Assembly (NCBI RefSeq): GCF_014349155.1
Contig: NZ_JACSIT010000149.1
Coordinates: 1 to 64,000 of the forward strand
Length of the DNA stretch: 64,000 nt
Source of the DNA: Neolewinella lacunae
Lineage (GTDB): Bacteria; Bacteroidota; Bacteroidia; Chitinophagales; Saprospiraceae
Direction of reading: 5' to 3'
Under the pieces are notes generated by a model that saw only the letters and a program-made list of their open reading frames with translations, had not been told where the DNA came from and did no database searches. Positions 1 through 64,000 of the stretch are shown here, one piece after another (within the stretch, counting starts at the first letter, position 1; every line of letters starts with the position of its first letter). The position numbers were made by a program, and so were the translations under genes.

Positions 1-43
1 GGGATAGTTCAATTAAGTGTGTCTGGGTTAGTTATTACTCTAT

Positions 44-62
44 CGCAAGGCGTAGCCTTGCG
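44..62. repeat. Small hairpin inside the IS end
   Basis: A perfect 8-bp inverted repeat (CGCAAGGC / GCCTTGCG) with a 3-nt loop lies between the left IS terminus and the transposase stop codon. It probably folds in the read-through transcript, but there is no T tract to make it a typical terminator. Confidence 0.5.
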
Positions 63-65
63 ACG

Positions 66-132
66 AGCGCGCGATCCGCGCCGCACAGTCGGAGGCCGAA
101 GGCCGGAGACTGCGCGGCGCGGATCGCGCGCT
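66..132. terminator. Large GC-rich hairpin downstream of transposase
   Basis: Arms of 25 nt (66-90 and 108-132) match at 24 of 25 positions and enclose a 17-nt loop. The stem is very GC-rich and sits just after the transposase stop at 140. No U tract follows on either strand. It could end transposase transcription or shield the IS from outside transcription, but its role is inferred. Confidence 0.5.
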
Positions 133-139
133 GCCATTT

Positions 140-1393
140 TTAGCTTGGCCCCATGTGCTTGGTTACCCGATCCCCATACAGCTTAACCAGATCGCGCTGG
201 ATGGCCTTCCAGCCATACGCCTGTTTGCGCCACGACTTCTCGTTATGCATTAGGCTCAGGTACACCTGCTTCATCAAGGCCGTATCTGATGCCCAGGCAG
301 CCTTGCCCTTGATGAGTTTACGGATGATTCGGTGGACGGCTTCCACGGGGTTGGTCGTATAGATCATTCGACGTAGGGCTATCGGGAAGTCTAGGAAGGC
401 CATCAGCTCATCCCAATCACGACGCCAACTGACGACGATACTGCTGTACTTGTGACCCCACTCTACCTCAAAAGCCTCTAGGGCTGTTGCTGCTGCCTCC
501 TGAGTGTCCGCCTTGTAAACCGCCTTCAAACCTCTTACCACCGCCTTCATGTCCTTGTCATCTACGAAGCGCGTGGTGTTGCGCATCTTATGCACCAGGC
601 ACTTCTGGACCACCGTGGCCGGGAAGACATCATTCATCGCCTCACTAAAGCCCGTCAAGTCATCCGTGCAGAAGACTAAAACGTCCTCGACGCCACGAAA
701 CTTTAAGTCCTCAAGTACCAGTCCCCATTGGTTAGCACCCTCATTTTCAGACATATACATGCCCAATAGGTCCCGATTACCGTGACCGTCAACAGAGTAA
801 ACAGTGTAGAACGCACGGCTGGAGTACTTGCCCTCGTGGCGGACTTTGAAATGGATCGCATCCATGTAAATTACGGCATAGAACTCTAAAAGTCGGCGGT
901 TACGCCACTCTTGAATGACTGGAAGTACCTGGTCCGTAATGGCCGATATCTTGCCCGCCGAAATGTCCACCCCAAACATCGTCTGGAGCAACCGCTTAAT
1001 GTCCTCAACCGAATTACCCTGCGCATACAGAGCTAGTATCTGCGTGTCCAAACCACTCGATAGCTCTCGCTCTCGCTTGGGTACTAGCTGGGGCTCAAAG
1101 GTCCCCTGCCGGTCCCGCGGCGTACGGATCGACAAGGGGCCAGCTTCGGAAAGAATCGTCTTGTCGGTGTAGCCGTTACGCTTGTTCTCCTCCCCTTGGG
1201 CTCTCGTCTCAGCAACATGGCCTAGGACCTCGCCGTCCAGGGCGGCATTAACCATCGTCTGGAGCAGATGAGCAAACGGGCTACCTTGCTCTAGTAGGGG
1301 TTTACGCGAGTAAAGCTGCTCGTGCATCTGCCGGAACTGCTCAGGATCGCTGAACAACTCTTCCAGCGTGGGATTTTTACTTTTCTTTGCCAT
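140..1393 (-). CDS. IS256-family (mutator-type) transposase
   Basis: This 417-aa protein catalyses DNA cleavage and strand transfer for the surrounding IS element. It has the mutator/IS256 layout: an N-terminal DNA-binding part (about residues 1-150) followed by an RNase H-like catalytic core. The DDE triad is visible as D178 (in YMDAIHF), D244 (in CTDDLTG) and E351 (in TNPVEAVHR), with the usual CLVHKMRN segment between the second Asp and the Glu. Length is normal for the family (about 400 aa) and the frame has no break. The ATG at 1391-1393 lies about 30 bp inside the right terminal repeat, as is usual. The family call is firm; current activity cannot be judged. Confidence 0.96.
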   Translation of the reverse strand: MAKKSKNPTLEELFSDPEQFRQMHEQLYSRKPLLEQGSPFAHLLQTMVNAALDGEVLGHVAETRAQGEENKRNGYTDKTILSEAGPLSIRTPRDRQGTFEPQLVPKRERELSSGLDTQILALYAQGNSVEDIKRLLQTMFGVDISAGKISAITDQVLPVIQEWRNRRLLEFYAVIYMDAIHFKVRHEGKYSSRAFYTVYSVDGHGNRDLLGMYMSENEGANQWGLVLEDLKFRGVEDVLVFCTDDLTGFSEAMNDVFPATVVQKCLVHKMRNTTRFVDDKDMKAVVRGLKAVYKADTQEAAATALEAFEVEWGHKYSSIVVSWRRDWDELMAFLDFPIALRRMIYTTNPVEAVHRIIRKLIKGKAAWASDTALMKQVYLSLMHNEKSWRKQAYGWKAIQRDLVKLYGDRVTKHMGPS

Positions 1394-1447
1394 AAATCAC
1401 GAATCTAAGTTGTGTGAATGTAGACACACTTAGATGAACAGTCTCCA

Positions 1448-1577
1448 GTTTAGTAGTTCCCAGTCGATAGTTCATCGTTTCTAGTCGATAGTTCATAGTT
1501 CCTGATCGATAGCTAATCAACCGAACCATGAACCATGAACTACTGAACTATGAACTATGAACTATGAACTACTGAAC
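1448..1577. repeat. GAACTATGAACTA-type simple repeat cluster
   Basis: The gap between the IS and the glycosyltransferase is filled with short degenerate units: AGTTCATAG/CGATAGTTC in the left half and the complementary GAACTATGAACTA in the right half. The two halves could fold into one long hairpin. The same motif appears at 7276-7315 and 62922-63003. Confidence 0.7.
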
Positions 1578-1579
1578 CC

Positions 1580-2695
1580 CTAAACCAAACCACAAACCCG
1601 CTGATACGCCTCGTGCAAATCCCTAACCGTTTTATCCGCCTGGAAGTGTTCAGTGACGTAAGCCTTGCCTGCGGGCCCCAGGGTTTCGCGCAGGGGGGCT
1701 TCCTCGGCAATGCGCACCATGGCCGCCAGCAGGGCGTCTTCGTCCCGGGCGGGAATGATGAGGGCCGTTTTGCCGTCAATGCCCAGGCCCCGGTTGCCGC
1801 CAATGTCGGTCATGACCGTCGGCCGGCCCAGGAACATGCTCTCCAGCAAGACTTTGCTCAATCCCTCGCCCTTCACGCTGGGCAGCAGACTGACGTCAGC
1901 GGCGGCCAACAAGCGCAGCGCGTCGGTCCGGAAGCCAGCAAAAGTGTAGCTGTGGGAGTAGTAGCTGTCGGCCAGGTCCGATTCCAGCTCCGGCGTCTGC
2001 AGGCCCCGGCCCACGAAGAGGAAGTGCAGGCCCAGGTCGGGCGGCAGGCGGCGGATGGCCGTACCCAGGTAATCCATGCCCTTCATCCGCCGCGCGTTGG
2101 CCAGGATGATGACGGTCAGCTGCGCAAGGTCGATGCCGAATTCTTCCTCCAGGTTCGCCGGAACAATGTCGGCGTACCAGGCGGGGTCGTGGCCCTTGCC
2201 TACCACGATGGTCTTGTCCTTATCGAAGAAGGGTAGGGCATCGAAAGCGTCTTTTACCGCCTGGCTGACGCAAATGATGGCGTCTACCCGCCGGTTGAGG
2301 TGCTGAAAATAGGCGGAAGGGTCCCACCAGTGGACGTTGCCGGTGTAGCCCCGGTAGGTGACGACCTTGCCCGGCCAGCCCTTCGCCGCGCGGATGCCCG
2401 CCACGATGCTTTTGTTGTTGAAAAGGTGCAGAACGTCGTAGTGCTGCCGGTCCAGCTCCTGCCGAATGCCCGCCGCGTCGGCCCGGCCAAATTTGCTGGC
2501 CGGGTGCCAATCGATGATGCGGACGCCGCCCGCTTCTAATTCATCGAGGTAGTTGGCGCCTTCCCGCCGCGTCATCAGCGTAATGCGGTAGCCGTAGTCC
2601 TTCACCAGCCCCGTAAACCAGCGCCCCTCCGGACGAACAGCGTGATAGCTATCGCGGTAATCACTGACAACCAGAATGGAAAGGGATTGGGCCAT
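1580..2695 (-). CDS. GT4-family glycosyltransferase
   Basis: A 371-aa GT-B-fold retaining glycosyltransferase, probably adding a sugar to a lipid-linked or surface glycan from the cytoplasmic face. The N-terminal Rossmann half begins ILVVSDYRDSYH, and the C-terminal half carries the EX7E motif of family 4 (E277 and E285, in the segment KGEGLSKVLLE) followed by the GRPTVMTD segment. The ATG at 2693-2695 was chosen over a longer in-frame start at 2761 because a TACCTTTG promoter box ends 4 nt upstream of it. No other polysaccharide genes lie nearby, so acceptor and donor are unknown. Confidence 0.88.
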   Translation of the reverse strand: MAQSLSILVVSDYRDSYHAVRPEGRWFTGLVKDYGYRITLMTRREGANYLDELEAGGVRIIDWHPASKFGRADAAGIRQELDRQHYDVLHLFNNKSIVAGIRAAKGWPGKVVTYRGYTGNVHWWDPSAYFQHLNRRVDAIICVSQAVKDAFDALPFFDKDKTIVVGKGHDPAWYADIVPANLEEEFGIDLAQLTVIILANARRMKGMDYLGTAIRRLPPDLGLHFLFVGRGLQTPELESDLADSYYSHSYTFAGFRTDALRLLAAADVSLLPSVKGEGLSKVLLESMFLGRPTVMTDIGGNRGLGIDGKTALIIPARDEDALLAAMVRIAEEAPLRETLGPAGKAYVTEHFQADKTVRDLHEAYQRVCGLV

Positions 2696-2699
2696 GGGG

Positions 2700-2707
2700 C
2701 AAAGGTA
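2700..2707 (-). promoter_or_regulatory. TACCTTTG -7 box, 4 nt before ATG
   Basis: On the minus strand TACCTTTG is followed by CCCC and then the glycosyltransferase ATG. At the usual Bacteroidota spacing, transcription would begin at or next to the start codon, giving a leaderless mRNA. Confidence 0.6.
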
Positions 2708-2805
2708 GCATTTTACCTTTCCTGGCAAATTGGCGAACGGCAACGCCCCAGCTCCTGCCACCTGTTAAAGCACACCGCCCCCCGGCGCTTTTTCGTTAGC
2801 CACCT

Positions 2806-3579
2806 ATGCAGCGAACCCTTCTTGGCCTCTTACTCATTTTTTCTGCCACCGCACTCTCCGCCCAAAGACGGGGGCCCGAAGCCTACCACCGCGGGGTGAG
2901 CATTGCCGTGGAGCTGGGGCTGGAAACGGAGCGCCGGGAGACCTACTCCCTCTTTCTGCGGAATCCCCCGGTTCTGCCCAACCCCGAAACGCCCCAGCCC
3001 CCGCCCATCCTCCTGGTACGGCCAGGCAACGATACCCTCCGGTATTTTTTCCAGGAGGATACCGACTTTTCCGGTCGCCCCGCCCGCCGCACCCAGCGCT
3101 ATAACTTTCAGGTGAAGCTGGAAAAGAAATTGCTGAGCGGAATGGAATTCGGCGGCGGCGTGTTCTTCAGCAGCGGGAGCCTCGATACGGAACTGGAAAA
3201 CCCCGCTGCCCCTTTCGATGATTTCGCCTACCGCGTCAGCAAGGTCGATTACCTCAAATACGGCGTCTCCGCCATCCTCAAATTCCACCTGTTCCAACAC
3301 CGTCGCCTGCAGCCCCACCTGGGCATCCAACCCTTGTTCCACTTGGAACGGGTGAACGCACTGGAACGGAGCGTAATCTTTCCCGCTTACGGCATCGAAC
3401 ACCCCGTCGCTCTGCCCCCCGATCCCTACACTTTTTTTGTACTCGATCTGCGCCTGCTCTGCGGCCTGAGCTACTCCCTGACGGATAGGTTCCTCCTCGG
3501 CCTCAACGCCGTAGGCTTTTCCGCAACCCGCCGGGCGTACCTGGGCCTGGAATGGAAGTATCGGTTGACGGACTATTAG
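2806..3579 (+). CDS. Exported outer-membrane-like protein of unknown function
   Basis: A 257-aa protein with a clear signal peptide (residues 1-19, hydrophobic core LLGLLLIFSATALSA, cleavage before QRRG). The mature part has alternating aromatic/polar strands (VKLEKKLLSGMEFGGGVFF, YGVSAILKFHLF, FVLDLRLLCGLSYSL) and ends in an aromatic-rich strand (YLGLEWKYRL). This is typical of small Bacteroidota outer-membrane beta-barrels. I do not recognise a specific family. It is divergent from the glycosyltransferase and has no operon partner. Confidence 0.7.
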   Translation: MQRTLLGLLLIFSATALSAQRRGPEAYHRGVSIAVELGLETERRETYSLFLRNPPVLPNPETPQPPPILLVRPGNDTLRYFFQEDTDFSGRPARRTQRYNFQVKLEKKLLSGMEFGGGVFFSSGSLDTELENPAAPFDDFAYRVSKVDYLKYGVSAILKFHLFQHRRLQPHLGIQPLFHLERVNALERSVIFPAYGIEHPVALPPDPYTFFVLDLRLLCGLSYSLTDRFLLGLNAVGFSATRRAYLGLEWKYRLTDY

Positions 3580-3990
3580 CTTAATGAGTGAATGCGTGAA
3601 TGAGCGAATGAGTGAATAAAAGCCGGTGGAAGCAGGGCATAAAAAGTGTAACAAAATAATTTTTCGCTGACTTCCCTATTGGCAAATCCTAGTGTAAAAT
3701 GCTGATAATCAAATATTTTCACAATATTACGTTTTCAAAATCGGATTTTTGGGAGGAATAGCATCTCCCTGCATGCCCACCCCGTGCGGTACCCAATCGC
3801 TGCGCGGCAGTATGTCCCGTGCCATAGCCTGCCTCATGCGGCAGCCAATTAACTGCGCTGCTGCCTACGGCGGTCGATTATTCGATTATTCATTTATTCA
3901 ACTATTGTACAAGTGCGGCAGCCTATCCCGTGCGGCAGCCCACTAGCTGCGCTGCTGCCTACGGCGGTCACGCATTCACGCATTCACGCA
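3580..3990. repeat. Repeat-filled intergenic region
   Basis: This 411-bp gap holds no gene. It starts with short GAATGAGTGAAT-like units, passes through an AT-rich stretch, then carries two 38-bp direct copies (3838-3875 and 3932-3969) starting GCGGCAGCC and ending CTACGGCGGTC, which differ at about four positions. Between them are AT-rich TTATTCAATTATT units. The GTCCCGTGCGGCAGC motif here also forms the tandem array at 57176-57259. Confidence 0.75.
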
Positions 3991-4476
3991 CTAGAGCCCT
4001 AAGCGATTAATCGCCTCCCAAGCCAGTTCCGACTCGTAGCCCCGCTGAAAAAGGTAGTCCGCCAGCTTCCGCCGCCGCAGGTAGGGGTGGAGTCCCTTCT
4101 TTTCTTTCCGGTTGCGCCGGAGCAGCTCTTCTTCCAACGCCTGCTGGTATTCTTCGTCCGATATTTCCTGAAGCGCCTTGTTGATGCAGTAGGGGGAAAT
4201 TTCCCGCTGCCGCAGTTCCTGGGTGATTTTTTGCCGGCCCCAGCGTTTCATCCGGAACTTGCCCCGGGCGAAGTTGCGGGCGTAGCGCTCCTCGTCCAGA
4301 AATTTTTCGCTGATCAGGTCGGCAATAACCGCTTCGCCGGCTTCCCCCCCGTAGCCCAGCGTGTAAAGCTTGTTCCGGGCCTCCTGGTGGCAACGGTCCT
4401 GGTAGGCGCAAAAAGTCCGCAGCGCCTCCAGCGCCTGGGGGTGGGTGTAAACGACCTTTTGCTCTTTATTAAACAA
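3991..4476 (-). CDS. recX: RecX-family regulatory protein
   Basis: A 161-aa RecX homologue, which by family knowledge binds RecA filaments and limits recombinase activity. Three tandem three-helix RecX repeats are visible: the first around LRTFCAYQDRCHQEARNKL, the second around DLISEKFLDEERYARNFARGKFRMKRWG (the diagnostic F-D-ERYA-F-R-K-RWG signature), and the third near the C-terminus. The start is a TTG at 4474-4476, because no ATG precedes the conserved part in this frame. It stands alone, not next to recA. Confidence 0.9.
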   Translation of the reverse strand: MFNKEQKVVYTHPQALEALRTFCAYQDRCHQEARNKLYTLGYGGEAGEAVIADLISEKFLDEERYARNFARGKFRMKRWGRQKITQELRQREISPYCINKALQEISDEEYQQALEEELLRRNRKEKKGLHPYLRRRKLADYLFQRGYESELAWEAINRLGL

Positions 4477-4626
4477 TTTGTAGTTGTTGGGTGGGGTAAA
4501 AATACAAATTTTATGCCAACCTCCAAGGCCGGCTCCGGTTAGTATTGCTTGTTAGGACTTTCGTCCGCTAATATTCATCCATTCGTTTGGTGCTTAATCT
4601 GCCAGGCGAATGAAGTAAAAAATCCC

Positions 4627-5472
4627 ATGGACTTCGATTTTACTGCATTCTGGACCAAGTACGAGGCCGTACTGCTGGTCATCGGCGCCAAAATTCTCGC
4701 GGGCGTCTTCATCTTGGTAGTTGGCTTTTGGCTCATTGGATGGATGGCCCGCCAACTTGGCCACCTGCTCCAAAAGCGGCAGATTGACATCAGCGTGGCG
4801 GGTTTTCTTACCAGCTTTTTCAGCGTCGGACTCAAAATTTTGCTGGTGCTTTCCATCGCTGGCATGTTCGGGGTGGAAACGACGTCGTTCATCGCCATCC
4901 TCTCCGCACTTTCCCTGGCCGTGGGGCTGGCCCTTCAGGGCAATCTCGGGCACTTCGCCAGCGGCATCCTCCTACTGAGCTTCCGGCCCTTCCGGGTCGG
5001 GGATTTTGTTACCGCCGACGGCTACTCGGGCACCGTCAAAGAAATTCAGGTTTTCCACACCATCCTCACGACCCTGGATAATCGTCTGATCATCATCCCT
5101 AATGGCAAGGTGATGGGCAACGCCATCGAAAACATGACCGCCCAGGGCTTCCGGCGTGCCGACTTCACCTTCGGCATCGGCTACGGAGACGACATCGATA
5201 AGGCCCGCGCCGTAATCGCCGAAGTCATCAACGCCACCCCCGGCATTTTGCTGGAGATGAACTACGACATCCTCGTCAAAAAACTCAACGACAGCAGCGT
5301 GGATTTTGCCGTGCGCTTCTGGACCGATAACGCCAATTACTGGCCCGTTTTTTTCCACTTTACCGAACACGTAAAAAAGGCTTTTGACGCCGCAGGCATC
5401 GGCATTCCCTTTCCGCAAATGGACGTCCACCTCAAGTCCGCACCCCCTCCGCCGAAGGAATTGGGTGTTTAA
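4627..5472 (+). CDS. Small-conductance mechanosensitive channel (MscS), copy 1
   Basis: A 281-aa MscS-type channel that opens under membrane tension to release solutes during hypo-osmotic shock. Three N-terminal membrane helices (about residues 15-40, 58-80 and 88-125) are followed by the pore-lining Gly/Ala-rich helix LSLAVGLALQGNLGHFASGI, then the cytosolic beta domain with the FRPFRVGDFV and IIIPNGKVMGNAIEN signatures. Length matches the E. coli protein (286 aa). The ATG at 4627 gives a short N-terminus before helix 1. The next gene is a paralogue in tandem. Confidence 0.93.
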   Translation: MDFDFTAFWTKYEAVLLVIGAKILAGVFILVVGFWLIGWMARQLGHLLQKRQIDISVAGFLTSFFSVGLKILLVLSIAGMFGVETTSFIAILSALSLAVGLALQGNLGHFASGILLLSFRPFRVGDFVTADGYSGTVKEIQVFHTILTTLDNRLIIIPNGKVMGNAIENMTAQGFRRADFTFGIGYGDDIDKARAVIAEVINATPGILLEMNYDILVKKLNDSSVDFAVRFWTDNANYWPVFFHFTEHVKKAFDAAGIGIPFPQMDVHLKSAPPPPKELGV

Positions 5473-5598
5473 AGGTGCTTTTTTGGGGGCGACTAAAATT
5501 CCTCCCCTGCCAGGCATTGAGATCTCCGCCCAACGGTGCTATTTTTCCACCGCTGCCCCGCGCCGGGGCTGGCGATTAAACGGAAACTTGCACTATTT

Positions 5599-6417
5599 AT
5601 GGACCTCAATTTTATTACCGACGAGCACTGGGCGCTCGTTACTGCCTACGCCGTAAAAGCAGCGGGTGCGCTCCTCGTCTTGTTCATCGGCTTCTGGATT
5701 GCCAACGCGCTGACCAAAGTAGTGGGCCGGCAAATGAGCCGCAGCGACGTAGACCAAACCATCATCAATTTCATCCGCTCGCTGGTTAGTACCGGCCTGA
5801 AAATCCTGGTCATCATTGCCGCTGCGGGCATGGTAGGGGTAGAAACGGCCAGCTTCATCGCCGTATTCGGGGCCCTGGCCTTTGCGGTCGGCCTGGCCCT
5901 GCAGGGCACGCTGGGGCACTTCGCCAGCGGCATCATGCTCCTCTTTTTCCGTCCTTACAAAGTGGGCGATCTCGTAACCATTGGCGGCGGACAAACCGGC
6001 ACGGTCAAGGAACTGCAAATCTTCAACACCGTCTTGGCAACGCTCGATAACAAGCGCGTCATCGTCCCCAACGGCACCGTCACCAGCAACATCATCACCA
6101 ACATCAGCGGCCAGGGCATCATTGGCGTTGAGCTGAAGTACGGCATCGGCTACGGAGACAGCATCGATAAGGCCCGCGCCGTCATTCTGGCAGTGGGCAA
6201 GGAATGCCCCTGGATCCTGGAAAATCCCGCCCAGGGCGTCGTCGTGGCCGAACACGGAGACAGTTCCATCAACCTCGCCACCCGCCCCTTCTGCAACAGC
6301 GAACACTACTGGGATACCTTTTTCTATATGCAGGAAAACGTCAAAAAGGCCTTTGATCGCGAAGGCATCAGCATTCCCTTCCCGCAGCGCGATGTGCACC
6401 TGATCCAACCCAAGTAG
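5599..6417 (+). CDS. Small-conductance mechanosensitive channel (MscS), copy 2
   Basis: A 272-aa MscS paralogue of the preceding gene, same strand, 126 bp downstream. It has the same three-helix plus beta-domain layout and the same signatures (LAFAVGLALQGTLGHFASGI, FRPYKVGDLV, VIVPNGTVTSNIITN). The two share long identical stretches in the pore helix, so they probably arose by tandem duplication. They differ in the N-terminus and in the last third, suggesting different gating thresholds or solute preference (inference). The ATG at 5599 places the start directly before helix 1. Confidence 0.93.
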   Translation: MDLNFITDEHWALVTAYAVKAAGALLVLFIGFWIANALTKVVGRQMSRSDVDQTIINFIRSLVSTGLKILVIIAAAGMVGVETASFIAVFGALAFAVGLALQGTLGHFASGIMLLFFRPYKVGDLVTIGGGQTGTVKELQIFNTVLATLDNKRVIVPNGTVTSNIITNISGQGIIGVELKYGIGYGDSIDKARAVILAVGKECPWILENPAQGVVVAEHGDSSINLATRPFCNSEHYWDTFFYMQENVKKAFDREGISIPFPQRDVHLIQPK

Positions 6418-6442
6418 GCCCACTAGTGGATGGGGCGCCGTT

Positions 6443-7246
6443 TCAACTGAAGTGGCGCACCATCCGCACCTCTTCTTCCGTCAGGTGGCGGTAAAAGCCC
6501 CGGGGAAGGTCTTTTTTGGTCAGGCCGGCCAGGTACACCCGGTCGAGTTTTTCCACCGTGTAGCCCAGGTGCTCAAAGGCGCGACGGACAATCCGGTTGC
6601 GGCCAATGTGGATCTGCAAGGCCACCGTTTTGGGGTCGGCTTCGTCGGCCAACCGGGCCCAGCTGACGTTGAAGGGACCGTCGTCCAGGTCAAAGCCAAT
6701 CTCCAGCCGGGCCAGGTCGCTCAGGGCGAAGTCGCGGTCGAGGGTAGCGTGGTAAATTTTGCTGACGCGGTGGCTGGGGTGGGTGAGGCGTTTGGCGGTG
6801 TCTCCGTCGTTGGTGATGAGGAGCAGGCCGGTGGTATCGCGGTCGAGCCGCCCGACGGGAAAAAGGCGGTAGGGAGTGAGTTGAGGGTCTCGCAGAAGGT
6901 CCATCACCGTCGTGCGGTCCTGCTCGTCGCTCGTCGTCGTAATCACGTTGCGGGGCTTGTTGAGCAGGATGTAGACGAAGCGTTCGTCGGGCCGCACTGT
7001 TTTGTTGCCTACACTGACTTCATCGCCCGCCTGGATCTGGTAGGCAGGGTTGGACTCCACCCGCCCGTTTACCTTTACTTTGCCGGCCTTCACCAGGTCG
7101 CCCGCCTGCCGGCGGCTGGCCACGCCGCTGTGGGCAATGTATTTGTTGAGGCGCATCCCGATGATGTCGTCCACGGGGCGATCCAGCCCGGGGGGCGTGG
7201 CGGAGTTCCGGGCCTGGGAACGTTGGAAGTAACGAGGGGTTTTCAT
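6443..7246 (-). CDS. RsuA/RluB-family rRNA pseudouridine synthase
   Basis: A 267-aa enzyme converting a specific rRNA uridine to pseudouridine. After a basic linker, an S4 RNA-binding domain (from MRLNKYIAHSGVASRRQAGDLV) leads into the catalytic domain with the diagnostic GRLDRDTTGLLLITNDG motif, whose central Asp is the nucleophile. The C-terminal GRNRIVRRAFEHLG segment also fits RluB/RsuA. The ATG at 7244-7246 was chosen because TACCTTGC ends 4 nt upstream. RluB (23S) is more likely than RsuA (16S) on general similarity, but this is not certain. Confidence 0.9.
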   Translation of the reverse strand: MKTPRYFQRSQARNSATPPGLDRPVDDIIGMRLNKYIAHSGVASRRQAGDLVKAGKVKVNGRVESNPAYQIQAGDEVSVGNKTVRPDERFVYILLNKPRNVITTTSDEQDRTTVMDLLRDPQLTPYRLFPVGRLDRDTTGLLLITNDGDTAKRLTHPSHRVSKIYHATLDRDFALSDLARLEIGFDLDDGPFNVSWARLADEADPKTVALQIHIGRNRIVRRAFEHLGYTVEKLDRVYLAGLTKKDLPRGFYRHLTEEEVRMVRHFS

Positions 7247-7275
7247 TGCTGCAAGGTAGGGAGTTTGCCAATTCA

Positions 7276-7315
7276 TAGTTGATCGTGCACCAGGCAGCAA
7301 CTGCACGATGAACTA
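7276..7315. terminator. Hairpin between GH16 and pseudouridine synthase genes
   Basis: 14-nt arms (7276-7289 and 7302-7315) pair at 13 of 14 positions around a 12-nt loop. It follows the end of the GH16 gene on the minus strand and may stop that transcript, though no U tract follows. The arm sequence is related to the GAACTATGAA repeat family. Confidence 0.4.
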
Positions 7316-7338
7316 TCGACTACTGGACGGATAAAGAT

Positions 7339-7355
7339 GGCGCGGCCGCAGGTGC
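7339..7355 (+). repeat. Dispersed repeat copy (GGCGCGGCCGCAGGTGC)
   Basis: Perfect 17-bp core, with the tail motif AGAGCAAGGAATG about 20 bp downstream. It sits just after the GH16 gene. Confidence 0.8.
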
Positions 7356-7398
7356 TGTGCCCGTCGTTTGAAAGAGCAAGGAATGAAAAAGGCCAGCC

Positions 7399-8544
7399 TT
7401 ACTCCTTAACCACCTGCACACTGTAATTGCGGTTCCCCAGTTGCAGGTGAAGGGAATAAACGCCACCCGGCAGGTGCCCCAGCGAAGACAAAGTGAAGTC
7501 ATTGGACTCCACCCGGTAGGTCCCTACCAACTCACCGCTGACGTTGTAAAGACTGGCTTTGGCCGGCAAAGGGAATTGAAAATCGATGGATCCACTCAGC
7601 GTTTCCCGGAAAGGACTGGGGAATATGCGGATGCCAGAGGCGGCGTCTATCGGCGTTGTCGCTACCGTGCCTTCCTGGAAAACACGGACGTAATCGAATA
7701 CCAAATCACCGCTCTGGAAGCTGCTCTCGATGCTGGGCTGGATGGCAAAATTGAGCAGGAGGTATTGCTCGGCGTGGAAAGGCCAGGTGCTGGCGTTGCG
7801 CACCGCAGGCCGGTAGGTGTAGTGTACTACGTCGTCAACGCTGAAGACCAGTTGTTCGGCCGTCCACTCCAGTGCATAGACGTGAAATTCGTTGGAAACA
7901 GTAGGGATGCTGCGTCCGCCGTGGTTGACGGTATTGCCAAAGCTTGAGGGAGTATGGATGGCACTTTGCACAAAATTCTGGTTGTTTCCCCAGTGCTCCA
8001 TGATGTCAATTTCGCCGCACGCCGGCCAGCCCGTGGTGCCGAAGCCTTGGGTCTGCCAGTAGGCACCCGTTTCGGTGATGTTTTTCCCTAGCGTCCAGAT
8101 GGCCGGCCAGGTACCTATCCCCCTGGGCAGTTTGGCCCTGACCTCCACGCGGCCATAGGTAAAGGCAAACCTCGAGTTCAGACGCGCCGAGGTGAATTGC
8201 TTGGTATGGCCCTGGTTGGTGTAGGTCTCGCGCTGGGCCCGGATGGTCATCAGGCCGTTTTCGAGAAAGGAGTTGTCCGTCCGGTCCGTATAATGTTGGA
8301 TCTCTCCGTTGTACCAACTGCCACCATCGGGCAGGCGCGTCTGATGAAACCATTTGCTGGTATCAATTGCTCCCGTACCTTCAAATTCGTCCGACCACAC
8401 CAATCGGTCAAAAGTCGTCGTGCTGCTGCTTGGGCGGACCGTATCTACCTGCGTGGGGGCTGCCTCCACCGGCCACCCGTTCACCAGTCCTAAGGGTAAA
8501 AGGAGCAAAAATGGGTTTAAGAAGAACAGTAACGGCTTTTTCAT
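7399..8544 (-). CDS. Secreted GH16 beta-glucanase/laminarinase with T9SS signal
   Basis: A 381-aa secreted glycoside hydrolase of family 16 (laminarinase, agarase or carrageenase type). A signal peptide covers residues 1-23. The catalytic domain contains the family motif GEIDIMEHWG, giving the nucleophile E178, the assisting D180 and the acid/base E183. This EIDIME spacing (ExDxxE rather than ExDxE) is the beta-bulge form common in laminarinases. The last about 75 residues, from IRIFPSPF to the end, form a type A T9SS sorting domain, so the enzyme is exported by the gliding-associated secretion system. A TACCTTTG box lies 43 bp upstream. The exact glucan is not readable. Confidence 0.92.
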   Translation of the reverse strand: MKKPLLFFLNPFLLLLPLGLVNGWPVEAAPTQVDTVRPSSSTTTFDRLVWSDEFEGTGAIDTSKWFHQTRLPDGGSWYNGEIQHYTDRTDNSFLENGLMTIRAQRETYTNQGHTKQFTSARLNSRFAFTYGRVEVRAKLPRGIGTWPAIWTLGKNITETGAYWQTQGFGTTGWPACGEIDIMEHWGNNQNFVQSAIHTPSSFGNTVNHGGRSIPTVSNEFHVYALEWTAEQLVFSVDDVVHYTYRPAVRNASTWPFHAEQYLLLNFAIQPSIESSFQSGDLVFDYVRVFQEGTVATTPIDAASGIRIFPSPFRETLSGSIDFQFPLPAKASLYNVSGELVGTYRVESNDFTLSSLGHLPGGVYSLHLQLGNRNYSVQVVKE

Positions 8545-8586
8545 TGGTTGAGGGGATTTTGCGGCGCATTAGTCCGGGCACCTTAC

Positions 8587-8594
8587 CAAAGGTA
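8587..8594 (-). promoter_or_regulatory. TACCTTTG -7 box for GH16 gene
   Basis: A perfect TAnnTTTG match on the minus strand, giving a 5' leader of roughly 35-40 nt before the GH16 ATG at 8544. Confidence 0.5.
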
Positions 8595-8729
8595 GGATTT
8601 TTAAGCTAAATGCCCGTTGGGCGTGGATACTGACCAGCCTACCCCCCTTGTTCTACTTCCAAAACCCTGGCGCTTGCTGGGGGGAAGCACTGCGCAGTAA
8701 ACCCCAGGAAATTTAGACAGGCGCTAAGC

Positions 8730-9206
8730 TCAGCTTTTGAGAAAAGCAGAATACATCCAAACCATTTTTTCCTGTGTACGGATGTAGTCGCTCATCAGGG
8801 CATTTGTGCCCTCGTCGCCCGCCTCGCTTGCCAGTTGAAGCACTTCCCTTTGCATGACGATGACGGTTTGGAAGCTATCCAGTATGGCCCTCACCGCCAG
8901 CATCCCATCCGATTGTTTGGCACTTTCCTGGATGGACGCCAGTTGTACGTAATCCGAGTAGTTGTGCGCAGGGGTTTGGCCCAGGGTCAGAATACGCTCC
9001 GCAATTTCATCGATCTTGAGCAAAAGGTCGTTGTACAATTCCTCAAACTTTACGTGCAGTTCAAAGAATTTTTCCCCTTTGATGTTCCAATGAAAGCCCC
9101 GGGTGTTCTGATAAAAAAGGGAGTAATTGGCCAGCAAAACATTCAACTTCTCGGCCAGTTCAATGGCTTTGTCTTGTTCTAACCCAATGGCATTCAACGT
9201 AGGCAT
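8730..9206 (-). CDS. dps: Dps-family ferritin-like DNA-protection protein
   Basis: A 158-aa Dps protein, forming dodecameric shells that oxidise and store iron and protect DNA during starvation or peroxide stress. The inter-subunit ferroxidase ligands are all present with canonical spacing: H39 (GFHWN), H51 (ELHVKFEELY), D66 and E70 (KIDEIAER). Length and the four-helix pattern fit the family. It is monocistronic, with the downstream neighbour GH16 on the same strand 185 bp away and functionally unrelated. Confidence 0.95.
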   Translation of the reverse strand: MPTLNAIGLEQDKAIELAEKLNVLLANYSLFYQNTRGFHWNIKGEKFFELHVKFEELYNDLLLKIDEIAERILTLGQTPAHNYSDYVQLASIQESAKQSDGMLAVRAILDSFQTVIVMQREVLQLASEAGDEGTNALMSDYIRTQEKMVWMYSAFLKS

Positions 9207-9308
9207 GGTAAGTGTTTTTGGCCGTAGTAAATAATGATCTACGAAAACACCCGTAGCCGTTTATAGGTTGTCGACGCCAGCGATTTTTGACCGTGGTTGG
9301 CGGCAATA

Positions 9309-11288
9309 TTACTGCCCACCCAATCGCTCCGCCCGGATGCCGGGCTTGATTACTTCGGCGGCCTGAAACTGTTGCTGGGCCGCTTCGATCTGCCCGGCGT
9401 TGTAGAGTGCGGTGCCGTAATTCCACAGGGCGTCGGCATTAGCGGGCTGGACCTGGGCGGCGCGGCCGAAGTAGCTCACCGCTAGGTCGTTGCGGCCAGA
9501 AACGCCGTTGGCCACGCCCAGCAGGCGGAGGGTTTCGTAGTCGTTAGGAGCCAGTTGCTCCGCCCGGCCGAGGTAGGAGAAGGCGGCGGCCAGGTCGCCG
9601 CGTTCCTCGCCGGCGTTGCGGCCAGCGGAGACGAGCGCGATCAGCAGGTTATCCTGCGCCGCTTGGTAATCGACGTTGATGGCCAGCACCCGCTCGTAGT
9701 CGGCAATGGCCGCATCGTAGTCTTTCAGCAGCAAATTGGCGTTGCCCCGCAGCAGGTAGGCGTTCAGGTAGGTAGGGTGGATGGCCAGGGCGGCGTTGAG
9801 GTCTTCGCGCGCGGCGGTGAGAAGGCCCTGGTTGGCGGCCTGGCTGCTGGCCGGCAGTTGCTGGTAGCGGTCGATCCGGACTCCCCCCGCCGCGTTGCGC
9901 AACTTGGCACTGTTGGGCTGCCGCAACACATCGGTGGTAAAAAGGGTAAAGTTGTCTTTCCACACGGGGTTGCGTACCAGCGTGGCCACCCCGAAGAGGA
10001 GCACCAGACCGGGAATCACCCAAGCCAGCCCCCGGCCACAACGCTCGCTCAGCGCCGCCAACCCGGCCGTCAGCGCCACCGCCCAGCCCAACGAGGGCAT
10101 GAAAAGGAAACGTTCGGACATGTTCGTGCCCACACTAAAAAAGACGTTGCTGACGATGGACAGCGAGGCCAGGTAGATCAGGATGCCCAGCGCCACCATC
10201 GGTCGCTGCCGCCAGCGCAACAGCGCGTAGCCCGCCAGGCCCAGGTGCAGCAGCAAACCCAGCCAGGGCGTCAGCGCCCCCCAGCTTTGCACCGGCACCG
10301 CCCGGGGGTAGTAATCGTGCACCAGGCCGGTAGGAACAAACAGCAAACGCAGGTACTCCCACAGTGTATGCATGACCGTGGCCAGGCGGTCCGCCCCCGA
10401 AAGGGCCACCCAGTTGCCATTCTTCAGCTCCAGAAAAGGATTGTTGAGGAGCTCCATAACGGGCTCGCCGAGGGAAAAACCGATCACGGCACTGCGGATT
10501 GCCAGAAAAACTGCGGCGGCTACCACCGTCGGCAAATAGTAACGGAGCCGGCCCAGCCCCGTCTTCCCCTGCTCCCTGAACAACAACAGCACCGGAGGAA
10601 TGACGGCGAGAAAGGTAATCGCATTCTCCTTAGCCAGGCATCCGAGAAAGAACAACCCGGCACCTGCGACCGCGCCCCAAAACCATTCCCGTTCCGCCGC
10701 CCGCCACACCAGCAACGTTGCGCCGACGGCCCCGAGCAGGGCCAGGATTTCGTCGCGCCCCTTGATGTTGGCCACCACCTCGGTATGCAGCGGATGCGCG
10801 GCAAACAAGGCCGCCGTCGCCAACGCAAACCACCAGGGCAAAGCCGGACGCGTGCGCGCCAGGTCCCGCAGGAAAAGAAAAATAACCAGCGTGAGGCCAC
10901 CGTACCAGAGCACGTTGAGCAGATGGTGCAAAAACGGCCCTTCACTCAGCTGCCGCTCCACCGCAAAAAGGGCCAGCGTCAGGGGCCGGTAGCGCCCGCC
11001 TGCCACGAGGCTGGCCTTGCTTTCGTCCTGAAAAAAGCCATAAAAGGTATCGTAACTGAACAATTCCGGCCATCCGGCAATACCCTTTTGGACAATCACA
11101 TTATCGGTAATCACAATCGCATCGTCCAAAGCGAAATCGTGGCCCAGCGTATTGACGTAGAGCAGGCACGCCAGCAGGAAAAGTCCTCCCAACTGTACCC
11201 GCAGGCGAAGGAACCAGGGCAGCGCCGCAGGCGCGGCAGGGGACGGGGGCGCGGCGGCCACTTGCGGTTTTTTCGACTTTTTTGCCAT
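9309..11288 (-). CDS. TMTC-like polytopic membrane protein with C-terminal TPRs
   Basis: A 659-aa integral membrane protein. After a short basic N-terminus, many hydrophobic helices fill residues about 30-430, and three or four tetratricopeptide repeats fill about 495-655 (units such as ALAIHPTYLNAYLLRGNANLLLKDYDAAIADYERVLAI). The loop LGHDFALDDAIVITDN carries an acidic pair typical of GT-C glycosyltransferases, and the whole layout matches TMTC/DUF1736-type proteins, which use polyprenyl-linked sugars. Sugar transfer to exported proteins is an inference. A TACATTTA box ends 4 nt before the ATG. A dispersed-repeat-like sequence at 10660-10677 is read as GAVAGAG within a helix. Confidence 0.8.
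   Translation of the reverse strand: MAKKSKKPQVAAAPPSPAAPAALPWFLRLRVQLGGLFLLACLLYVNTLGHDFALDDAIVITDNVIVQKGIAGWPELFSYDTFYGFFQDESKASLVAGGRYRPLTLALFAVERQLSEGPFLHHLLNVLWYGGLTLVIFLFLRDLARTRPALPWWFALATAALFAAHPLHTEVVANIKGRDEILALLGAVGATLLVWRAAEREWFWGAVAGAGLFFLGCLAKENAITFLAVIPPVLLLFREQGKTGLGRLRYYLPTVVAAAVFLAIRSAVIGFSLGEPVMELLNNPFLELKNGNWVALSGADRLATVMHTLWEYLRLLFVPTGLVHDYYPRAVPVQSWGALTPWLGLLLHLGLAGYALLRWRQRPMVALGILIYLASLSIVSNVFFSVGTNMSERFLFMPSLGWAVALTAGLAALSERCGRGLAWVIPGLVLLFGVATLVRNPVWKDNFTLFTTDVLRQPNSAKLRNAAGGVRIDRYQQLPASSQAANQGLLTAAREDLNAALAIHPTYLNAYLLRGNANLLLKDYDAAIADYERVLAINVDYQAAQDNLLIALVSAGRNAGEERGDLAAAFSYLGRAEQLAPNDYETLRLLGVANGVSGRNDLAVSYFGRAAQVQPANADALWNYGTALYNAGQIEAAQQQFQAAEVIKPGIRAERLGGQ
10660..10677 (-). 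repeat. Dispersed repeat-like copy inside the TMTC-like gene
   Basis: GCACCTGCGACCGCGCCC on the plus strand differs from the consensus at one position. It is translated as Gly-Ala-Val-Ala-Gly-Ala, the same frame as in ileS. The tail motif is absent, so convergence with an ordinary membrane helix cannot be excluded. Confidence 0.5.
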
Positions 11289-11397
11289 GGCCTAAATGTA
11301 CGCAGCCAGCGGAAAGTACGGGAAGTTGCCGTCATTTTAAGCCCCGGAGCCGGGCAATCTGCCTTAGCTTTGCCCGCGCACCCCAAAATCTTAGCCC

Positions 11398-12234
11398 ATG
11401 CCCCTCATACTGGTAACCAACGACGACGGCATTACTGCCAATGGCATCCGCGAATTAGTCAGCATTGCCCGGGAGTACGGCGACGTGCTGGTGGTCGCAC
11501 CCGATAGCCCGCAATCGGCCCAGGGCCACGCCATCACCATCGAGCGGCCCGTTTTTGTGCGCGAAAGCGACGTCTTCGGGCCTAAGGTAGAGTCTTACGA
11601 ATGCAGCGGAACGCCGGTGGACTGCGTGAAAATTGCCAAGAGCGTTTTGCTGCACGGCCGCAAGCCCGACCTCTGCGTTTCGGGCATCAATCACGGCAGC
11701 AACGCGGCGATCAACATCCTCTATTCCGGCACCCTTTCGGCGGCCATGGAGGCGAGCCTGGAGGGCATCCCCAGCATCGGCTTCAGTTTTCTGGATTACC
11801 GGGCCGATGCCGACTTTACGCCCTGCCGCCCCTACGTCCATCAGCTCATCCAACACGTTTTGCAGAACGGCATGGAGGCCGGCAGCCTCTTCAACGTCAA
11901 CATCCCCAAGCTGGAGGAGGGGCAAATCAAGGGCCTGAAGGTATGCCGGCAGGCCGAAGCCCGGTGGGTGGAGGAGTACCAGCGCGGCGAAGACCCCCGC
12001 GGCCGGCCCTATTACTGGCTGACCGGCCGCTTCGTCAACGAAGACGAACGCCTGGATACCGACGCCCTGGCCCTGCAATCGGGCTACGTCTCCCTCGTAC
12101 CCAGCCACCACGACCTGACCAATTACGCCGCCCTCGATCGCCTCAAAGCGCTCGAAGGTGCCCTCCAACCGCCACAAACGCCCGGCCAGCCGCGTACCGG
12201 ACCCGTAAAGAACCAGCAACTGGAGCAGTTTTAA
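11398..12234 (+). CDS. surE: 5'/3'-nucleotidase SurE
   Basis: A 278-aa SurE phosphatase, which by family removes phosphate from nucleoside 5'- and 3'-monophosphates in stationary phase. The metal-binding N-terminus is intact (LVTNDDGITANG, with D9 and D10), followed by the APDSPQSAQGHAIT loop and the SGINHGSN segment that completes the active site. The C-terminal tail after about residue 255 is a Pro/Gln-rich extension without clear function. The gene is divergent from the TMTC-like gene; the shared upstream region is 109 bp. Confidence 0.95.
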   Translation: MPLILVTNDDGITANGIRELVSIAREYGDVLVVAPDSPQSAQGHAITIERPVFVRESDVFGPKVESYECSGTPVDCVKIAKSVLLHGRKPDLCVSGINHGSNAAINILYSGTLSAAMEASLEGIPSIGFSFLDYRADADFTPCRPYVHQLIQHVLQNGMEAGSLFNVNIPKLEEGQIKGLKVCRQAEARWVEEYQRGEDPRGRPYYWLTGRFVNEDERLDTDALALQSGYVSLVPSHHDLTNYAALDRLKALEGALQPPQTPGQPRTGPVKNQQLEQF

Positions 12235-12330
12235 GCCCTACCGTTCCCGACCAGCAAACCCCTTCCGGCGGGGTGCGCTGACCGTTCAGTCTGCCAAAAC
12301 CGCCGCTCCGTAGACGGTTATGGTGCCCTG

Positions 12331-12360
12331 TTGTACGCACCATTTCTCCGCTTAACTTTG
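12331..12360 (+). promoter_or_regulatory. Complete -33/-7 promoter of an orphan transcript
   Basis: TTG at 12331-12333 and TAACTTTG at 12353-12360 are separated by 19 nt, the standard Bacteroidota spacing. No protein-coding gene follows for more than 300 bp, so the promoter probably drives a non-coding RNA. Confidence 0.65.
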
Positions 12361-12364
12361 CGTG

Positions 12365-12577
12365 ACAGACAATCTCAGGAAAATACCTTGGACCGGCCCG
12401 ATAGGCCATGTTTTCGACAGCCTCGCTCCGGTGGGGGTCATTATCTCATGAGAGTATTGCGAGTATTTATTCTCTCCGGATCGTTCACGAAGATGAGAAT
12501 ACCCACCATCTGCTAATCCGGCTTCTCAACGCGCGGTCCGTACCAACGGGCCGCGCGTTCGTTTGTTGGCTTTTTTT
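12365..12577 (+). ncRNA. Candidate structured small RNA
   Basis: This stretch lies between a strong promoter and a GC-rich hairpin plus T tract. No convincing ORF lies on either strand. Visible pairing includes GAGAG (12450-12454) with CTCTC downstream, nested within a longer interaction between 12430-12452 (GGTGGG then ATTATCTCAT) and 12490-12508 (ATGAGAATACCCACC). The size (about 200 nt) and long interrupted-stem shape would suit a 6S-type RNA, but I see no sequence that proves it. It is not tmRNA, RNase P RNA or SRP RNA by their conserved motifs. Confidence 0.45.
12528..12577 (+). terminator. Hairpin and T tract ending the orphan transcript
   Basis: Twelve-nt arms (12528-12539 and 12548-12559) pair fully if one G-U pair is allowed. 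Seven T residues follow at 12571-12577, 11 nt after the stem, so termination could be less sharp than in a classical terminator. Confidence 0.55.
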
Positions 12578-12597
12578 GTTGGCCAATATTTTGCGGT

Positions 12598-12615
12598 GGG
12601 CGCGGCCGCAGGTGC
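12598..12615 (+). repeat. Dispersed repeat copy (full core)
   Basis: Exact GGGCGCGGCCGCAGGTGC core followed by the tail GCAGAAGCAAGGTGCGG. It lies in the gap before ytxJ. Confidence 0.85.
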
Positions 12616-12703
12616 TCCAGAAAGTTGCAGAAGCAAGGTGCGGAAGCGCCAAAGAACCATCCCCCCACCAAGGCGTTGGATTGGGAAACCCCCGGCTTTT
12701 CCC

Positions 12704-13033
12704 ATGTTCCACATCATGCACAACACGGCAGATTTTGACGCCGCCCTGGCCGCCAGCCACGAGCAAGCCATCGTTTTGTTCAAGCACAGCGCCAGCTGCC
12801 CCTTCAGCGCCGTTGCGCAGTTGGAAGTGGCCCACGCCAAAGACGCGCTGGAGGTGTACGGCATCGTTGTGCAATACACCGAAGCCCTGAAAATCGAGAT
12901 TGCCGAACGGCTGGGGATCGCCCACCGCAGTCCGCAGGCCATCATCATCCACAAAGGCGAAGCGAAGGCCGAGTACTGGCGCAGCCAAATCAAAGAAAAA
13001 CAGCTCAAAGAGGCCATCCGCGCCCTTGGATAG
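12704..13033 (+). CDS. ytxJ: YtxJ-family monothiol thioredoxin-like protein
   Basis: A 109-aa thioredoxin-fold protein of the YtxJ family, associated with bacillithiol in Firmicutes and also common in Bacteroidota. It probably removes bacillithiol from mixed disulfides. The single active-site cysteine is C32 in KHSASCPFS, a monothiol CPFS instead of CxxC. The C-terminal half has the expected cis-Pro region SPQAIII. The ATG at 12704 was chosen because the family begins just before the thioredoxin fold; a second Met four codons later is possible. No bacillithiol biosynthesis genes are in the window. Confidence 0.85.
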   Translation: MFHIMHNTADFDAALAASHEQAIVLFKHSASCPFSAVAQLEVAHAKDALEVYGIVVQYTEALKIEIAERLGIAHRSPQAIIIHKGEAKAEYWRSQIKEKQLKEAIRALG

Positions 13034-13159
13034 GGTGGGCGTACGGCGGAGCGGTGGTATTTTGGGCTTTCTCCGGTCCGGTGGCGGGTGCTGGTCTCTC
13101 GGCCCTCCCCTGCGCAATTCTCCTTATTTCTTCGATTTTCCATTCCCAAGTTCTGGCCC

Positions 13160-14029
13160 ATGCCCACTCCCCAAACCTTACGTACTTCCCTGACGGACGC
13201 CTTCTTCATCATTGTGGGGGTGCTCTGCGCCGCTTTCAGCCTGGAGGGCTTTTTGCTGCCGAATGCCTTCATCGATGGTGGGGTGACGGGCATTTGCCTG
13301 TTGATTACCGGGGTGACGGGCTGGCCCTTGCCGGTGCTTCTGGTCGTTGTCAATATCCCTTTTCTGGTGCTGGCCAATTCGGTGGTGGGCCCGCGTTTTG
13401 CGCTCAAGACGGGGCTGGCCATTGCGCTGTTGGCGGCGGTGATCCTCTTCGTGCACTTCCCGCAGCTTACGCAGGATAAACTGCTGGTATCCGTCTTCGG
13501 GGGATTTTTCCTGGGGGCGGGCATCGGGCTTTCCATGCGGGGTGGCAGTGTGCTGGACGGAACGGAGGTGCTGGCCATTTTCCTGAGCCGCCGGCTGGGG
13601 GCCAAGGTGAGCGACTGGGTCATCATCATCAACGTCGCCATTTTCTCCGTTGCCGCCATGCTGCTTTCCATTGAACAGTCGCTCTATTCCTTACTGACCT
13701 ATATTGTGGCCTCCAAGGCACTGGACTTCATCGTAGACGGCGTGGAGGAATATACCGGGGTTACCATCATCAGTCCGCAGAGTGAAGACATCCGCATTGC
13801 CCTCATCGAAGAAGTAGGCTGCGGTGTGACGATCATCAACGGACAGGGTGGCTTCGGAGCCCGCGGGGAATTGAAAGAGCTTGACCTGCTCTACGTAGTC
13901 GTTACCCGCCTGGAAATCCACAAGCTCACCACCGTTGTCCGCCACCGCGACCCCAAGGCCTTCATCACCATGAGCAGCATCAACGACGTCTACGGGGGAA
14001 TGGTTAAAAAGCGAAATGCCGTAGGCTAG
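13160..14029 (+). CDS. YitT-family membrane protein (DUF161 plus DUF2179)
   Basis: A 289-aa membrane protein. Five or six hydrophobic helices (two copies of the DUF161/YitT unit, with motifs FLLPNAFIDGGVTGICLL and LSMRGGSVLDGTEVLAIFLS) span about residues 15-200. A cytosolic ferredoxin-like DUF2179 domain follows (EYTGVTIISPQSEDIRIALIEEVGCGVTIINGQGGFG). The family is widespread and may be a transporter, but the substrate is unknown. The ATG at 13160 begins a short polar N-terminus before the first helix. Confidence 0.9.
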   Translation: MPTPQTLRTSLTDAFFIIVGVLCAAFSLEGFLLPNAFIDGGVTGICLLITGVTGWPLPVLLVVVNIPFLVLANSVVGPRFALKTGLAIALLAAVILFVHFPQLTQDKLLVSVFGGFFLGAGIGLSMRGGSVLDGTEVLAIFLSRRLGAKVSDWVIIINVAIFSVAAMLLSIEQSLYSLLTYIVASKALDFIVDGVEEYTGVTIISPQSEDIRIALIEEVGCGVTIINGQGGFGARGELKELDLLYVVVTRLEIHKLTTVVRHRDPKAFITMSSINDVYGGMVKKRNAVG

Positions 14030-14060
14030 CGCACCATCAAGGCTTTTCCGCCTCCAAAAT

Positions 14061-14172
14061 CTGACATCCAACATCTGACATCCAACATCTGACATCCAAC
14101 ATCTGACATCCAACATCTGACATCCAACATCTGACATCAAACATCTGACATCAAACATCTGACATCAAAAAT
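14061..14172. repeat. Tandem array of eight 14-bp units
   Basis: Eight direct copies of CTGACATCCAACAT (the last three carry C-to-A changes) run without gaps. The period is not a multiple of three, and the unit has no ATG, GTG or TTG in its forward frames. It abuts the start of the downstream methyltransferase gene. Confidence 0.95.
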
Positions 14173-14212
14173 CCCCCGCTATCGCTATTGGCTGAGCTAC
14201 CTCTGGGAGCAG

Positions 14213-14863
14213 GTGCTGGAAACAACGGCGTCTGACTACAATGCTTTTTTGCAGGTGAGTTTGGTTCATGGCCGCCTTCAGCTGGTGGCGGAGGAGGCGA
14301 TTTACAGTTTCGGGGATTATTACCTGAACTTTCGCAAGGTCTTCGAAGTCTTCGATTTTGGGCAGTTGCCCGAGCGGGCGTCGGTCCTCGTACTGGGTCT
14401 GGGCCTGGGCAGCATCCCCGAGTTGCTGGCCCTCAGGCACGGGCTGGCCTACGCCTACGTCGCCGTAGAGATCGACCCCGTCATCATTGAATTGGCTGCG
14501 GAGTACAGCCTGCCGGCGCTCGACGTACCCCTGGAAATTCACCACGCCGATGCCTACGCCTTTTTGCAGCTTGACGACCGGCGTTACGACCTCATCTGCG
14601 TCGATGTTTTCCAGGACGCGACCGTTCCTGAACACCTGGGCGGGACAGATTTTCTCGACCTGCTAAAGGAAAGCCTGGCCCCCGGCGGTGCCATCATCTA
14701 CAACCGTTTGGCCGATACCCTGCTGCACAAGCGGCAGGCCCGGGCCTACTTCGAGGACGTTTTCGGGCCGGCCTTTCCAAAGAGTGCGCTGTTTGACTCT
14801 GGGGGCAATTTTATGCTGGTCAACGAGGCCCGCTTCGTGGAGGCTGCCGCCGGAGCGGGGTAG
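14213..14863 (+). CDS. Spermidine-synthase-like SAM methyltransferase
   Basis: At least 216 aa. The Rossmann SAM-binding core is clear: VLVLGLGLGSIPELL (motif I), a VEIDPVIIEL acidic loop, and DLICVDVFQDATVPEHL (motif IV region). It resembles the spermidine-synthase superfamily members common in Bacteroidota, whose substrate is unknown. The only standard start is the GTG at 14213, but the family-like segment YRYWLSYLWEQ is encoded in frame directly upstream, and the nearest in-frame stop is at 14132-14134 inside the 14-bp array. The true start may therefore be an unusual codon (for example CTG at 14159), or the array may have overwritten the original start. Confidence 0.75.
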   Translation: MLETTASDYNAFLQVSLVHGRLQLVAEEAIYSFGDYYLNFRKVFEVFDFGQLPERASVLVLGLGLGSIPELLALRHGLAYAYVAVEIDPVIIELAAEYSLPALDVPLEIHHADAYAFLQLDDRRYDLICVDVFQDATVPEHLGGTDFLDLLKESLAPGGAIIYNRLADTLLHKRQARAYFEDVFGPAFPKSALFDSGGNFMLVNEARFVEAAAGAG

Positions 14864-14892
14864 CCTTACCTTGCTACTTTGTCCCTTCCCTG

Positions 14893-14910
14893 GCACCTGC
14901 GTCCGCGCCC
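14893..14910 (-). repeat. Dispersed repeat copy
   Basis: GCACCTGCGTCCGCGCCC on the plus strand, one difference from consensus. On the minus strand it is followed by AGGGAAGGGACAAAGTAGC and AAGGTAAGG, a well-kept tail. Confidence 0.8.
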
Positions 14911-14989
14911 AATGTTTTTTTAGAGGCTGCGGGCAACTTGTCTGTTACACCCGCTAGCGTGACTCCGGGGAAAAACTTATCTTAGCCCA

Positions 14990-15358
14990 ATGAAAAGGAC
15001 CTGCCCTGAATGCGGCGATGAATACACCGGCCGCTCCGATAAAAAATTTTGCTCTTCGCCCTGCCGCGCCGCCCACCACAACCGGCTGAACGCCGAAGAC
15101 ACGGCTTTTCAACGCAACGTCAACAATATCCTGCGCCACAACCGCAACGTGCTGGCCGAGCTTAACCCCGAAGGCAAGGCCAACGTCCGCCGCGAACGCC
15201 TGATTGACCGCGGCTTTAAATTCCGCTATTTCACCAATGAATACCGGACGCGCAACGATACCCTCTACCACTTTTGCTACGACTACGGCTACCGCGTGGA
15301 AGACACCCCCGATAGCGAATGGGTTTTCCTCATCAAGCGCCAGGAATACGTTGAGTGA
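14990..15358 (+). CDS. Zinc-ribbon protein of unknown function
   Basis: A 122-aa soluble protein. An N-terminal zinc ribbon is formed by C5, C8, C21 and C25 (CPEC and CSSPC), followed by a helical basic segment and a C-terminal alpha/beta part (FRYFTNEYRTRNDTLYHFCYDYGYRV). Similar uncharacterised proteins are common in Bacteroidota. Nucleic-acid binding is plausible from the ribbon and basic residues, but not shown. A TATCTTAG box ends 4 nt before the ATG, so the mRNA is probably leaderless. Confidence 0.75.
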   Translation: MKRTCPECGDEYTGRSDKKFCSSPCRAAHHNRLNAEDTAFQRNVNNILRHNRNVLAELNPEGKANVRRERLIDRGFKFRYFTNEYRTRNDTLYHFCYDYGYRVEDTPDSEWVFLIKRQEYVE

Positions 15359-15417
15359 CCTTGGCGCGTTATAGTAGTGGGCTGCACCAAACGCCTACCA
15401 CCTCCTAAGCAATACCC

Positions 15418-15714
15418 ATGGTATCAAAATACGACCATCTTTTAGTCGGACTGCTCACCTCTGTGGTGATTTCTTTCATCGCCTACGCGCTGCTGATCCA
15501 GGGGGTGGAATGGGCCTCGGGCCTGGCCGAGCGTAATATTGTGTTCCAGCCGCGTACGGTGGCCCTGATGGCGATTTGCCTCAACGTGCTGCCCATGAAT
15601 TACTTCCGCCGCCGCTACCACAACCGGAGCCTGCGGGGGCTCGTCATCGGTACGATGCTTATGGCTACCCTCTGGTTTGTCTACTACGGCCGCGATTTGC
15701 TCAACGGTGGGTAG
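15418..15714 (+). CDS. Small membrane protein of unknown function
   Basis: A 98-aa protein with three hydrophobic segments (about residues 9-30, 48-60 and 74-90) and a basic loop FRRRYHNRSLRG between the second and third. I recognise no family. It is followed after about 30 bp by aminopeptidase P, but that gene has its own promoter-like box overlapping the gap. Confidence 0.65.
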   Translation: MVSKYDHLLVGLLTSVVISFIAYALLIQGVEWASGLAERNIVFQPRTVALMAICLNVLPMNYFRRRYHNRSLRGLVIGTMLMATLWFVYYGRDLLNGG

Positions 15715-15746
15715 CTTGCTTAAGCTATTTTTTCTACCTTTCGCGG

Positions 15747-17531
15747 ATGACCGTAACCGACAAAATCGCCGCCCTCCGCCGGGCCATGCTGGAGAGCCAG
15801 CTCGATGCCTACATCGTTCCTTCCACGGACCCTCACCAGAGTGAATACCCGGCCCCGCGCTGGGCCGCCCGGGAGTGGACCTCGGGCTTCACGGGCTCCT
15901 CCGGGACGCTGGTGGTCACGCTCCACGAAGCCCGATTGTGGACGGACAGCCGCTACTTCATCCAGGCCGAGACCGAACTGGCGGGCAGTGGCATCAGCAT
16001 CATGCCCGAGCGGGTGCCCAACGCCGTATCGATTGAAGACTGGCTGGGGTCGACCCTGTTGGCCGGACAAAACGTGGGGGCTGACGGCCGCGTCATCAGC
16101 GTAAACACCGCCCGGCGGATGCGCGACGCGCTGGCCAAGAAGGACCTGCACTTGCTTCTGGACGACGACCTTTTTCAGCGTATCTGGCTCGCCCGCCCCG
16201 CCGTACCCAGCCGACCAGTATTCGAGCACGCCGCCGCATTCAGCGGGGAAACCTGGCAAGTCCGCCTCACCAGGATGACGGAATGGGTCCGGGGGAAAGA
16301 CCTGGGCTACTACGTTGTTACTGCCCTGGATGAGATTGCATGGCTGCTGAACCTGCGGGGCAGCGACATTGACTTTAACCCCCTCTGCGTAGCCTATCTC
16401 GTGGTAGGCAGCGGCGGAGACCATGCGCTGTTCGCTGCCCCCCGCCCCGGCTTTACGGCCTGGACGGAAGCTCCCCCCGCCGGCCACCAGCTGGAAGTGT
16501 ACGATTACGACAAGATCAGCAGCTACCTGCGCCGCATCAATGCCCTGGATGCCGACGTCGGATTGGACGCCGCCACCTGTTCCGCCCGCCTCTACCTCCA
16601 CGCTGGCGAAGACCGCGCGGAAACGATTCCCAGCCCCATCCCCGGCTGGAAGGCCATCAAAAACGAGGTGGCCCTGGATCACCTGCGGCAAACCATGCGC
16701 CACGACGCCGTAGCCCTGCTGCGCCTTTTTCGTTGGCTCCCCGGGGCCGTGGCCGAGGGGGTCGATGAAGATGGCGTTGCCCGACACCTCACCAGCCTGC
16801 GTGCCGAACAGCCGCATTACGTAAGCGACAGCTTCAACGCCATCGTCGGCTACGGCGGCAACGGGGCCATCGTGCATTACCACGCCCCGGCCATCGGCTC
16901 GGCCACGCTGGAAGCTACGGGAATCCTCCTGCTCGATTCCGGGGGACAGTACCTGAGTGGCACCACCGACATCACCCGCACGGTAGCTCTGGGGCCAACC
17001 ACCGGGGAGATGCGCCGCGATTTTACCCTCGTTTTGCAGGGACACATTGATCTGGCCATGGCCCGCTTCCCCCGGGGCACTTCGGGGGCCCAGCTCGACA
17101 TCCTGGCGCGGCAACCCCTTTGGCAGGTACACCAGGACTACGGCCACGGCACCGGCCACGGCGTCGGCTTTTTCCTCAACGTCCACGAAGGTCCCGCCAG
17201 CATCAGCCAACAACCCAAGTCGCCCAACACCCAGTATCCCCTGGAACCGGGCATGGTATTGAGCAACGAGCCGGGCTTCTACCGTACGGGCGCTTACGGG
17301 CTGCGGGTGGAAAACCTGGTGGCGGTAGTCCCGGCTGCCGTGGAGGGCTGGCTCGAATTTGAGACGCTGACGCTGTTTCCCATCGACCAAAGCCTGATCG
17401 TGCGGGAAATGCTCACGGCCCAGCAGTTGGACTGGCTCAATGCCTACCATTCCCGCGTTTTGGCCGAAGTAGGGCCTCTGTTGGAAGGCGACGAACTGGC
17501 CTGGCTGGAGGTCGCTTGTAGGGCGCTGTAG
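15747..17531 (+). CDS. Xaa-Pro aminopeptidase (M24B, eukaryote-like AMPP)
   Basis: A 594-aa cytosolic peptidase removing N-terminal residues that precede proline. Two N-terminal creatinase-like domains (from DAYIVPSTDPHQSEYPAPRW and around residues 160-310) precede the pita-bread catalytic domain. The dinuclear metal ligands are visible as D397 and D408 (LLDSGGQYLSGTTDITRT), H471 (GTGHGVG), E508 (NEPGFY) and E522 (RVENL). The three-domain length of about 600 aa matches the XPNPEP1 type rather than the 440-aa E. coli PepP. The ATG at 15747 is preceded by TACCTTTC ending 4 nt upstream; longer in-frame starts overlap the previous gene and add no conserved sequence. Confidence 0.93.
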   Translation: MTVTDKIAALRRAMLESQLDAYIVPSTDPHQSEYPAPRWAAREWTSGFTGSSGTLVVTLHEARLWTDSRYFIQAETELAGSGISIMPERVPNAVSIEDWLGSTLLAGQNVGADGRVISVNTARRMRDALAKKDLHLLLDDDLFQRIWLARPAVPSRPVFEHAAAFSGETWQVRLTRMTEWVRGKDLGYYVVTALDEIAWLLNLRGSDIDFNPLCVAYLVVGSGGDHALFAAPRPGFTAWTEAPPAGHQLEVYDYDKISSYLRRINALDADVGLDAATCSARLYLHAGEDRAETIPSPIPGWKAIKNEVALDHLRQTMRHDAVALLRLFRWLPGAVAEGVDEDGVARHLTSLRAEQPHYVSDSFNAIVGYGGNGAIVHYHAPAIGSATLEATGILLLDSGGQYLSGTTDITRTVALGPTTGEMRRDFTLVLQGHIDLAMARFPRGTSGAQLDILARQPLWQVHQDYGHGTGHGVGFFLNVHEGPASISQQPKSPNTQYPLEPGMVLSNEPGFYRTGAYGLRVENLVAVVPAAVEGWLEFETLTLFPIDQSLIVREMLTAQQLDWLNAYHSRVLAEVGPLLEGDELAWLEVACRAL

Positions 17532-17584
17532 GGGAGATATTTAGGAAATCAATTCGTTATTTGGGTGCGGCTCCCTTTGCGCTG

Positions 17585-17664
17585 GGCTCGTACTTTCGAA
17601 CATGTTCGAATGTTCGGGGGGCTGTTGCGTTTGGCTCGTACTTTCGAACATATTCGAATGTTCG
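17585..17664. repeat. Two direct copies of a palindromic 32-bp site
   Basis: Copies at 17585-17616 and 17633-17664 begin GGCTCGTACTTTCGAACAT and differ at one position (G/A). Each contains a palindrome: TTCGAACATGTTCGAA (17595-17610) is perfect and the second copy has one mismatch. Spacing is 48 bp. They lie between the convergent ends of the aminopeptidase P and M20 peptidase genes, which argues against an ordinary operator. Confidence 0.85.
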
Positions 17665-17718
17665 CCGGAGGGGGGCACTCAACCCCTTACCAAGCAACCC
17701 CCTAAGATATACCGTCCA

Positions 17719-19314
17719 CTACCGACCGGGCAATTCCTCCGCCAGTACGCCGTAGAGCGTTTCAGCACCGCTGAAGTAATTTTTCAGCAGGATGTTTTCG
17801 TTGGGGCTATGCTGGTTATTGTCGGGGTTCACCAGGGGCAACACCACGGCAGGAGCGTCCAGTATCGTAACGAAAGGGGCGATGGGTACCGAGCCGCCCA
17901 TGGTGCGGATCAGGATGGGCTCGCGCTGGAAAGTCCGGTGGAGGGCACTGCGCAGCCACTGTACGGTGGGCCCGTTGAGGTCGGTCCGGAAGGCTCCGTA
18001 GCTGGTGGTGCCAGCAAAACTGGCCAGACGGGGATGGCGGGCGCGTTCTTCGTCGGTGGGTTCACGGCCTTCGGGAATGAGGTAATAGCCCTGGGCTTCG
18101 AGGTGTTTGCGGATGAGTTCCAGGAGCCGGTCGCCGTCGGATTCCTGGACGAGGCGGAGGTCGAGATTGGCTACCGCCGTGGCGGGGATGATGGTCCGGG
18201 CGGCGGCGCCTACCCAGCCGCTCTGGATGCCTTTGATGTTGAGGCTGGGGTATTGCAGGGCTTCCTGGAGATTTTCGCCCACGCCATCGGGCGTACGGAA
18301 ACCGATGCGGCGGTGGATTTCGTCGGCATCGTCGGGGACGCTGGCGAGTTGCCGCCGGGTGGCGTCGTCTAGCGTGATGCCATCGTAAAAGCCGGGGATG
18401 GTCACGCGGCCCGCTTCGTTTTTCATGGAGGCCAGGAGTTGCGCCAGGCGCAGGGCGGGGTTGGGGGCGTAGTTGCCGTAGTGGCCGCTGTGCTGGGAAA
18501 GCTTGGGGCCGTAAACCGTAAGGCGGGCCGAAGCAATGCCCCGCGCTCCACCGACGATGGTGGGGGCGTTGATGGCGTGTACCGGCCCGTCCAGAATGAT
18601 CAGGTGGTCTGCGGCGAGGTCCGCGCGGTGGGTTTCGACGGCCCCGGGCAGGTCGGGGCTGCCGGCCTCTTCCATGGGGTCGACGATGAATTTTACGTGA
18701 TAATTGGGCCGTTTGCCGCTGGCGATGAGGTGATCCCAGGCCACCAAAAAGAGCAGGATGGGGGCTTTGGCGTCGGAGCTGGAGCGGGCAAACAGGCGCA
18801 CGTCGGTTGTCTCCGGCGCAGTGGGGCGGGTGGCCACGCGGGTGTATTCGATGATGCCGTCGGCGCGGCTGTCCATTCGGCCGTACACCGGTTGAAAAGG
18901 CGGGGCGAGCACCCACTTGCTCACGTCCACGGCCTGCCCATCGACGTGGCCGTAAAAGAGTACCGTCTCGGCTTGGGGCGTAGCGGCCTGGTAGTGGAAG
19001 AGCAGGAGATCCAGTCCAGCGTTTTTCAGTCGCTTGCCGACGAAGCCGCGTTGGGCGAAGGCTTTTTCTACCCACTGCAGGTTGGGTTCGATTTGCCCTT
19101 CCACGCGGGCGTCGTTGGGCAGGGCCAGAAATTCTTCAAAAACATCGAGCGATTCCAGCGTGCGTTGGTAAAGCGTCTTACCACCGGCATCTCCGGGCGT
19201 ACTGCTGCGGGGCGTAGCTTGCTGGGCGCGGCCGCAGGTGCAAATGATCAGGACAAGGAGCAAGGGAAGGACGCCACGCCGGCCGGCCCGTACGATGGAA
19301 ATTATTGTTTTCAT
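17719..19314 (-). CDS. Exported M20-family zinc metallopeptidase
   Basis: A 531-aa peptidase of family M20/M25/M40 (dipeptidase or carboxypeptidase type). A signal peptide or lipoprotein signal occupies residues 1-30. Candidate dinuclear zinc ligands are the His in FYGHVDGQ, the Asp in RSSSDAKA, the adjacent Glu pair in DPMEEAGS (general base and ligand), the Asp in LIILDGP and the C-terminal His in NNQHSPNEN. The dimerisation lid domain lies around residues 245-385. The ATG at 19312-19314 follows a TACCTTAG box with a 4-nt gap. A dispersed-repeat copy (19224-19241) is translated at the signal cleavage region as TCGRAQ. Confidence 0.9.
   Translation of the reverse strand: MKTIISIVRAGRRGVLPLLLVLIICTCGRAQQATPRSSTPGDAGGKTLYQRTLESLDVFEEFLALPNDARVEGQIEPNLQWVEKAFAQRGFVGKRLKNAGLDLLLFHYQAATPQAETVLFYGHVDGQAVDVSKWVLAPPFQPVYGRMDSRADGIIEYTRVATRPTAPETTDVRLFARSSSDAKAPILLFLVAWDHLIASGKRPNYHVKFIVDPMEEAGSPDLPGAVETHRADLAADHLIILDGPVHAINAPTIVGGARGIASARLTVYGPKLSQHSGHYGNYAPNPALRLAQLLASMKNEAGRVTIPGFYDGITLDDATRRQLASVPDDADEIHRRIGFRTPDGVGENLQEALQYPSLNIKGIQSGWVGAAARTIIPATAVANLDLRLVQESDGDRLLELIRKHLEAQGYYLIPEGREPTDEERARHPRLASFAGTTSYGAFRTDLNGPTVQWLRSALHRTFQREPILIRTMGGSVPIAPFVTILDAPAVVLPLVNPDNNQHSPNENILLKNYFSGAETLYGVLAEELPGR
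19224..19241 (+). repeat. Dispersed repeat copy inside the M20 peptidase signal region
   Basis: Exact core GGGCGCGGCCGCAGGTGC with a tail GGAGCAAGGGAAGG ending near 19270. It is read antisense to the ileS frame, giving Cys-Thr-Cys-Gly-Arg-Ala at the end of the signal peptide. Confidence 0.85.
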
Positions 19315-19326
19315 TGGGCTAAGGTA

Positions 19327-19537
19327 AGGGGAAGTGCGCGTTGTACAATCATCTTTCCAGCATTCGCAATTTCACCTCATTGCGAAGAAGAATTTTACGA
19401 GGAGCCTTGAATTTGACCCAAGGTGATTCCAGTAGGCAGAATAGCAGTAGAGCAAAACTCTCTGTTGTAATCGCTTCTCTATTCGAAGGTGTAAATCAAT
19501 GACGGGAAATTTATTTTTAAAAATATCTCTCCACCTA
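19327..19537. other. Intergenic, no feature seen
   Basis: AT-rich spacer between the divergently transcribed M20 peptidase and the metzincin locus. I see no ORF, hairpin or repeat copy in it. The base composition changes here from GC-rich to AT-rich. Confidence 0.5.
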
Positions 19538-19568
19538 TTGCTTTAATGACCAGAGTGTCCTACTTTTG
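19538..19568 (+). promoter_or_regulatory. Promoter of the metzincin protease locus
   Basis: TTG at 19538-19540 and TACTTTTG at 19561-19568 are separated by 20 nt. Transcription would start near 19573, about 80 nt before the GTG at 19654. Confidence 0.6.
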
Positions 19569-19653
19569 TAGAGTATTCATATTGATAACCCCTTTTAACC
19601 AGCCAAGTGATGGAGGCTATTTTGCCTTTGGTGTGGGCCACAAAACCCTTCTT

Positions 19654-20018
19654 GTGAGATTTTCTACCCCCCCCCCTTTAGCAGTGCGATTATTTTAATC
19701 ACTTGCTTGTCTTTTTTGCCAAGCATCTCCTTTGCTCAAGGGGTCGCCAATGCCTTACAAATTAGTCCAAATGCATCGTTTTCTAATATCTCCTCCAGCG
19801 CTAGATCAAAGCTGGACAGGATGAGAGCAAATGATGCATTCCATGAAATATCTCCAATTTTCCTTGCTGATATTGCTACGTTTAATGAAGGTGCTGATGT
19901 TCCAATACAACTTCCAAGGGTGAAAAGTCCCGTGTTTATCAGGCCTATCCACGTCGAACTAAAAACGAATGGAGATTATGACTGGTACGGTGAGATGGAA
20001 AGGAATCCAGGCGTCTAG
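19654..20018 (+). pseudogene. Signal peptide and N-terminal part of a broken metzincin protease
   Basis: The readable frame from 19707 encodes the end of a signal peptide (LSFLPSISFAQ) and about 90 residues of propeptide, then meets TAG at 20016-20018, which is immediately followed by an in-frame ATG. Upstream, the signal-peptide frame has no standard start, because a run of ten C residues (19667-19676) separates it from a GTG at 19654. One extra C would join that GTG to a normal signal peptide. The gene thus carries two apparent lesions, or one lesion and one phase-variable tract. Confidence 0.65.
19667..19676 (+). repeat. C(10) homopolymer tract at the protease start
   Basis: Ten consecutive C residues lie between a GTG at 19654 and the signal-peptide frame. 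Eleven would put the GTG in frame. Such tracts are prone to slippage in vivo and to sequencing error. Confidence 0.9.
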
Positions 20019-21551
20019 ATGTCTCTAAAGAAAAGAAACGACGAAATTTTCGGTAGCTTGACCTACCAAGGTAGGCACTTCAGGATCAGAAACCTTGAGC
20101 GAGGTTTCCCTGTACTGATCGAGTTGGAGAAAGTAAATGAGTCTTTTGCTTACTGTTCCTCAAAGGTAGAAGAATTGGCTATCAAGCCACCAAACCAGCA
20201 CAACGCTAAGATCGATTGTGCCCCACTCAGACTTATTCGAATACTAACGCTATACACTTCTGCTGCTAGCGCAACTGGCCTGAACCCCGTTACGGAAGCC
20301 GCAGACATGATCGGTAATTCAAACATCGCCTTAATAAATAGTGGATTGAATGATGTTCGCTTTGAAAACGCAGGAGTTCAACTCTTTAATGGCTTTGTTG
20401 AGACAAATACCAATAATCCAGGACTTGACATTCGAGATGATTTAGTTGCGCTGACAGTTGCGCTGAATGACCCTGCAACAGCGGTGAGTCAGTTTAGAGA
20501 AAACTTTAACGCCGATCTAGTTGTCTTGTTTGTTGATGGCAACTATAATGGTCTAACTTTTACGATTTTAGGTAGGGCGGGGCTTGCCCCGCTCGTTGAA
20601 TCAAATGCCTACGCTATTGTGGAAATAGATGGAGGGTCCAATACAACATACACCCACGAAGTAGGGCATAACCTAGGATGTCTACATGATGATGACATGG
20701 ATACTACGGATCCATTGATTGGTGATTTTGCAAACGCGCAACTCTTTTCCGTCGGAAATGATGATTTCAAGACAGTTGTAGCAAATGGGGGGGCTGTAGG
20801 GCAAACCATACTTAATTTTAGTAACCCTGGTATTAATTTTGCTGGTGTGGCAACCGGGACAGCCAACGAGCGCGACAATGCACGTCAAATCGATGAAAAC
20901 TCGGCGTGCCCAGTTTCCTGTTATCGCCTGGGAGGAGCCCCAATGAATGTTTACATCAGTGGATTGAATATGGTCAATGCAAACCAATCATCGAATTGGT
21001 GTGCTAATGTATCTAATTGTGGAAGTATAACTAATTACAACTGGGCCTACAGTACAAATGGGTTTAGCTACACCCCTTTCTTTGGCGGCTCCTGTGCATC
21101 TTTTACGGCACCTTCCGGAGCAAGCCAGTTCTTCTTACGAGTTGTGGTTTCTTGTGCAGATGGAAGCCAAGCTGAAGATGTTCACCGAGTAACGATACAG
21201 GCTGGCGGCGGCGGTGGCGGACCGATTCCAAGGGCAGTCGGTCCAAACGAGGTAATGGCAAATGAAGATTTCCTTCCCCAAGATGATGTCTTTTCCCTAA
21301 GGCTGTTCCCAAATCCAATAATTGAAAACCAACTAAGCCTGAGTATGCAGGTGGGTCAAGATTACCAAGATGCTGTTCTTTCTTTGAGAAGCCTCTCTGG
21401 AGGGTTGGCTCATTCCATCCCGTTACAAAGTCTCAAGCAGGGAGCCAACAATATCAGCGTAAATTTACCAGATTTATTGCCAGGGGTTTATGCCGTGACT
21501 GTTTCTACTGCTTCAGGACAACAAGCCACTGTCAAAGCCATAATTAAATAA
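20019..21551 (+). CDS. T9SS-secreted metzincin (M12B/reprolysin-like) metalloprotease, main part
   Basis: A 510-aa open frame containing the rest of the propeptide, the catalytic domain and the export domain. The zinc site HEVGHNLGCLHD is complete (H213, E214, H217, H223), and the Asp after the third His points to the adamalysin/reprolysin branch. A Met-turn is not obvious. Residues about 430-510 (from VFSLRLFPNPI to the final KAIIK) are a type A T9SS sorting domain. The protein cannot be secreted as annotated, because its signal peptide lies beyond the TAG at 20016. Base composition is clearly more AT-rich than neighbouring genes, suggesting acquisition. Its last ten codons are duplicated at 22310-22342. 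Confidence 0.75.
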   Translation: MSLKKRNDEIFGSLTYQGRHFRIRNLERGFPVLIELEKVNESFAYCSSKVEELAIKPPNQHNAKIDCAPLRLIRILTLYTSAASATGLNPVTEAADMIGNSNIALINSGLNDVRFENAGVQLFNGFVETNTNNPGLDIRDDLVALTVALNDPATAVSQFRENFNADLVVLFVDGNYNGLTFTILGRAGLAPLVESNAYAIVEIDGGSNTTYTHEVGHNLGCLHDDDMDTTDPLIGDFANAQLFSVGNDDFKTVVANGGAVGQTILNFSNPGINFAGVATGTANERDNARQIDENSACPVSCYRLGGAPMNVYISGLNMVNANQSSNWCANVSNCGSITNYNWAYSTNGFSYTPFFGGSCASFTAPSGASQFFLRVVVSCADGSQAEDVHRVTIQAGGGGGGPIPRAVGPNEVMANEDFLPQDDVFSLRLFPNPIIENQLSLSMQVGQDYQDAVLSLRSLSGGLAHSIPLQSLKQGANNISVNLPDLLPGVYAVTVSTASGQQATVKAIIK

Positions 21552-21558
21552 TATCACC

Positions 21559-22131
21559 GTGCCCCCCTTCACCAAAATCATCATATTCAGCCTATTCATA
21601 TTTTTGAACTGGGGATGTGAAAAAGCAGAGCCATTTACCCGTAATGATGCGGTGCACCGAGGGGAAGCATTAGCCTCATCGGGAGAAATGCTTGAGTTCG
21701 TCCCAATGCAGTTTCTAGCAACGCCATCCCTACGCACGGGATTCCACCGAATATCTGGTATTTCGGTTCCGTTGAACCTCCCAAATAAGCCTGAGCTTAT
21801 TGTCGATATGAATATATTAGACTTGTCCATTGGCTGTAAGGAACTGAATCACGCGCCAGCATTTCCCACCAGCCCAATTACCTATCCACACGCCAGGGTG
21901 GACCAGAGCATTGATGATCAATCGCTTACTCCTTACGTACTCCGAGAAGATCGTGAAAGCTGGGTGTGCATTGATACCATAACCGAGGGTGGTAGGCAGC
22001 TGGAGGGCACGTTTGAGTTGCACCTGTACCGGGAAGAAGCAACTTTCCCCGGGTTTGAATCGGGATGGCCTCGTGAGTTGTCCCTATTGGAAGGGAGGTT
22101 CACGGCCTATGGCGTAATTGGTGGGCAGTGA
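21559..22131 (+). CDS. Lipoprotein of unknown function, copy A
   Basis: A 190-aa protein starting at GTG 21559, eight bases after the protease stop. Residues 1-19 are a lipoprotein signal ending NWGC, so the mature protein should be anchored by Cys20. The remainder has two probable disulfide or metal cysteines and no family I recognise. It shares an AT-rich composition and tight spacing with the protease gene, so it may have served as its inhibitor or accessory protein (inference only). It is nearly identical to copy B outside a short divergent patch at about residues 58-101. Confidence 0.65.
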   Translation: MPPFTKIIIFSLFIFLNWGCEKAEPFTRNDAVHRGEALASSGEMLEFVPMQFLATPSLRTGFHRISGISVPLNLPNKPELIVDMNILDLSIGCKELNHAPAFPTSPITYPHARVDQSIDDQSLTPYVLREDRESWVCIDTITEGGRQLEGTFELHLYREEATFPGFESGWPRELSLLEGRFTAYGVIGGQ

Positions 22132-22213
22132 TCACGGGGAGTAATTGCTGAACAGGCATTTTCACCCCTAGCAACTGCTCCTCTCAAGGGATTAAGCGAT
22201 GCTACGCTATAAC

Positions 22214-22265
22214 GGAAAACACAAGGTTTCTACTGGCGAAAGCCAACTCCGCAGTGGGGTTTTCC
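22214..22265 (+). terminator. Possible terminator between the lipoprotein copies
   Basis: GGAAAAC (22214-22220) and GTTTTCC (22259-22265) can pair around a 38-nt interior that itself has partial pairing. It is placed after copy A; no strong T tract follows. Confidence 0.3.
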
Positions 22266-22344
22266 ATTTATTGAGATGATGAGAACCCTTCTAACTCTTC
22301 TGGGCAACAAGCCACTGTCAAAGCCATAATTAAATAATACCACC

Positions 22345-22917
22345 GTGCCCCCCTTCACCAAAATCATCATATTCAGCCTATTCATCTTTTTGAACTGGGG
22401 ATGTGAAAAAACAGAGCCATTTACCCGTAATGATGCGGTGCACCGAGGGGAAGCATTAGCCTCTTCGGGAGAAATGCTTGAGTTCGTCCCAATGCAGTTT
22501 CTAGCAACGCCATCCTTACGTACGGGATTTCACCGGATATATGGTATTTCAATTCCGTCAAACCTCCCAAATAAACCTGATTTATTACTTCAGATGAATA
22601 TCTTAAATTTATCAATCGGCTGCAAGCAATTGAACCATTCTCCGGCATTTCCCACCAGCCCAATTACCTATCCACACGCCAGGGTGGGCCAGAGCATTGA
22701 TGATCAATCGCTTACTCCTTACGTACTCCGAGAAGATCGTGAAAGCTGGGTGTGCATTGATACCATAACCGAGGGTGGTAGGCAGCTGGAGGGCACGTTT
22801 GAGTTGCACCTGTACCGGGAAGAAGCAACTTTTCCCGGGTTTGAATCGGGATGGCCTCGTGAGTTGTCACTCTTGGAAGGGAGGTTCACGGCCTATGGCA
22901 TAGTTGGCGGGCAGTGA
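22345..22917 (+). CDS. Lipoprotein of unknown function, copy B
   Basis: A 190-aa paralogue of copy A with the same GTG start context and NWGC lipobox. Residues about 1-57 and 105-190 are almost identical to copy A, while the central patch differs (for example NKPDLLLQMNILNLSIGCKQ against NKPELIVDMNILDLSIGCKE). The 33 bases before it are a duplicated protease tail, showing it arose by tandem duplication of the protease 3' end plus lipoprotein. Both copies are intact. Confidence 0.65.
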   Translation: MPPFTKIIIFSLFIFLNWGCEKTEPFTRNDAVHRGEALASSGEMLEFVPMQFLATPSLRTGFHRIYGISIPSNLPNKPDLLLQMNILNLSIGCKQLNHSPAFPTSPITYPHARVGQSIDDQSLTPYVLREDRESWVCIDTITEGGRQLEGTFELHLYREEATFPGFESGWPRELSLLEGRFTAYGIVGGQ

Positions 22918-22937
22918 TTTCAGGGAGTAGGTACGCT

Positions 22938-23582
22938 TTAAACAATCAAATTATCACCCCGCAGCAACTCCCGCATCTCCAGGTCCATTACCCCGGCGCG
23001 CTGCCGGAATTTATCGGGGTCGCTGCGGTAGGGTTCCTGGAGGACGAAAAAACGGTTTTGCATGGTGCCCGTTCCGTTCATCCGGCTCAGTTTCTGCACG
23101 ATGCCTTCCTGCTCAAAATACTTCATCTCCCGTTTGATGATTTCCAGCGGCAGGCCAGTGGCCATGATCAGTTCCTGGGCACTCACGCGGTTGTCGTGGG
23201 CAGAGAAAATCTGCAATAAATCCTCGACGGTGAGGAAGGGATCGGGAGAAAGCACGAGCTGGGGGCCTTCCCGAAGCTCCTCCCGAAACCCAAAGAAGTA
23301 ACGGCCCTTACTGTTTTGACTCCGGTTCAGAATCCCGTACATGAACAGCGCGTTGAGGCGGTTACGGGCCTGGTTGAGGGTAATGCCGGTTTTTTCACTT
23401 AATAGGTGGGGGGAGACCAGTTGGTCGGGTTCCCGGTGGATCAGGCGGAGTAGGTCGCGGTCGCTGATGTCCCGCTGCGTAGTGGAATTTTGCTTTTTCT
23501 GGAAATTGATGAGCAGGGGGATCATGGCCAGCAACAGACTGGTCACGGTAATCGCGATGGCGAGAATTACGGCATCATCCAT
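22938..23582 (-). CDS. Membrane-anchored winged-helix protein
   Basis: A 214-aa protein with one N-terminal membrane helix (residues 5-27) and two winged-helix-like domains: about 40-100 (DLLRLIHREPDQLVSPHLLSEKTGI...) and about 122-170 (VEDLLQIFSAHDNRVSAQELIMATG...). Such HTH layouts often bind DNA or other proteins, but here the membrane anchor makes a signalling or tethering role equally possible. It is transcribed in the same direction as the parA genes, 45 bp beyond the RHH gene, so it may be co-transcribed with them. Confidence 0.65.
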   Translation of the reverse strand: MDDAVILAIAITVTSLLLAMIPLLINFQKKQNSTTQRDISDRDLLRLIHREPDQLVSPHLLSEKTGITLNQARNRLNALFMYGILNRSQNSKGRYFFGFREELREGPQLVLSPDPFLTVEDLLQIFSAHDNRVSAQELIMATGLPLEIIKREMKYFEQEGIVQKLSRMNGTGTMQNRFFVLQEPYRSDPDKFRQRAGVMDLEMRELLRGDNLIV

Positions 23583-23627
23583 AGTCGAACGCTTCTGCAG
23601 TGATCGGGCACAACGTGCGTAAAGTCC

Positions 23628-24104
23628 TTATTCTTTTTCCAGGTACCGCGCCACCATTTCCTGAACAACGTCTTTGAGGAAAAGACCCCGCATTTTGGCG
23701 TGTTCTTTTAACTCATCCAGATGCTCTTTGTTGAAGATCAGGGTGACCCTTTTGGTGTTATCCTGGTGGCTTTCCTCACGGCTCCGCTCGTCTTCGGGAT
23801 TGACCGTGGAGCGAATCAGCAGGTCGAGGCCAGTCGTCCGGCGGCGGGCGGGGATGCGGCCGGGTGTGGTACCGAAGGCTTTGCCAGCCTTGGGTTCGCG
23901 GTCAAAACCATCGCTGAGGAAGGCGTCGAGGTCTTTAGTAAACCGTTTGCTGGAGAGTTTCTTGCGGGCCTGGTCGGAGTTGGCGGCTACGTCCACGTCC
24001 ACCTGTTCTTCTTCGGGAAGGGCGTTACCCGGCCGTGCGGAGGCCTGTTGCTGAGGTTCCTCGAACAGTCCGAAAAGATCGTCAGTGAAGCGCTTTTTTG
24101 CCAT
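23628..24104 (-). CDS. Ribbon-helix-helix partner of ParA
   Basis: A 158-aa protein. The first about 110 residues are polar and probably disordered, with a repeated KRFTDDLF / KRFTKDLDAF motif at residues 4-12 and 53-62. The C-terminus (TKRVTLIFNKEHLDELKEHAKMRG then LFLKDVVQEMVARYL) has the beta strand plus two helices of a ribbon-helix-helix DNA-binding domain. Lying 11 bp after parA, it is most simply the centromere-binding (ParB/ParG-like) partner. The duplicated KRFT motif could be a ParA-contacting segment, by analogy with flexible ParG tails (inference). Confidence 0.7.
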   Translation of the reverse strand: MAKKRFTDDLFGLFEEPQQQASARPGNALPEEEQVDVDVAANSDQARKKLSSKRFTKDLDAFLSDGFDREPKAGKAFGTTPGRIPARRRTTGLDLLIRSTVNPEDERSREESHQDNTKRVTLIFNKEHLDELKEHAKMRGLFLKDVVQEMVARYLEKE

Positions 24105-24115
24105 GGTGCTGCGGG

Positions 24116-24913
24116 TTACTCGGTGGGCGTTTCCTCAGTGAAACGTTCCCGCGACTGGATGGGGTGCGCGGTGCGTTCGATTATTTCCTTGCAGGCCTCC
24201 AGATAATCCTGGGCACCGTTGCTGTTGGGCGCGTAGTCGAAAATGTCCTGCCGGCTGGCCGGGGCTTCGGCCAGGGCGACGTTGTCCCGAATGTAGGTGC
24301 TGATCAACAGAGGGCCAAAGTACTTCTGGATCGTCTCCACCACGTCGCGGTTGAGCACTTTGCGGTGGTCGTACATCGTGGCCAGTACCCCGCTGATGTG
24401 GAGCTCTTTGTTGAGCCGCAGCTTCACTTTCTGGATGACCTGCTTGATCTTGGCCAGGCCCTGGAGGGCAAGAAACTGCGTCTGAAGCGGAATGATCACC
24501 TGCTGGCTGCTGGTCAAAGCATTGAGGGTGAGCAGGCCCAGACTGGGCGGACAATCGATGATGATGAAGTCGTAATCGTCTTTCACCCCCGCAAACAACT
24601 CCCGCAGGATGAATTCCCGGCCCGCTTCATTGACCAGTTCCATCTCCGCGCTCGAAAGGTCAAGGCTGGAGGTAATGACGTGGAGGCCGGGCTTGGCCTC
24701 GAAGGGCGTCAGGTCACTTTCTCCCATCATGCTCTCGTAGATCGTTACCGGCTGGCGGGGGATGCCCAGGGAGAGGGATAGGTTGGCCTGGGGGTCCAGG
24801 TCGACGAGCAAAACCCGCTTGCCGAGCTCCACAAACCCGGCACCGATGTTGATGGCGCTCGTCGTTTTGCCGACGCCGCCTTTGTGATTAAGTAAGCTGA
24901 TAACGGTTGCCAT
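24116..24913 (-). CDS. parA: ParA-family partition ATPase
   Basis: A 265-aa deviant Walker-A ATPase. The P loop is HKGGVGKTT (residues 10-18) with the signature lysine, the A' motif is LVDLDPQANLS, and Walker B is FIIIDCPPSLG. There is no N-terminal DNA-binding extension, as in Soj and the small plasmid type Ib ParAs. The ATG at 24911-24913 is correct: the longer frame to 25327 only reads through the 39-bp repeat array. A TACCTTCG promoter-like box lies at about 24943-24950. It forms a cassette with the downstream RHH gene. Confidence 0.93.
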   Translation of the reverse strand: MATVISLLNHKGGVGKTTSAINIGAGFVELGKRVLLVDLDPQANLSLSLGIPRQPVTIYESMMGESDLTPFEAKPGLHVITSSLDLSSAEMELVNEAGREFILRELFAGVKDDYDFIIIDCPPSLGLLTLNALTSSQQVIIPLQTQFLALQGLAKIKQVIQKVKLRLNKELHISGVLATMYDHRKVLNRDVVETIQKYFGPLLISTYIRDNVALAEAPASRQDIFDYAPNSNGAQDYLEACKEIIERTAHPIQSRERFTEETPTE

Positions 24914-25040
24914 ACGCGAATAATGGGCCTTATTTGGAGGGGCGAAGGTAGGGAAAGCCCCGGCATTTCGGTAAGATATGCATAATTCTGCTGCTTTTAG
25001 GCCGTTTTCCGTCGTATTTTCTACCCGGAGCCTTTGAAGG

Positions 25041-25328
25041 GATGCGGCGCGTGATGGTTGGTGGTTACCCCCGGATTCCGGATGCGGTGCGTGGTGGTGT
25101 GTGGGTACCCCGGATTCCGGATGCGGTGCAGGATGGTGTGCGAGTACCCCCGGATTCCGGATGTGGTGCGTGATGGTGTGCGAGTACCCCGGATTCCGGA
25201 TGTGGTGCGTGATGGTGTGCGAGTACCCCGGATTCCGGATGCGGTGCGTGGTGGTGTGTGGGTACCCCGGATTCCGGATGCGGTGCATGATGGTGTGCGA
25301 GTACCCCGGATTCCGGATGCGGTGCATC
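25041..25328. repeat. 39-bp tandem repeat array upstream of parA
   Basis: Six full units start at 25064, 25105, 25144, 25184, 25223 and 25262, with partial units at both ends. Each begins GTACCCCGGATTCCGGATG and ends in a GGTGTGCGA-like segment. The CCGGATTCCGG part is a palindrome around a central T. Period is 39 bp with one 40-bp and one 41-bp unit. The array lies about 130 bp upstream of the parA ATG and 65 bp beyond the stop of comM. Confidence 0.95.
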
Positions 25329-25393
25329 CTCCATCCGGGGTTATTAAGGTTGGACCCCTCCGGGGTCGGGCGGGGCCACGCTCCCGTACACGC

Positions 25394-26956
25394 TCAGCGC
25401 TGTTCGCCCCAGCTTTCGCGGTCGAGGCCGCGGAAGTTGATGGCTTCGGCCAGGTGCTGGGGGGCAATATCCGGGCAGTCTTCCAGGTCGGCTATGGTGC
25501 GGGAAACCTTCAGGATGCGGTCGTAGGCCCGGGCGCTGAGCTGGAGTTTTTCCATGGCGTTTTTCAGGAGTTGGTTGCCGGCCGCGTCGATCACGCACCA
25601 GTCGCGGACCATCCGGCTGGGCATCTGGGCGTTGCAGTAGATGCCGGGCTGGCCGGCGTAGCGCTGGGCCTGGATCTCCCGGGCGGCCAATACGCGCTGG
25701 GCGATGACGGCGCTGGTCTCCGTTTCTTCCTTACGGCTGGCGAGTTTTTCCAGGGGGACGGGCGTGACTTCCACCTGGAGGTCGATGCGATCCAGCAGCG
25801 GACCACTGATTTTGCTCAGGTAGCGCTTGGCGGCTCCGGGCGGGCAGGTGCATTCGCGGTCGGGGTGGTTGAAGTAGCCACAGGGGCAGGGGTTCATGCT
25901 GGCGATGAGCATGAAGCTGGCGGGAAAATCGACGGTGACCTTGGCGCGGCTGATGACGATGCGGCGCTCCTCCATCGGCTGCCGCATCACCTCCAGGGCA
26001 CTGCGTTTGAATTCGGGCAATTCATCGAGGAACAAGACGCCGTTATGGCTAAGGCTGATCTCTCCCGGGCTGGGGTAGCTTCCGCCGCCGACCAGGGCTA
26101 CGTCGCTGATGGTATGGTGGGGCGCGCGGAAGGGGCGGTTGGTCACCAAGGCCGTTTTCCCCGGCAGGATACCGGCGACGGAGTGGATTTTGGTGGTTTC
26201 CAAAGCCTCCCGCAGGTCGAGGGGCGGCAGGATGGTGGGCAATCGGCGGGCCAGCATGGTTTTTCCCGCGCCGGGAGGCCCGATAAGGATGACGTTGTGC
26301 CCCCCGGCGGCGGCAATCGTCATGGCCCGCTTGATGTTTTCCTGGCCTTTTACGTCGCTGAAGTCCACGTCAAAACACGCCCGCTCCCGGAAAAACTCCT
26401 CGCGGGTATTCACCACCGTGGGCTGGAGGCTGCTGTTGCCGGTCACAAAATCAATGGCTTCGGAGAGGCTGCGCACGCCGTACACGGGCAGGTCGCTGAC
26501 GATGGCCGCTTCCCGCGCGTTTTCTTCGGGCAGTAGAAAACCCTGGTAGCCCTTCGCGCGGGCCTTGATGGCAATGGGCAGGGCGCCTTTGATGGGCCGC
26601 AGCTCACCGCTCAGGGAAAGCTCGCCCATGATCATAAAATCGTTGAGGCGGTTGGTGTTGATCTGGCCGGTGGCGCTCAGGTAGGCCAGGGCGATGGGAA
26701 GATCGTAGGCGGCACCTTCCTTGCGGATATCGGCCGGGGCCAGATTGATCACAATCTTCATCCGTCGGTTGATGAAACCACTATTGACAACGGCGGCTTC
26801 GATGCGGTAGGAGCCCTCGCGGATGGCGCTATCGGGCAGGCCTACTACATTGTACCAGGGTTTGCCCTCCCCTACGAGGCCGCCGGCATTGACTTCCACG
26901 GTAATCATGCGGGCATCAACGCCTTCGACGGCGCTGGCAAAAGTTTTTACTAACAT
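25394..26956 (-). CDS. comM: ComM/YifB-family Mg-chelatase-like AAA+ ATPase
   Basis: A 520-aa ATPase. The N-terminal LonC-like domain starts LVKTFASAVEGVDARMITVEVNAGG, the AAA+ core has Walker A (IGPPGAGKTM) and Walker B (GVLFLDELPEF), and a zinc-finger-like insert (NPCPCGYFNHPDRECTCPP) sits before the C-terminal Mg-chelatase domain. ComM homologues act as hexameric branch-migration helicases in natural transformation. The ATG at 26954-26956 is the family start; the ORF extends 48 codons further only by reading through a dispersed-repeat copy. Confidence 0.93.
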   Translation of the reverse strand: MLVKTFASAVEGVDARMITVEVNAGGLVGEGKPWYNVVGLPDSAIREGSYRIEAAVVNSGFINRRMKIVINLAPADIRKEGAAYDLPIALAYLSATGQINTNRLNDFMIMGELSLSGELRPIKGALPIAIKARAKGYQGFLLPEENAREAAIVSDLPVYGVRSLSEAIDFVTGNSSLQPTVVNTREEFFRERACFDVDFSDVKGQENIKRAMTIAAAGGHNVILIGPPGAGKTMLARRLPTILPPLDLREALETTKIHSVAGILPGKTALVTNRPFRAPHHTISDVALVGGGSYPSPGEISLSHNGVLFLDELPEFKRSALEVMRQPMEERRIVISRAKVTVDFPASFMLIASMNPCPCGYFNHPDRECTCPPGAAKRYLSKISGPLLDRIDLQVEVTPVPLEKLASRKEETETSAVIAQRVLAAREIQAQRYAGQPGIYCNAQMPSRMVRDWCVIDAAGNQLLKNAMEKLQLSARAYDRILKVSRTIADLEDCPDIAPQHLAEAINFRGLDRESWGEQR

Positions 26957-27060
26957 TGGCTGCGGGTGGTGGCAGCACGTTCTTTCGCCCGTAAAAGTAG
27001 GATGTTTGCACGAAAGTAAAAAATTTGTGTCAAAAAAACTTTGCTCCTTCAACTTTCTTC

Positions 27061-27078
27061 GCACCTGCGACCGCGCCC
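27061..27078 (-). repeat. Dispersed repeat copy, left arm of an inverted pair
   Basis: GCACCTGCGACCGCGCCC on the plus strand, one difference from consensus. Its tail on the minus strand includes GAAAGTTGAAGGAGCAAAG. Confidence 0.8.
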
Positions 27079-27115
27079 AGCATGAAATACTGCGCAGCAA
27101 AATGATTGTTATTCA

Positions 27116-27132
27116 GGCGCTTACGCAGGTGC
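27116..27132 (+). repeat. Dispersed repeat copy, right arm of an inverted pair
   Basis: GGCGCTTACGCAGGTGC, three differences from consensus, followed by the well-kept tail AGGGGAAAGAACAAAAAAGC. It faces the copy at 27061-27078, so the two could pair. Confidence 0.7.
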
Positions 27133-27206
27133 AGGGGAAAGAACAAAAAAGCAAGGTTTAGTGGGGTAGCCTAAAAAATAAAACAAAAACACTAGTTTTG
27201 CCGCCC

Positions 27207-28427
27207 ATGGCCAAAGCTACCCTGACCGAGAGATTCGTCCAAAACGCCGTTGCTGAGCAGCTCAACCGGCAGTACTACCGCCGCAAGCCGGCCTACGTAG
27301 TCACCGAGGCCTACACGCGGCTGAAGCGGGCCGACGTTTTTCTGGCCTTCATGCGCACCCACAAGCGCCCCTACGTGGTGGTGGTGGAGGCCAAAAGCCG
27401 GACGACGATCCACCAACTGACCCTGCGCGACGACCCCGATAAGCTCCGCTGGGCGGGCCGCCTCATCACCATCGGGCTCATCGCGGGCCTTTCCGCCGTG
27501 CTGGGATACCAGTGGTACTTTAATGCCCTGAACACGGTACTGCTGCTGGCCCTTTTTCTGCTGGGCGCGGGCCTGATCACTAAGGCCATCGCTTTGCTGG
27601 AACTGAGTGCCCTGCGCTCTGTCGGGGCCATCGAGCAACTGGGCCGCTACCCCGCCAATGAGCAGTGGATTGCCATTGCCGAAGACGCCTTTGCCAAGCC
27701 CGCGCAGTACCGCGCCCTGCGGCGGCAGTGCCGCAAAAATCGGGTGGGCCTCATTGTGGTCACCGCCGCCGGCAAGCTCCTGCTGCGGGAAATCCCCATG
27801 CCCCGGCATACCTTTAATAATTACCTGGGCAGCTACGGCAAACAGAGCGACATCTTGAAAATAATCGAAAAAAACGCCCGCTACGGCCCTACGCCGCCCG
27901 AGCGCCGCAAGACCCGCCGGCAGTTGCTCAACGCCCTCGTTATGGTGAGCACCGTTTCCATTATGGGGGCCATTGCTTACGAGGAGAACGTCCGCCCCGT
28001 GGTCCCCGATCCCTTCGCCGCCGCCATTTTTACCGATAGTATTAAGGTGGATACGGCAGACGTTGCGGCCATCGATTCCACGCGGGCAGTGACTTGGGCC
28101 CCCGACTGCACGGGCCTGCAAGTGAGCCGGCGCGGCTTCATTGTGGTGGATGCCCTGTTGAGCGAAGAAAATGCGAACCGTCGCCTGGCTAAGCTCAGTG
28201 CGGCGGGCATTGTGTTCGTCCGGGCCATCCCGACCGAATGTCTCCACAGCTGGCCCGCGCCGGGCCGCCTGGCGATCTGGACGGGCGAGGTTTTTCCCGA
28301 TCGGCCCGCTGCCAATGCCGCCGCCCACCGCTACCAGCAACAGCTGTTGGCGGCGGGGTTGGAGAGTGCTTATGGGAAAGCGGTGAAGGTGCGGGCGGGG
28401 GGCTCCTCGGCGGTACCGTCAGAGTAA
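27207..28427 (+). CDS. Membrane protein with nuclease-like N-terminus and SPOR-like C-terminus
   Basis: A 406-aa protein I do not recognise as a whole. Residues about 1-75 contain RADVFLAF followed 13 residues later by VVVVEAKSR, the D...ExK spacing and hydrophobic context of the restriction-endonuclease-like (PD-(D/E)xK) fold. Two membrane helices follow (about 88-110 and 112-135), then a cytosolic region, another helix (about 235-255) and a C-terminal domain with the beta-alpha pattern of SPOR peptidoglycan-binding domains. The ATG at 27207 is preceded by TAGTTTTG and a 6-nt gap. Function is unknown. Confidence 0.6.
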   Translation: MAKATLTERFVQNAVAEQLNRQYYRRKPAYVVTEAYTRLKRADVFLAFMRTHKRPYVVVVEAKSRTTIHQLTLRDDPDKLRWAGRLITIGLIAGLSAVLGYQWYFNALNTVLLLALFLLGAGLITKAIALLELSALRSVGAIEQLGRYPANEQWIAIAEDAFAKPAQYRALRRQCRKNRVGLIVVTAAGKLLLREIPMPRHTFNNYLGSYGKQSDILKIIEKNARYGPTPPERRKTRRQLLNALVMVSTVSIMGAIAYEENVRPVVPDPFAAAIFTDSIKVDTADVAAIDSTRAVTWAPDCTGLQVSRRGFIVVDALLSEENANRRLAKLSAAGIVFVRAIPTECLHSWPAPGRLAIWTGEVFPDRPAANAAAHRYQQQLLAAGLESAYGKAVKVRAGGSSAVPSE

Positions 28428-28434
28428 GAAAACC

Positions 28435-30627
28435 CTACCCGGGCAACTCCCCAATAAACGGCTGGTCGTACACCCGCTTGCCCGTAGCCATGTAGAGCGC
28501 ATTCGCCAGGGCACCCACCACGGGCGGCAGCGAAGGTTCCCCCAACCCCGTCGGGTCAATGCCATTATCTACGAAGTAGGTCTCGATGCGTTTTGGCGCT
28601 TCGGGGTGGCGGATCAGGCGGTAGCTGTTGAAGTTGTCCTGCTGGGGCTTGCCATCGGTGATGGTCAGTTGACCATACAAGGCGTGGCCGATGCCATCGA
28701 CGATGCCGCCCTCCACCTGGTTGATGGCCCCTTCGGGATTTACCACAATGCCGCAGTCGACGGCACAGTACACGGCCTCTACCTGCGGCTTGCCAGCGCT
28801 GTCCAACGTAAGGTCGAGCACCTGCGCCACGTAAGAATCGTGGCAGTAGTAGGCCGCGACGCCGCGGGCGTCGCCGCTGTCGGCGTCCCAATTGGATTTT
28901 TCGCGGACCAACTTCAGGACCCCCGCGTAGCGCTCGGGTTCGTAGTCGTTCTTTTCTCCTACGGGGTTTTTGCTGGCGCGTTCGAAGAGTTCCAGGCGGA
29001 AGTCGATGGGGTCTTTCCCCGCCGCTTCGGCCACCTCATCGAGGAAGGCCTGCTCGGCCCCGGCGATGAAGTTTGACTGCGGAGCCCGCCAAGCGCCCGT
29101 AGAGACGTTGCTGGGTTGTCCGAAATTTTCCACCAGGTAGTTGTCCACCGCGCCCGCCGGAAAGCGGTTGGCAAAAACCGGACTCCCGTTCGTGCCCGTC
29201 CCCCGGATGTGGAAGGCAATGAGTTTCCCCTCCGCATCCAGGCCCGCGCGGTAGCGCACCAGGTAGTCGGGTCGGTAGGTGCCTTGGGTCATATCGTCCT
29301 CACGCGTGTACACGAGCTTGATCGGTGCCCCGGCGGCTTTGGAAATCAGGGCCGCTTCCACCCCGAAGTGGCCGTAAAGGCGGCGGCCGAAACCTCCCCC
29401 CATGCGCGTCATCCCGATCTCAATCTGCTCAGGTTGTAGGCCGAGAACACTCACCAAAGTTTTTTCCAGGAATTCGGGCGTCTGGATGGGCCCCAGCAAC
29501 TCGGCTTTATCGGCCGTAACGTGGGCAAAAAAGTTCATCGGCTCCAGCGTGTTGTGAGGCAGCAGCGGGGCTGAGTACGTAGCTTCAATGATCTTGGCCG
29601 CGCTGGCAAAAGCCGCCTCGGGGTCGCCATCGCGGCGGGCCACCTCGGTTTTGCCGTTGGTCAGTTGTTCTTCAAAAGCGGCGCGGTGGGCCTCCGTAGA
29701 TTCGGGGGCAGAAACCTGCTCCCACTCCAGTTTCAGGGCCTTTTTGGCCTGCAGCACCTGCCAGGTCGTTTCGCCCACCACCGCCACCAGGCGGGGGAAG
29801 GCATTGGTGTCTGACCACTGCAGCTCCGCGCCCTCGGGTGCGGTATTGATGGTCACCACCTTGCGGATGCCCGGCATGGCCAGGGCCGCGCTGTCGTCTA
29901 CCGACTTCAGTTGCATCCCAAAGGCGGGTGGGTGGACGATGCTGGCAATGAGCATGCCTTCCCGCTGGACGTCCAAACCGAACAAGGGCTGCCCGGTCGC
30001 GATCTTGCGGGCGTCGACGTTCTTTTTTCCCTGCCCGATGATCTTAAAATCTTTGGGGGCCTTCAACGCGACGGTCTCTGGAACTGGCAGGGTAGCGGCC
30101 AGTTCCGCCACCGCACCGTAGCCAACCTGCTGGCCCGAGGCCGCGTGATGGATCATGCCTTTTTCGGTGGTCAGTTCTTCCACTGGTACCGAAAGTTGCT
30201 GGGCCGCTGCGGCCAACAGCATGGCGCGGGCTGTAGCACCGGTTTTGCGCAGGGGCTCCCAACCGTGGCGGATGGATTGGCTGCCGCCCGCCAGCTGCCG
30301 CGTGAAAATATCGGTATTGAGCTTGCCCTGCTCCACGATCACTTGCTCCCAGTCGGCGTCGAGTTCTTCGGCAATGAGCATCGGCATCGACGTCTTCACG
30401 TTTTGACCGATTTCCGGGTTGGGGCTCACGATGGTAATGACGCCGTTGGCCCCGATTTTCAGGAAGCCATTCAGCTGCACCCATTGCTCGGGCATCACCA
30501 GCTCAGGGGCCAGCGTAGCCACCGCTTTTTGCTCGCAGGAGGTCAGGAAACTGAAGCCCAGCAGGAAGCCTCCCCCGGCGGCGGCGGAGACTTTCAGGAA
30601 ATTTCTACGGGTGGGTTGGGTAGACAT
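28435..30627 (-). CDS. Molybdopterin-binding large subunit of an isoquinoline 1-oxidoreductase-like enzyme
   Basis: A 730-aa xanthine-oxidase-family subunit that would bind molybdopterin cytosine dinucleotide and hydroxylate a heterocycle or aldehyde. A twin-arginine signal (TRRNFLK, R7-R8, then an Ala/Gly-rich hydrophobic stretch) sends it to the periplasm. The duplicated aldehyde-oxidase hammerhead and molybdopterin domains (GGGFGRRLYGHFGVEAALIS near residue 410; VDCGIVVNPEGAINQVEGGIVDGIGHAL near 630) fit the IorB type of two-subunit enzymes. The small iron-sulfur subunit is encoded just upstream. The substrate cannot be read from sequence. Confidence 0.92.
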   Translation of the reverse strand: MSTQPTRRNFLKVSAAAGGGFLLGFSFLTSCEQKAVATLAPELVMPEQWVQLNGFLKIGANGVITIVSPNPEIGQNVKTSMPMLIAEELDADWEQVIVEQGKLNTDIFTRQLAGGSQSIRHGWEPLRKTGATARAMLLAAAAQQLSVPVEELTTEKGMIHHAASGQQVGYGAVAELAATLPVPETVALKAPKDFKIIGQGKKNVDARKIATGQPLFGLDVQREGMLIASIVHPPAFGMQLKSVDDSAALAMPGIRKVVTINTAPEGAELQWSDTNAFPRLVAVVGETTWQVLQAKKALKLEWEQVSAPESTEAHRAAFEEQLTNGKTEVARRDGDPEAAFASAAKIIEATYSAPLLPHNTLEPMNFFAHVTADKAELLGPIQTPEFLEKTLVSVLGLQPEQIEIGMTRMGGGFGRRLYGHFGVEAALISKAAGAPIKLVYTREDDMTQGTYRPDYLVRYRAGLDAEGKLIAFHIRGTGTNGSPVFANRFPAGAVDNYLVENFGQPSNVSTGAWRAPQSNFIAGAEQAFLDEVAEAAGKDPIDFRLELFERASKNPVGEKNDYEPERYAGVLKLVREKSNWDADSGDARGVAAYYCHDSYVAQVLDLTLDSAGKPQVEAVYCAVDCGIVVNPEGAINQVEGGIVDGIGHALYGQLTITDGKPQQDNFNSYRLIRHPEAPKRIETYFVDNGIDPTGLGEPSLPPVVGALANALYMATGKRVYDQPFIGELPG

Positions 30628-30705
30628 GCTAGTTATTTTGCTTCCCGCGGGGCGGGGATATTGGTCTTTGAAAGTACACCGTCGGGGCCTTGGGAAGTCC
30701 GTTTT

Positions 30706-30722
30706 TGCGCTGCCGCAGGTGC
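30706..30722 (+). repeat. Dispersed repeat copy
   Basis: TGCGCTGCCGCAGGTGC, two differences from the 17-bp core, followed by AATGGAAAAGGATAAAAGAG. It lies between the two subunit genes of the molybdenum enzyme. Confidence 0.65.
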
Positions 30723-30774
30723 AATGGAAAAGGATAAAAGAGCCGGGGAAGGAGGCCCCCGGGCAAAAGGCCCG

Positions 30775-31236
30775 TCAGCTCAGTTTCGTCGCGGCCGACT
30801 TTACCGCAGCGTGGATGCGCAGGTAGGTGCCACAGCGGCAGATGTTGCCGGCCATGCCCGCGTTGATGTCTTCGTCCGTCGGGTTGGGGATCTGGCTGAG
30901 CAACGAAGCGGCGCTCATGATCTGCCCCGCCTGGCAGTAGCCGCACTGCGGTACGTCGTGCTCCAGCCAAGCTAGTTGCACCGGGTGATCGCCGTTGGCC
31001 GAAAGGCCCTCGATGGTCGTCACGGGCTTCTCGCCTAAGCCCTCTACCGTCATTTGGCAAGACCGCATCGCTACGCCTTCGATGTGGACGGTGCAGGCCC
31101 CACACTGCCCAATGCCGCAGCCGTATTTGGTCCCCACGTAGCCCAGGGAGTCGCGGATGACCCACAGCAGGGGCGTTTCGGGGGAGGCTTCTACCTGGTG
31201 GGGCTTGCCGTTGACGTTAATGGTGTACTGTGCCAT
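30775..31236 (-). CDS. [2Fe-2S] small subunit of an isoquinoline 1-oxidoreductase-like enzyme
   Basis: A 153-aa iron-sulfur subunit passing electrons from the molybdenum centre. The plant-type cluster ligands are C40, C45, C48 and C60 ([15 protein letters not shown]...RSC), and the second, helical cluster is bound by QCGYC near residue 97 and NICRCG near residue 131. Gene order small-then-large subunit on the same strand, 147 bp apart, matches iorAB. It lacks its own export signal, as usual; it would be co-exported with the Tat-bearing partner. Confidence 0.94.
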
Positions 31237-31462
31237 GAATGTTGGTGATTTTTGGTAAGCGGCGGACCTTTTTCAGTCCAAGCCACATGCGCAGCGAAAG
31301 GTAAGGCTTTTGGCCTAAACCAGCAGCCCCCGGAGCAAATTTAAAATTACATCTGTAGTAAATGGTTCAATAATGTTGGTCATTTGGCCTCCTTTAAGAC
31401 GGTTTTTTAGCGGTCCTCACCCCAATTTGCCGCATCTTTACCTTTGCTGTACTACTGACGAA

Positions 31463-31801
31463 ATGACCAGGCCTATGCTCACCACCACCGTGGACCAACT
31501 GACTACCCACCACATCACACAGTATCTCGGTGTGGTCTCTGGCTCGTCCATTATTGGCGGCGAAGAACGGGGCCTCCTGGCTGCCGCCCTCGGTGCTGCG
31601 GCCGACGGCATCCCTGCCCCCTACGAACGCCTGGAACGCGAAGCCCGCCTGCGGGCCATGGACCACATGCGCCAACAGGCTGAACTCGTAGGTGGCCAGG
31701 CCATCGTCGGGCTGCAAATCAAACACGAATTGCTCGATGCCTCCCGCCAGATCACTCTCGTTCTGGCCCTTGGCACCGCCGTAAAACTTCAGGGTTGGTG
31801 A
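31463..31801 (+). CDS. YbjQ/DUF74-family protein
   Basis: A 112-aa YbjQ-like protein. The family forms pentameric rings and is annotated as heavy-metal-binding, but its role is unproven. The signature is visible in YLGVVSGSSIIGGEERGLLAAALGAAADG and the following REARLRAMDHMRQQAELVGGQAIVGLQI. The ATG at 31463 was chosen, since TACCTTTG lies 24 bp upstream; a Met four codons later is also possible. A TonB receptor follows closely on the same strand. Confidence 0.85.
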   Translation: MTRPMLTTTVDQLTTHHITQYLGVVSGSSIIGGEERGLLAAALGAAADGIPAPYERLEREARLRAMDHMRQQAELVGGQAIVGLQIKHELLDASRQITLVLALGTAVKLQGW

Positions 31802-31893
31802 CGAAAAAGGAATTATCCCACTACTGGTATTGGTTGTTGGGCCAGTGGGCTCTTGGTCCTGCGCACGGATGCCCGGGGCTAACGGTAAAAGCT

Positions 31894-34308
31894 ATGGTAT
31901 TACGCATACTGGTGACTGGCCTGCTGCTGGGGTGGGCCGGCCGGGTGGGAGCCCAGACCATCCACATCACCGACGAGCTTACCAGCCTGCCCCTCGAGGG
32001 GGTCCTCCTGGTCAGTCAGAACCCACCCGCAACCACCATCACTGATGCGAAAGGGGAGGCCGGCCTACAGGACTTTACGATGGCCGAAGCCATCAGCATC
32101 CGTTCTTTTGGCTACGCGACGGTCACCACCAGCTACCAGCAGTTGCTGGCGGCTGAGTTTCGGCTGGCCCTCGTTCCCACTGCCCTCCACATCGACCAGA
32201 TCGTCGTTTCCGCCACCCGTTGGCAACGGCCCGCCAGCCGTACCCCCGCCACCGTACTGAGCATCAGCCCGGAAACCGTCGCCCTGCAACAGGCCCAAAC
32301 CGCCGCCGACTTGCTGGGGCTTTCGGGCAAGGTCTTCATTCAGAAAAGCCAGCAGGGTGGGGGCAGCCCCATGATCCGCGGCTTCTCCGCCAATCGCCTC
32401 CTCTACGCCGTTGATGGGGTACGGATGAACACCGCCATTTTCCGGGGCGGCAACCTCCAAAACGTCATTAACCTCGATCCCTTCGCCATTGAAAATACGG
32501 AAGTCCTCTTCGGCCCCGGCTCCGTCGGCTACGGCAGCGACGCCATCGGCGGGGTGATGAGCTTTCAAACCCTTACCCCCCAGCTGGCCACCACCCCGGG
32601 GCTGCATCTCACCGGCAAAGCCACCCTCCGCCACGCTACCGCCAACCGCGAACGAACCGGCCACCTGGACCTCAACCTCGGTTGGGAAAAATGGGCCTTC
32701 GTCACCAGCTTCAGCAGCTGGGATTTCGACCACCTCCGCCAAGGTGCCAACGGCCCTACGGACTACCTCAAAACGGTCTTCGTCCAACGCCAAGCGGGCA
32801 CCGACCGCGTCATCGAACAAGATGACCCCCTCCTGCAAATCCCCTCCGCCTACGGCCAGCGGAATTTTATGCAGAAAGTCCGCTTCGTCCCCCGCAAAGA
32901 CTGGACCCTGGACTACGCCTACCACCACTCCACCACCACCCCCTACGGCCGCTACGACCGCCACAACCGCTTCCGCAACGGGCAGCCCCGCTACGCCGAA
33001 TGGGACTACGGCCCCCAGCAATGGTCAATGCACCACCTCAGCGCCAGCCACCGCCGCCAGTCTGCCCTCTACGACGCCGCAACCGTCCGCCTGGCGCGGC
33101 AAGATTTTGCCGAAAGCCGGATTGACCGCAACCTCAACCAAAGCATCCGCAATACCCAAAGTGAAGCGGTGGTGGCCTATTCCTTCAATCTCGACTTCAA
33201 CAAGGCCTTCGGCCCGCAGCACGAACTCGCCTACGGTGCCGAGTACGTCCACAACGACGTCCGTTCCACTGGCCTGCTTACGGACATCGTCACTACCGCG
33301 GAGCAACCCGGTGCGGCGCGTTATCCGGCGGCCACCTGGCAGTCTTTGGCCGCCTTCGCAACCCACACCTACCGTCCTTCCGGACCGTGGACGCTCCAGG
33401 CTGCCCTGCGCTACAACGTTTTCCGGCTGGCGGCCGATTTCAACAACAACAGCGATTTCTTTCCCCTTCCCTTCCGCACCAGCCAGCAGCAAGACGGGGC
33501 CCTGACCGGCAGCTTCGGTGCCGTCTTCCGCCCCGCCGAAAAGTGGATTTTGCGGGCTAACCTCGGTTCCGCCTTCCGTGCCCCCAATGTCGACGACACC
33601 GGCAAAGTCTTCGATTCCGAACCCGGAGCCGTCACCGTACCTAATCCCAATCTGGCCGCCGAATACGCGTGGAACCTGGACTTCGGGGTCGCCAAATTAT
33701 TCGGCGAGTCCGTCAAGGTGGAACTGCTGGCCTACCACACCCGCCTGCAAAATGCCCTGGTCCGGAGAAATTTTCAGCTCAACGGCCGGGACAGCATCCT
33801 CTACCAGGGCGAATTGAGCCAGGTGCAGGCCATCCAGAACGCCGCCCTGGCCCGGGTCTGGGGCCTCCAGCTCGGTTTCGAAGTGCAACTGCCCGCCGGC
33901 TTCCGCTTTCTCACCGACCTCAATTACCAGGAAGGTGAAGAAGAACTGGACGACGGCACCACCAGCGCCTCCCGCCACGCCGCCCCCGCTTTCGGTATCA
34001 CCCGCCTGCGCTACACCAGCAAACGCACGACCCTGGAAATCAATGCCAGCTACCAGGCCGAACGCAGTTTTGCCCGGCTGGCCCAGGAAGAACGTGCCAA
34101 GGACGAGATCTACGCCAAAGACGCGGCGGGCAATAATTACGCTCCAGCCTGGTATACCCTCAACTTCAAGGCCCAGTATCGCTTTTCCAAAGCCTTTCAC
34201 CTCAGTGTAGGTTTAGAAAACCTGACGGACCAGCGCTACCGCCCCTACAGCTCAGGCATTTCAGGTGCTGGGCGGAATGGCTTGCTGGCTTTGAGCCTGT
34301 ATTTTTAA
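31894..34308 (+). CDS. TonB-dependent outer-membrane receptor
   Basis: An 804-aa receptor for active uptake across the outer membrane. A signal peptide (residues 1-21, ending GRVGAQ) precedes a carboxypeptidase-like beta-sandwich domain (about 25-90), the plug (about 105-230, with SPMIRGFSANRLLYAVDGVRM and VLFGPGSVGYGSDAIGG), and a 22-strand barrel ending in the aromatic strand NGLLALSLYF. The FRAPNVDDTGKVF segment is shared with haem/haemoglobin/siderophore-type receptors, so iron or haem uptake is the best guess. The ATG at 31894 is preferred over an upstream GTG overlapping the YbjQ stop because it starts the signal peptide. Confidence 0.9.
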   Translation: MVLRILVTGLLLGWAGRVGAQTIHITDELTSLPLEGVLLVSQNPPATTITDAKGEAGLQDFTMAEAISIRSFGYATVTTSYQQLLAAEFRLALVPTALHIDQIVVSATRWQRPASRTPATVLSISPETVALQQAQTAADLLGLSGKVFIQKSQQGGGSPMIRGFSANRLLYAVDGVRMNTAIFRGGNLQNVINLDPFAIENTEVLFGPGSVGYGSDAIGGVMSFQTLTPQLATTPGLHLTGKATLRHATANRERTGHLDLNLGWEKWAFVTSFSSWDFDHLRQGANGPTDYLKTVFVQRQAGTDRVIEQDDPLLQIPSAYGQRNFMQKVRFVPRKDWTLDYAYHHSTTTPYGRYDRHNRFRNGQPRYAEWDYGPQQWSMHHLSASHRRQSALYDAATVRLARQDFAESRIDRNLNQSIRNTQSEAVVAYSFNLDFNKAFGPQHELAYGAEYVHNDVRSTGLLTDIVTTAEQPGAARYPAATWQSLAAFATHTYRPSGPWTLQAALRYNVFRLAADFNNNSDFFPLPFRTSQQQDGALTGSFGAVFRPAEKWILRANLGSAFRAPNVDDTGKVFDSEPGAVTVPNPNLAAEYAWNLDFGVAKLFGESVKVELLAYHTRLQNALVRRNFQLNGRDSILYQGELSQVQAIQNAALARVWGLQLGFEVQLPAGFRFLTDLNYQEGEEELDDGTTSASRHAAPAFGITRLRYTSKRTTLEINASYQAERSFARLAQEERAKDEIYAKDAAGNNYAPAWYTLNFKAQYRFSKAFHLSVGLENLTDQRYRPYSSGISGAGRNGLLALSLYF

Positions 34309-34323
34309 TGGCGTGCGCTTATT

Positions 34324-34549
34324 GGTAGGCTGTCTAATCTAATGGGATTAACCCGTACGCGCTTTAGGGGCCTAGACCGCCTAGGTTGAGACCCTCTGGG
34401 TCGATCCGGCTAAGACAGTAGCGTATTCTCCTACGACCCAGAGGGTCTCTAGTAAGCGCTTGAGCCTCCCCCGGTTGATCTGGGGTTGAGCCCCCAACGA
34501 AGGGGCCAAAGTGAGTATGGCTGCAACCTAGCGAATTAGACCGCCTACC
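34324..34549. mobile_element. Candidate MITE (non-autonomous element)
   Basis: The segment is bounded by inverted repeats: GGTAGGCTGTCTAAT at 34324-34338 and, on the opposite strand, GGTAGGCGGTCTAAT at 34549-34535, matching at 14 of 15 positions. It has no coding capacity and a strong internal hairpin, as MITEs often do. A clear target duplication is not visible. No partner transposase is in the window. Confidence 0.4.
34388..34449. repeat. Perfect 16-bp inverted repeat
   Basis: GAGACCCTCTGGGTCG (34388-34403) and its exact complement (34434-34449) surround a 30-nt spacer. It would form a stable hairpin on either strand. Confidence 0.85.
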
Positions 34550-34586
34550 CTTAGTGCCCCTTAGTTGCCTTACTTCCTTAGTGGTG

Positions 34587-34608
34587 AAAAAAAAAGCTGC
34601 GCAGCAGC
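34587..34608 (-). terminator. Intrinsic terminator of the ACC-deaminase-like gene
   Basis: On the minus strand the stop codon at 34609 is followed directly by GCTGC-TGC-GCAGC and nine T residues, a compact textbook terminator. Confidence 0.8.
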
Positions 34609-35541
34609 CTAATAAATCCCTCCACTGTGGATGATCACCACCGTGCTGCCAGCGGGATAAACCCTACGCCGCAGCCGGTCGAGCACCCCGAAGAAAAGCT
34701 TTGCGGTGTAGATGGGTTCCAAAGGAGGCAGGCCTGGCTCGGGCAGGGCAGCGCGGGTCGCAATGCCCGGCGATGCCATTCGCCATGCCTCCGGGAATTT
34801 GCCGTAGCCACCAAAGTGATAATCGGTGATCAAACTCCAATTGCCTTGGTCTGGGTTGGGCAGCAGGGCGCGGATGCTGGCGGACATCCAGTCGCCTTTC
34901 AGGGCGGGAAAAACCTCAATGCGGGTGGGGGGCTGGGCAGCAGCAATGACGCCAGCCGCCGTCCCACCCGTGCCCGCGCTCAAACAGAGGAAATCTGGGA
35001 CTTGCCCGTGGAGATCGTTCACAATTTCCGGGTACAAGGCTCCCGTTTGGAGAGCACTTTCTGCGGTCGTTCCGCCTTCGGGGAGCCACCAGATTTGCTC
35101 CGCAGGGCGTTGGTAGGCCTGGGCAAGGTCACTGCTGCGAGCCGCCAGCCATTCCGCCTGCCCCTTCATTCGGTATTCGGTGCGGGAAAGGGGGATGAGG
35201 TGGGCCCCGTCGGCACGCGCCCGTGTCAATACGGCATTGTCGGCTTCTTCGCCGCGCACGTACAGGACAATGGGGATAGAGAAAAGCCGGCCCGCCGTGG
35301 CCAGGGCCGAAAGGTGATTACTGTAGGCACCCCCAAAACTGGCCAGGACCGGTGGCTCGCGCTGCTCCAGCGCCGCAGTGAGGATACCGCCCAATTTGCG
35401 CACTTTATTGCCTTGCAGCGCCGTGCCGGGCGCGGGCGTCAGCAGGTCATCCCGCTTGACGTAGAGCCTCACTCCAGCGGCGGCCGCAGCCGGGTGATTC
35501 CACGGTGCTAAAGGGCTATGCAAGCCGGCAAATGGAGCCAT
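34609..35541 (-). CDS. ACC deaminase / D-cysteine desulfhydrase-family PLP enzyme
   Basis: A 310-aa fold-type II PLP enzyme of the 1-aminocyclopropane-1-carboxylate deaminase/D-cysteine desulfhydrase family. YVKRDDLLTP and LQGNKVRKLGG (probable PLP lysine K46) are the N-terminal signatures, SFGGAYSNHLSALA binds the cofactor phosphate side, and SAGTGGTAAGV is the glycine loop. In Bacteroidota most members are uncharacterised; D-cysteine desulfhydrase is at least as likely as true ACC deaminase. A dispersed-repeat copy lies immediately upstream of the ATG. Confidence 0.88.
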   Translation of the reverse strand: MAPFAGLHSPLAPWNHPAAAAAGVRLYVKRDDLLTPAPGTALQGNKVRKLGGILTAALEQREPPVLASFGGAYSNHLSALATAGRLFSIPIVLYVRGEEADNAVLTRARADGAHLIPLSRTEYRMKGQAEWLAARSSDLAQAYQRPAEQIWWLPEGGTTAESALQTGALYPEIVNDLHGQVPDFLCLSAGTGGTAAGVIAAAQPPTRIEVFPALKGDWMSASIRALLPNPDQGNWSLITDYHFGGYGKFPEAWRMASPGIATRAALPEPGLPPLEPIYTAKLFFGVLDRLRRRVYPAGSTVVIIHSGGIY

Positions 35542-35542
35542 T

Positions 35543-35561
35543 GGGCGCGGACGCAGGATGC
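35543..35561 (+). repeat. Dispersed repeat copy (variant)
   Basis: GGGCGCGGACGCAGGATGCC with the short tail GGGGAAGGC. Two differences from consensus. It fills the gap between two minus-strand genes. Confidence 0.65.
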
Positions 35562-35571
35562 CGGGGAAGGC

Positions 35572-35787
35572 TTAAGCGGGCAGTGGCTGGATGTCAAAAC
35601 CTGCCTCTTCGACCATATCGATGATTTCCGACTCCTTAGCGGTGCCTTCTACGGTCAGCACCTTACGGGCGTCTTCTACATCGACCCGCCACAGGGTGAC
35701 GCCTTCTACCTCGTCGAGAAAGGGGGTAACGGAACGGACGCAGCTACCGCAATTGATGTTGGTGGCAAAATGCATAATCCTGGTCAT
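35572..35787 (-). CDS. Heavy-metal-associated (HMA) metallochaperone
   Basis: A 71-aa ferredoxin-like HMA protein, probably a copper chaperone or metal sensor. The metal-binding pair is C13 and C16 in TNINCGSCVRSV, and the beta-alpha-beta-beta-alpha-beta pattern is complete. Soluble single-domain members usually deliver Cu(I) to P-type ATPases; none is in the window. The start is the ATG at 35785-35787. Confidence 0.9.
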   Translation of the reverse strand: MTRIMHFATNINCGSCVRSVTPFLDEVEGVTLWRVDVEDARKVLTVEGTAKESEIIDMVEEAGFDIQPLPA

Positions 35788-35790
35788 AGC

Positions 35791-35994
35791 TCAAAAGCGC
35801 ATTGGTTCTTCCCCGGTAAACGCAAATGGGGTAGAAAAGGTCGGGCGGCCTGTGGTGAAATCTTTTGCCTGCCGGCCGCGCACCAAGCCCGGGAGATAAG
35901 CCCGCTGAACACCCTCGCCTGCGATTGATTCCCGCGGGATGTGCTGGTCAACGCGGAGAGAGTCAGGGCCGGGGGACAAGGGTATTTGGGCCAA
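35791..35994 (-). CDS. Possible small protein co-transcribed with the metallochaperone
   Basis: A 67-codon frame ends with TGA three bases before the HMA gene ATG. Its codons have the GC-rich third positions typical of this genome. The only start in frame is a TTG at 35994, and I recognise no family. The tight spacing to the HMA gene is the best argument that it is real; it could equally be a chance ORF in GC-rich DNA. Confidence 0.3.
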   Translation of the reverse strand: MAQIPLSPGPDSLRVDQHIPRESIAGEGVQRAYLPGLVRGRQAKDFTTGRPTFSTPFAFTGEEPMRF

Positions 35995-36092
35995 AAGCGC
36001 CCCAAATGATCGAGTAAAGGAGCCAAAAGGTAGAATCTTTCCACCGCAGCGGCGGGGCCTGCCGAATTTTGCCTTTCCAAAACAAACACACG

Positions 36093-38684
36093 ATGTTTAC
36101 CAGATTTTTCTACGTTGCCCTGTTGGCTTGTTCGTTCACTGCTCTTGGTGCTTTCCCGGCATCCCGAACTTCTCCGGGACTATCGCCTGCGGCCGCGCCC
36201 ATTGCCCCCAAATTCTCACCCGCAGAAGTGAAGGGCAGCATTGTGGGCATCATCGTTGACGCTGCCGATGGTAACCCCGTCGCCTACGCCACCATCAGTG
36301 TATTCGAGGGCGAGTTGCTGGTGAACGGTACCATCACCGACGATACCGGCAAATTTGAAGTGGAGGGACTGAAAAACGGTACCTACCGCCTGTCCATCAG
36401 CTTCATCGGCTACGAGAGCATTAGCAAAGACGGCGTAGAGGTGAAGAACGGCACCACCGACATCGGTACCCTGAAACTGGGCAGCTCCGCCGAAATGCTG
36501 GAAGAAGTGGTCGTCACCGGCCAGCGCGCGCTGATCGAAGAAAAAGTCGACCGCCTGGTGTACAACGCCGAGCAAGACCAGCTCAGCCGCGGGGGCGATG
36601 CCGCCGATGTGCTCCGCAAAGTTCCCCTCCTGCAGGTGGACCTGGACGGCAACGTGAGCCTGCGCGGCAACTCCAACATCCGCGTACTGATCAATAACAA
36701 GCCTTCGACCATTATTGCCGGCAGTGTGGCGGATGCAATGAAGATGATCCCGGCCGACGAAATCAAAACCGTGGAGGTCATCACCAGCCCCTCGGCCAAG
36801 TACGACGCCGAAGGGGCGGGCGGCATCATCAACATCATCACGAAGAAAAACAACCTCGAGGGCTACTTCCTCAACGTCGATACCGGTCTTGGCGTGCGCG
36901 GCTCCAACCTGGGCCTGAACGGCAGCTACCGTACGGGCAAATTCGGGATGACCCTCGGCGGCTTCGGCCGGGCTTTTTACAACGACGCAGAGACTTCCCT
37001 GGAACAAACCTTTGTAGACAGCCGCAGCAGCCAGTTGGGCACGGCGGCGGATAACGGCATTTTTGGCCGCTTTAACCTGGGCCTCGATTACGACATCAGC
37101 AAGACCCAGTTCCTCTCCGGCGGTGTCCGCTACGGCGTCCGGGATTTTGCCCGCGACCAGCTCCAGACCACGAACGTCTTTAACGACCAAGACCTGATTG
37201 CCACCTTCCTGCGCGACATCGACAGCGACCGCAGCTCGAACAATTACGACTTCAACCTGGACTACCTCCAGATCCTGGCTCCGGGCCGGGAGCTGAGCCT
37301 TTCCACCCTGTACAGCACGACGGCCGACGTAAGCAATTTCACCTCCGCCAATCTGGATGGAGAGGCCACCGTGCTCAATCAACTGCGCAACCTCAACGAC
37401 AACGCCAACAACGAACTGACCTTCCAGGCCGACTACCTGCACCCCGTGGGCGATAAGCAGATCATCGAGGTGGGCGGAAAAGCCATCATGCGGGAAGTCA
37501 ACAGCGAATTCAGCTACCTCAGCGCCAGTGCGGCGGGCAACTTCGCCCTGGACCCCAGCCGTCCCGCAGGGCAGTTGGACTACGGGCAGGACATCCTGGC
37601 GGCCTACGCCGCTTACACCCTTCAGCTGCCCGCCGACGTAACGATTAAGGCCGGCCTGCGCTACGAACAGACGAGCCTGGAAGCCACCCAAAACGGCGAA
37701 GCCATTGACCTGCCCGACTACGCCAACCTGGTGCCTAGCCTGAACTTCTCCAAAAAAGTAGGCGCAGCCACCGTAAAGCTGGGTTACAACCGCCGCATCC
37801 AGCGGGCCGGACTGCGCCAGCTCAACCCCAACGTCAACCTGGAAAACAGCCAGAGTATTGAGGTGGGCAACCCGCTGCTGCTCCCGGAACTGACGGACAA
37901 CGTCGAACTCGGCTACAGCGCCATGGTAGGCAAAACCTACCTCAACCTCTCCGTCTTTGGCCGCAACAGCAATAATGCCATCAACCAGGTCCGCGTTCCC
38001 GTAGACAGCCTTGACGGGGTACTGCTGACGACCTACGAAAACATCGGCCGGGAACGCGCCATGGGCCTCAACGCATTTGTCAACATCTACCTGACGAAGG
38101 ACTGGACGATCAATGGCGGGATTGACCTCGACTACGCCAACCTGCAAGGGCAGGTAACGGGCATCGACGGTATTTCCGTGACGGTGAAGAACAGCGGCCT
38201 CAACTACGGCGGCCGTTTGATGAGCCAGTTCAACCTGAAAAACGGCTGGCGCGCACAGGCCTTTACCTTCATGCGGGGCCGCCGGGTGCAGCTGCAGGGC
38301 GTCCAGGGCGGATTCGGGATGTACGCGTTGGGACTTAACAAAGAATTCAACGAGGGCAAAGGCTCGATTGGCCTCTCCGCCGAAAACTTCGCCACCCGGG
38401 GCTGGACCCTGCGCTCCGAGCTGGAGACGGCCACCTTCAGCCAGGTCCGCAACGACTTACTGCTCAATCGCAACGTCAAACTCACCGTCAGCTACAAATT
38501 CGGCCAGCTGGACGCCAACAAGGCCCGCAGTAAGACCCGTGGTGTACAGAACGACGACGTAATGAGCGGTGGCGACGACAACGGCGGCGGCGGAGCCCCT
38601 CCGGCTTCGGCCCCGCAGACCCGCCGGCAGGTGCGCAAGGCCGAAGCCGCCAAACCCACGGTGAAGCCCGGGGGAAAGGAGTAA
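36093..38684 (+). CDS. Outer-membrane beta-barrel protein (TonB-receptor-like, OMP_b-brl_3 type)
   Basis: An 863-aa outer-membrane protein. A signal peptide covers residues 1-20; a carboxypeptidase-regulatory-like domain (about 45-130, GIIVDAADGNPVAYATISVFEG) precedes a plug-like domain (SLRGNSNIRVLINNKPSTI, then VEVITSPSAKYDAEGAGGIINIITKK) and a long barrel. The last about 40 residues are a polar Gly/Pro tail after the barrel, so the C-terminus is not the usual aromatic strand. Such proteins are abundant in Bacteroidota and their ligands are mostly unknown. The ATG at 36093 begins the signal peptide. A dispersed-repeat core lies in the linker after it. Confidence 0.9.
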   Translation: MFTRFFYVALLACSFTALGAFPASRTSPGLSPAAAPIAPKFSPAEVKGSIVGIIVDAADGNPVAYATISVFEGELLVNGTITDDTGKFEVEGLKNGTYRLSISFIGYESISKDGVEVKNGTTDIGTLKLGSSAEMLEEVVVTGQRALIEEKVDRLVYNAEQDQLSRGGDAADVLRKVPLLQVDLDGNVSLRGNSNIRVLINNKPSTIIAGSVADAMKMIPADEIKTVEVITSPSAKYDAEGAGGIINIITKKNNLEGYFLNVDTGLGVRGSNLGLNGSYRTGKFGMTLGGFGRAFYNDAETSLEQTFVDSRSSQLGTAADNGIFGRFNLGLDYDISKTQFLSGGVRYGVRDFARDQLQTTNVFNDQDLIATFLRDIDSDRSSNNYDFNLDYLQILAPGRELSLSTLYSTTADVSNFTSANLDGEATVLNQLRNLNDNANNELTFQADYLHPVGDKQIIEVGGKAIMREVNSEFSYLSASAAGNFALDPSRPAGQLDYGQDILAAYAAYTLQLPADVTIKAGLRYEQTSLEATQNGEAIDLPDYANLVPSLNFSKKVGAATVKLGYNRRIQRAGLRQLNPNVNLENSQSIEVGNPLLLPELTDNVELGYSAMVGKTYLNLSVFGRNSNNAINQVRVPVDSLDGVLLTTYENIGRERAMGLNAFVNIYLTKDWTINGGIDLDYANLQGQVTGIDGISVTVKNSGLNYGGRLMSQFNLKNGWRAQAFTFMRGRRVQLQGVQGGFGMYALGLNKEFNEGKGSIGLSAENFATRGWTLRSELETATFSQVRNDLLLNRNVKLTVSYKFGQLDANKARSKTRGVQNDDVMSGGDDNGGGGAPPASAPQTRRQVRKAEAAKPTVKPGGKE
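36184..36200 (-). repeat. Dispersed repeat core inside the beta-barrel gene
   Basis: CGCCTGCGGCCGCGCCC on the plus strand, read as Pro-Ala-Ala-Ala-Pro in the linker after the signal peptide. One difference from consensus; the tail is not obvious. Confidence 0.55.
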
Positions 38685-38706
38685 GCCATTCACCAAGTAC
38701 CGTAAT

Positions 38707-38740
38707 GGGGAGCTGGAGTCATTTTTGTGGTCAGCTCCCC
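38707..38740 (+). terminator. Hairpin after the beta-barrel gene
   Basis: GGGGAGCTG (38707-38715) pairs perfectly with CAGCTCCCC (38732-38740) around a 16-nt loop, 22 bp after the stop codon. No T tract follows, so efficiency is uncertain. Confidence 0.5.
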
Positions 38741-38774
38741 GTTTACCATGTCTTTGTACCCGCCCCCCCCCCTT

Positions 38775-38813
38775 CGCTCCTGGTTCTTTGCCCTGCACCT
38801 GCGGCAGCGCCCG
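38775..38813 (-). repeat. Left 39-bp direct repeat flanking the RloA/RloB module
   Basis: Starts CGCTCCTGGTTCTTTGCCC and ends GCGGCAGCGCCCG. It is a dispersed-repeat copy with a GGCAGC instead of GGCCGC core. It matches the copy at 40875-40913 at 37 of 39 positions, in the same orientation. A long C run precedes it. Confidence 0.9.
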
Positions 38814-38957
38814 ATTAGGGCGCAAGCGTTCACTTGTTTTTCGAGTAGTCGGGCGGGCATCAATGGAAGGTGGTGCCTAAAAACCAGCTACACACCTTGA
38901 ACCATTAGCGGTCGGCAGAGGCGAAAAATAAATACTTCAAATTTATCGTTAAGACGG

Positions 38958-38965
38958 TATATTTG
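38958..38965 (+). promoter_or_regulatory. TATATTTG -7 box of the defence module
   Basis: A TAnnTTTG match; transcription would start about 14 nt before the rloA-like ATG at 38984. Confidence 0.55.
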
Positions 38966-38983
38966 CAGATATTCGTCAGATTT

Positions 38984-40246
38984 ATGCTTTTATCCTTCTC
39001 TGTTTCCAATTTTAAATCGTTCCGGGATGAGCAGGTGCTCGACTTAAAGGCTGATGCCATTAAGCCTGCCTTCAGTTGGTTGGAAAATGCTGCCGTTGCG
39101 GTTGGCAAGGAAGACAAAGCGCTACGCGTCAAGGCCCTCTACGGTGCTAACGCCAGCGGTAAGAGCAATTTGATAAAGGCTTTGCGGGTTATGTTGAGCA
39201 TTAGCCTTACGGGAGGGCCCAAGCCAGGTGCGTTGGCAGAGTTGGAAGGGTTTGCTTTTGACCCTGAACTGCGCCACTCCCCAAGTACTTTTGAACTGGA
39301 GTTCACCACCGACCAAAGGCGCTACAGGTATGGTTTTAGAGCGGATATGGCGTGCTTTCAGGAAGAGTGGCTGTATGATGAGACCGTGCGGAAAGCCAAG
39401 GTTTTTGTGCGTAATGGACAGACCGTCAGCATTGGTAAAAAGTTTTTCGAGCATCCCGAAACAGTGGCTATTCTGGAGCGGGGGGATAATTCGCTGTTTA
39501 GGCAAGAGACCAGCTTCCTCTCGGCACTTTCTTTCTTTGATGTGGGTGCGGCGATACGCCATACGGTGCAGTTTTTATCCGGAATAACGGTCATTAACAA
39601 TACGGAGGAGGTGCATGTGGAGCAATCTGCCTATCAGTTCTTGGTTGGGGAACCAATGCAAAGGAAAGTGCGGGGCCTCCTGGACTACGCGGGAATCCGA
39701 TTTGACGACTTGATGGTGATGGACAAAGAAGACCCAAAGTTTTCCAAGCCTGAGTTATTAGAGCGCACCCGTGGGCGGTATTCTCTAATGACTGCTTACA
39801 AGACCGGGGTAAATGAGGGAACGGATTTTGCCTGGTTGGCAGAGCAGGGTGAATCCCAAGGCACCCAAAAACTGCTGACACTAGCGCCTTATGTCGTACG
39901 GGCAATCGAACAGGGAAGTGTTCTGTTCATCGACGAATTTGAGGCTAAGCTGCACACCCGCCTTTCCAGGGAGATCGTCGCCATGTTCAATTCTTCGGCG
40001 GGCAACCCCAACAATGCTCAGTTTATCTTTTCTACCCATGACACCAACTTGCTGGACCATCGTTTGCTACGCCGAGACCAGATCGACTTTGTTGACAAGG
40101 GCGCAGACCGTGCTTCAATGCTTTACTCCTTATCCGACGTAAAGGGCATTCGGAAAGATGCCGACTTTGAGCGCGACTATTTGGGGGGAAGTTATGGGGC
40201 AGTGCCGGAGGTAACCGATTTCAACATCGCCATTTTAGAAGACTGA
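38984..40246 (+). CDS. RloA/AbiLi-like AAA ATPase of an anti-phage module
   Basis: A 420-aa ABC/SMC-like ATPase. It starts SFSVSNFKSFRDEQVLDL, the hallmark of the AAA_15/21 ATPases, with Walker A GANASGKS (54-61), Walker B VLFIDEFEAKLH (D317, E318) and the histidine switch FSTHDTNLLD near residue 357. There is no fused nuclease domain, so the effector is likely the next gene, an RloB homologue whose ATG overlaps this stop codon (ATGA). Pairs of this type (RloA/RloB, AbiLi/AbiLii) act in abortive infection. Base composition is lower in GC than neighbours. The ATG at 38984 fits the promoter. Confidence 0.85.
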   Translation: MLLSFSVSNFKSFRDEQVLDLKADAIKPAFSWLENAAVAVGKEDKALRVKALYGANASGKSNLIKALRVMLSISLTGGPKPGALAELEGFAFDPELRHSPSTFELEFTTDQRRYRYGFRADMACFQEEWLYDETVRKAKVFVRNGQTVSIGKKFFEHPETVAILERGDNSLFRQETSFLSALSFFDVGAAIRHTVQFLSGITVINNTEEVHVEQSAYQFLVGEPMQRKVRGLLDYAGIRFDDLMVMDKEDPKFSKPELLERTRGRYSLMTAYKTGVNEGTDFAWLAEQGESQGTQKLLTLAPYVVRAIEQGSVLFIDEFEAKLHTRLSREIVAMFNSSAGNPNNAQFIFSTHDTNLLDHRLLRRDQIDFVDKGADRASMLYSLSDVKGIRKDADFERDYLGGSYGAVPEVTDFNIAILED

Positions 40247-40865
40247 TGGCGGCAAAAAAAGCAAAGCATCGGAAGGCGATCCGAAGAGGGAAACGATTTC
40301 TCATTTTATGTGAGGGGCAAACCGAACGTTTGTATTTCAAATCTTTCCATGATAAGGGCGTAAGCGTAGAGCCGCGCGATCCCAATGGAGACAAAGGCAA
40401 CTGGTACAAGACGCCATAAATTCGGACGATGGGACTTACGACCAAATTTGGGTAGTTTTTGATCTCGACCATCAGGCAGCCAAAGGTGCCGCACAGCATG
40501 AGGTATTTGACAATACAATTGCCAAGGCCCAGGCTGCTGGTATCCGGGTAGCCTATTCTGTGGACGCCTTTGAGCTATGGTTTTGCCTCCATTATTCCTT
40601 TGTCAACTCCCGCCAGGAGAGGAGCTATTACTACGAGCAACTCAGCCGGCATTGGGCCATCAACTACGAGCGAGAAGGTAAGAAGGCTAAGTTTTGTCTA
40701 GGGATCCGAGAACTACTGGAAAAGGACCCTGTGGCGAGCGAGCAAGAGGCCATAAAACGAGCCAAACGATTATTCGAAATGCATAAGAGTGAGCCACCAC
40801 ACCGGCAAAACCCGGTTACTACCGTGTTCCAACTGGTGGAAGAGTTACTTCAGGCAAAGTCTTAA
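40246..40865 (+). pseudogene. RloB/AbiLii-like gene with a one-base frameshift
   Basis: The frame from ATG 40246 (MAAKKAKHRKAIRRGKRFLI then LCEGQTERLYFKSF, the RloB N-terminus) stops at 40417-40419. The rest of the protein continues in another frame from about 40401 to the TAA at 40865: LVQDAINSDDGTYDQIWVVF, then DLDHQAAKG, then VDAFELWFCLHYSF. Both halves are clearly RloB family (acidic E, DLD and FELWF motifs), and restoring one base near 40399-40401 gives one protein of about 206 aa, the normal family length. No homopolymer lies at the site. It is either a recent inactivating mutation or a sequencing error. Confidence 0.85.
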
Positions 40866-40874
40866 ACGCCCCCT

Positions 40875-40913
40875 CGCTCCTGATTCTTTGCCCTGCACCC
40901 GCGGCAGCGCCCG
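40875..40913 (-). repeat. Right 39-bp direct repeat flanking the RloA/RloB module
   Basis: Starts CGCTCCTGATTCTTTGCCC, ten bases after the rloB stop, and lies exactly 2100 bp from the left copy. The two differ at two positions and share the unusual GGCAGC core, so they are closer to each other than to any other copy. Confidence 0.9.
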
Positions 40914-40949
40914 CTGAACCTTTTGCGGCCTGTGGCTTTTCCCTGGGGT

Positions 40950-41765
40950 ATGGAACTACGCTTTGTCCCCCAGGAAGAAATTGACCGGCAACTCTACGAC
41001 AGTTGTGTACACTTTGCGACCAATGGCAGCATCTACGGCTACCACTGGTTTTTGAACGCAACGGCCAAAGACTGGGATGTGCTGGTGGAGGGCGACGAAT
41101 GGGTGAGCGTGATGCCCCTGCCGCGCAGCAAAAACTGGTGGGGCCGGCAGCGGCTGGAACAACCCGGCCTGATCCCCGAGTTGGCCGTTTACAGCGTCCG
41201 CCCCCTGAGCCCCACCCGCATCCAAGCATTTTGGGACGCCATTCCCGCCGAATTCCGCGGCGGGGAGCTGACCGTGGAACCGGCCTCGGTGCCCGCTGCC
41301 CCCGGTCGTTTCAAGGTCCACCGCGCCGCCGGTGAGGCCCTGTTTCTGGACCAACCCTACGAAACGCTGGTGGCCGGTTTTGGTCCTGACTATTTCAACC
41401 GTCTGCAACTCGCCGAGGCAGCTGGCCTGCGCCCGGCGAGCAGTTTCAAACCCGAACGCCTGGCCGATCTTTGGCTGGAAACCCAGGGCCGCAGTGCCAC
41501 CAACGAATGGCAGTACCATGCCATGCAACGCATTATGTACCAGGTCCTCCACCGCAGCTGGGGCGGTACCCAGGCCGTGCAGGATGCCACCGGGGAACTC
41601 CTGGCCATGGTCTTCATTGCCTACAGCCACGGCCGCATCTTCCCGCTCTTCCGGGTAGAGAGCGTACAGGGACGTAGCGTGGGGGCAATGACCTACCTCT
41701 GGGATCAACTCCTGCGTACCCACGCCGGGAAAAACCTAAAAATCAAGCGCGAAGACTTGTGGTGA
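40950..41765 (+). CDS. Uncharacterised protein with a possible acyltransferase-like fold
   Basis: A 271-aa cytosolic protein. The N-terminal VPQEEIDRQLYDSCVHFATNG, then YGYHWFLNATAKDWDVLVEGDEWVSVMPLP, and the C-terminal LLAMVFIAYSHGRIFPLFRVES (beta strands followed by GRSVGAMTYLWDQLL) resemble the split GNAT fold of FemABX-like proteins of Bacteroidota, but I cannot point to a catalytic residue. The ATG at 40950 begins the conserved part. It lies just outside the repeat-bounded defence module. Confidence 0.6.
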   Translation: MELRFVPQEEIDRQLYDSCVHFATNGSIYGYHWFLNATAKDWDVLVEGDEWVSVMPLPRSKNWWGRQRLEQPGLIPELAVYSVRPLSPTRIQAFWDAIPAEFRGGELTVEPASVPAAPGRFKVHRAAGEALFLDQPYETLVAGFGPDYFNRLQLAEAAGLRPASSFKPERLADLWLETQGRSATNEWQYHAMQRIMYQVLHRSWGGTQAVQDATGELLAMVFIAYSHGRIFPLFRVESVQGRSVGAMTYLWDQLLRTHAGKNLKIKREDLW

Positions 41766-41867
41766 TGGGGTCCTGATTTTTCCTTTGACGAGAATTAAAG
41801 CGGCAATAAACCCGGCGATCCGTTACATTTGTGGTATTATTGTAATTTATACACTATCCCCCCCGCC

Positions 41868-43304
41868 ATGCTGAAAACTCAGGATCACCAGAACACGAAA
41901 ATCGTTGCCACCGTTGGCCCCGCCTGTAGCTCTTACGAAGGCCTGAAATCGCTCATCATTGCCGGTGTCGATGTGTTCCGGCTCAACTTCAGCCACGGGG
42001 AGCACGAGGTACACGGACAAATCATCCAGCACATCGTTCAGCTCAACAAAGAGCTGGATACCCACGTCAGTATTCTGGCGGACTTGCAGGGCCCCAAACT
42101 CCGCGTCGGTAAGATGGAAGGCGAGGGCCTGCCCGTTGCCGAAGGACAAATCATCACCTTCACCAATACCAAGTGCGTGGGCAACGCCGAACGCATCTAC
42201 ATGAGCTACCCCGAGTTTGCGCAAGACGTGACGGTGGGCGAGCGCGTGCTGGTGGACGATGGTACCCTCGTCTTCGAAGTAGTGGAAACCAACGGCAAAG
42301 ACACCGTAAAACTGAAGACCCTTTTTGGCGGTGTCCTCAAATCCAACAAGGGCGTTAACCTGCCCAACACAAAAATCAGTCTGCCCAGCCTGACGGAAAA
42401 AGACATGCGGGACCTGGAGTACATCCTCACCCAGCCCGTCAACTGGATCGCGCTCAGTTTTGTCCGCCACCCCAAAGACCTCAAAGAACTGCGGGCTCAC
42501 ATCGACGCCGCTGGCCACCCGGCCAAGATCATCTCCAAGATCGAAAAGCCCGAGGCCATCGAGAACATCGATAAGATCATCAAGCACTCCAACGCCATCA
42601 TGGTGGCCCGGGGCGACCTCGGCATAGAGGTCCCGATGGAGCGCCTGCCCATCATCCAGAAGGAAATCATCCGCAAGTGCATCCAGCGGGCCCGCCCCGT
42701 CATCGTCGCTACCCAGATGATGGACTCCATGATCAACAACCCCAGCCCCACCCGGGCTGAGGTAACCGACGTAGCCAACGCCGTACTGGACGGCACCGAC
42801 GCGGTGATGCTCTCCGGCGAAACCAGCGTGGGCCGCCATCCCGCCCTGGTGGTCAAGGCCATGAACGCCATCATCCACGAAGCGGAAAAGATCTACGAAA
42901 TTGGGGTAAAAAGACCGAAGTCTAACGAGAAAAGCGGCACCTTCATCAGCGACGTCGTGTGTTCTGCTGCCGCCTGGACCGCCCAGAATGTCGGGGCCCG
43001 CGGCATCGTCGGCATGACCCGCTCCGGTTATACCGCCTTCAAGCTCTCCAGCTTCCGCCCCAAGGCGAAAATTTACATCTTCAGCGACCTGCACCCCATG
43101 CTCAACACCCTTAACCTGTGCTGGGGCGTGCGCTGCTACCACTACGACAACTACACCAGCACCGACCAGACGGTAAAGGACGTCACCCAGATCCTGAAGG
43201 ACAACGGCCACGTAGTGGAGGGCGACCTGCTGGTCAATACCGGTTCCATGCCCCTGGAGATGCGGCGGCGGACGAACATGATGAAGATCACGATCGTGGA
43301 TTAG
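41868..43304 (+). CDS. pyk: Pyruvate kinase
   Basis: A 478-aa glycolytic enzyme making pyruvate and ATP from phosphoenolpyruvate and ADP. The TIM barrel starts KIVATVGPACSSYEGLKSLI with VFRLNFSHGEHE; the B domain follows DLQGPKLRVGKM; the signature IISKIEKPEAIENIDKIIKHSNAIMVARGDLGIEVP contains the catalytic Lys and the Mg-binding Glu and Asp; and MLSGETSVGRHP marks the end of the barrel. A regular C-terminal domain completes it. TACATTTG lies about 45 bp upstream. Confidence 0.97.
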   Translation: MLKTQDHQNTKIVATVGPACSSYEGLKSLIIAGVDVFRLNFSHGEHEVHGQIIQHIVQLNKELDTHVSILADLQGPKLRVGKMEGEGLPVAEGQIITFTNTKCVGNAERIYMSYPEFAQDVTVGERVLVDDGTLVFEVVETNGKDTVKLKTLFGGVLKSNKGVNLPNTKISLPSLTEKDMRDLEYILTQPVNWIALSFVRHPKDLKELRAHIDAAGHPAKIISKIEKPEAIENIDKIIKHSNAIMVARGDLGIEVPMERLPIIQKEIIRKCIQRARPVIVATQMMDSMINNPSPTRAEVTDVANAVLDGTDAVMLSGETSVGRHPALVVKAMNAIIHEAEKIYEIGVKRPKSNEKSGTFISDVVCSAAAWTAQNVGARGIVGMTRSGYTAFKLSSFRPKAKIYIFSDLHPMLNTLNLCWGVRCYHYDNYTSTDQTVKDVTQILKDNGHVVEGDLLVNTGSMPLEMRRRTNMMKITIVD

Positions 43305-43498
43305 GCCGTCTGCGGGGCGAGCGATCCGGCGACGAATAGAGAAATGGCGTTGGGGCAGGAAGGCGGAAAAGTCTGCCCCCCTACGCAACGTCCACGCCCT
43401 CCGCGCGTTAACTAAGAACGCCGGCAGTTGGCGTGCCCTCCATTATTTGCGAGGTGCGCCCACACTGGCCTCATCCGCCAACCTCATCCCCGTTCGCC

Positions 43499-45049
43499 AT
43501 GCGCAACGTCCTCCTCCTCTGCACCGTCTTATTCGCCGCCAGTCTGGGTGCCCAAACCGGCCCCCTCACCGAAGGCGGGCTGAAGAAACAAACCCGCTTC
43601 ATTGAAGCCAAGCAGGAAGCCCTGCTGGGCAAGACGACCGAGGCCATCGGGCTGTTTACCACCCTGGCGGAGGAGGAACCGGAGAATGACGCTATCCAGT
43701 TTGAGCTGGGGCGCCTGCACTTTGCGGCCGGCGCTACGCCCGAGGCCATTGACCACCTCCGCAAGGCATACGCTACGCGACCCAACGAGGTCTACGCGGC
43801 CTTCCTGGCGGAACTCTACGAAGCCAGTGGCCGCCACCGCGAAGGGGCCGAGCTTTTTACAGAACTGATCCGCATGAACCCGGGCAACGAAGATTATTAC
43901 CTCGAAAAAGCGGCGTTTCTGGTCCGGGCCCAGGACCTTAAAGGAGCGGTAGCCACCTACAACGAGCTCGAAAAACGCATCGGCACCAATGCGGAACTCA
44001 GTCGCCGCAAGCACGCCCTCTACCTCGGGCAAGGCGACCAAAAACGGGCGGAGAAAGAACTGCTCGACCTGGTGGCTGCCCGCCCCGAAGTCCTCGAATA
44101 CCAGCATTTGCTGGCGGGCTACTACGCCAGCCAGGGCGAAACGGACAAGGCCCGAAAGGTGTACCAAAACATTTTGGCTGCCCAGCCCGCCGACGTCCGT
44201 GCCCAGCTCGCCTTACAGGATGCGGCCGGCCCCGCAACGGTGACCGACAGCGACGGTCAGCTGCTGGAATTGCTGGGGCGCAGCGACATTGACATCGACC
44301 TGAAAATCGGCAAACTCCTACCACTGGTGCAGGAGGTGGCGCGGACGCAGGATGCGGGGCTCGGACAACGAGCAATGGGACTGGCCACGGAACTCCGCCG
44401 CGTGCACCCCGACGAAGCCAAGGCCGCAGCCCTCCAGGGAGACCTCTACTTCCACACCGGCCAGTACACCGCCGCCGCCGAGGCTTACCGCGCTACGCTG
44501 GCCCTCGACGATACCGTTTATCCCGTCTGGGAACAACTCCTGGCCGCTCTCTACCTCGATAACCAGATCACGGCGCTGCGCAAGTACGCCGAAGAAGCGC
44601 TTGACATCTACCCCAACCGTCCGGCCATCTACGTGCACTACGCGCTGGGGGAAGTGTTGCGGGCCGACTTTGCTGCTGCCGACGCCCTCCTCCGCCAGGC
44701 CCAACTGATGGTGAGCGGGCAGCCCGAAGCCAACGCCGCCCTGGCCACCCTCCAGGAAGCCATCGCCGGCCTCGAAGCGGGAGATACTTCCGCCAAACTC
44801 AACCTGGCCCAATTGCCCGGTGGCAGCGACGGACCGCTGGGCAAACTCTGGGCGGCGGGGGATCGCCTCTCTGCCCTCAGCGCCGCCGCCGCCAGCGCAG
44901 GAACCAATGCCCTGCTCCTGGAAAAACTGGGGGATGCCCAAGCCGCCGCCGGAGACAAGGCCGCAGCCGCCAGGTCTTACGCCAGCGCCCGGGCCGCCGG
45001 CAGCAAATCCGGAAACCTGAGCCAAAAACTCTCGCGGGTGGGGAGTTGA
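43499..45049 (+). CDS. Exported tetratricopeptide-repeat protein
   Basis: A 516-aa protein with a signal peptide (residues 1-18, ending SLGAQ) and TPR-like helical pairs over most of its length (for example AIDHLRKAYATRPNEVYAAFLAELYEASGRHREGAELFTELI). It should act as a periplasmic or outer-membrane-associated scaffold. Followed 174 bp downstream by a DUF4292 lipoprotein, an arrangement common in Bacteroidota that suggests a shared envelope role. The ATG at 43499 begins the signal peptide. Confidence 0.82.
   Translation: MRNVLLLCTVLFAASLGAQTGPLTEGGLKKQTRFIEAKQEALLGKTTEAIGLFTTLAEEEPENDAIQFELGRLHFAAGATPEAIDHLRKAYATRPNEVYAAFLAELYEASGRHREGAELFTELIRMNPGNEDYYLEKAAFLVRAQDLKGAVATYNELEKRIGTNAELSRRKHALYLGQGDQKRAEKELLDLVAARPEVLEYQHLLAGYYASQGETDKARKVYQNILAAQPADVRAQLALQDAAGPATVTDSDGQLLELLGRSDIDIDLKIGKLLPLVQEVARTQDAGLGQRAMGLATELRRVHPDEAKAAALQGDLYFHTGQYTAAAEAYRATLALDDTVYPVWEQLLAALYLDNQITALRKYAEEALDIYPNRPAIYVHYALGEVLRADFAAADALLRQAQLMVSGQPEANAALATLQEAIAGLEAGDTSAKLNLAQLPGGSDGPLGKLWAAGDRLSALSAAAASAGTNALLLEKLGDAQAAAGDKAAAARSYASARAAGSKSGNLSQKLSRVGS
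44338..44355 (+). repeat. Possible dispersed repeat copy inside the TPR gene
   Basis: GGCGCGGACGCAGGATGC matches the variant at 35543-35561. It is read as ARTQDA within a helix, so convergence cannot be excluded. Confidence 0.4.
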
Positions 45050-45181
45050 GCCATCGGCCCGAAGACGCAGGCAGGAAAAAAGACCATCCCCAATCGGTCA
45101 GCGATCAGCTGAATCCACCAGAATGATCCAAGCCCCCGGACATTTGCCTGCCATGCGCCTTGCTCCTCGATCCATGACCTT

Positions 45182-45200
45182 GCATCCTGCGGCCGCGCCC
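45182..45200 (-). repeat. Dispersed repeat copy
   Basis: GCATCCTGCGGCCGCGCCC on the plus strand, with the minus-strand tail GGATCGAGGAGCAAGGCGC. It lies just upstream of the DUF4292 gene. Confidence 0.8.
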
Positions 45201-45223
45201 CGGTCGTTCCATCTCCTACTGCT

Positions 45224-45982
45224 ATGCGTACTTTTTTCCTCTTATCCCTCCTGGTTTTGCTCTTCGCTACTTGCGGCAAAAAGACCACGGGTGGCGCCGA
45301 TGGCCGGGATGGCCTGACCACCACCAATAAAGCCGCCCGGGTCATCAAAGGCCTCGAAGACGGGGCTTTCAGCACCCAATACCTGGAAGGGAAAGCCCGC
45401 GTGGAGGTCAAGAGCCGCGACCTCAACATCGGCGGCACGGCAGTTATTCGGCTGGAAAAAGACCGCGCCATCTGGATGAGCGTGAAAAAATTTGGCTTCG
45501 AGGGAGCGCGCGCGCTGATTCGGCCCGACTCCTTTTTCGTGGTCAATCGCCTCAACGGGGATTACACGGCCGAGCCACTCAGTTACCTGGAGCAGAAGTA
45601 TAAAATCCCGGCCCGCTTCGACCTTTTGCAGGAAATCGTGCTGGGCAACGCCGTATTCTTTTCCCGCGATCTGACCCTGGCGGCCGAAGGCGAGCAGTAC
45701 CGCCTGACGGGCAAAGACACCCGCTTCGCAACGGAACACCTGGTGGATGGCCGAGGCTTTCGCCTGCTGGAAATGCACCTCACGGAGCTGGGGCAGAACC
45801 GGAAACTCTCCATCCAGAACGCCGGCTTTCAGGCCGTTGCCGCGCCCGGGGGGCAGAGCGACTTCGCCCACGAACGCACCGTGGTGATTGATGCTGCCGC
45901 TACGGGCCGGGCCGAGCTGGACCTCACGTTCACCAGCCTCGAATTCACCGGGCCGCTGGCCATGCCTTTCACGCGGAAGTAA
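45224..45982 (+). CDS. DUF4292 lipoprotein
   Basis: A 252-aa lipoprotein with signal residues 1-16 and lipobox FATC (Cys17). The mature part has the LolB/LppX-like beta pattern of DUF4292 (YLEGKARVEVKSRDLNIGGTAVIRLEKDRAIWMSVKKFGFEGARALIRPDSFFVVNR). By similarity of fold it may bind lipids or lipoproteins in the periplasm. It follows the TPR gene and is convergent with ileS, whose stop is 15 bp away. Confidence 0.87.
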   Translation: MRTFFLLSLLVLLFATCGKKTTGGADGRDGLTTTNKAARVIKGLEDGAFSTQYLEGKARVEVKSRDLNIGGTAVIRLEKDRAIWMSVKKFGFEGARALIRPDSFFVVNRLNGDYTAEPLSYLEQKYKIPARFDLLQEIVLGNAVFFSRDLTLAAEGEQYRLTGKDTRFATEHLVDGRGFRLLEMHLTELGQNRKLSIQNAGFQAVAAPGGQSDFAHERTVVIDAAATGRAELDLTFTSLEFTGPLAMPFTRK

Positions 45983-45997
45983 GGGCGCGCGCTGGTT

Positions 45998-49327
<3,330 letters not shown>

Positions 49328-49374
49328 GGTAAAAAAGTGGCGTAAGGCGGGCAAAACCCGGCGTAAAGTGGAAC

Positions 49375-49412
49375 AAAAAAGCTCCGGCGGAAACGGGTCC
49401 GTCGGAGCTTTT
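49375..49412 (-). terminator. Intrinsic terminator in the ileS leader
   Basis: On the minus strand, GCTCCGACGG (49408-49399) pairs with CCGCCGGAGC (49390-49381) with one mismatch around an 8-nt loop, flanked by AAAA and followed by six T residues. It lies between the leader-peptide stop and the ileS ATG, 48 bp before the latter, as expected of an attenuator. Confidence 0.8.
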
Positions 49413-49437
49413 GGGCTGTGGAACTACAGCAGCATAC

Positions 49438-49494
49438 CTACGGACGCGGAGCGAGCGCAATAATTATGCCGTCAATAATTCGTGGTGCAGCCAT
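49438..49494 (-). CDS. Isoleucine-rich leader peptide of ileS
   Basis: An 18-codon ORF, MAAPRIIDGIIIALAPRP, with five Ile codons (ATT ATT, then ATA ATT ATT), including the rare ATA. It starts 5 nt after a TACCTTTG promoter box and ends at TAG, 26 nt before the terminator stem. This is the arrangement of amino-acid attenuators such as those of ilv or pheST operons. The end of the ORF (GTCCGT) is complementary to ACGGAC in the 5' arm of the terminator, so a ribosome stalled at the Ile codons could leave an antiterminator free to form. The gene is inferred, not recognised from a family. Confidence 0.7.
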   Translation of the reverse strand: MAAPRIIDGIIIALAPRP

Positions 49495-49499
49495 GGTGG

Positions 49500-49507
49500 C
49501 AAAGGTA
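49500..49507 (-). promoter_or_regulatory. TACCTTTG box of the ileS leader transcript
   Basis: A perfect -7 box followed by CCACC and the leader-peptide ATG, so the attenuator transcript is probably leaderless. Confidence 0.65.
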
Positions 49508-49611
49508 ACACGCGCCGCCTACATTCGTTGCGCACCGGGCGGGAATCTGCCCGGTGGCGGGGTAAAAGAGGGGCGAAACGCCGCCGGCGAAAAAAAATTT
49601 TACCGTTTTGC

Positions 49612-49742
49612 TTGTTGGTAAATAAATTAATAATACCTTAACAGCGCAGAAAGCGGTAGTATATACCGCTCTTCAAGGCAAATTTTAGTTTTCATTTGGT
49701 TTTTTGGGGTTATTGGGAGGCAACTGCGTTGCCTCTTTTTTT
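49612..49742 (+). ncRNA. Candidate small RNA with intrinsic terminator
   Basis: TTG (49612-49614) and TACCTTAA (49634-49641) at 19-nt spacing form a possible promoter. About 97 nt of predicted transcript contain a hairpin (AGCGGTA/TACCGCT near 49652-49670), a U-rich stretch, and a perfect terminator GAGGCAAC-TGC-GTTGCCTC (49717-49735) followed by seven T residues. No ORF fits. The terminator cannot serve the neighbouring minus-strand OsmC gene, because its T tract is on the plus side only. Confidence 0.5.
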
Positions 49743-49770
49743 GTGCCTGAGCGAAAGGAAAATCCTGGCT

Positions 49771-50244
49771 TCAGCCCACTGAAATCTCACTGGCGTAGGA
49801 GATTTTTACCGTTACGGAGTTGGCGATGAAGCACTTTTCTCCCGCCGCGTGGTGCAGTTGCCGGGCGGCCTCAACACTTGCGGCCTGGGCGATGACGATG
49901 TGGGGGCGCAGGGTAACTGCGGTGAAGCGTCCGCCCCCGTCTTCGGTTTCGCTCATCGTTCCTTCGGCCTGGTCGACGTATTCCAGCACGGTAATGCCGC
50001 TGGCGGAAGCGAGGTGTAAGTACCAGAGCATGTGGCAGGTGGAGAGGGAAGCCAGGAAAAGCTCTTCGGGGTTGTAGCGTTTTTTATCGCCGCGGAAGCT
50101 GGGGTCGGAAGAAGCCTTGATGGCCTCGGTCTTGCCGGGAGCGGAGATGAGGTGATCGCGGGAATAGGCGCGGTAGTCGAGCGTGCCCGAGCCGCGATTG
50201 CCGGTCCATTCGGTCTTGATCTGGTAATGATGGTCTTTGGTCAT
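49771..50244 (-). CDS. OsmC/Ohr-family thiol peroxidase
   Basis: A 157-aa OsmC-like protein that would reduce organic hydroperoxides. The two conserved cysteines are in LSTCHMLWYLHLAS and GEKCFIANSV, and the family start HHYQIKTEWTGNRG is present. It resembles the OsmC/YhfA branch more than Ohr. The ATG at 50242-50244 was taken because the 50 codons before it are not conserved-looking and overlap the likely promoter region. Confidence 0.9.
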   Translation of the reverse strand: MTKDHHYQIKTEWTGNRGSGTLDYRAYSRDHLISAPGKTEAIKASSDPSFRGDKKRYNPEELFLASLSTCHMLWYLHLASASGITVLEYVDQAEGTMSETEDGGGRFTAVTLRPHIVIAQAASVEAARQLHHAAGEKCFIANSVTVKISYASEISVG

Positions 50245-50415
50245 GATCGTTTTTTGGTGGGAGAGGAGAATGATCCAAGATAAGTGCTGGAAAGGACATG
50301 GAAGAATTTGGGGGGAGGGAAGTGCTGACCGCCCGCCAGTTCCGGCGGCAGGGGGGAGCTGCTTTCGTCGAGGGGTGTGCAACTTTGTCCCCACTCCGTA
50401 ACTTTACCTTTACGT

Positions 50416-51390
50416 ATGCAAAAAGGCACCGTTACGAAATCTACTGGCAGCTGGTACGACGTCCTGCTCGATGAGCCCAGCCCGGCGGGGGATGTGGTCC
50501 TGCGCTGTCGCGTGGCTGGCCGCTTCCGCCTGGAGGATAAGCAGCTTACCAACCCCATCGCCGTCGGCGACCGCGTAGCCGTCTCCATCGAGAATACGGG
50601 CGACGCTGAAACCGGTGCCATCCGGGAAATCGAGGAGCGGCGCAACTACGTCGTCCGCCAAAGCCCAAGAAAAAAGCACGAACTTCACCTCCTGGCCTCC
50701 AACATCGACCAGGCGGTACTGATCGTTACGGTGGTTTTTCCCGACTTAAAGCTGGGCTTCATCGATCGCTTTTTGCTCATGACGGAGCCTTTCGGCATCC
50801 CCACCACGATTGTTTTTAACAAGGCCGACCTCTACGACGAGAACGCCATGGCCACTTTTGAGGTAGTGGCCGATATCTACACGGCCATCGGCTACGAGGT
50901 ACTGCTGGTCTCGGCGCAGGAAGGCACGGGCATCGCAGCATTCCGGGAACTCCTCCGGGGCAAGCGCAGCCTCATCAGCGGGCAGTCGGGCGTCGGGAAA
51001 TCCACCCTCGTCAATGCCGTTGCCCCCGAGCTGGATTTGCGTACGGGCGAACTCTCTGACTACACCGGCAAAGGCCAGCACACCACCACCTTTGCTGAGT
51101 TGTTTCAGTTGCCATTCGGCGGGGAAATCATCGATCCGCCGGGCATCAAGAATCTCTCTTTCAACTACCTTAAGCCCATCGAGGTGGCCTATTACTTCCG
51201 GGAAATTTTTGCGCTGAGCCCGGAGTGTCGTTTCGGCGGGGCCTGCCTTCACAAGGGAGAGCCCGGTTGCGCCGTCATTGCCTCGGTGGCCGCTGAAGAT
51301 GACCGGGTGACGGACCTGCGCTACAACAGCTACCTCACGCTTCTGGCCGAAACCGAGGAGCAGAACTACTGGGAGCGGAAGAAGGTGTAA
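50416..51390 (+). CDS. rsgA: Ribosome small-subunit-dependent GTPase RsgA
   Basis: A 324-aa 30S-maturation GTPase. An N-terminal OB fold (KGTVTKSTGSWYDV...) precedes a circularly permuted GTPase domain with motif order G4 (FNKADLY), G1 (GQSGVGKST), G3 (DPPGIKN), and a C-terminal zinc-binding motif formed by C-x-F-GG-C-x-H-x-x-x-x-GC. A TACCTTTA box ends 3 nt before the ATG at 50416. Confidence 0.96.
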   Translation: MQKGTVTKSTGSWYDVLLDEPSPAGDVVLRCRVAGRFRLEDKQLTNPIAVGDRVAVSIENTGDAETGAIREIEERRNYVVRQSPRKKHELHLLASNIDQAVLIVTVVFPDLKLGFIDRFLLMTEPFGIPTTIVFNKADLYDENAMATFEVVADIYTAIGYEVLLVSAQEGTGIAAFRELLRGKRSLISGQSGVGKSTLVNAVAPELDLRTGELSDYTGKGQHTTTFAELFQLPFGGEIIDPPGIKNLSFNYLKPIEVAYYFREIFALSPECRFGGACLHKGEPGCAVIASVAAEDDRVTDLRYNSYLTLLAETEEQNYWERKKV

Positions 51391-51453
51391 GCTTTTTTGG
51401 GGCCCTTCGTCCAGAAGCCTAACTTAGCCGCCAATCACTAAGCTCCCCCCGTC

Positions 51454-52368
51454 ATGCAACTCGGCTACGTAAGCGCCATCCTCCCCGAACTCACCCTGGA
51501 AGAAAACCTGGCTTTTGCCGCCTCCGTCGGATACGACTGCCTGGAAGTCATGTGCTGGCCCCCGGGCAAGGCCGAGCGGCGCTACGCGGGCGTTACCCAC
51601 CTCAACGTGGATACCCTGACGACGGCGGAAATTTCCCGCATCCAAGACCTTCAGCAACAGTACGGCGTTCGCATCAGCGCCCTGGGCTATTACCCCAACC
51701 CCCTGGTGGCCGATGAGGCGGAGGCCAAAGTCTATACCGACCACCTGCGGGCGCTCATTGATGCCGCTGCGGCGCTGGAGGTCTTCTGCGTCACCACTTT
51801 CGTGGGGCGCGACAAAGACCGCACGATCGAAGCGCAGTGGCCGCGCTTTCTGGCCACCTGGCGGCCCATCGTGGCCCACGCGGCGGCTAAAAACGTACGC
51901 ATCGGCATCGAAAACTGCCCCATGCGCTTCACCAAAGACGAGTGGCCCGGCGGGACCAACCTGGCCATTTCCCCCGCCGTTTGGGAACGCATGTGGGCCG
52001 ATATCCCGGACGCCCACTGGGGGCTCAACTACGACCCCAGCCACTTCATTTTGCAACACATGGATTACACGCTGCCCTTCCGGCAGTACCCTGAGCGGAT
52101 GATCCACATCCACGCCAAAGACGCCCGCATCGACGTCGAAAAGCGCAACCACCACGGCGTTTTCAGCCACCCCAACCTCTGGCATACGCCCAAAATTCCG
52201 GGGCTGGGCGACGTGGACTGGGGCCGCTTCGTAGGCTATTTGCGGGAAACGGGCTACGACGGGGCCGTATGCGTAGAGGTCGAAGACCGTACCTTCGAGG
52301 GCAGCCTCAGCAAGCGGCAGGCGGCCCTGCGCCAGAGCTATGCCTACCTGCGGCCCTTCGTGTTTTAG
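51454..52368 (+). CDS. Sugar phosphate isomerase/epimerase (AP-endonuclease-2-like TIM barrel)
   Basis: A 304-aa TIM-barrel protein of the xylose-isomerase-like family. Strand-end metal ligands are suggested by the Glu in GIENCPM, the Asp/His pair in NYDPSHF, the His pair in MIHIHAKDA and the Glu in VCVEVEDRTFEGS. Members act on sugar phosphates, inosose or tagatose-type substrates; which one applies cannot be told, and no pathway neighbours help. The stop codon overlaps a dispersed-repeat copy. Confidence 0.85.
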   Translation: MQLGYVSAILPELTLEENLAFAASVGYDCLEVMCWPPGKAERRYAGVTHLNVDTLTTAEISRIQDLQQQYGVRISALGYYPNPLVADEAEAKVYTDHLRALIDAAAALEVFCVTTFVGRDKDRTIEAQWPRFLATWRPIVAHAAAKNVRIGIENCPMRFTKDEWPGGTNLAISPAVWERMWADIPDAHWGLNYDPSHFILQHMDYTLPFRQYPERMIHIHAKDARIDVEKRNHHGVFSHPNLWHTPKIPGLGDVDWGRFVGYLRETGYDGAVCVEVEDRTFEGSLSKRQAALRQSYAYLRPFVF

Positions 52369-52385
52369 GGCGCGGCCGCAGGTGC
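52368..52385 (+). repeat. Dispersed repeat copy at a stop codon
   Basis: Exact core; its first G is the last base of the isomerase TAG. The tail is replaced by a C-rich stretch containing CCCCCCAATGGGGGG, which is itself palindromic. Confidence 0.8.
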
Positions 52386-52517
52386 TCCCCCCCGACCCCC
52401 CAATGGGGGGAGTATGGACTCCGAGCAGGGAAGGGGCCAGCCATTTCCTTCCCCCCTCTCCAGCAACCCTTCCGGCGGCAGGGGGCTAAACCCTGGCTAA
52501 GCCACTATCTTTGGAGC

Positions 52518-53348
52518 ATGAAAGCGTTATTCTCCCCACTTTTCTTTACTCTCCTGTTTTGCCTGGCCTGCGGGAGCCAGCCCGATCCGGCCGCTGCCAG
52601 CCAGCCCGCTCTCCCCGAACCCCCGCGCAACCAGCCCAGCGCCCCCGAGCCCGAAATCCTCTTCGCCTGGGTCGATGACCTCAACCTCCGCGAAGCGCCC
52701 AAGACCTCCAGCCCCGTTGTGGCCACCCTCCAGGTCAACGATGCCCTGATCTTCCACGGTGAAAAGACGGACTTCACCGAAAAGATTGCGCTCCGCGGCC
52801 AGACCTACGACGAACCCTGGCTGAAAGTCACCACCAAAAAGGACCAAACGGGCTGGGTCTTTGGCGGGGCCGTCCGCCGCCAGGGCGAAGCAAAAGGCAC
52901 CCCGCAGTCGAAGGAGGGCCTCATTGACATCGCCCACTTCGGCCGCTACGAACTCAGCCGCTGGGAAAAAGAAACGGAAACCACCGAGTCGGTAGGCGAT
53001 GCCGACATCACCCGCACCACCTACTCCCTCGGCACCCAATTGTTGCGCATCACCAGTTACGAAACCGGAGAGTACGGCTACGGCCGCACCTACCGTCTCC
53101 TTGGCTCCGACGGAGAAGTCCTCAAAGCCCGCGAGCTGGACTGGAGCTCCGACCCCACGCATACCCTCACCGAAAAAGTGTACGACTTTACGCAGACGCC
53201 CGCCCGCGCTTACCTACGCAGCCAGGTGTTTACCGAGCATTTTTCGCGGCTCCAGCCCCGCCCCGAAACCGTCGAGGGAGACTTTACCACCCTCAGCCTC
53301 AGTCCCGCTGAAGCGGAGGAACTGCTTGAACGCCTGGGTAAGTTGTAG
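52518..53348 (+). CDS. SH3-domain lipoprotein of unknown function
   Basis: A 276-aa lipoprotein: signal residues 1-17, lipobox LACG (Cys18), a Pro/Ala-rich linker, then a bacterial SH3 domain (about 50-115: LFAWVDDLNLREAPKTSSPVVATLQVND... WLKVTTKKDQTGWVFGGAV). The C-terminal 150 residues are unassigned. Peptidoglycan binding is possible for the SH3 part. TATCTTTG ends 4 nt before the ATG at 52518, predicting a leaderless mRNA. Confidence 0.75.
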   Translation: MKALFSPLFFTLLFCLACGSQPDPAAASQPALPEPPRNQPSAPEPEILFAWVDDLNLREAPKTSSPVVATLQVNDALIFHGEKTDFTEKIALRGQTYDEPWLKVTTKKDQTGWVFGGAVRRQGEAKGTPQSKEGLIDIAHFGRYELSRWEKETETTESVGDADITRTTYSLGTQLLRITSYETGEYGYGRTYRLLGSDGEVLKARELDWSSDPTHTLTEKVYDFTQTPARAYLRSQVFTEHFSRLQPRPETVEGDFTTLSLSPAEAEELLERLGKL

Positions 53349-53429
53349 TTCATAGTTGGCGTAAGACGCAAAGTGGCCCGGTCTCATTATCCCCCGGGAA
53401 CTTCCACTGCTTTTTAAAGACCATCCTCT

Positions 53430-53447
53430 GCACCTGCGCCCGCGCCC
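53430..53447 (-). repeat. Dispersed repeat copy
   Basis: GCACCTGCGCCCGCGCCC on the plus strand, one difference. The minus-strand tail AAAAAGCAGTGGAAG is recognisable. It lies in the 263-bp gap before exosortase K. Confidence 0.8.
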
Positions 53448-53574
53448 AAATAAACGGCACGACGCGCTACGGGGCTGCTTTCGGCGGTCTGACGAACAGT
53501 AGCCAGAACCCTGCCACGGCAAAAGATTTTATGGGGTTAGAAACTTTAATTTTCAAAGTACTATGTATTTTACT

Positions 53575-53582
53575 TATCTTTG
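53575..53582 (+). promoter_or_regulatory. TATCTTTG -7 box of the exosortase operon
   Basis: A perfect TAnnTTTG box, 29 nt before the exosortase ATG at 53612. The two exosortase-system genes overlap and should share this promoter. Confidence 0.55.
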
Positions 53583-53611
53583 GCATTGCAAACAGCAAGA
53601 CATGATGTGCC

Positions 53612-54151
53612 ATGAATAAATACCTGATGGCGGGCCTCGTTTTCGTGCTCCTGAAGTGGTGGCACCAGACGGCCACGGCGGAAGAACTGCTTTTCTTGCT
53701 GGCCCCGACCGACGCCCTGGTCAGCACCGTTACCGGTTCGGCCGGGCTGTGGGAACCAGGCTCGGGCTATTTCCACGCCGGGGAAAATATGGTAATTGAC
53801 GCCTCGTGTTCCGGATTCAACTTTCTGCTGATCAGTTACTTACTCTTCAGTTGGCTTTTGCTGCAACGCTACGGGAAATGGAGAATGCTGTGGCTGGCCA
53901 TGTTGCTGGCTTGGCCACTTACCATCCTGGCAAACTTCTCCCGGATCCTGACCATCCTGCTACTGGGCTCGATGAGCCCGCATGGGCTTTCGGCGGGTAC
54001 CTGGCACGAAATGCAGGGGGCTTTCGTCTATTTTTCCGTATTGGTCATGGCCTGCGGCTTCACGCAAATGCTCCTGAAACCTAAAAAAACTCCTACCGTC
54101 ACCCACAACGACAACCAACCATTGACCATCATCCATGAATACCCTGATTAA
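53612..54151 (+). CDS. xrtK: Exosortase K
   Basis: A 179-aa polytopic membrane cysteine transpeptidase/protease of the exosortase family. The catalytic triad residues are C66 (DASCSGFNF), R111 (LANFSRI) and H132 (TWHEMQG), within five predicted membrane helices. Its small size and direct link to an MSEP-CTERM protein identify the K subfamily. By family knowledge it recognises the short C-terminal MSEP-helix-basic signal and cleaves or transfers the protein at the outer face of the inner membrane. The gene overlaps its partner by 17 bp. Confidence 0.88.
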   Translation: MNKYLMAGLVFVLLKWWHQTATAEELLFLLAPTDALVSTVTGSAGLWEPGSGYFHAGENMVIDASCSGFNFLLISYLLFSWLLLQRYGKWRMLWLAMLLAWPLTILANFSRILTILLLGSMSPHGLSAGTWHEMQGAFVYFSVLVMACGFTQMLLKPKKTPTVTHNDNQPLTIIHEYPD

Positions 54152-56948
54152 CCCCCGCTGGCTGTTCGCCGTCCATACCTTCCCACTGCTGGTTTTTTCC
54201 TGGCTCGCCTACCGGCAGTACACGCTGATCGAGTCCTTGCTGGAACCGGAATACAAAGCGTTTTGGTTAACGTTTGCCATCATTACCGGATTTTTTTTGG
54301 CGGGGGTACTCGGGGCTGGGGTGTGGCTAGACACCGTACGTAAACGGGTTCCCGTTGCCCTGTTGGCTGGTTTGTTCATCACTACCGTCGGCTATCTGTA
54401 TTTCGGGATTAACCACTTATCGCAGCTGGTCCCCTGGAATATTCCCCGCTGGCTGGGGGGGGAGGACTTGGCCCTGTATTTTCTCACCTTTGGCATGCCA
54501 ACGCTGGGCTACTGCCTGCTGGGCGCGGTACACTATGCGACGCCTGATGCGGAACAACGGAAAATCTGGCCCAATTTCGTCGCAGCCTTCGTGATTCCAC
54601 TGGCGGTTTACCTGGTTTCCATGATCGGTATTCCGCTTTTTAGCGGGATGAGCAGTGGTTTCATGGAGCACATTCTGGTCGTCTTATTCATCACGCTTAC
54701 CGTAGCTTTTCTGTTTTTTCTGGTACGTGGTCTTTACCTGCTGGCCATCCGCCGGGAAAAGGCCTTTCGCGAACGCCGGATTTGGTGGATGATCCCGCTG
54801 GCCATTGTCTTCCCCTTGCTGGGGCTGTTGGTGAATAGCGGTAGCCTAAAGCCTGGCGGGCCAGGTTTTGCTGGATCGAACGTCTTTGGCGATTTCAGCC
54901 ACCCGCTTTTTTACCTCATCGCTGGCTTCAATGGCTTGTTGCTGTGCCTGCCCGACTACGATAACAAACTCTACCGCCTGTTTCTTTTCCTGGCTAAGTC
55001 AACCACAACGGCCTTCATTGCCTACTTCTTCGTTGTCTTCCTGCCGTTTTTGCCTTTGTCCATTCCGGCCATCCTGGTTTTTGGCCTGGGCTTTCTGATG
55101 TTGACGCCTTTGCTCTTGTTCCCCGTCCAGCTCACTAGTTTGCGGGACGATTTCCGCTTTCTGAACCGTTACTTCGACCGTCGATTTCTATCGCTGAGTG
55201 GGGTGGTCTTTTTTTTATTCCTGCCCCTTACGATTACCCTGAATTACCAGCGTGATAAAAGCACGCTCGATACGGCCCTTAATTACGTATACGCGCCAGC
55301 GGAAGCTGGCCAGAAACAGGTCGATGCTAAATCGCTCACCCGTGTCCTCCGCAGTATTGACGAACAAAAAGGCCGACGCAACGACTTCCGTTTCGGCTCG
55401 GGAACGCCTTATCTTTCCAGTTATTACCGTTGGCTGGTGCTGGATAACTTGACCCTGTCCGACGCTAAAATCAACGACCTACGCCGCATTTTTCTCGGTG
55501 AATCTGGCTGGGAGAACCAGGGGGTTTCCCGGATACCCGTTGGTAAGGTAAGCCTTACGAATACTACGGTGGAGACCACCTGGGACCCGCAACAGGAAGT
55601 ATGGAGCAGCTGGGTGGAACTGGAACTGACGGCTGATTCCACGCTCGGCCTGCAGGAATACCACACGGAATTCCGCCTGCCGCCCGGCGTTTTCATCGCC
55701 GATTATTACCTGTACGTCGGCGACCGTAAGGAATTTGGTATACTGGCCGAGCGGAAGGCAGCGACCTGGATCTACAATAATATCGTAAATGAGAACCGCG
55801 ATCCGGGACTGCTGCGCTATAAAACGGCTGACGTAGTTTGCTTCAATGTCTTCCCCTTTCAAGCGGGCGAGGTCCGACGTACGGGCATGCGCTTCCTGCA
55901 CCGGGAGCCGCTCACGCTGCCCTTCGCTGGAACTTCGCTGGTGCTTGGTCGGGTGGGGGAGCACCAAGTCGGTGGAACACAATCGGGGGCAACTATCTAT
56001 GTGTCCCAGTCGGAAAAGGCGGCGCTGACGCAGGTGCAGGGGAAGGTTGGGGTGCAATTCGTGGTGGATGCCTCTCGGCAAAGTCGCGAGACCGAAGCTG
56101 ACCTCGTCGCCCGCATCAAAGCTTTTGCAGCCGGGCTTCCTGCCAGTAGCCCACAACCCCGCATTACGCTGGCTGGAACTTACCCCCAGCACCTTGCCTA
56201 TAATGATGACTGGGAAAGCGCATTGACAAAAATGCCCACTGGCGGCTTCTTTGCCCGGCGTGCCATGGAGGAAATCCTGGCCACAGTGCCCGAGACCTCA
56301 CCCGCCCCGACCTTTTGGAAGATCATAGTTGTCCCCAACCAATGGAATCGCCCCGTTCTGGACGGCGATTTCTCCGCCTGGGCCCATGCCCTTCCGGCGG
56401 GGAACGATTTTTACTACCTCTCGGAGAAAGGAACCCTTGCGCGGCATTCTCTCGTCGAAGAACCGGCCCGCCAACAACAAGATTCGGTCACACTGCCCGC
56501 CGTAGTGAGTGCTTACGCTTATCCAAATGCGGACGCACCAACCCACTGGCTACCGGTAAACAATGAGCCGGCGATATTGCTCCAACTTGGGGCCGCGCCG
56601 TTGGCCGCAAATGGCTTGCCTGCCAAAACCTGGGCGGCTGGCCTGGCGCTGTACGGCCAGTATCTCCACCACCAGCGGACTGGCCAAACAGGCTACCGCC
56701 CCTGGCTGGCCGAAGTACGGGGCAGCTTCCGCGCCGCCCTGCTGATGCCCACTACCGCCTTCCTGGTTGTCGAAAACGATGCCCAAAAAGAAGCCCTCCG
56801 CCGAAAACAAGCGGAAACGCTTGACGCCGATCCAGCCCTCGATCTGGAAGAAGCGGACATCCGCAGCATGAGCGAGCCAGGGCTGTTTTGGGGAATGGCG
56901 ATCCTGTTGTTATTGCTTGGTTGGCAACGGCGGAAGCTCAGTTTTTAA
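54135..56948 (+). CDS. MSEP-CTERM protein with VIT domain, dedicated exosortase K substrate
   Basis: A 937-aa membrane protein. About eleven hydrophobic helices (residues 10-400) are followed by a VIT-like beta domain (about 490-610, with LQEYHTEFRLPPGVFIADYYLYVGDRKEFGILAERKAATWIYNNIV). The C-terminus is a complete sorting signal: MSEP at about 912-915, a hydrophobic helix (GLFWGMAILLLLLGW) and the basic end QRRKLSF. Cleavage before the helix would free the C-terminus. Its start overlaps xrtK, so expression is probably coupled. The cell function of these proteins is unknown. Confidence 0.88.
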   Translation: MNTLINPRWLFAVHTFPLLVFSWLAYRQYTLIESLLEPEYKAFWLTFAIITGFFLAGVLGAGVWLDTVRKRVPVALLAGLFITTVGYLYFGINHLSQLVPWNIPRWLGGEDLALYFLTFGMPTLGYCLLGAVHYATPDAEQRKIWPNFVAAFVIPLAVYLVSMIGIPLFSGMSSGFMEHILVVLFITLTVAFLFFLVRGLYLLAIRREKAFRERRIWWMIPLAIVFPLLGLLVNSGSLKPGGPGFAGSNVFGDFSHPLFYLIAGFNGLLLCLPDYDNKLYRLFLFLAKSTTTAFIAYFFVVFLPFLPLSIPAILVFGLGFLMLTPLLLFPVQLTSLRDDFRFLNRYFDRRFLSLSGVVFFLFLPLTITLNYQRDKSTLDTALNYVYAPAEAGQKQVDAKSLTRVLRSIDEQKGRRNDFRFGSGTPYLSSYYRWLVLDNLTLSDAKINDLRRIFLGESGWENQGVSRIPVGKVSLTNTTVETTWDPQQEVWSSWVELELTADSTLGLQEYHTEFRLPPGVFIADYYLYVGDRKEFGILAERKAATWIYNNIVNENRDPGLLRYKTADVVCFNVFPFQAGEVRRTGMRFLHREPLTLPFAGTSLVLGRVGEHQVGGTQSGATIYVSQSEKAALTQVQGKVGVQFVVDASRQSRETEADLVARIKAFAAGLPASSPQPRITLAGTYPQHLAYNDDWESALTKMPTGGFFARRAMEEILATVPETSPAPTFWKIIVVPNQWNRPVLDGDFSAWAHALPAGNDFYYLSEKGTLARHSLVEEPARQQQDSVTLPAVVSAYAYPNADAPTHWLPVNNEPAILLQLGAAPLAANGLPAKTWAAGLALYGQYLHHQRTGQTGYRPWLAEVRGSFRAALLMPTTAFLVVENDAQKEALRRKQAETLDADPALDLEEADIRSMSEPGLFWGMAILLLLLGWQRRKLSF
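56021..56037 (+). repeat. Possible dispersed repeat copy inside the MSEP-CTERM gene
   Basis: GGCGCTGACGCAGGTGC followed by AGGGGAAGG, two differences in the 17-bp core. Translated as ALTQVQG. It may be a decayed copy or chance. Confidence 0.4.
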
Positions 56949-57352
56949 GATCATTCTGGCCTGGGCTTAACGAAGCAACCAAAAGAATTGCGCGGGCTGT
57001 TTATCTCAATGCCTCCCCACCTCACCGCCCACAACGAAAACGCCGGGCTTCACCCGACGCTGCGTAAGCGGGGCCTCCAGGGGCGGGAGAGACTTCCGTT
57101 CGGCAAAACCCTTAAATGAACAACCTAAGACTATCCTCAAAACGAAGAGTTATCTTTTGTCCCGCTCAGCAGCCTGTCCCGTGCGGCAGCTTTGTCCCGT
57201 GCGGCAGCCTGTCCCGTGCGGCAGCCTGTCCCGTGCGGCAGCCTGTCCCGTGCGGCAGCTTATTCAATTATTCAGTTATTCAATCCTTCAATCCTTCAAT
57301 CCTTCCCCCAACGTACCTTTGCCGCCCCCTCCATTTCCGCAAGCCCCCCGCC
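56949..57352. other. Repeat-bearing intergenic region before rlmD
   Basis: 404 bp without a gene. It contains the 17-bp array at 57176-57259, then TTATTCAATTATTCAGTTATT and CAATCCTTCAATCCTTC units, and a TACCTTTG box at 57314-57321 that probably drives rlmD with a leader of about 25 nt. I see nothing definite in 56949-57170. Confidence 0.6.
57176..57259. repeat. Five tandem GTCCCGTGCGGCAGC units
   Basis: Units start at 57176, 57194, 57211, 57228 and 57245 (period 17, one of 18). Related single units occur at 3813-3840 and 3922-3940 next to similar AT-rich TTATTCAA repeats. Confidence 0.9.
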
Positions 57353-58771
57353 ATGTCCCGTTCCCGCCGCAGCCGTTACCCCGCCCGCATTGATCAAGTT
57401 CGGATTACCGGCCTGGCCGACAAAGGCTTCTGCGTAGGCAAAACCCCCGCTGGCGAAGTCGTTTTCGTCGAGAAAGTGGTGCCGGGAGACGTAGTAGACG
57501 TCCGGCCTTTCAAAAAAAGGAAAAAGCTGCTTTTTGCCACGCCCCTGGAGTGGCGGCAGCGGAGCGCAGACCGGGTGGAGCCTTTTTGCCAGCACTTCGG
57601 CGTTTGTGGGGGATGTAAATGGCAAGATTTCAGTTACGCTGGCCAGTTGCGGGAGAAAGACCAGATTGTACGGGATGCCCTCACCCGCATTGGCAAAATT
57701 GAGGTAGGGCAGTGGGAGCCCATTCTCGGTAGCGAAGCGACGTCCTTTTACCGCAATAAGCTGGAATTCGGAGTCGCCAACCGCCGCTGGCTGACGGCCG
57801 AAGAGGTAGGAACGGAAGTGAACAACGAAGCCAACGTCATCGGTTTTCATAAGGCCGGAGCTTACGATAAGCTCATCGAGATCGAGGAATGTCATCTCCA
57901 GCACGGCCCCAGCAATTTGCTCCGCAACGGCATCCAGGCGCTCGCCATCGAAATGGGCGTTCCTTTCTTCGACATGCGGGAGCGGACGGGCCTGTTCCGG
58001 CAGTTCATGATCCGGACTACTACCACCGGACAGTGTATGCTCGTCCTGGCATTCTTCACCGACGATCAAGCCCGGATCCAGCCCTTCTTAAGCGCCATCA
58101 TGGCCCGGTTCGGCCAGCACCTGACCAGCCTTTACTACTGCATCAACGGCAAGATCAATGAATACATGATGGACCTGGAAATGGTCCACTTCGCCGGTAC
58201 GACAACGGTGGTGGAAAACCTGGGTCACGTCAATTTCCACATCGGCCCCAAGTCTTTTTTCCAGACCAATACCCGCCAGGGGCAGCGGCTCTACGACATC
58301 ACGGCGGAGTACGCGGGCCTTACGGGCCAGGAAAATGTATACGACCTTTATACCGGTATTGGCTCCATCGGGCAGTACCTGGCCAAAGACGCACGCGCGG
58401 TAGTGGGCATCGAAGAAATCGCCGCCGCCATCGAAGACGCCAAAGTAAATGCTGCCCTCAACGGCCTGGATAACTGTACCTGGTACGCCGGGCAGGTAGA
58501 GCACATCCTCACGCCCGAGTTCGCTGCCGAGCACGGGCGCCCCGACGTGCTCATCACCGACCCTCCCCGGGCGGGCATGCACCCCAAGGTCTTACCCATG
58601 CTGCTGGAACTGGCCGCCCCCGTTATCGTCTACGTCTCGTGCAACCCGGCCACCCAGGCGCGTGACCTCGCCATCCTGGCAGAAAAATACCGGGTAGTAA
58701 AGGCCCGGGCGGTAGACATGTTCCCCCAAACCAGCCACGTCGAATCCGTGGTGCGTCTCGAACTGTGCTAG
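57353..58771 (+). CDS. rlmD: 23S rRNA (uracil-5-)-methyltransferase RlmD-like
   Basis: A 472-aa SAM-dependent RNA m5U methyltransferase of the RlmD/RumA group. A TRAM domain (RIDQVRITGLADKGFCVGKT...) precedes an iron-sulfur segment (CQHFGVCGGCKWQDF with three Cys, a fourth upstream or further on), the SAM motif VYDLYTGIGSIGQYLA, the DPPRAGMH motif and the catalytic Cys in YVSCNPATQARDL. The ATG at 57353 is supported by the TACCTTTG box; a longer ORF only reads through repeats. The specific uridine (1939 or 747) is assumed from family. Confidence 0.92.
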   Translation: MSRSRRSRYPARIDQVRITGLADKGFCVGKTPAGEVVFVEKVVPGDVVDVRPFKKRKKLLFATPLEWRQRSADRVEPFCQHFGVCGGCKWQDFSYAGQLREKDQIVRDALTRIGKIEVGQWEPILGSEATSFYRNKLEFGVANRRWLTAEEVGTEVNNEANVIGFHKAGAYDKLIEIEECHLQHGPSNLLRNGIQALAIEMGVPFFDMRERTGLFRQFMIRTTTTGQCMLVLAFFTDDQARIQPFLSAIMARFGQHLTSLYYCINGKINEYMMDLEMVHFAGTTTVVENLGHVNFHIGPKSFFQTNTRQGQRLYDITAEYAGLTGQENVYDLYTGIGSIGQYLAKDARAVVGIEEIAAAIEDAKVNAALNGLDNCTWYAGQVEHILTPEFAAEHGRPDVLITDPPRAGMHPKVLPMLLELAAPVIVYVSCNPATQARDLAILAEKYRVVKARAVDMFPQTSHVESVVRLELC

Positions 58772-58811
58772 TGGGCCAATCAGCCCGGCGTACCGGCTAC
58801 TGCTGGGCTTT

Positions 58812-59141
58812 TTACTCAATCCCTATTTCCGCCTGTTGGCGGCTGATGATGACCCCCACCCGGCTGTAGAGCGAATCCACCCAACGGGGTTCCTGCCGGA
58901 CGAGCCAAAGGAGGCTGTCGAATTCCGCCCGGTTACTGCCGTAGGCGGTTAAGGTGCGATCAAAGTATACCTCGCGCATCGAGTCCCGTACAATGATGGG
59001 CACTTCCGTAGCCAAACCTTCGGCCAGTTGCATATCGGCCACCAACGGGGCCAGGGCATCAAGATCAACCGGCGGCTCTCCGGGGACGGAGTCGCTACAA
59101 GCCTGAAACAGAAGAAACGAAAAGCAGAAAATGCGATACAT
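58812..59141 (-). CDS. DUF4296 lipoprotein
   Basis: A 109-aa lipoprotein with signal residues 1-14 and lipobox FQAC (Cys15). The mature part has the DUF4296 pattern (LAPLVADMQLAEGLATEV... REVYFDRTLTAYGSNRAEFDSLLWLVRQEPRWVDSLYSRV). The family is specific to Bacteroidota and uncharacterised. The ATG at 59139-59141 starts the signal; the longer frame does not. Confidence 0.82.
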   Translation of the reverse strand: MYRIFCFSFLLFQACSDSVPGEPPVDLDALAPLVADMQLAEGLATEVPIIVRDSMREVYFDRTLTAYGSNRAEFDSLLWLVRQEPRWVDSLYSRVGVIISRQQAEIGIE

Positions 59142-59228
59142 ATATATAAGGATGTTGGTGTGGGCCGGATAAGGGCCGCTAACCATAAGAACTACAAAAG
59201 GAGGGCGAAAGCCACCGGGGTCAACGTA

Positions 59229-59723
59229 CTACGTCTGCTTTGGGTAGAGGAAAACGGTGCGCCGCGCCGCGCTCAGGCGGAAGGCCGTCCAGTTGGGGAC
59301 GTCGGCCTCAGCTCCGATGATGCCGCAGGTTGGGACGTTACCAATGTAGCTGTCGTGTTCGAGGCGATTGGCCAGGTCGGTATACCCAGGGTTGTGGCCA
59401 AAGACCAGGACCGTATCCCACTCGGCGGGCAGGTTTTGCACGTGTTCCTCGATCGTATCGGGCCAGGCGTGGTAGAGCTCCGCCTCGGTAAGGACGGCCG
59501 CTTCCGGCAGGCCGAAAGCTTCCCGAAAAGCCTGGGCCGTTTGGCGCGCGCGCTTGGCGCTGGAGGTGAGCAATCCCGCGGGGGAAACGCCCAGCTCCCG
59601 CAGGCGCTGGGCCATACGCGGTGCGTCGTGGATGCCCCGCGTGTCGAGGGGCCGGTCGTGGTCCGCCAGGTTAGGGTGATCCCAATTGGATTTGGCGTGG
59701 CGAACGAAGTAAACTGTTTTCAT
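59229..59723 (-). CDS. sixA: SixA-like phosphohistidine phosphatase
   Basis: A 164-aa histidine phosphatase. The catalytic RHAKSNW motif (R8, H9) at the N-terminus, the TSSAKRARQTA segment and the second histidine in VFGHNPGYTDLAN match SixA, which removes phosphate from phosphohistidine in phosphorelay proteins. The gene lies divergently from a two-component pair, but no hybrid HPt protein is nearby, so a functional link is only a guess. Confidence 0.9.
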   Translation of the reverse strand: MKTVYFVRHAKSNWDHPNLADHDRPLDTRGIHDAPRMAQRLRELGVSPAGLLTSSAKRARQTAQAFREAFGLPEAAVLTEAELYHAWPDTIEEHVQNLPAEWDTVLVFGHNPGYTDLANRLEHDSYIGNVPTCGIIGAEADVPNWTAFRLSAARRTVFLYPKQT

Positions 59724-59835
59724 AGCAGGGTGGGGCGGGTTGCGGGGTAGTCAATAACAGGCTTAACGCTTAATTAACCCCGGCGCGGCGGGAATGCCCT
59801 AGTTTTGTGCGTAATTTAACCCAAAGGTGTACCCT

Positions 59836-60519
59836 ATGAGTTTGGCTAAGATACTACTGGTAGACGATGAACCCGACATTCTGGAGATCCTGGAATACAA
59901 CCTCATCAAAGAAGGTTACGAAGTAGCTACCGCCGGAAACGGGGAAGAAGGCTTCAAGGTGGCGCAGAAATTTCAACCCGATCTGATCGTGCTCGATATC
60001 ATGATGCCCGTTATGGACGGCGTAGAACTCTGCCGCCTCCTCCGCAGCAAACCCGAATTCAACAATACCATCATCACCTTCCTCACCGCACGGGAAGAAG
60101 ACTACAGCCAGATCGCTGCACTCGATACCGGCGGCGATGATTACATCACCAAGCCCATCCGGCCCCGCGTCCTGCTGAGCCGCGTCAAGGCCCTCCTGCG
60201 CCGCAACGAACGGCAGGAAGACCACGAGGAAGCCAGCACCATCCTGGTCGGCGACCTGGAAATCGACCTCGAGCAAGTCATGGTCTTACGCGGCAAAGAG
60301 CGCATCGAACTGGCCAAAAAAGAGTTCGATCTCCTCACCCTCCTGGCCTCCAAGCCCGGCAAAGTGTTCAGCCGCGACGAGATTTTCAACCGCGTCTGGG
60401 GCACCGACGTTATCGTAGGTAACCGCACCATCGATGTCCACATCCGCAAACTGCGCGAAAAACTGGGCGACCACTACATCAAAACCATCAAGGGCATCGG
60501 GTATAAATTCGTCTTTTAA
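59836..60519 (+). CDS. PhoB/OmpR-type response regulator
   Basis: A 227-aa transcription factor. The receiver domain has acidic pocket DDE (10-12), phospho-acceptor D54 (IVLDIMMPVMDG), and the KP lysine in YITKPI. The C-terminal winged helix (about 130-225, IELAKKEFDLLTLLASKPGKVFSRDEIFNRVWG ... VDVHIRKLREKLG) is OmpR type. The stop codon shares its last A with the start of the kinase gene, so the two are translationally coupled. Similarity is highest to PhoB-like regulators of Bacteroidota. Confidence 0.95.
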   Translation: MSLAKILLVDDEPDILEILEYNLIKEGYEVATAGNGEEGFKVAQKFQPDLIVLDIMMPVMDGVELCRLLRSKPEFNNTIITFLTAREEDYSQIAALDTGGDDYITKPIRPRVLLSRVKALLRRNERQEDHEEASTILVGDLEIDLEQVMVLRGKERIELAKKEFDLLTLLASKPGKVFSRDEIFNRVWGTDVIVGNRTIDVHIRKLREKLGDHYIKTIKGIGYKFVF

Positions 60520-61574
60520 TGTTGAAAAACAGCACCCCGCGGCAAGTCGCGGTGCAAGCCGCAGCCGCGGCAACTTTTATCACCACCGCACTCGTACTCG
60601 TTGTCGTACTGCTTTTTGCTGCCCCGGTACCCGCCTGGTTGTTTCTGCTCCTGCTGGCCTGTGGCTTTGCGGTCTCCTACTTCGTGATCCTCCTTTTTCT
60701 GGACCACTTTATCTACCGCCGCATCAAGTTGATTTACAAAACCATCCACAGCCGCAAGATCAGTCCCGATGCCAAAAGGGAAAGCGTCGACCCCGACCGA
60801 CCCATCATCGACGAAGTGGAAAAAGAAGTGGAGGAATGGGCCACCTACCAGGAAGACCAACTCGATGAGTACGAGCGCTTCGCCGAATACCGCCGCCGCT
60901 ACATCGGGGACATCAGTCACGAACTGAAAACGCCCATCTTCAATATCCAGGGATACCTGCACACCATCCTCGACGACGAAGACGTCCTCGACGACCGCAA
61001 GTTCACCCTTAAGTTCCTCCGCAAGGCCGCCAAAAACGTCGAACGCCTCCAAACCATTGTGGATGACCTCAGCGCCATCAGCCGCCTGGAAAGCGGCGAG
61101 CTCGTCTTAGACATTGAGACATTCAACATCCGCACGCTGGCCACCGAAGTCTTCGAAGAACTGGACCTGAAAAGCCACGAAGCCGGCGTCAACCTCAGTT
61201 TCAAACCCGGCGCGGACGGCGGGTTTATGGTCCGGGCCGACCGCGAAAGCATCCGCCAGGTCCTCATCAACCTGATTACCAACTCCATCAAGTACGGCAA
61301 CGTGGGCGGCAACACCCGCATCGGCCTTTATGACATGGCCACCTACATCCTCTGCGAGGTAGCCGACGATGGCATCGGCATCCCCGAAAAACACCTCCCC
61401 CACGTTTTCGACCGCTTTTACCGGGTCGATAAGAGCCGCAGCCGCCAAAAAGGGGGCTCGGGGCTGGGCCTCTCCATCGTCAAGCACATCATGGAAGCCC
61501 ACCAGCAAACCATCAACGTACGCTCCTCTCCCGGAATGGGCTCTACCTTCGGCATCACCTTGGCCAAGGCTTAG
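60519..61574 (+). CDS. PhoR-like sensor histidine kinase
   Basis: A 351-aa inner-membrane kinase. Two membrane helices (about 10-35 and 40-62) with almost no periplasmic loop are followed by a linker, the phospho-acceptor helix (H134 in DISHELKTPIFNIQGYLHTIL), and an ATPase domain with N, G1 and G2 boxes (NLITNSIKYG, DDGIGIPEKHL, GSGLGLSIV). The missing external sensor loop suggests it senses membrane or partner-protein signals, as PhoR does through the Pst/PhoU complex (inference). No HAMP or PAS domain is evident. Confidence 0.94.
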   Translation: MLKNSTPRQVAVQAAAAATFITTALVLVVVLLFAAPVPAWLFLLLLACGFAVSYFVILLFLDHFIYRRIKLIYKTIHSRKISPDAKRESVDPDRPIIDEVEKEVEEWATYQEDQLDEYERFAEYRRRYIGDISHELKTPIFNIQGYLHTILDDEDVLDDRKFTLKFLRKAAKNVERLQTIVDDLSAISRLESGELVLDIETFNIRTLATEVFEELDLKSHEAGVNLSFKPGADGGFMVRADRESIRQVLINLITNSIKYGNVGGNTRIGLYDMATYILCEVADDGIGIPEKHLPHVFDRFYRVDKSRSRQKGGSGLGLSIVKHIMEAHQQTINVRSSPGMGSTFGITLAKA

Positions 61575-61584
61575 GCGCTGTTGT

Positions 61585-61602
61585 GGGCGCGGCCGCAGGT
61601 GC
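61585..61602 (+). repeat. Dispersed repeat copy (full core and tail)
   Basis: Exact GGGCGCGGCCGCAGGTGC with a tail ATGAAGCAAGGGAAGG ending near 61629. It lies between the kinase gene and the rpsU promoter. Confidence 0.85.
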
Positions 61603-61682
61603 CAGGTGAGAAATATGAAGCAAGGGAAGGTCCCCGCAAAGGTTTTTTTGCCAGAAGCTTTTTCTCATCGCCCGGAAAACCC

Positions 61683-61690
61683 TATCTTTG
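61683..61690 (+). promoter_or_regulatory. TATCTTTG -7 box of rpsU
   Basis: A perfect box giving an rpsU leader of about 25 nt. No Shine-Dalgarno sequence is visible upstream of the ATG; a GAAGGAG lies inside the gene, at about 61739-61745. Confidence 0.55.
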
Positions 61691-61718
61691 CGGTCCAATT
61701 AAAAAATAGCACCGTTTA

Positions 61719-61907
61719 ATGCTGATCATCAACGTCCGTGAAGGAGAAAACATCGACCGCGCACTCAAGCGGTACAAGCGCAAGAGCATCAACACCCGGG
61801 TGATCCGTGAGTTACGGAACCGCCGCGAATTCACCAAGCCAAGCGTTCTGCGCCGCCGTGAAAAGTTGAAGGCCGTCTACCGTCTGGAAAAATACGGAGA
61901 GCGCTAG
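61719..61907 (+). CDS. rpsU: 30S ribosomal protein S21
   Basis: A 62-aa small ribosomal protein bS21. The sequence LIINVREGENIDRALKRYKR and the following KRKSINTRVIRELRNRREFTKPSVLRRRE are typical of the family. In Bacteroidota bS21 helps hide the anti-Shine-Dalgarno end of 16S rRNA, which fits the absence of Shine-Dalgarno sequences in this window. A strong hairpin follows. Confidence 0.96.
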   Translation: MLIINVREGENIDRALKRYKRKSINTRVIRELRNRREFTKPSVLRRREKLKAVYRLEKYGER

Positions 61908-61967
61908 CCACCGGCTAAGCCCCCTTGTTATTTGTCATATAGCAGGCTTTAGGAGAAGTCTGCGCAC

Positions 61968-62020
61968 CGCCGAAAGCGGCTGCGGATTGCATTAAGTGCA
62001 TCCCGCAGCCGCTTTCGGCG
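61968..62020. terminator. 18-bp perfect hairpin between rpsU and the TIR gene
   Basis: CGCCGAAAGCGGCTGCGG (61968-61985) and its exact complement (62003-62020) surround a 17-nt loop containing a smaller TGCA-TTAAG-TGCA hairpin. Placed between convergent genes, it could stop transcription from both sides, though T tracts are short. Confidence 0.7.
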
Positions 62021-62089
62021 TTTGGGGAAGTTCCGGTACGAAGGGGGAGGAGAAGTTGTGCCTCAGGCAAACGCCTTCGTCAGCCAGGT

Positions 62090-62890
62090 TCAGCGGACGG
62101 CCGTGGTCTCTTCGCCGGCGGACGCACGGTCCGGGAGGTGGGGCTGGCTAGGGTCGTGGTACGGCGATGCCCCGACGTTGGGCGTGCGCGGCGGCCAGGT
62201 CAGTTCGAGCGGAATGGGCCGGGACTTTACCGGAACCGGGCGCTGCGCGGGAATGACCGCAAACAGGATAAAACCAAGAAACACCAGGGTGATCCCCGTG
62301 AGACCGAGTGCCAGTCCCGGTCCGAACGCACCCGGGTCTTCCTCGGCCCGTACCAGAACCGGGCGTTCCTCGGCCAGGCGGATGGATTTGATCGTGGCCA
62401 GGATGGCGCGCTGCTCGCGGGCCACGCTGCTGCAGTGCTGATCCACCAGCGTCTGGAAGGCACTCCACAGCGGTGCGGCACGGCTGCCCATAAAAGTAGC
62501 GCCGGGTGCCTCGGGCAGATAGGATGCGTTGAGAACGCTCGTCCATTCCCGCTGTCCGGTGGTGGGCTCGTGGCATAAGACGATGACGCGGCGGTTGGGG
62601 TCCTGGGCCGCTGCCGCAATGACGGGACGCTCGTACTGGCTGATGTAAGGGTCATTAACGTAAGCATCGTTGTTGATGACGATGATGAGGTCCGCCCGCC
62701 AGAGTCGGTCCATCACCGCCTGGTCGTATTCACGGAATTGCAGGTGGAGGTCGTACCAGTAGTCGAGTTCGTAGGCCTGGGCCTGGCGGATGCGGAGGGC
62801 GGCCAGACCGTTGACCACGTCGTTGATGCCGTAGGCCAGCCCCTTGCGGGCGTACGAAATAAAAACCTTAATGGACGGAAGGTCGGACAT
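62090..62890 (-). CDS. TIR-domain protein with one membrane helix
   Basis: A 266-aa protein. Residues about 6-135 form a TIR domain: IKVFISYARKG (box 1), LDYWYDLHLQFREYDQAVMDRLWRADLIIVINNDAYV and the helix SQYERPVIAAA, where the Glu could be the NADase residue. A membrane helix follows (about 195-215, LALGLTGITLVFLGFILFAV), then a Pro-rich tail. It may be an NAD-cleaving or scaffold effector, but no sensor or partner is encoded next to it. The ATG at 62888-62890 was preferred to a TTG two codons earlier; TACCTTTG lies about 20 bp upstream. Confidence 0.75.
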   Translation of the reverse strand: MSDLPSIKVFISYARKGLAYGINDVVNGLAALRIRQAQAYELDYWYDLHLQFREYDQAVMDRLWRADLIIVINNDAYVNDPYISQYERPVIAAAAQDPNRRVIVLCHEPTTGQREWTSVLNASYLPEAPGATFMGSRAAPLWSAFQTLVDQHCSSVAREQRAILATIKSIRLAEERPVLVRAEEDPGAFGPGLALGLTGITLVFLGFILFAVIPAQRPVPVKSRPIPLELTWPPRTPNVGASPYHDPSQPHLPDRASAGEETTAVR

Positions 62891-62921
62891 GACCAATGGG
62901 CGGTTTTTACAAAGGTAATTG

Positions 62922-63003
62922 GTTAGTTCATAGTCTAGTAGTCTAGTAGTTCCTGGTTCAATAGTTTGCCGGTAAGTAGTGAACTATGAACTATGAACTA
63001 TGG
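62922..63003. repeat. GAACTATGAACTA-type repeat cluster
   Basis: GTTCATAGTCTAGTAGTCTAG in the left half and GTAGTGAACTATGAACTATG in the right half form an inverted simple-repeat cluster like that at 1448-1577, here between the divergent TIR and terminal genes. Confidence 0.75.
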
Positions 63004-63019
63004 AACTCCAACTCCCCTT

Positions 63020-63037
63020 GCACCTGCGGCCGCGCCC
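63020..63037 (-). repeat. Dispersed repeat copy
   Basis: Exact core GCACCTGCGGCCGCGCCC on the plus strand; on the minus strand it is followed by AAGGGGAGTTGGAG. It lies 56 bp before the next ATG. Confidence 0.85.
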
Positions 63038-63092
63038 GATTTATTGACCTATACCGGGTAATAAGCGTTAGGCGGTGTATTTTTGACGCCCT

Positions 63093-64000
63093 ATGGATTA
63101 CCTTAACGATTTAGCGGAGGAATTCGAGCACCTGAAACGGTTTGAATGGGCGGCTAACCAACTGGTGGCACCCGATCGCCTGGCCACATTGGCGTGGGCC
63201 AATGACCGGTCCTATTTGCTGTTTGCCCTTTATCTGAAGGCGCGGCAGCTGTTGTACGAAGGCCGGTACACGGAAAAAAGCATCGGCCTGCAGGAGGCGG
63301 ATTTTGTTGCGCTGGATGCGCTGCTGGTCCGTCGGGCGCTGCAAGTTGAAAAGGACCCACTTTTGTTTGCCTACCTCCGGACCTGCCAAATTGTGGCACT
63401 TGACCCGCTAGCGGAAGGCGTGGACCAGCAGATTGAAGACCACATTGCCTACCTCCAAAGTTTTCAAGTGCACCTGCCGTTGGAAGACTATGTGTACAAT
63501 TTGTCCCTCCTCAACAATTTCTGCATCAAAGGAAAAAGCCTTGGTGCGAAGGGGCTCACCGCAGCTACTTTCCGCAGCGCATTGCTGATGCTGGAGGGCA
63601 AGTACGGAGCAAAATGGTCGCGTAAACCGCATTTGCCCTACATCATTTTCAGCAACGTGGCCACCGGTGCAATGGACCTGGCCGAACTTGGGCAATGGCA
63701 GTTTGTCCCGATTTACTACAAGGCCGATGAAGCGCCGGTAAATGATGTTTACGATTGGCTGGAGCTCTACATTAAAGGCTACCAGAGCCGGGTGGAAAAG
63801 ACTTTTCGCGCTTCAACGGTGGCTTACGTACGGGCCCGGATGGCTTTTAGGCGGGGGGATTTTGTGGCGGCGGCCAATGCCATCAGTAAAATAGACGAAG
63901 CGGCTGTGGAGTCATTGGTGCTCGGCAGCCGGCGGCTGACGCTGATGACCTGGTACGCGCTGCGGTACAACGGTGACGAAACAGCCCGCCGAATGGCCCG
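63093..64000 (+). CDS. Helical-repeat protein of unknown function, cut by the window end
   Basis: The first 302 residues of a longer protein; the frame stays open to the last base. It begins MDYLNDLAEEFEHLKRFEWA and is almost all helical, with leucine- and alanine-rich segments of 15-25 residues resembling degenerate TPR or similar solenoid repeats. No signal peptide or catalytic motif is visible. I do not recognise a family. Related proteins of about 500 residues may exist in marine Bacteroidota, but this is not certain. Confidence 0.65.
   Translation, partial: MDYLNDLAEEFEHLKRFEWAANQLVAPDRLATLAWANDRSYLLFALYLKARQLLYEGRYTEKSIGLQEADFVALDALLVRRALQVEKDPLLFAYLRTCQIVALDPLAEGVDQQIEDHIAYLQSFQVHLPLEDYVYNLSLLNNFCIKGKSLGAKGLTAATFRSALLMLEGKYGAKWSRKPHLPYIIFSNVATGAMDLAELGQWQFVPIYYKADEAPVNDVYDWLELYIKGYQSRVEKTFRASTVAYVRARMAFRRGDFVAAANAISKIDEAAVESLVLGSRRLTLMTWYALRYNGDETARRMA

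Follow-up and report, generated by a model that had tools for sequence, protein, structure and literature searches.

The isoleucyl-tRNA synthetase gene (ileS) of Neolewinella lacunae is very probably controlled by a ribosome-mediated transcription attenuator that measures charged tRNA-Ile. The locus lies on the minus strand of the window, here the whole stretch of 64,000 nucleotides analysed (contig NZ_JACSIT010000149.1, positions 1 to 64,000), and has a short ORF with cognate codons, an intrinsic terminator, an antiterminator that excludes this terminator, an opposing 1:2 helix and control codons placed as in an attenuator. From these parts, their recurrence, their covariation and their geometry, all read from the sequences, we infer the transcription start, the translation of the ORF, the termination and the response to isoleucine.

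In the proposed mechanism, transcription would start at or beside the leader AUG. When Ile-tRNA is ample, the ribosome would reach the stop codon and cover strand 2, upon which the terminator (3:4) would form and most transcripts would end before ileS. When it is scarce, the ribosome would stall on the Ile codons and cover strand 1, while strand 2, starting about 11 nt downstream, would stay available to strand 3; the 2:3 pairing would then pre-empt the terminator, and ileS would be transcribed. Without translation, the 1:2 helix could hold strand 2 in its loop, with the terminator left free.

Parts of the leader at the ileS locus

The sequence-only reading had proposed a promoter, an 18-codon ORF with five Ile codons, an intrinsic terminator and ileS in that order, and all of them are present on the minus strand, the promoter as a TAnnTTTG box (Table 1). 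The complementarity it had noticed between the end of the ORF (GTCCGT) and the 5' arm of the terminator (ACGGAC) is real and slightly longer, as GTCCGT-A-GG of strand 2 faces CC-G-ACGGAC of strand 3 in eight pairs with one mismatch. The ORF downstream of ileS (45224-45982) is convergent, and the other matches to ileS in the same genome are to a distant relative only (24-28% identity).

Table 1. Features of the predicted ileS attenuator in the window.
Feature	Positions	Strand	Remarks
-7 promoter box P1, TACCTTTG	49507-49500	-	exact TAnnTTTG; gap of 5 nt to the leader ATG
Leader ORF, MAAPRIIDGIIIALAPRP	49494-49438	-	18 codons, stop TAG; five Ile codons; from the sequence reading and Ile-rich ORFs at the same place in relatives
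Control codons, ATT ATT GAC GGC ATA ATT ATT	49479-49459	-	five Ile; ATC absent
Strand 1, CGGCATA	49471-49465	-	partner 49436-49430; from fold and comparison
Strand 2, GTCCGTAGG	49445-49437	-	end of the ORF; putative 5' strand of the antiterminator
Strand 1 partner, TATGCTG	49436-49430	-	directly 3' of strand 2
Strand 3, CCGACGGAC	49405-49397	-	within the 5' arm of the terminator; putative 3' strand of the antiterminator
Intrinsic terminator (3:4), predicted	stem 49412-49377, T-run to 49375	-	-20.9 kcal/mol; 3:4 covaries
ileS, isoleucyl-tRNA synthetase	ATG 49327, end 45998	-	intact; gene under the proposed control

The predicted fold of the leader, made up of the 1:2 helix and the terminator, has an energy of -47.4 kcal/mol; shuffled sequences average -32.3 (sd 3.5), and none of 200 is as good. 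A plain consensus scan of the window, made for sigma-70 hexamers and for stems that are uninterrupted and have a loop of 3-8, listed neither the leader promoter nor the leader terminator; the terminator call in the window rests on folding and conservation. It is hardly credible that a T-box, or another RNA binding tRNA-Ile directly, lies here instead. T-boxes have been proposed before ileS in Actinobacteria, where the accessible part of the report (PMC1262725) describes the same gene and the same signal, tRNA-Ile; however, they differ from the present leader by direct tRNA binding, probable translational control and the lack of a leader peptide. Against such an element, the families of Rfam 15, T-box included, gave zero matches at the gathering score over the whole window (the look for a specifier loop being limited to Rfam), and an ORF with repeated Ile codons is kept.

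The Ile codons of the leaders avoid ATC, the favoured codon. In the 16 Neolewinella leaders that passed the rule described below, there are 50 ATT, 16 ATA and 11 ATC, with the leaders of L007 and L009 read from an inner ATG, whereas the ileS genes of the same genomes have 129 ATT, 13 ATA and 791 ATC among 933 Ile codons. In 15 of these 16 leaders, the second Ile cluster begins with ATA. The avoidance of ATC could make sensing sharper, or it could be a consequence of the 1:2 helix.

These codons would also suit a leader that senses some other stalling, such as nascent-peptide arrest, a general slow-down of ribosomes or the lack of a minor tRNA reading ATA, and an E. coli toxin-antitoxin operon with an antibiotic-sensing upstream ORF, as far as its available description goes (PMC12121999), offers a parallel. 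This is improbable, since the controlled gene is ileS and the codon choice may follow from the 1:2 helix. Conservation of the leader peptides is limited to the Ile clusters and to the final codons, where the ORF overlaps with strand 2, and this argues against peptide arrest.

Distribution of the leader among relatives

The loci of ileS were collected from a scan of named genomes (best 80) and from overlapping sets of 21 genus, 80 family, 119 order and 80 class genomes, and ten duplicate loci were removed before counting. The relatives labelled Saprospiraceae here presumably belong to this family. The genus is called Neolewinella because five ileS upstream regions of the genus set were identical to those of Neolewinella or Lewinella records. 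A fixed rule was applied: the ORF starts with ATG, has 8-30 codons, of which at least four and at least 20% are Ile, and lies within 400 nt of ileS, and the hairpin of an intrinsic terminator follows it by no more than 100 nt.

The sequence-only reading had proposed a look for an Ile-rich ORF plus terminator in related genomes, and by this rule both occur jointly before ileS in 48 of 97 Saprospiraceae upstream regions (L112, with only 21 nt of upstream sequence, being counted as without leader here and in the tree and linkage counts, and L004/L084, with zero upstream sequence, being outside the 97). Among the other loci, 2 of 90 passed, and six of these 90 also carry the name Saprospiraceae (L011-L015 and L027), none with a leader by the rule. 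The two that passed (L044 and L049) were judged to be frame artefacts in the end of an upstream gene and were left out of the helix tests. With other residues in place of Ile, the same rule was passed by 6 of the 97 Saprospiraceae loci for Ser and by at most one for any other residue. Four loci missed the rule narrowly (L086, L098, L114 and L122) and were counted as present in the tree only, while L086 and L098 were also included in alignment A3. An Ile-rich ORF, even with no terminator demanded, was absent from all 28 readable class-level ileS loci.

In Neolewinella, the plan is found in 18 of 19 genomes with a readable upstream region, 16 by the rule and two just below it (L086 and L098), and the leader is lost at L096. 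Of two more genomes of the genus, one is cut off before ileS and the other lacks a full ileS. The peptides outside Neolewinella differ, yet keep their Ile runs, often as IIISIII. On a tree of 84 ileS proteins, 33 of them with the leader and 51 without, no fewer than 11 changes explain the trait; shuffled labels require 26.3, and none of 500 shuffles is as low. The leader is clustered in Saprospiraceae and patchy, with several gains or losses read from this comparison.

The linkage of terminator and Ile codons was examined at the Saprospiraceae loci not called by the rule, since a terminator conserved without Ile codons would speak against the attenuator. A strong terminator (-14 kcal/mol or better) was found at 6 of these 49 loci, and five of the six are Ile-rich: three are Ile leaders narrowly under the rule (L086, L098 and L122), one is an Ile leader with a GTG start (L167) and one has an Ile-rich frame whose start is unclear (L182). 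The sixth (L151), from genus g57, has only an ORF with 3 Ile, and four genomes of this genus (L404, L402, L406 and L407) keep the terminator and antiterminator with 3 Ile in a 20-codon ORF. By these sequences, genus g57 is the sole clear departure from the linkage. Its leader has decayed to MKYPGQNIIKQKKIPKQQSV or close variants.

A covariance model (R1), built from 19 loci outside Neolewinella and giving rough E-values, matched 111 of 298 family genomes and 54 of 112 genera. The model gave zero matches in the six Neolewinella genomes listed, so the family figure is a lower bound. Across the phylum, 3 of 395 genomes matched weakly (E 7.9e-5 to 7.7e-4), and ileS was absent from the matched stretches. 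Of the matches, one is a terminator after another gene (G402:C3), and one has no clear leader (G495).

For comparison, the upstream regions of valS, leuS and metG were taken from nine related genomes, and those of thrS, serS, proS, glyS, pheS and ilvD from six, the latter with the first ATG of the open frame as start. The genes labelled valS, leuS, metG, thrS, serS, proS and glyS were assigned by their Pfam family, the length of the frame and known features of the sequences. A leader for the own amino acid with a terminator was absent before valS (8 loci), leuS (8) and metG (4) in the nine genomes; at one metG locus (L216), a Met-rich ORF ends at the T-run of a hairpin and not before the hairpin. 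No cognate leader was found before thrS, proS, glyS and pheS in the six genomes, the region of one pheS (L298) being effectively uncovered by a frame that runs far upstream. At one of six serS loci (L278, G081), two Ser-rich ORFs are accompanied by hairpins that are weak (-9.1 and -9.0 kcal/mol); they are probably due to chance, because the other five loci show nothing alike. The rule is also passed at the comparison genes by a few ORFs in which some unrelated residue is abundant. Before ilvD, a branched-chain leader ORF was found in four of six genomes (L308, L309, L306 and L310). These include the genome of N. lacunae itself (L308, G000:C99), with the leader MYGLPLVVVLLVLVVILITPRRKAA and a terminator; the leader was found by the rule also in G008 and G033, and a similar ORF was seen by eye in G074, while it was absent in G081 and G010.

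Alternative helices and order of folding

The strands of the alternative helices fit their own partners better than those of other loci. Over the 48 loci, the mean energy of 2:3 is -16.6 kcal/mol with own and -12.1 with swapped partners, and that of 1:2 is -14.2 against -10.4, with 0 of 10000 permutations as good in both cases, while the unexpected pair 1:3 has no difference between own and swapped partners. Base composition accounts for part of this difference, because a reversed-arm control also has an excess (-11.8 against -10.4 kcal/mol, 0 of 10000). When the partners are shuffled instead of swapped, mean z values of -2.5 (2:3), -1.6 (1:2) and -0.5 (control) are obtained. In Neolewinella alone, the excess is not significant for 2:3 (1875 of 10000 permutations as good) and is retained for 1:2 (0 of 10000).

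The covariation of the terminator and antiterminator stems, which had been named as a check on the first reading, was found for both outside Neolewinella. In an alignment of 32 loci outside the genus, 208 of 237 cells of 2:3 are paired (185.9 in shuffles, maximum 194) and 22 are compensatory (6.6 in shuffles, maximum 14; 0 of 1000 as high), while the terminator 3:4 has 390 of 407 cells paired and 51 compensatory, as counts with no shuffle control on this stem. Within Neolewinella (18 leaders), 1:2 is paired in 76.9% of cells and 3:4 in 98.3%, and the two together have 11 compensatory cells against 3.6 in shuffles (0 of 500). The helix 2:3 is paired in 93.8% of cells there with one compensatory cell, and because its strands are almost invariant in the genus, covariation lends it no support inside Neolewinella.

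Strand 3 is common to 2:3 and 3:4, which makes these two helices mutually exclusive. In the window, 1:2 shares no bases with 2:3, and strand 2 sits inside the loop of 1:2, so that both together would need a pseudoknot.

The geometry agrees with the claim that stalling at the Ile codons could favour an antiterminator. Strand 2 starts 6-16 nt past the last Ile codon in 43 of the 48 loci (median 11). A ribosome was simulated on the last Ile codon while strand 4 is still to be made, and strand 3 then pairs upstream with at least 6 bp in 48 of 48 loci; with the ribosome placed at the stop codon instead, this is so in 25 of 48, and without a ribosome in 24 of 48. For the partial transcript of the window, the fold is -20.9 kcal/mol when stalled and -2.9 with the ribosome at the stop. 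The terminator is the more stable fold of the full-length leader in 46 of 48 loci even with the ribosome stalled, and the switch must therefore be kinetic. Since strand 3 pairs upstream in half of the loci without translation (the 24 of 48 above), the untranslated state is not clear-cut across loci.

Promoters, related systems and inserted genes

In all 16 Neolewinella leaders passing the rule, TAnnTTTG lies 4-5 nt before the ATG (the longer gap of L007 and L009, read from an inner ATG, being an artefact), and the exact box is absent at L086 and L098. In Flavobacterium psychrophilum, the box lies at -12 to -5 according to the available text (PMC9723704), which would place the start of the Neolewinella message at or one base before the AUG. 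Thus, the leaderless mRNA that had been suggested from the first sequence is plausible in this genus, where it is predicted from the gap in 16 of 16 leaders, and does not extend to all relatives. Outside Neolewinella, an exact box lies within 60 nt upstream in 20 of 32 leaders, the remaining 12 being without it, and its gap to the ATG is 16-25 nt in 13 leaders, 5-8 nt in six and 41 nt in one, so that 13 of these 20 are not leaderless. Leaderless messages are a minority in the phylum, with 5.5% in F. psychrophilum (PMC9723704) and about 3.7% of 5' UTRs under 10 nt in Bacteroides (PMC7366714), as given in the accessible parts of both papers.

In total, 36 of the 48 leaders have their own promoter box. 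A second TAnnTTTG box lies between the terminator and ileS in 32 of the 48 loci (e.g., L005, L113 and L170), namely in 9 of 16 Neolewinella and 23 of 32 others, where shuffling expects 0.4 and 2.1; an exact match is absent at the window's own locus. Such a box would often allow ileS to be transcribed past the attenuator. Such a box is also present within 90 nt of ileS at 38 of the 49 uncalled Saprospiraceae loci. From these sequences, the attenuator looks like an added module before a basal promoter, the latter lost in some Neolewinella.

The second box bears on two further explanations. The terminator might only end the upstream transcript, with the Ile-rich ORF due to chance and the promoter of ileS further down, which would suit the second box after the terminator in two thirds of the leader loci and the boxes close to ileS at the uncalled ones; this is very unlikely, as Ile recurs and no other residue does, the leader and terminator occur jointly, two alternative helices covary and the leader has its own promoter box at most loci. 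Alternatively, the terminated leader RNA or its peptide could act in trans, with cis control of ileS minor owing to the second promoter, as in the proposed precedent of rnTrpL/peTrpL of Sinorhizobium (PMC7298713, from its accessible text). This is also unlikely, though somewhat less so, because compensatory change keeps the alternative helices, for which a trans-acting RNA would have no need, and the peptides vary outside the Ile codons.

Among the closest known systems are the classical leader-peptide attenuators of trp, his, ilv, leu and pheST in Proteobacteria. With these, the ileS leader shares the ORF with cognate codons, the 1:2, 2:3 and 3:4 helices, a strand 2 just beyond the control codons and the intrinsic terminator, the likeness being one of general plan, whereas here the gene is ileS, the host a bacteroidote, the promoters are of the TAnnTTTG type and the Neolewinella leader is predicted to be leaderless.

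The suggestion that leader-peptide attenuation of ileS is undescribed in Bacteroidota agrees with the literature matches listed, which hold no such description and mostly leave subscription journals uncovered. In a paper on leader genes that names Bacteroidetes, ileS has zero occurrences (PMC4833913). In the same phylum, the available text on F. psychrophilum (PMC9723704) reports strong clues that leader-peptide attenuators precede operons of amino-acid biosynthesis, and it describes structured 5' UTRs at genes of synthetases; however, ileS is not named in that text. A small reading frame before ileS is known in Caulobacter crescentus as leader CDS CCNA_03934 (PMC4117421), but the accessible part of that paper uses it only as the negative control of an over-expression assay and does not give the anatomy of an attenuator. 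Short ORFs that open a leaderless mRNA and carry regulatory codons occur as mycobacterial polycysteine ORFs (by a title cited in PMC13236596) and as trpL of Sinorhizobium meliloti (PMC7298713, accessible text), although in other phyla and for other amino acids.

Additional genes were found between the leader and ileS. Of 88 stretches examined, 80 have a visible ileS start and 8 do not; the start lies within 300 nt after the leader in 71 of the 80 and further in nine, of which two have a long N-terminal extension of ileS, one has a spacer without a sense ORF and six have genes. Altogether, in 14 of the 111 matched genomes, the space from the leader to ileS or the contig end holds at least one gene or a second leader (loci L347, L348, L349, L352, L355, L356, L357, L360, L363, L373, L387, L408, L412 and L413), a count in which the contig end hides the next gene in at least G034, G324 and G356. 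By Pfam, the inserts include SIR2 (G370), 23S_rRNA_IVP (G392, with the leader further upstream, behind the insert), PIN (G400), Endonuclease_5 (Endonuclease V) with an IS200-like transposase (G348), Fic in frame with ileS (G493), Abi_C (G023) and Uma2 (G065), as well as a nucleotidyltransferase with HepT-like (G384) and DUF433 with DUF5615 (G474), the contig ending before ileS in the last two. Uma2, DUF433 and DUF5615 are found with two leaders in G417, and Fic lies between two leaders in G075; the ORFs of G460 and G490 match no Pfam family, and G317 has two leaders with an antisense ORF between them. We take DUF433/DUF5615 to be a toxin-antitoxin pair. The leader copies are 98% identical over 221 nt (G075) and 108 nt (G317) and 92-94% identical over shorter pieces (G417).

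Some frames at these loci are continuous with ileS. Neither a Fic/DOC ORF (L412) nor a 247-residue ORF lacking any Pfam match (L387) has a stop before ileS, with which both are in frame, and at two loci (L381 and L395), ileS has a lysine-rich N-terminal extension of roughly 110-120 residues.

The inserts raise the suggestion that the leader is a preferred insertion site for such genes. As a tentative extension, which we hold to be possible and not probable, the ileS attenuator could be a portable starvation switch and a landing site, where toxin-antitoxin-like, Fic, SIR2, Uma2 and abortive-infection genes insert between the terminator and ileS, sometimes with a second promoter-leader-terminator unit, share a transcript with the essential synthetase gene and are released when the charging of tRNA-Ile falls. 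The E. coli TopAI-YjhQ operon, in the available part of its report (PMC12121999), also has a stalling-sensitive ORF before toxin-antitoxin genes, comparable to the loci with inserts, but its ORF senses ribosome-targeting antibiotics and is no amino-acid attenuator shared with a synthetase gene.

The ileS leader would represent full classical attenuation, with helices backed by comparison, on an aminoacyl-tRNA synthetase gene and in a phylum where such control has been suggested but, in the literature matches listed, not worked out. The leader points to attenuation being possible on leaderless mRNAs, in bacteria where Shine-Dalgarno sites are little used, and the family offers natural variants in which the leader is lost, decayed or duplicated, with or without a second promoter. 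The inserted genes make the capture of an amino-acid attenuator by toxin-antitoxin or defence genes testable; if such capture holds true, starvation, including depletion caused by phages, would license the inserted genes together with ileS.
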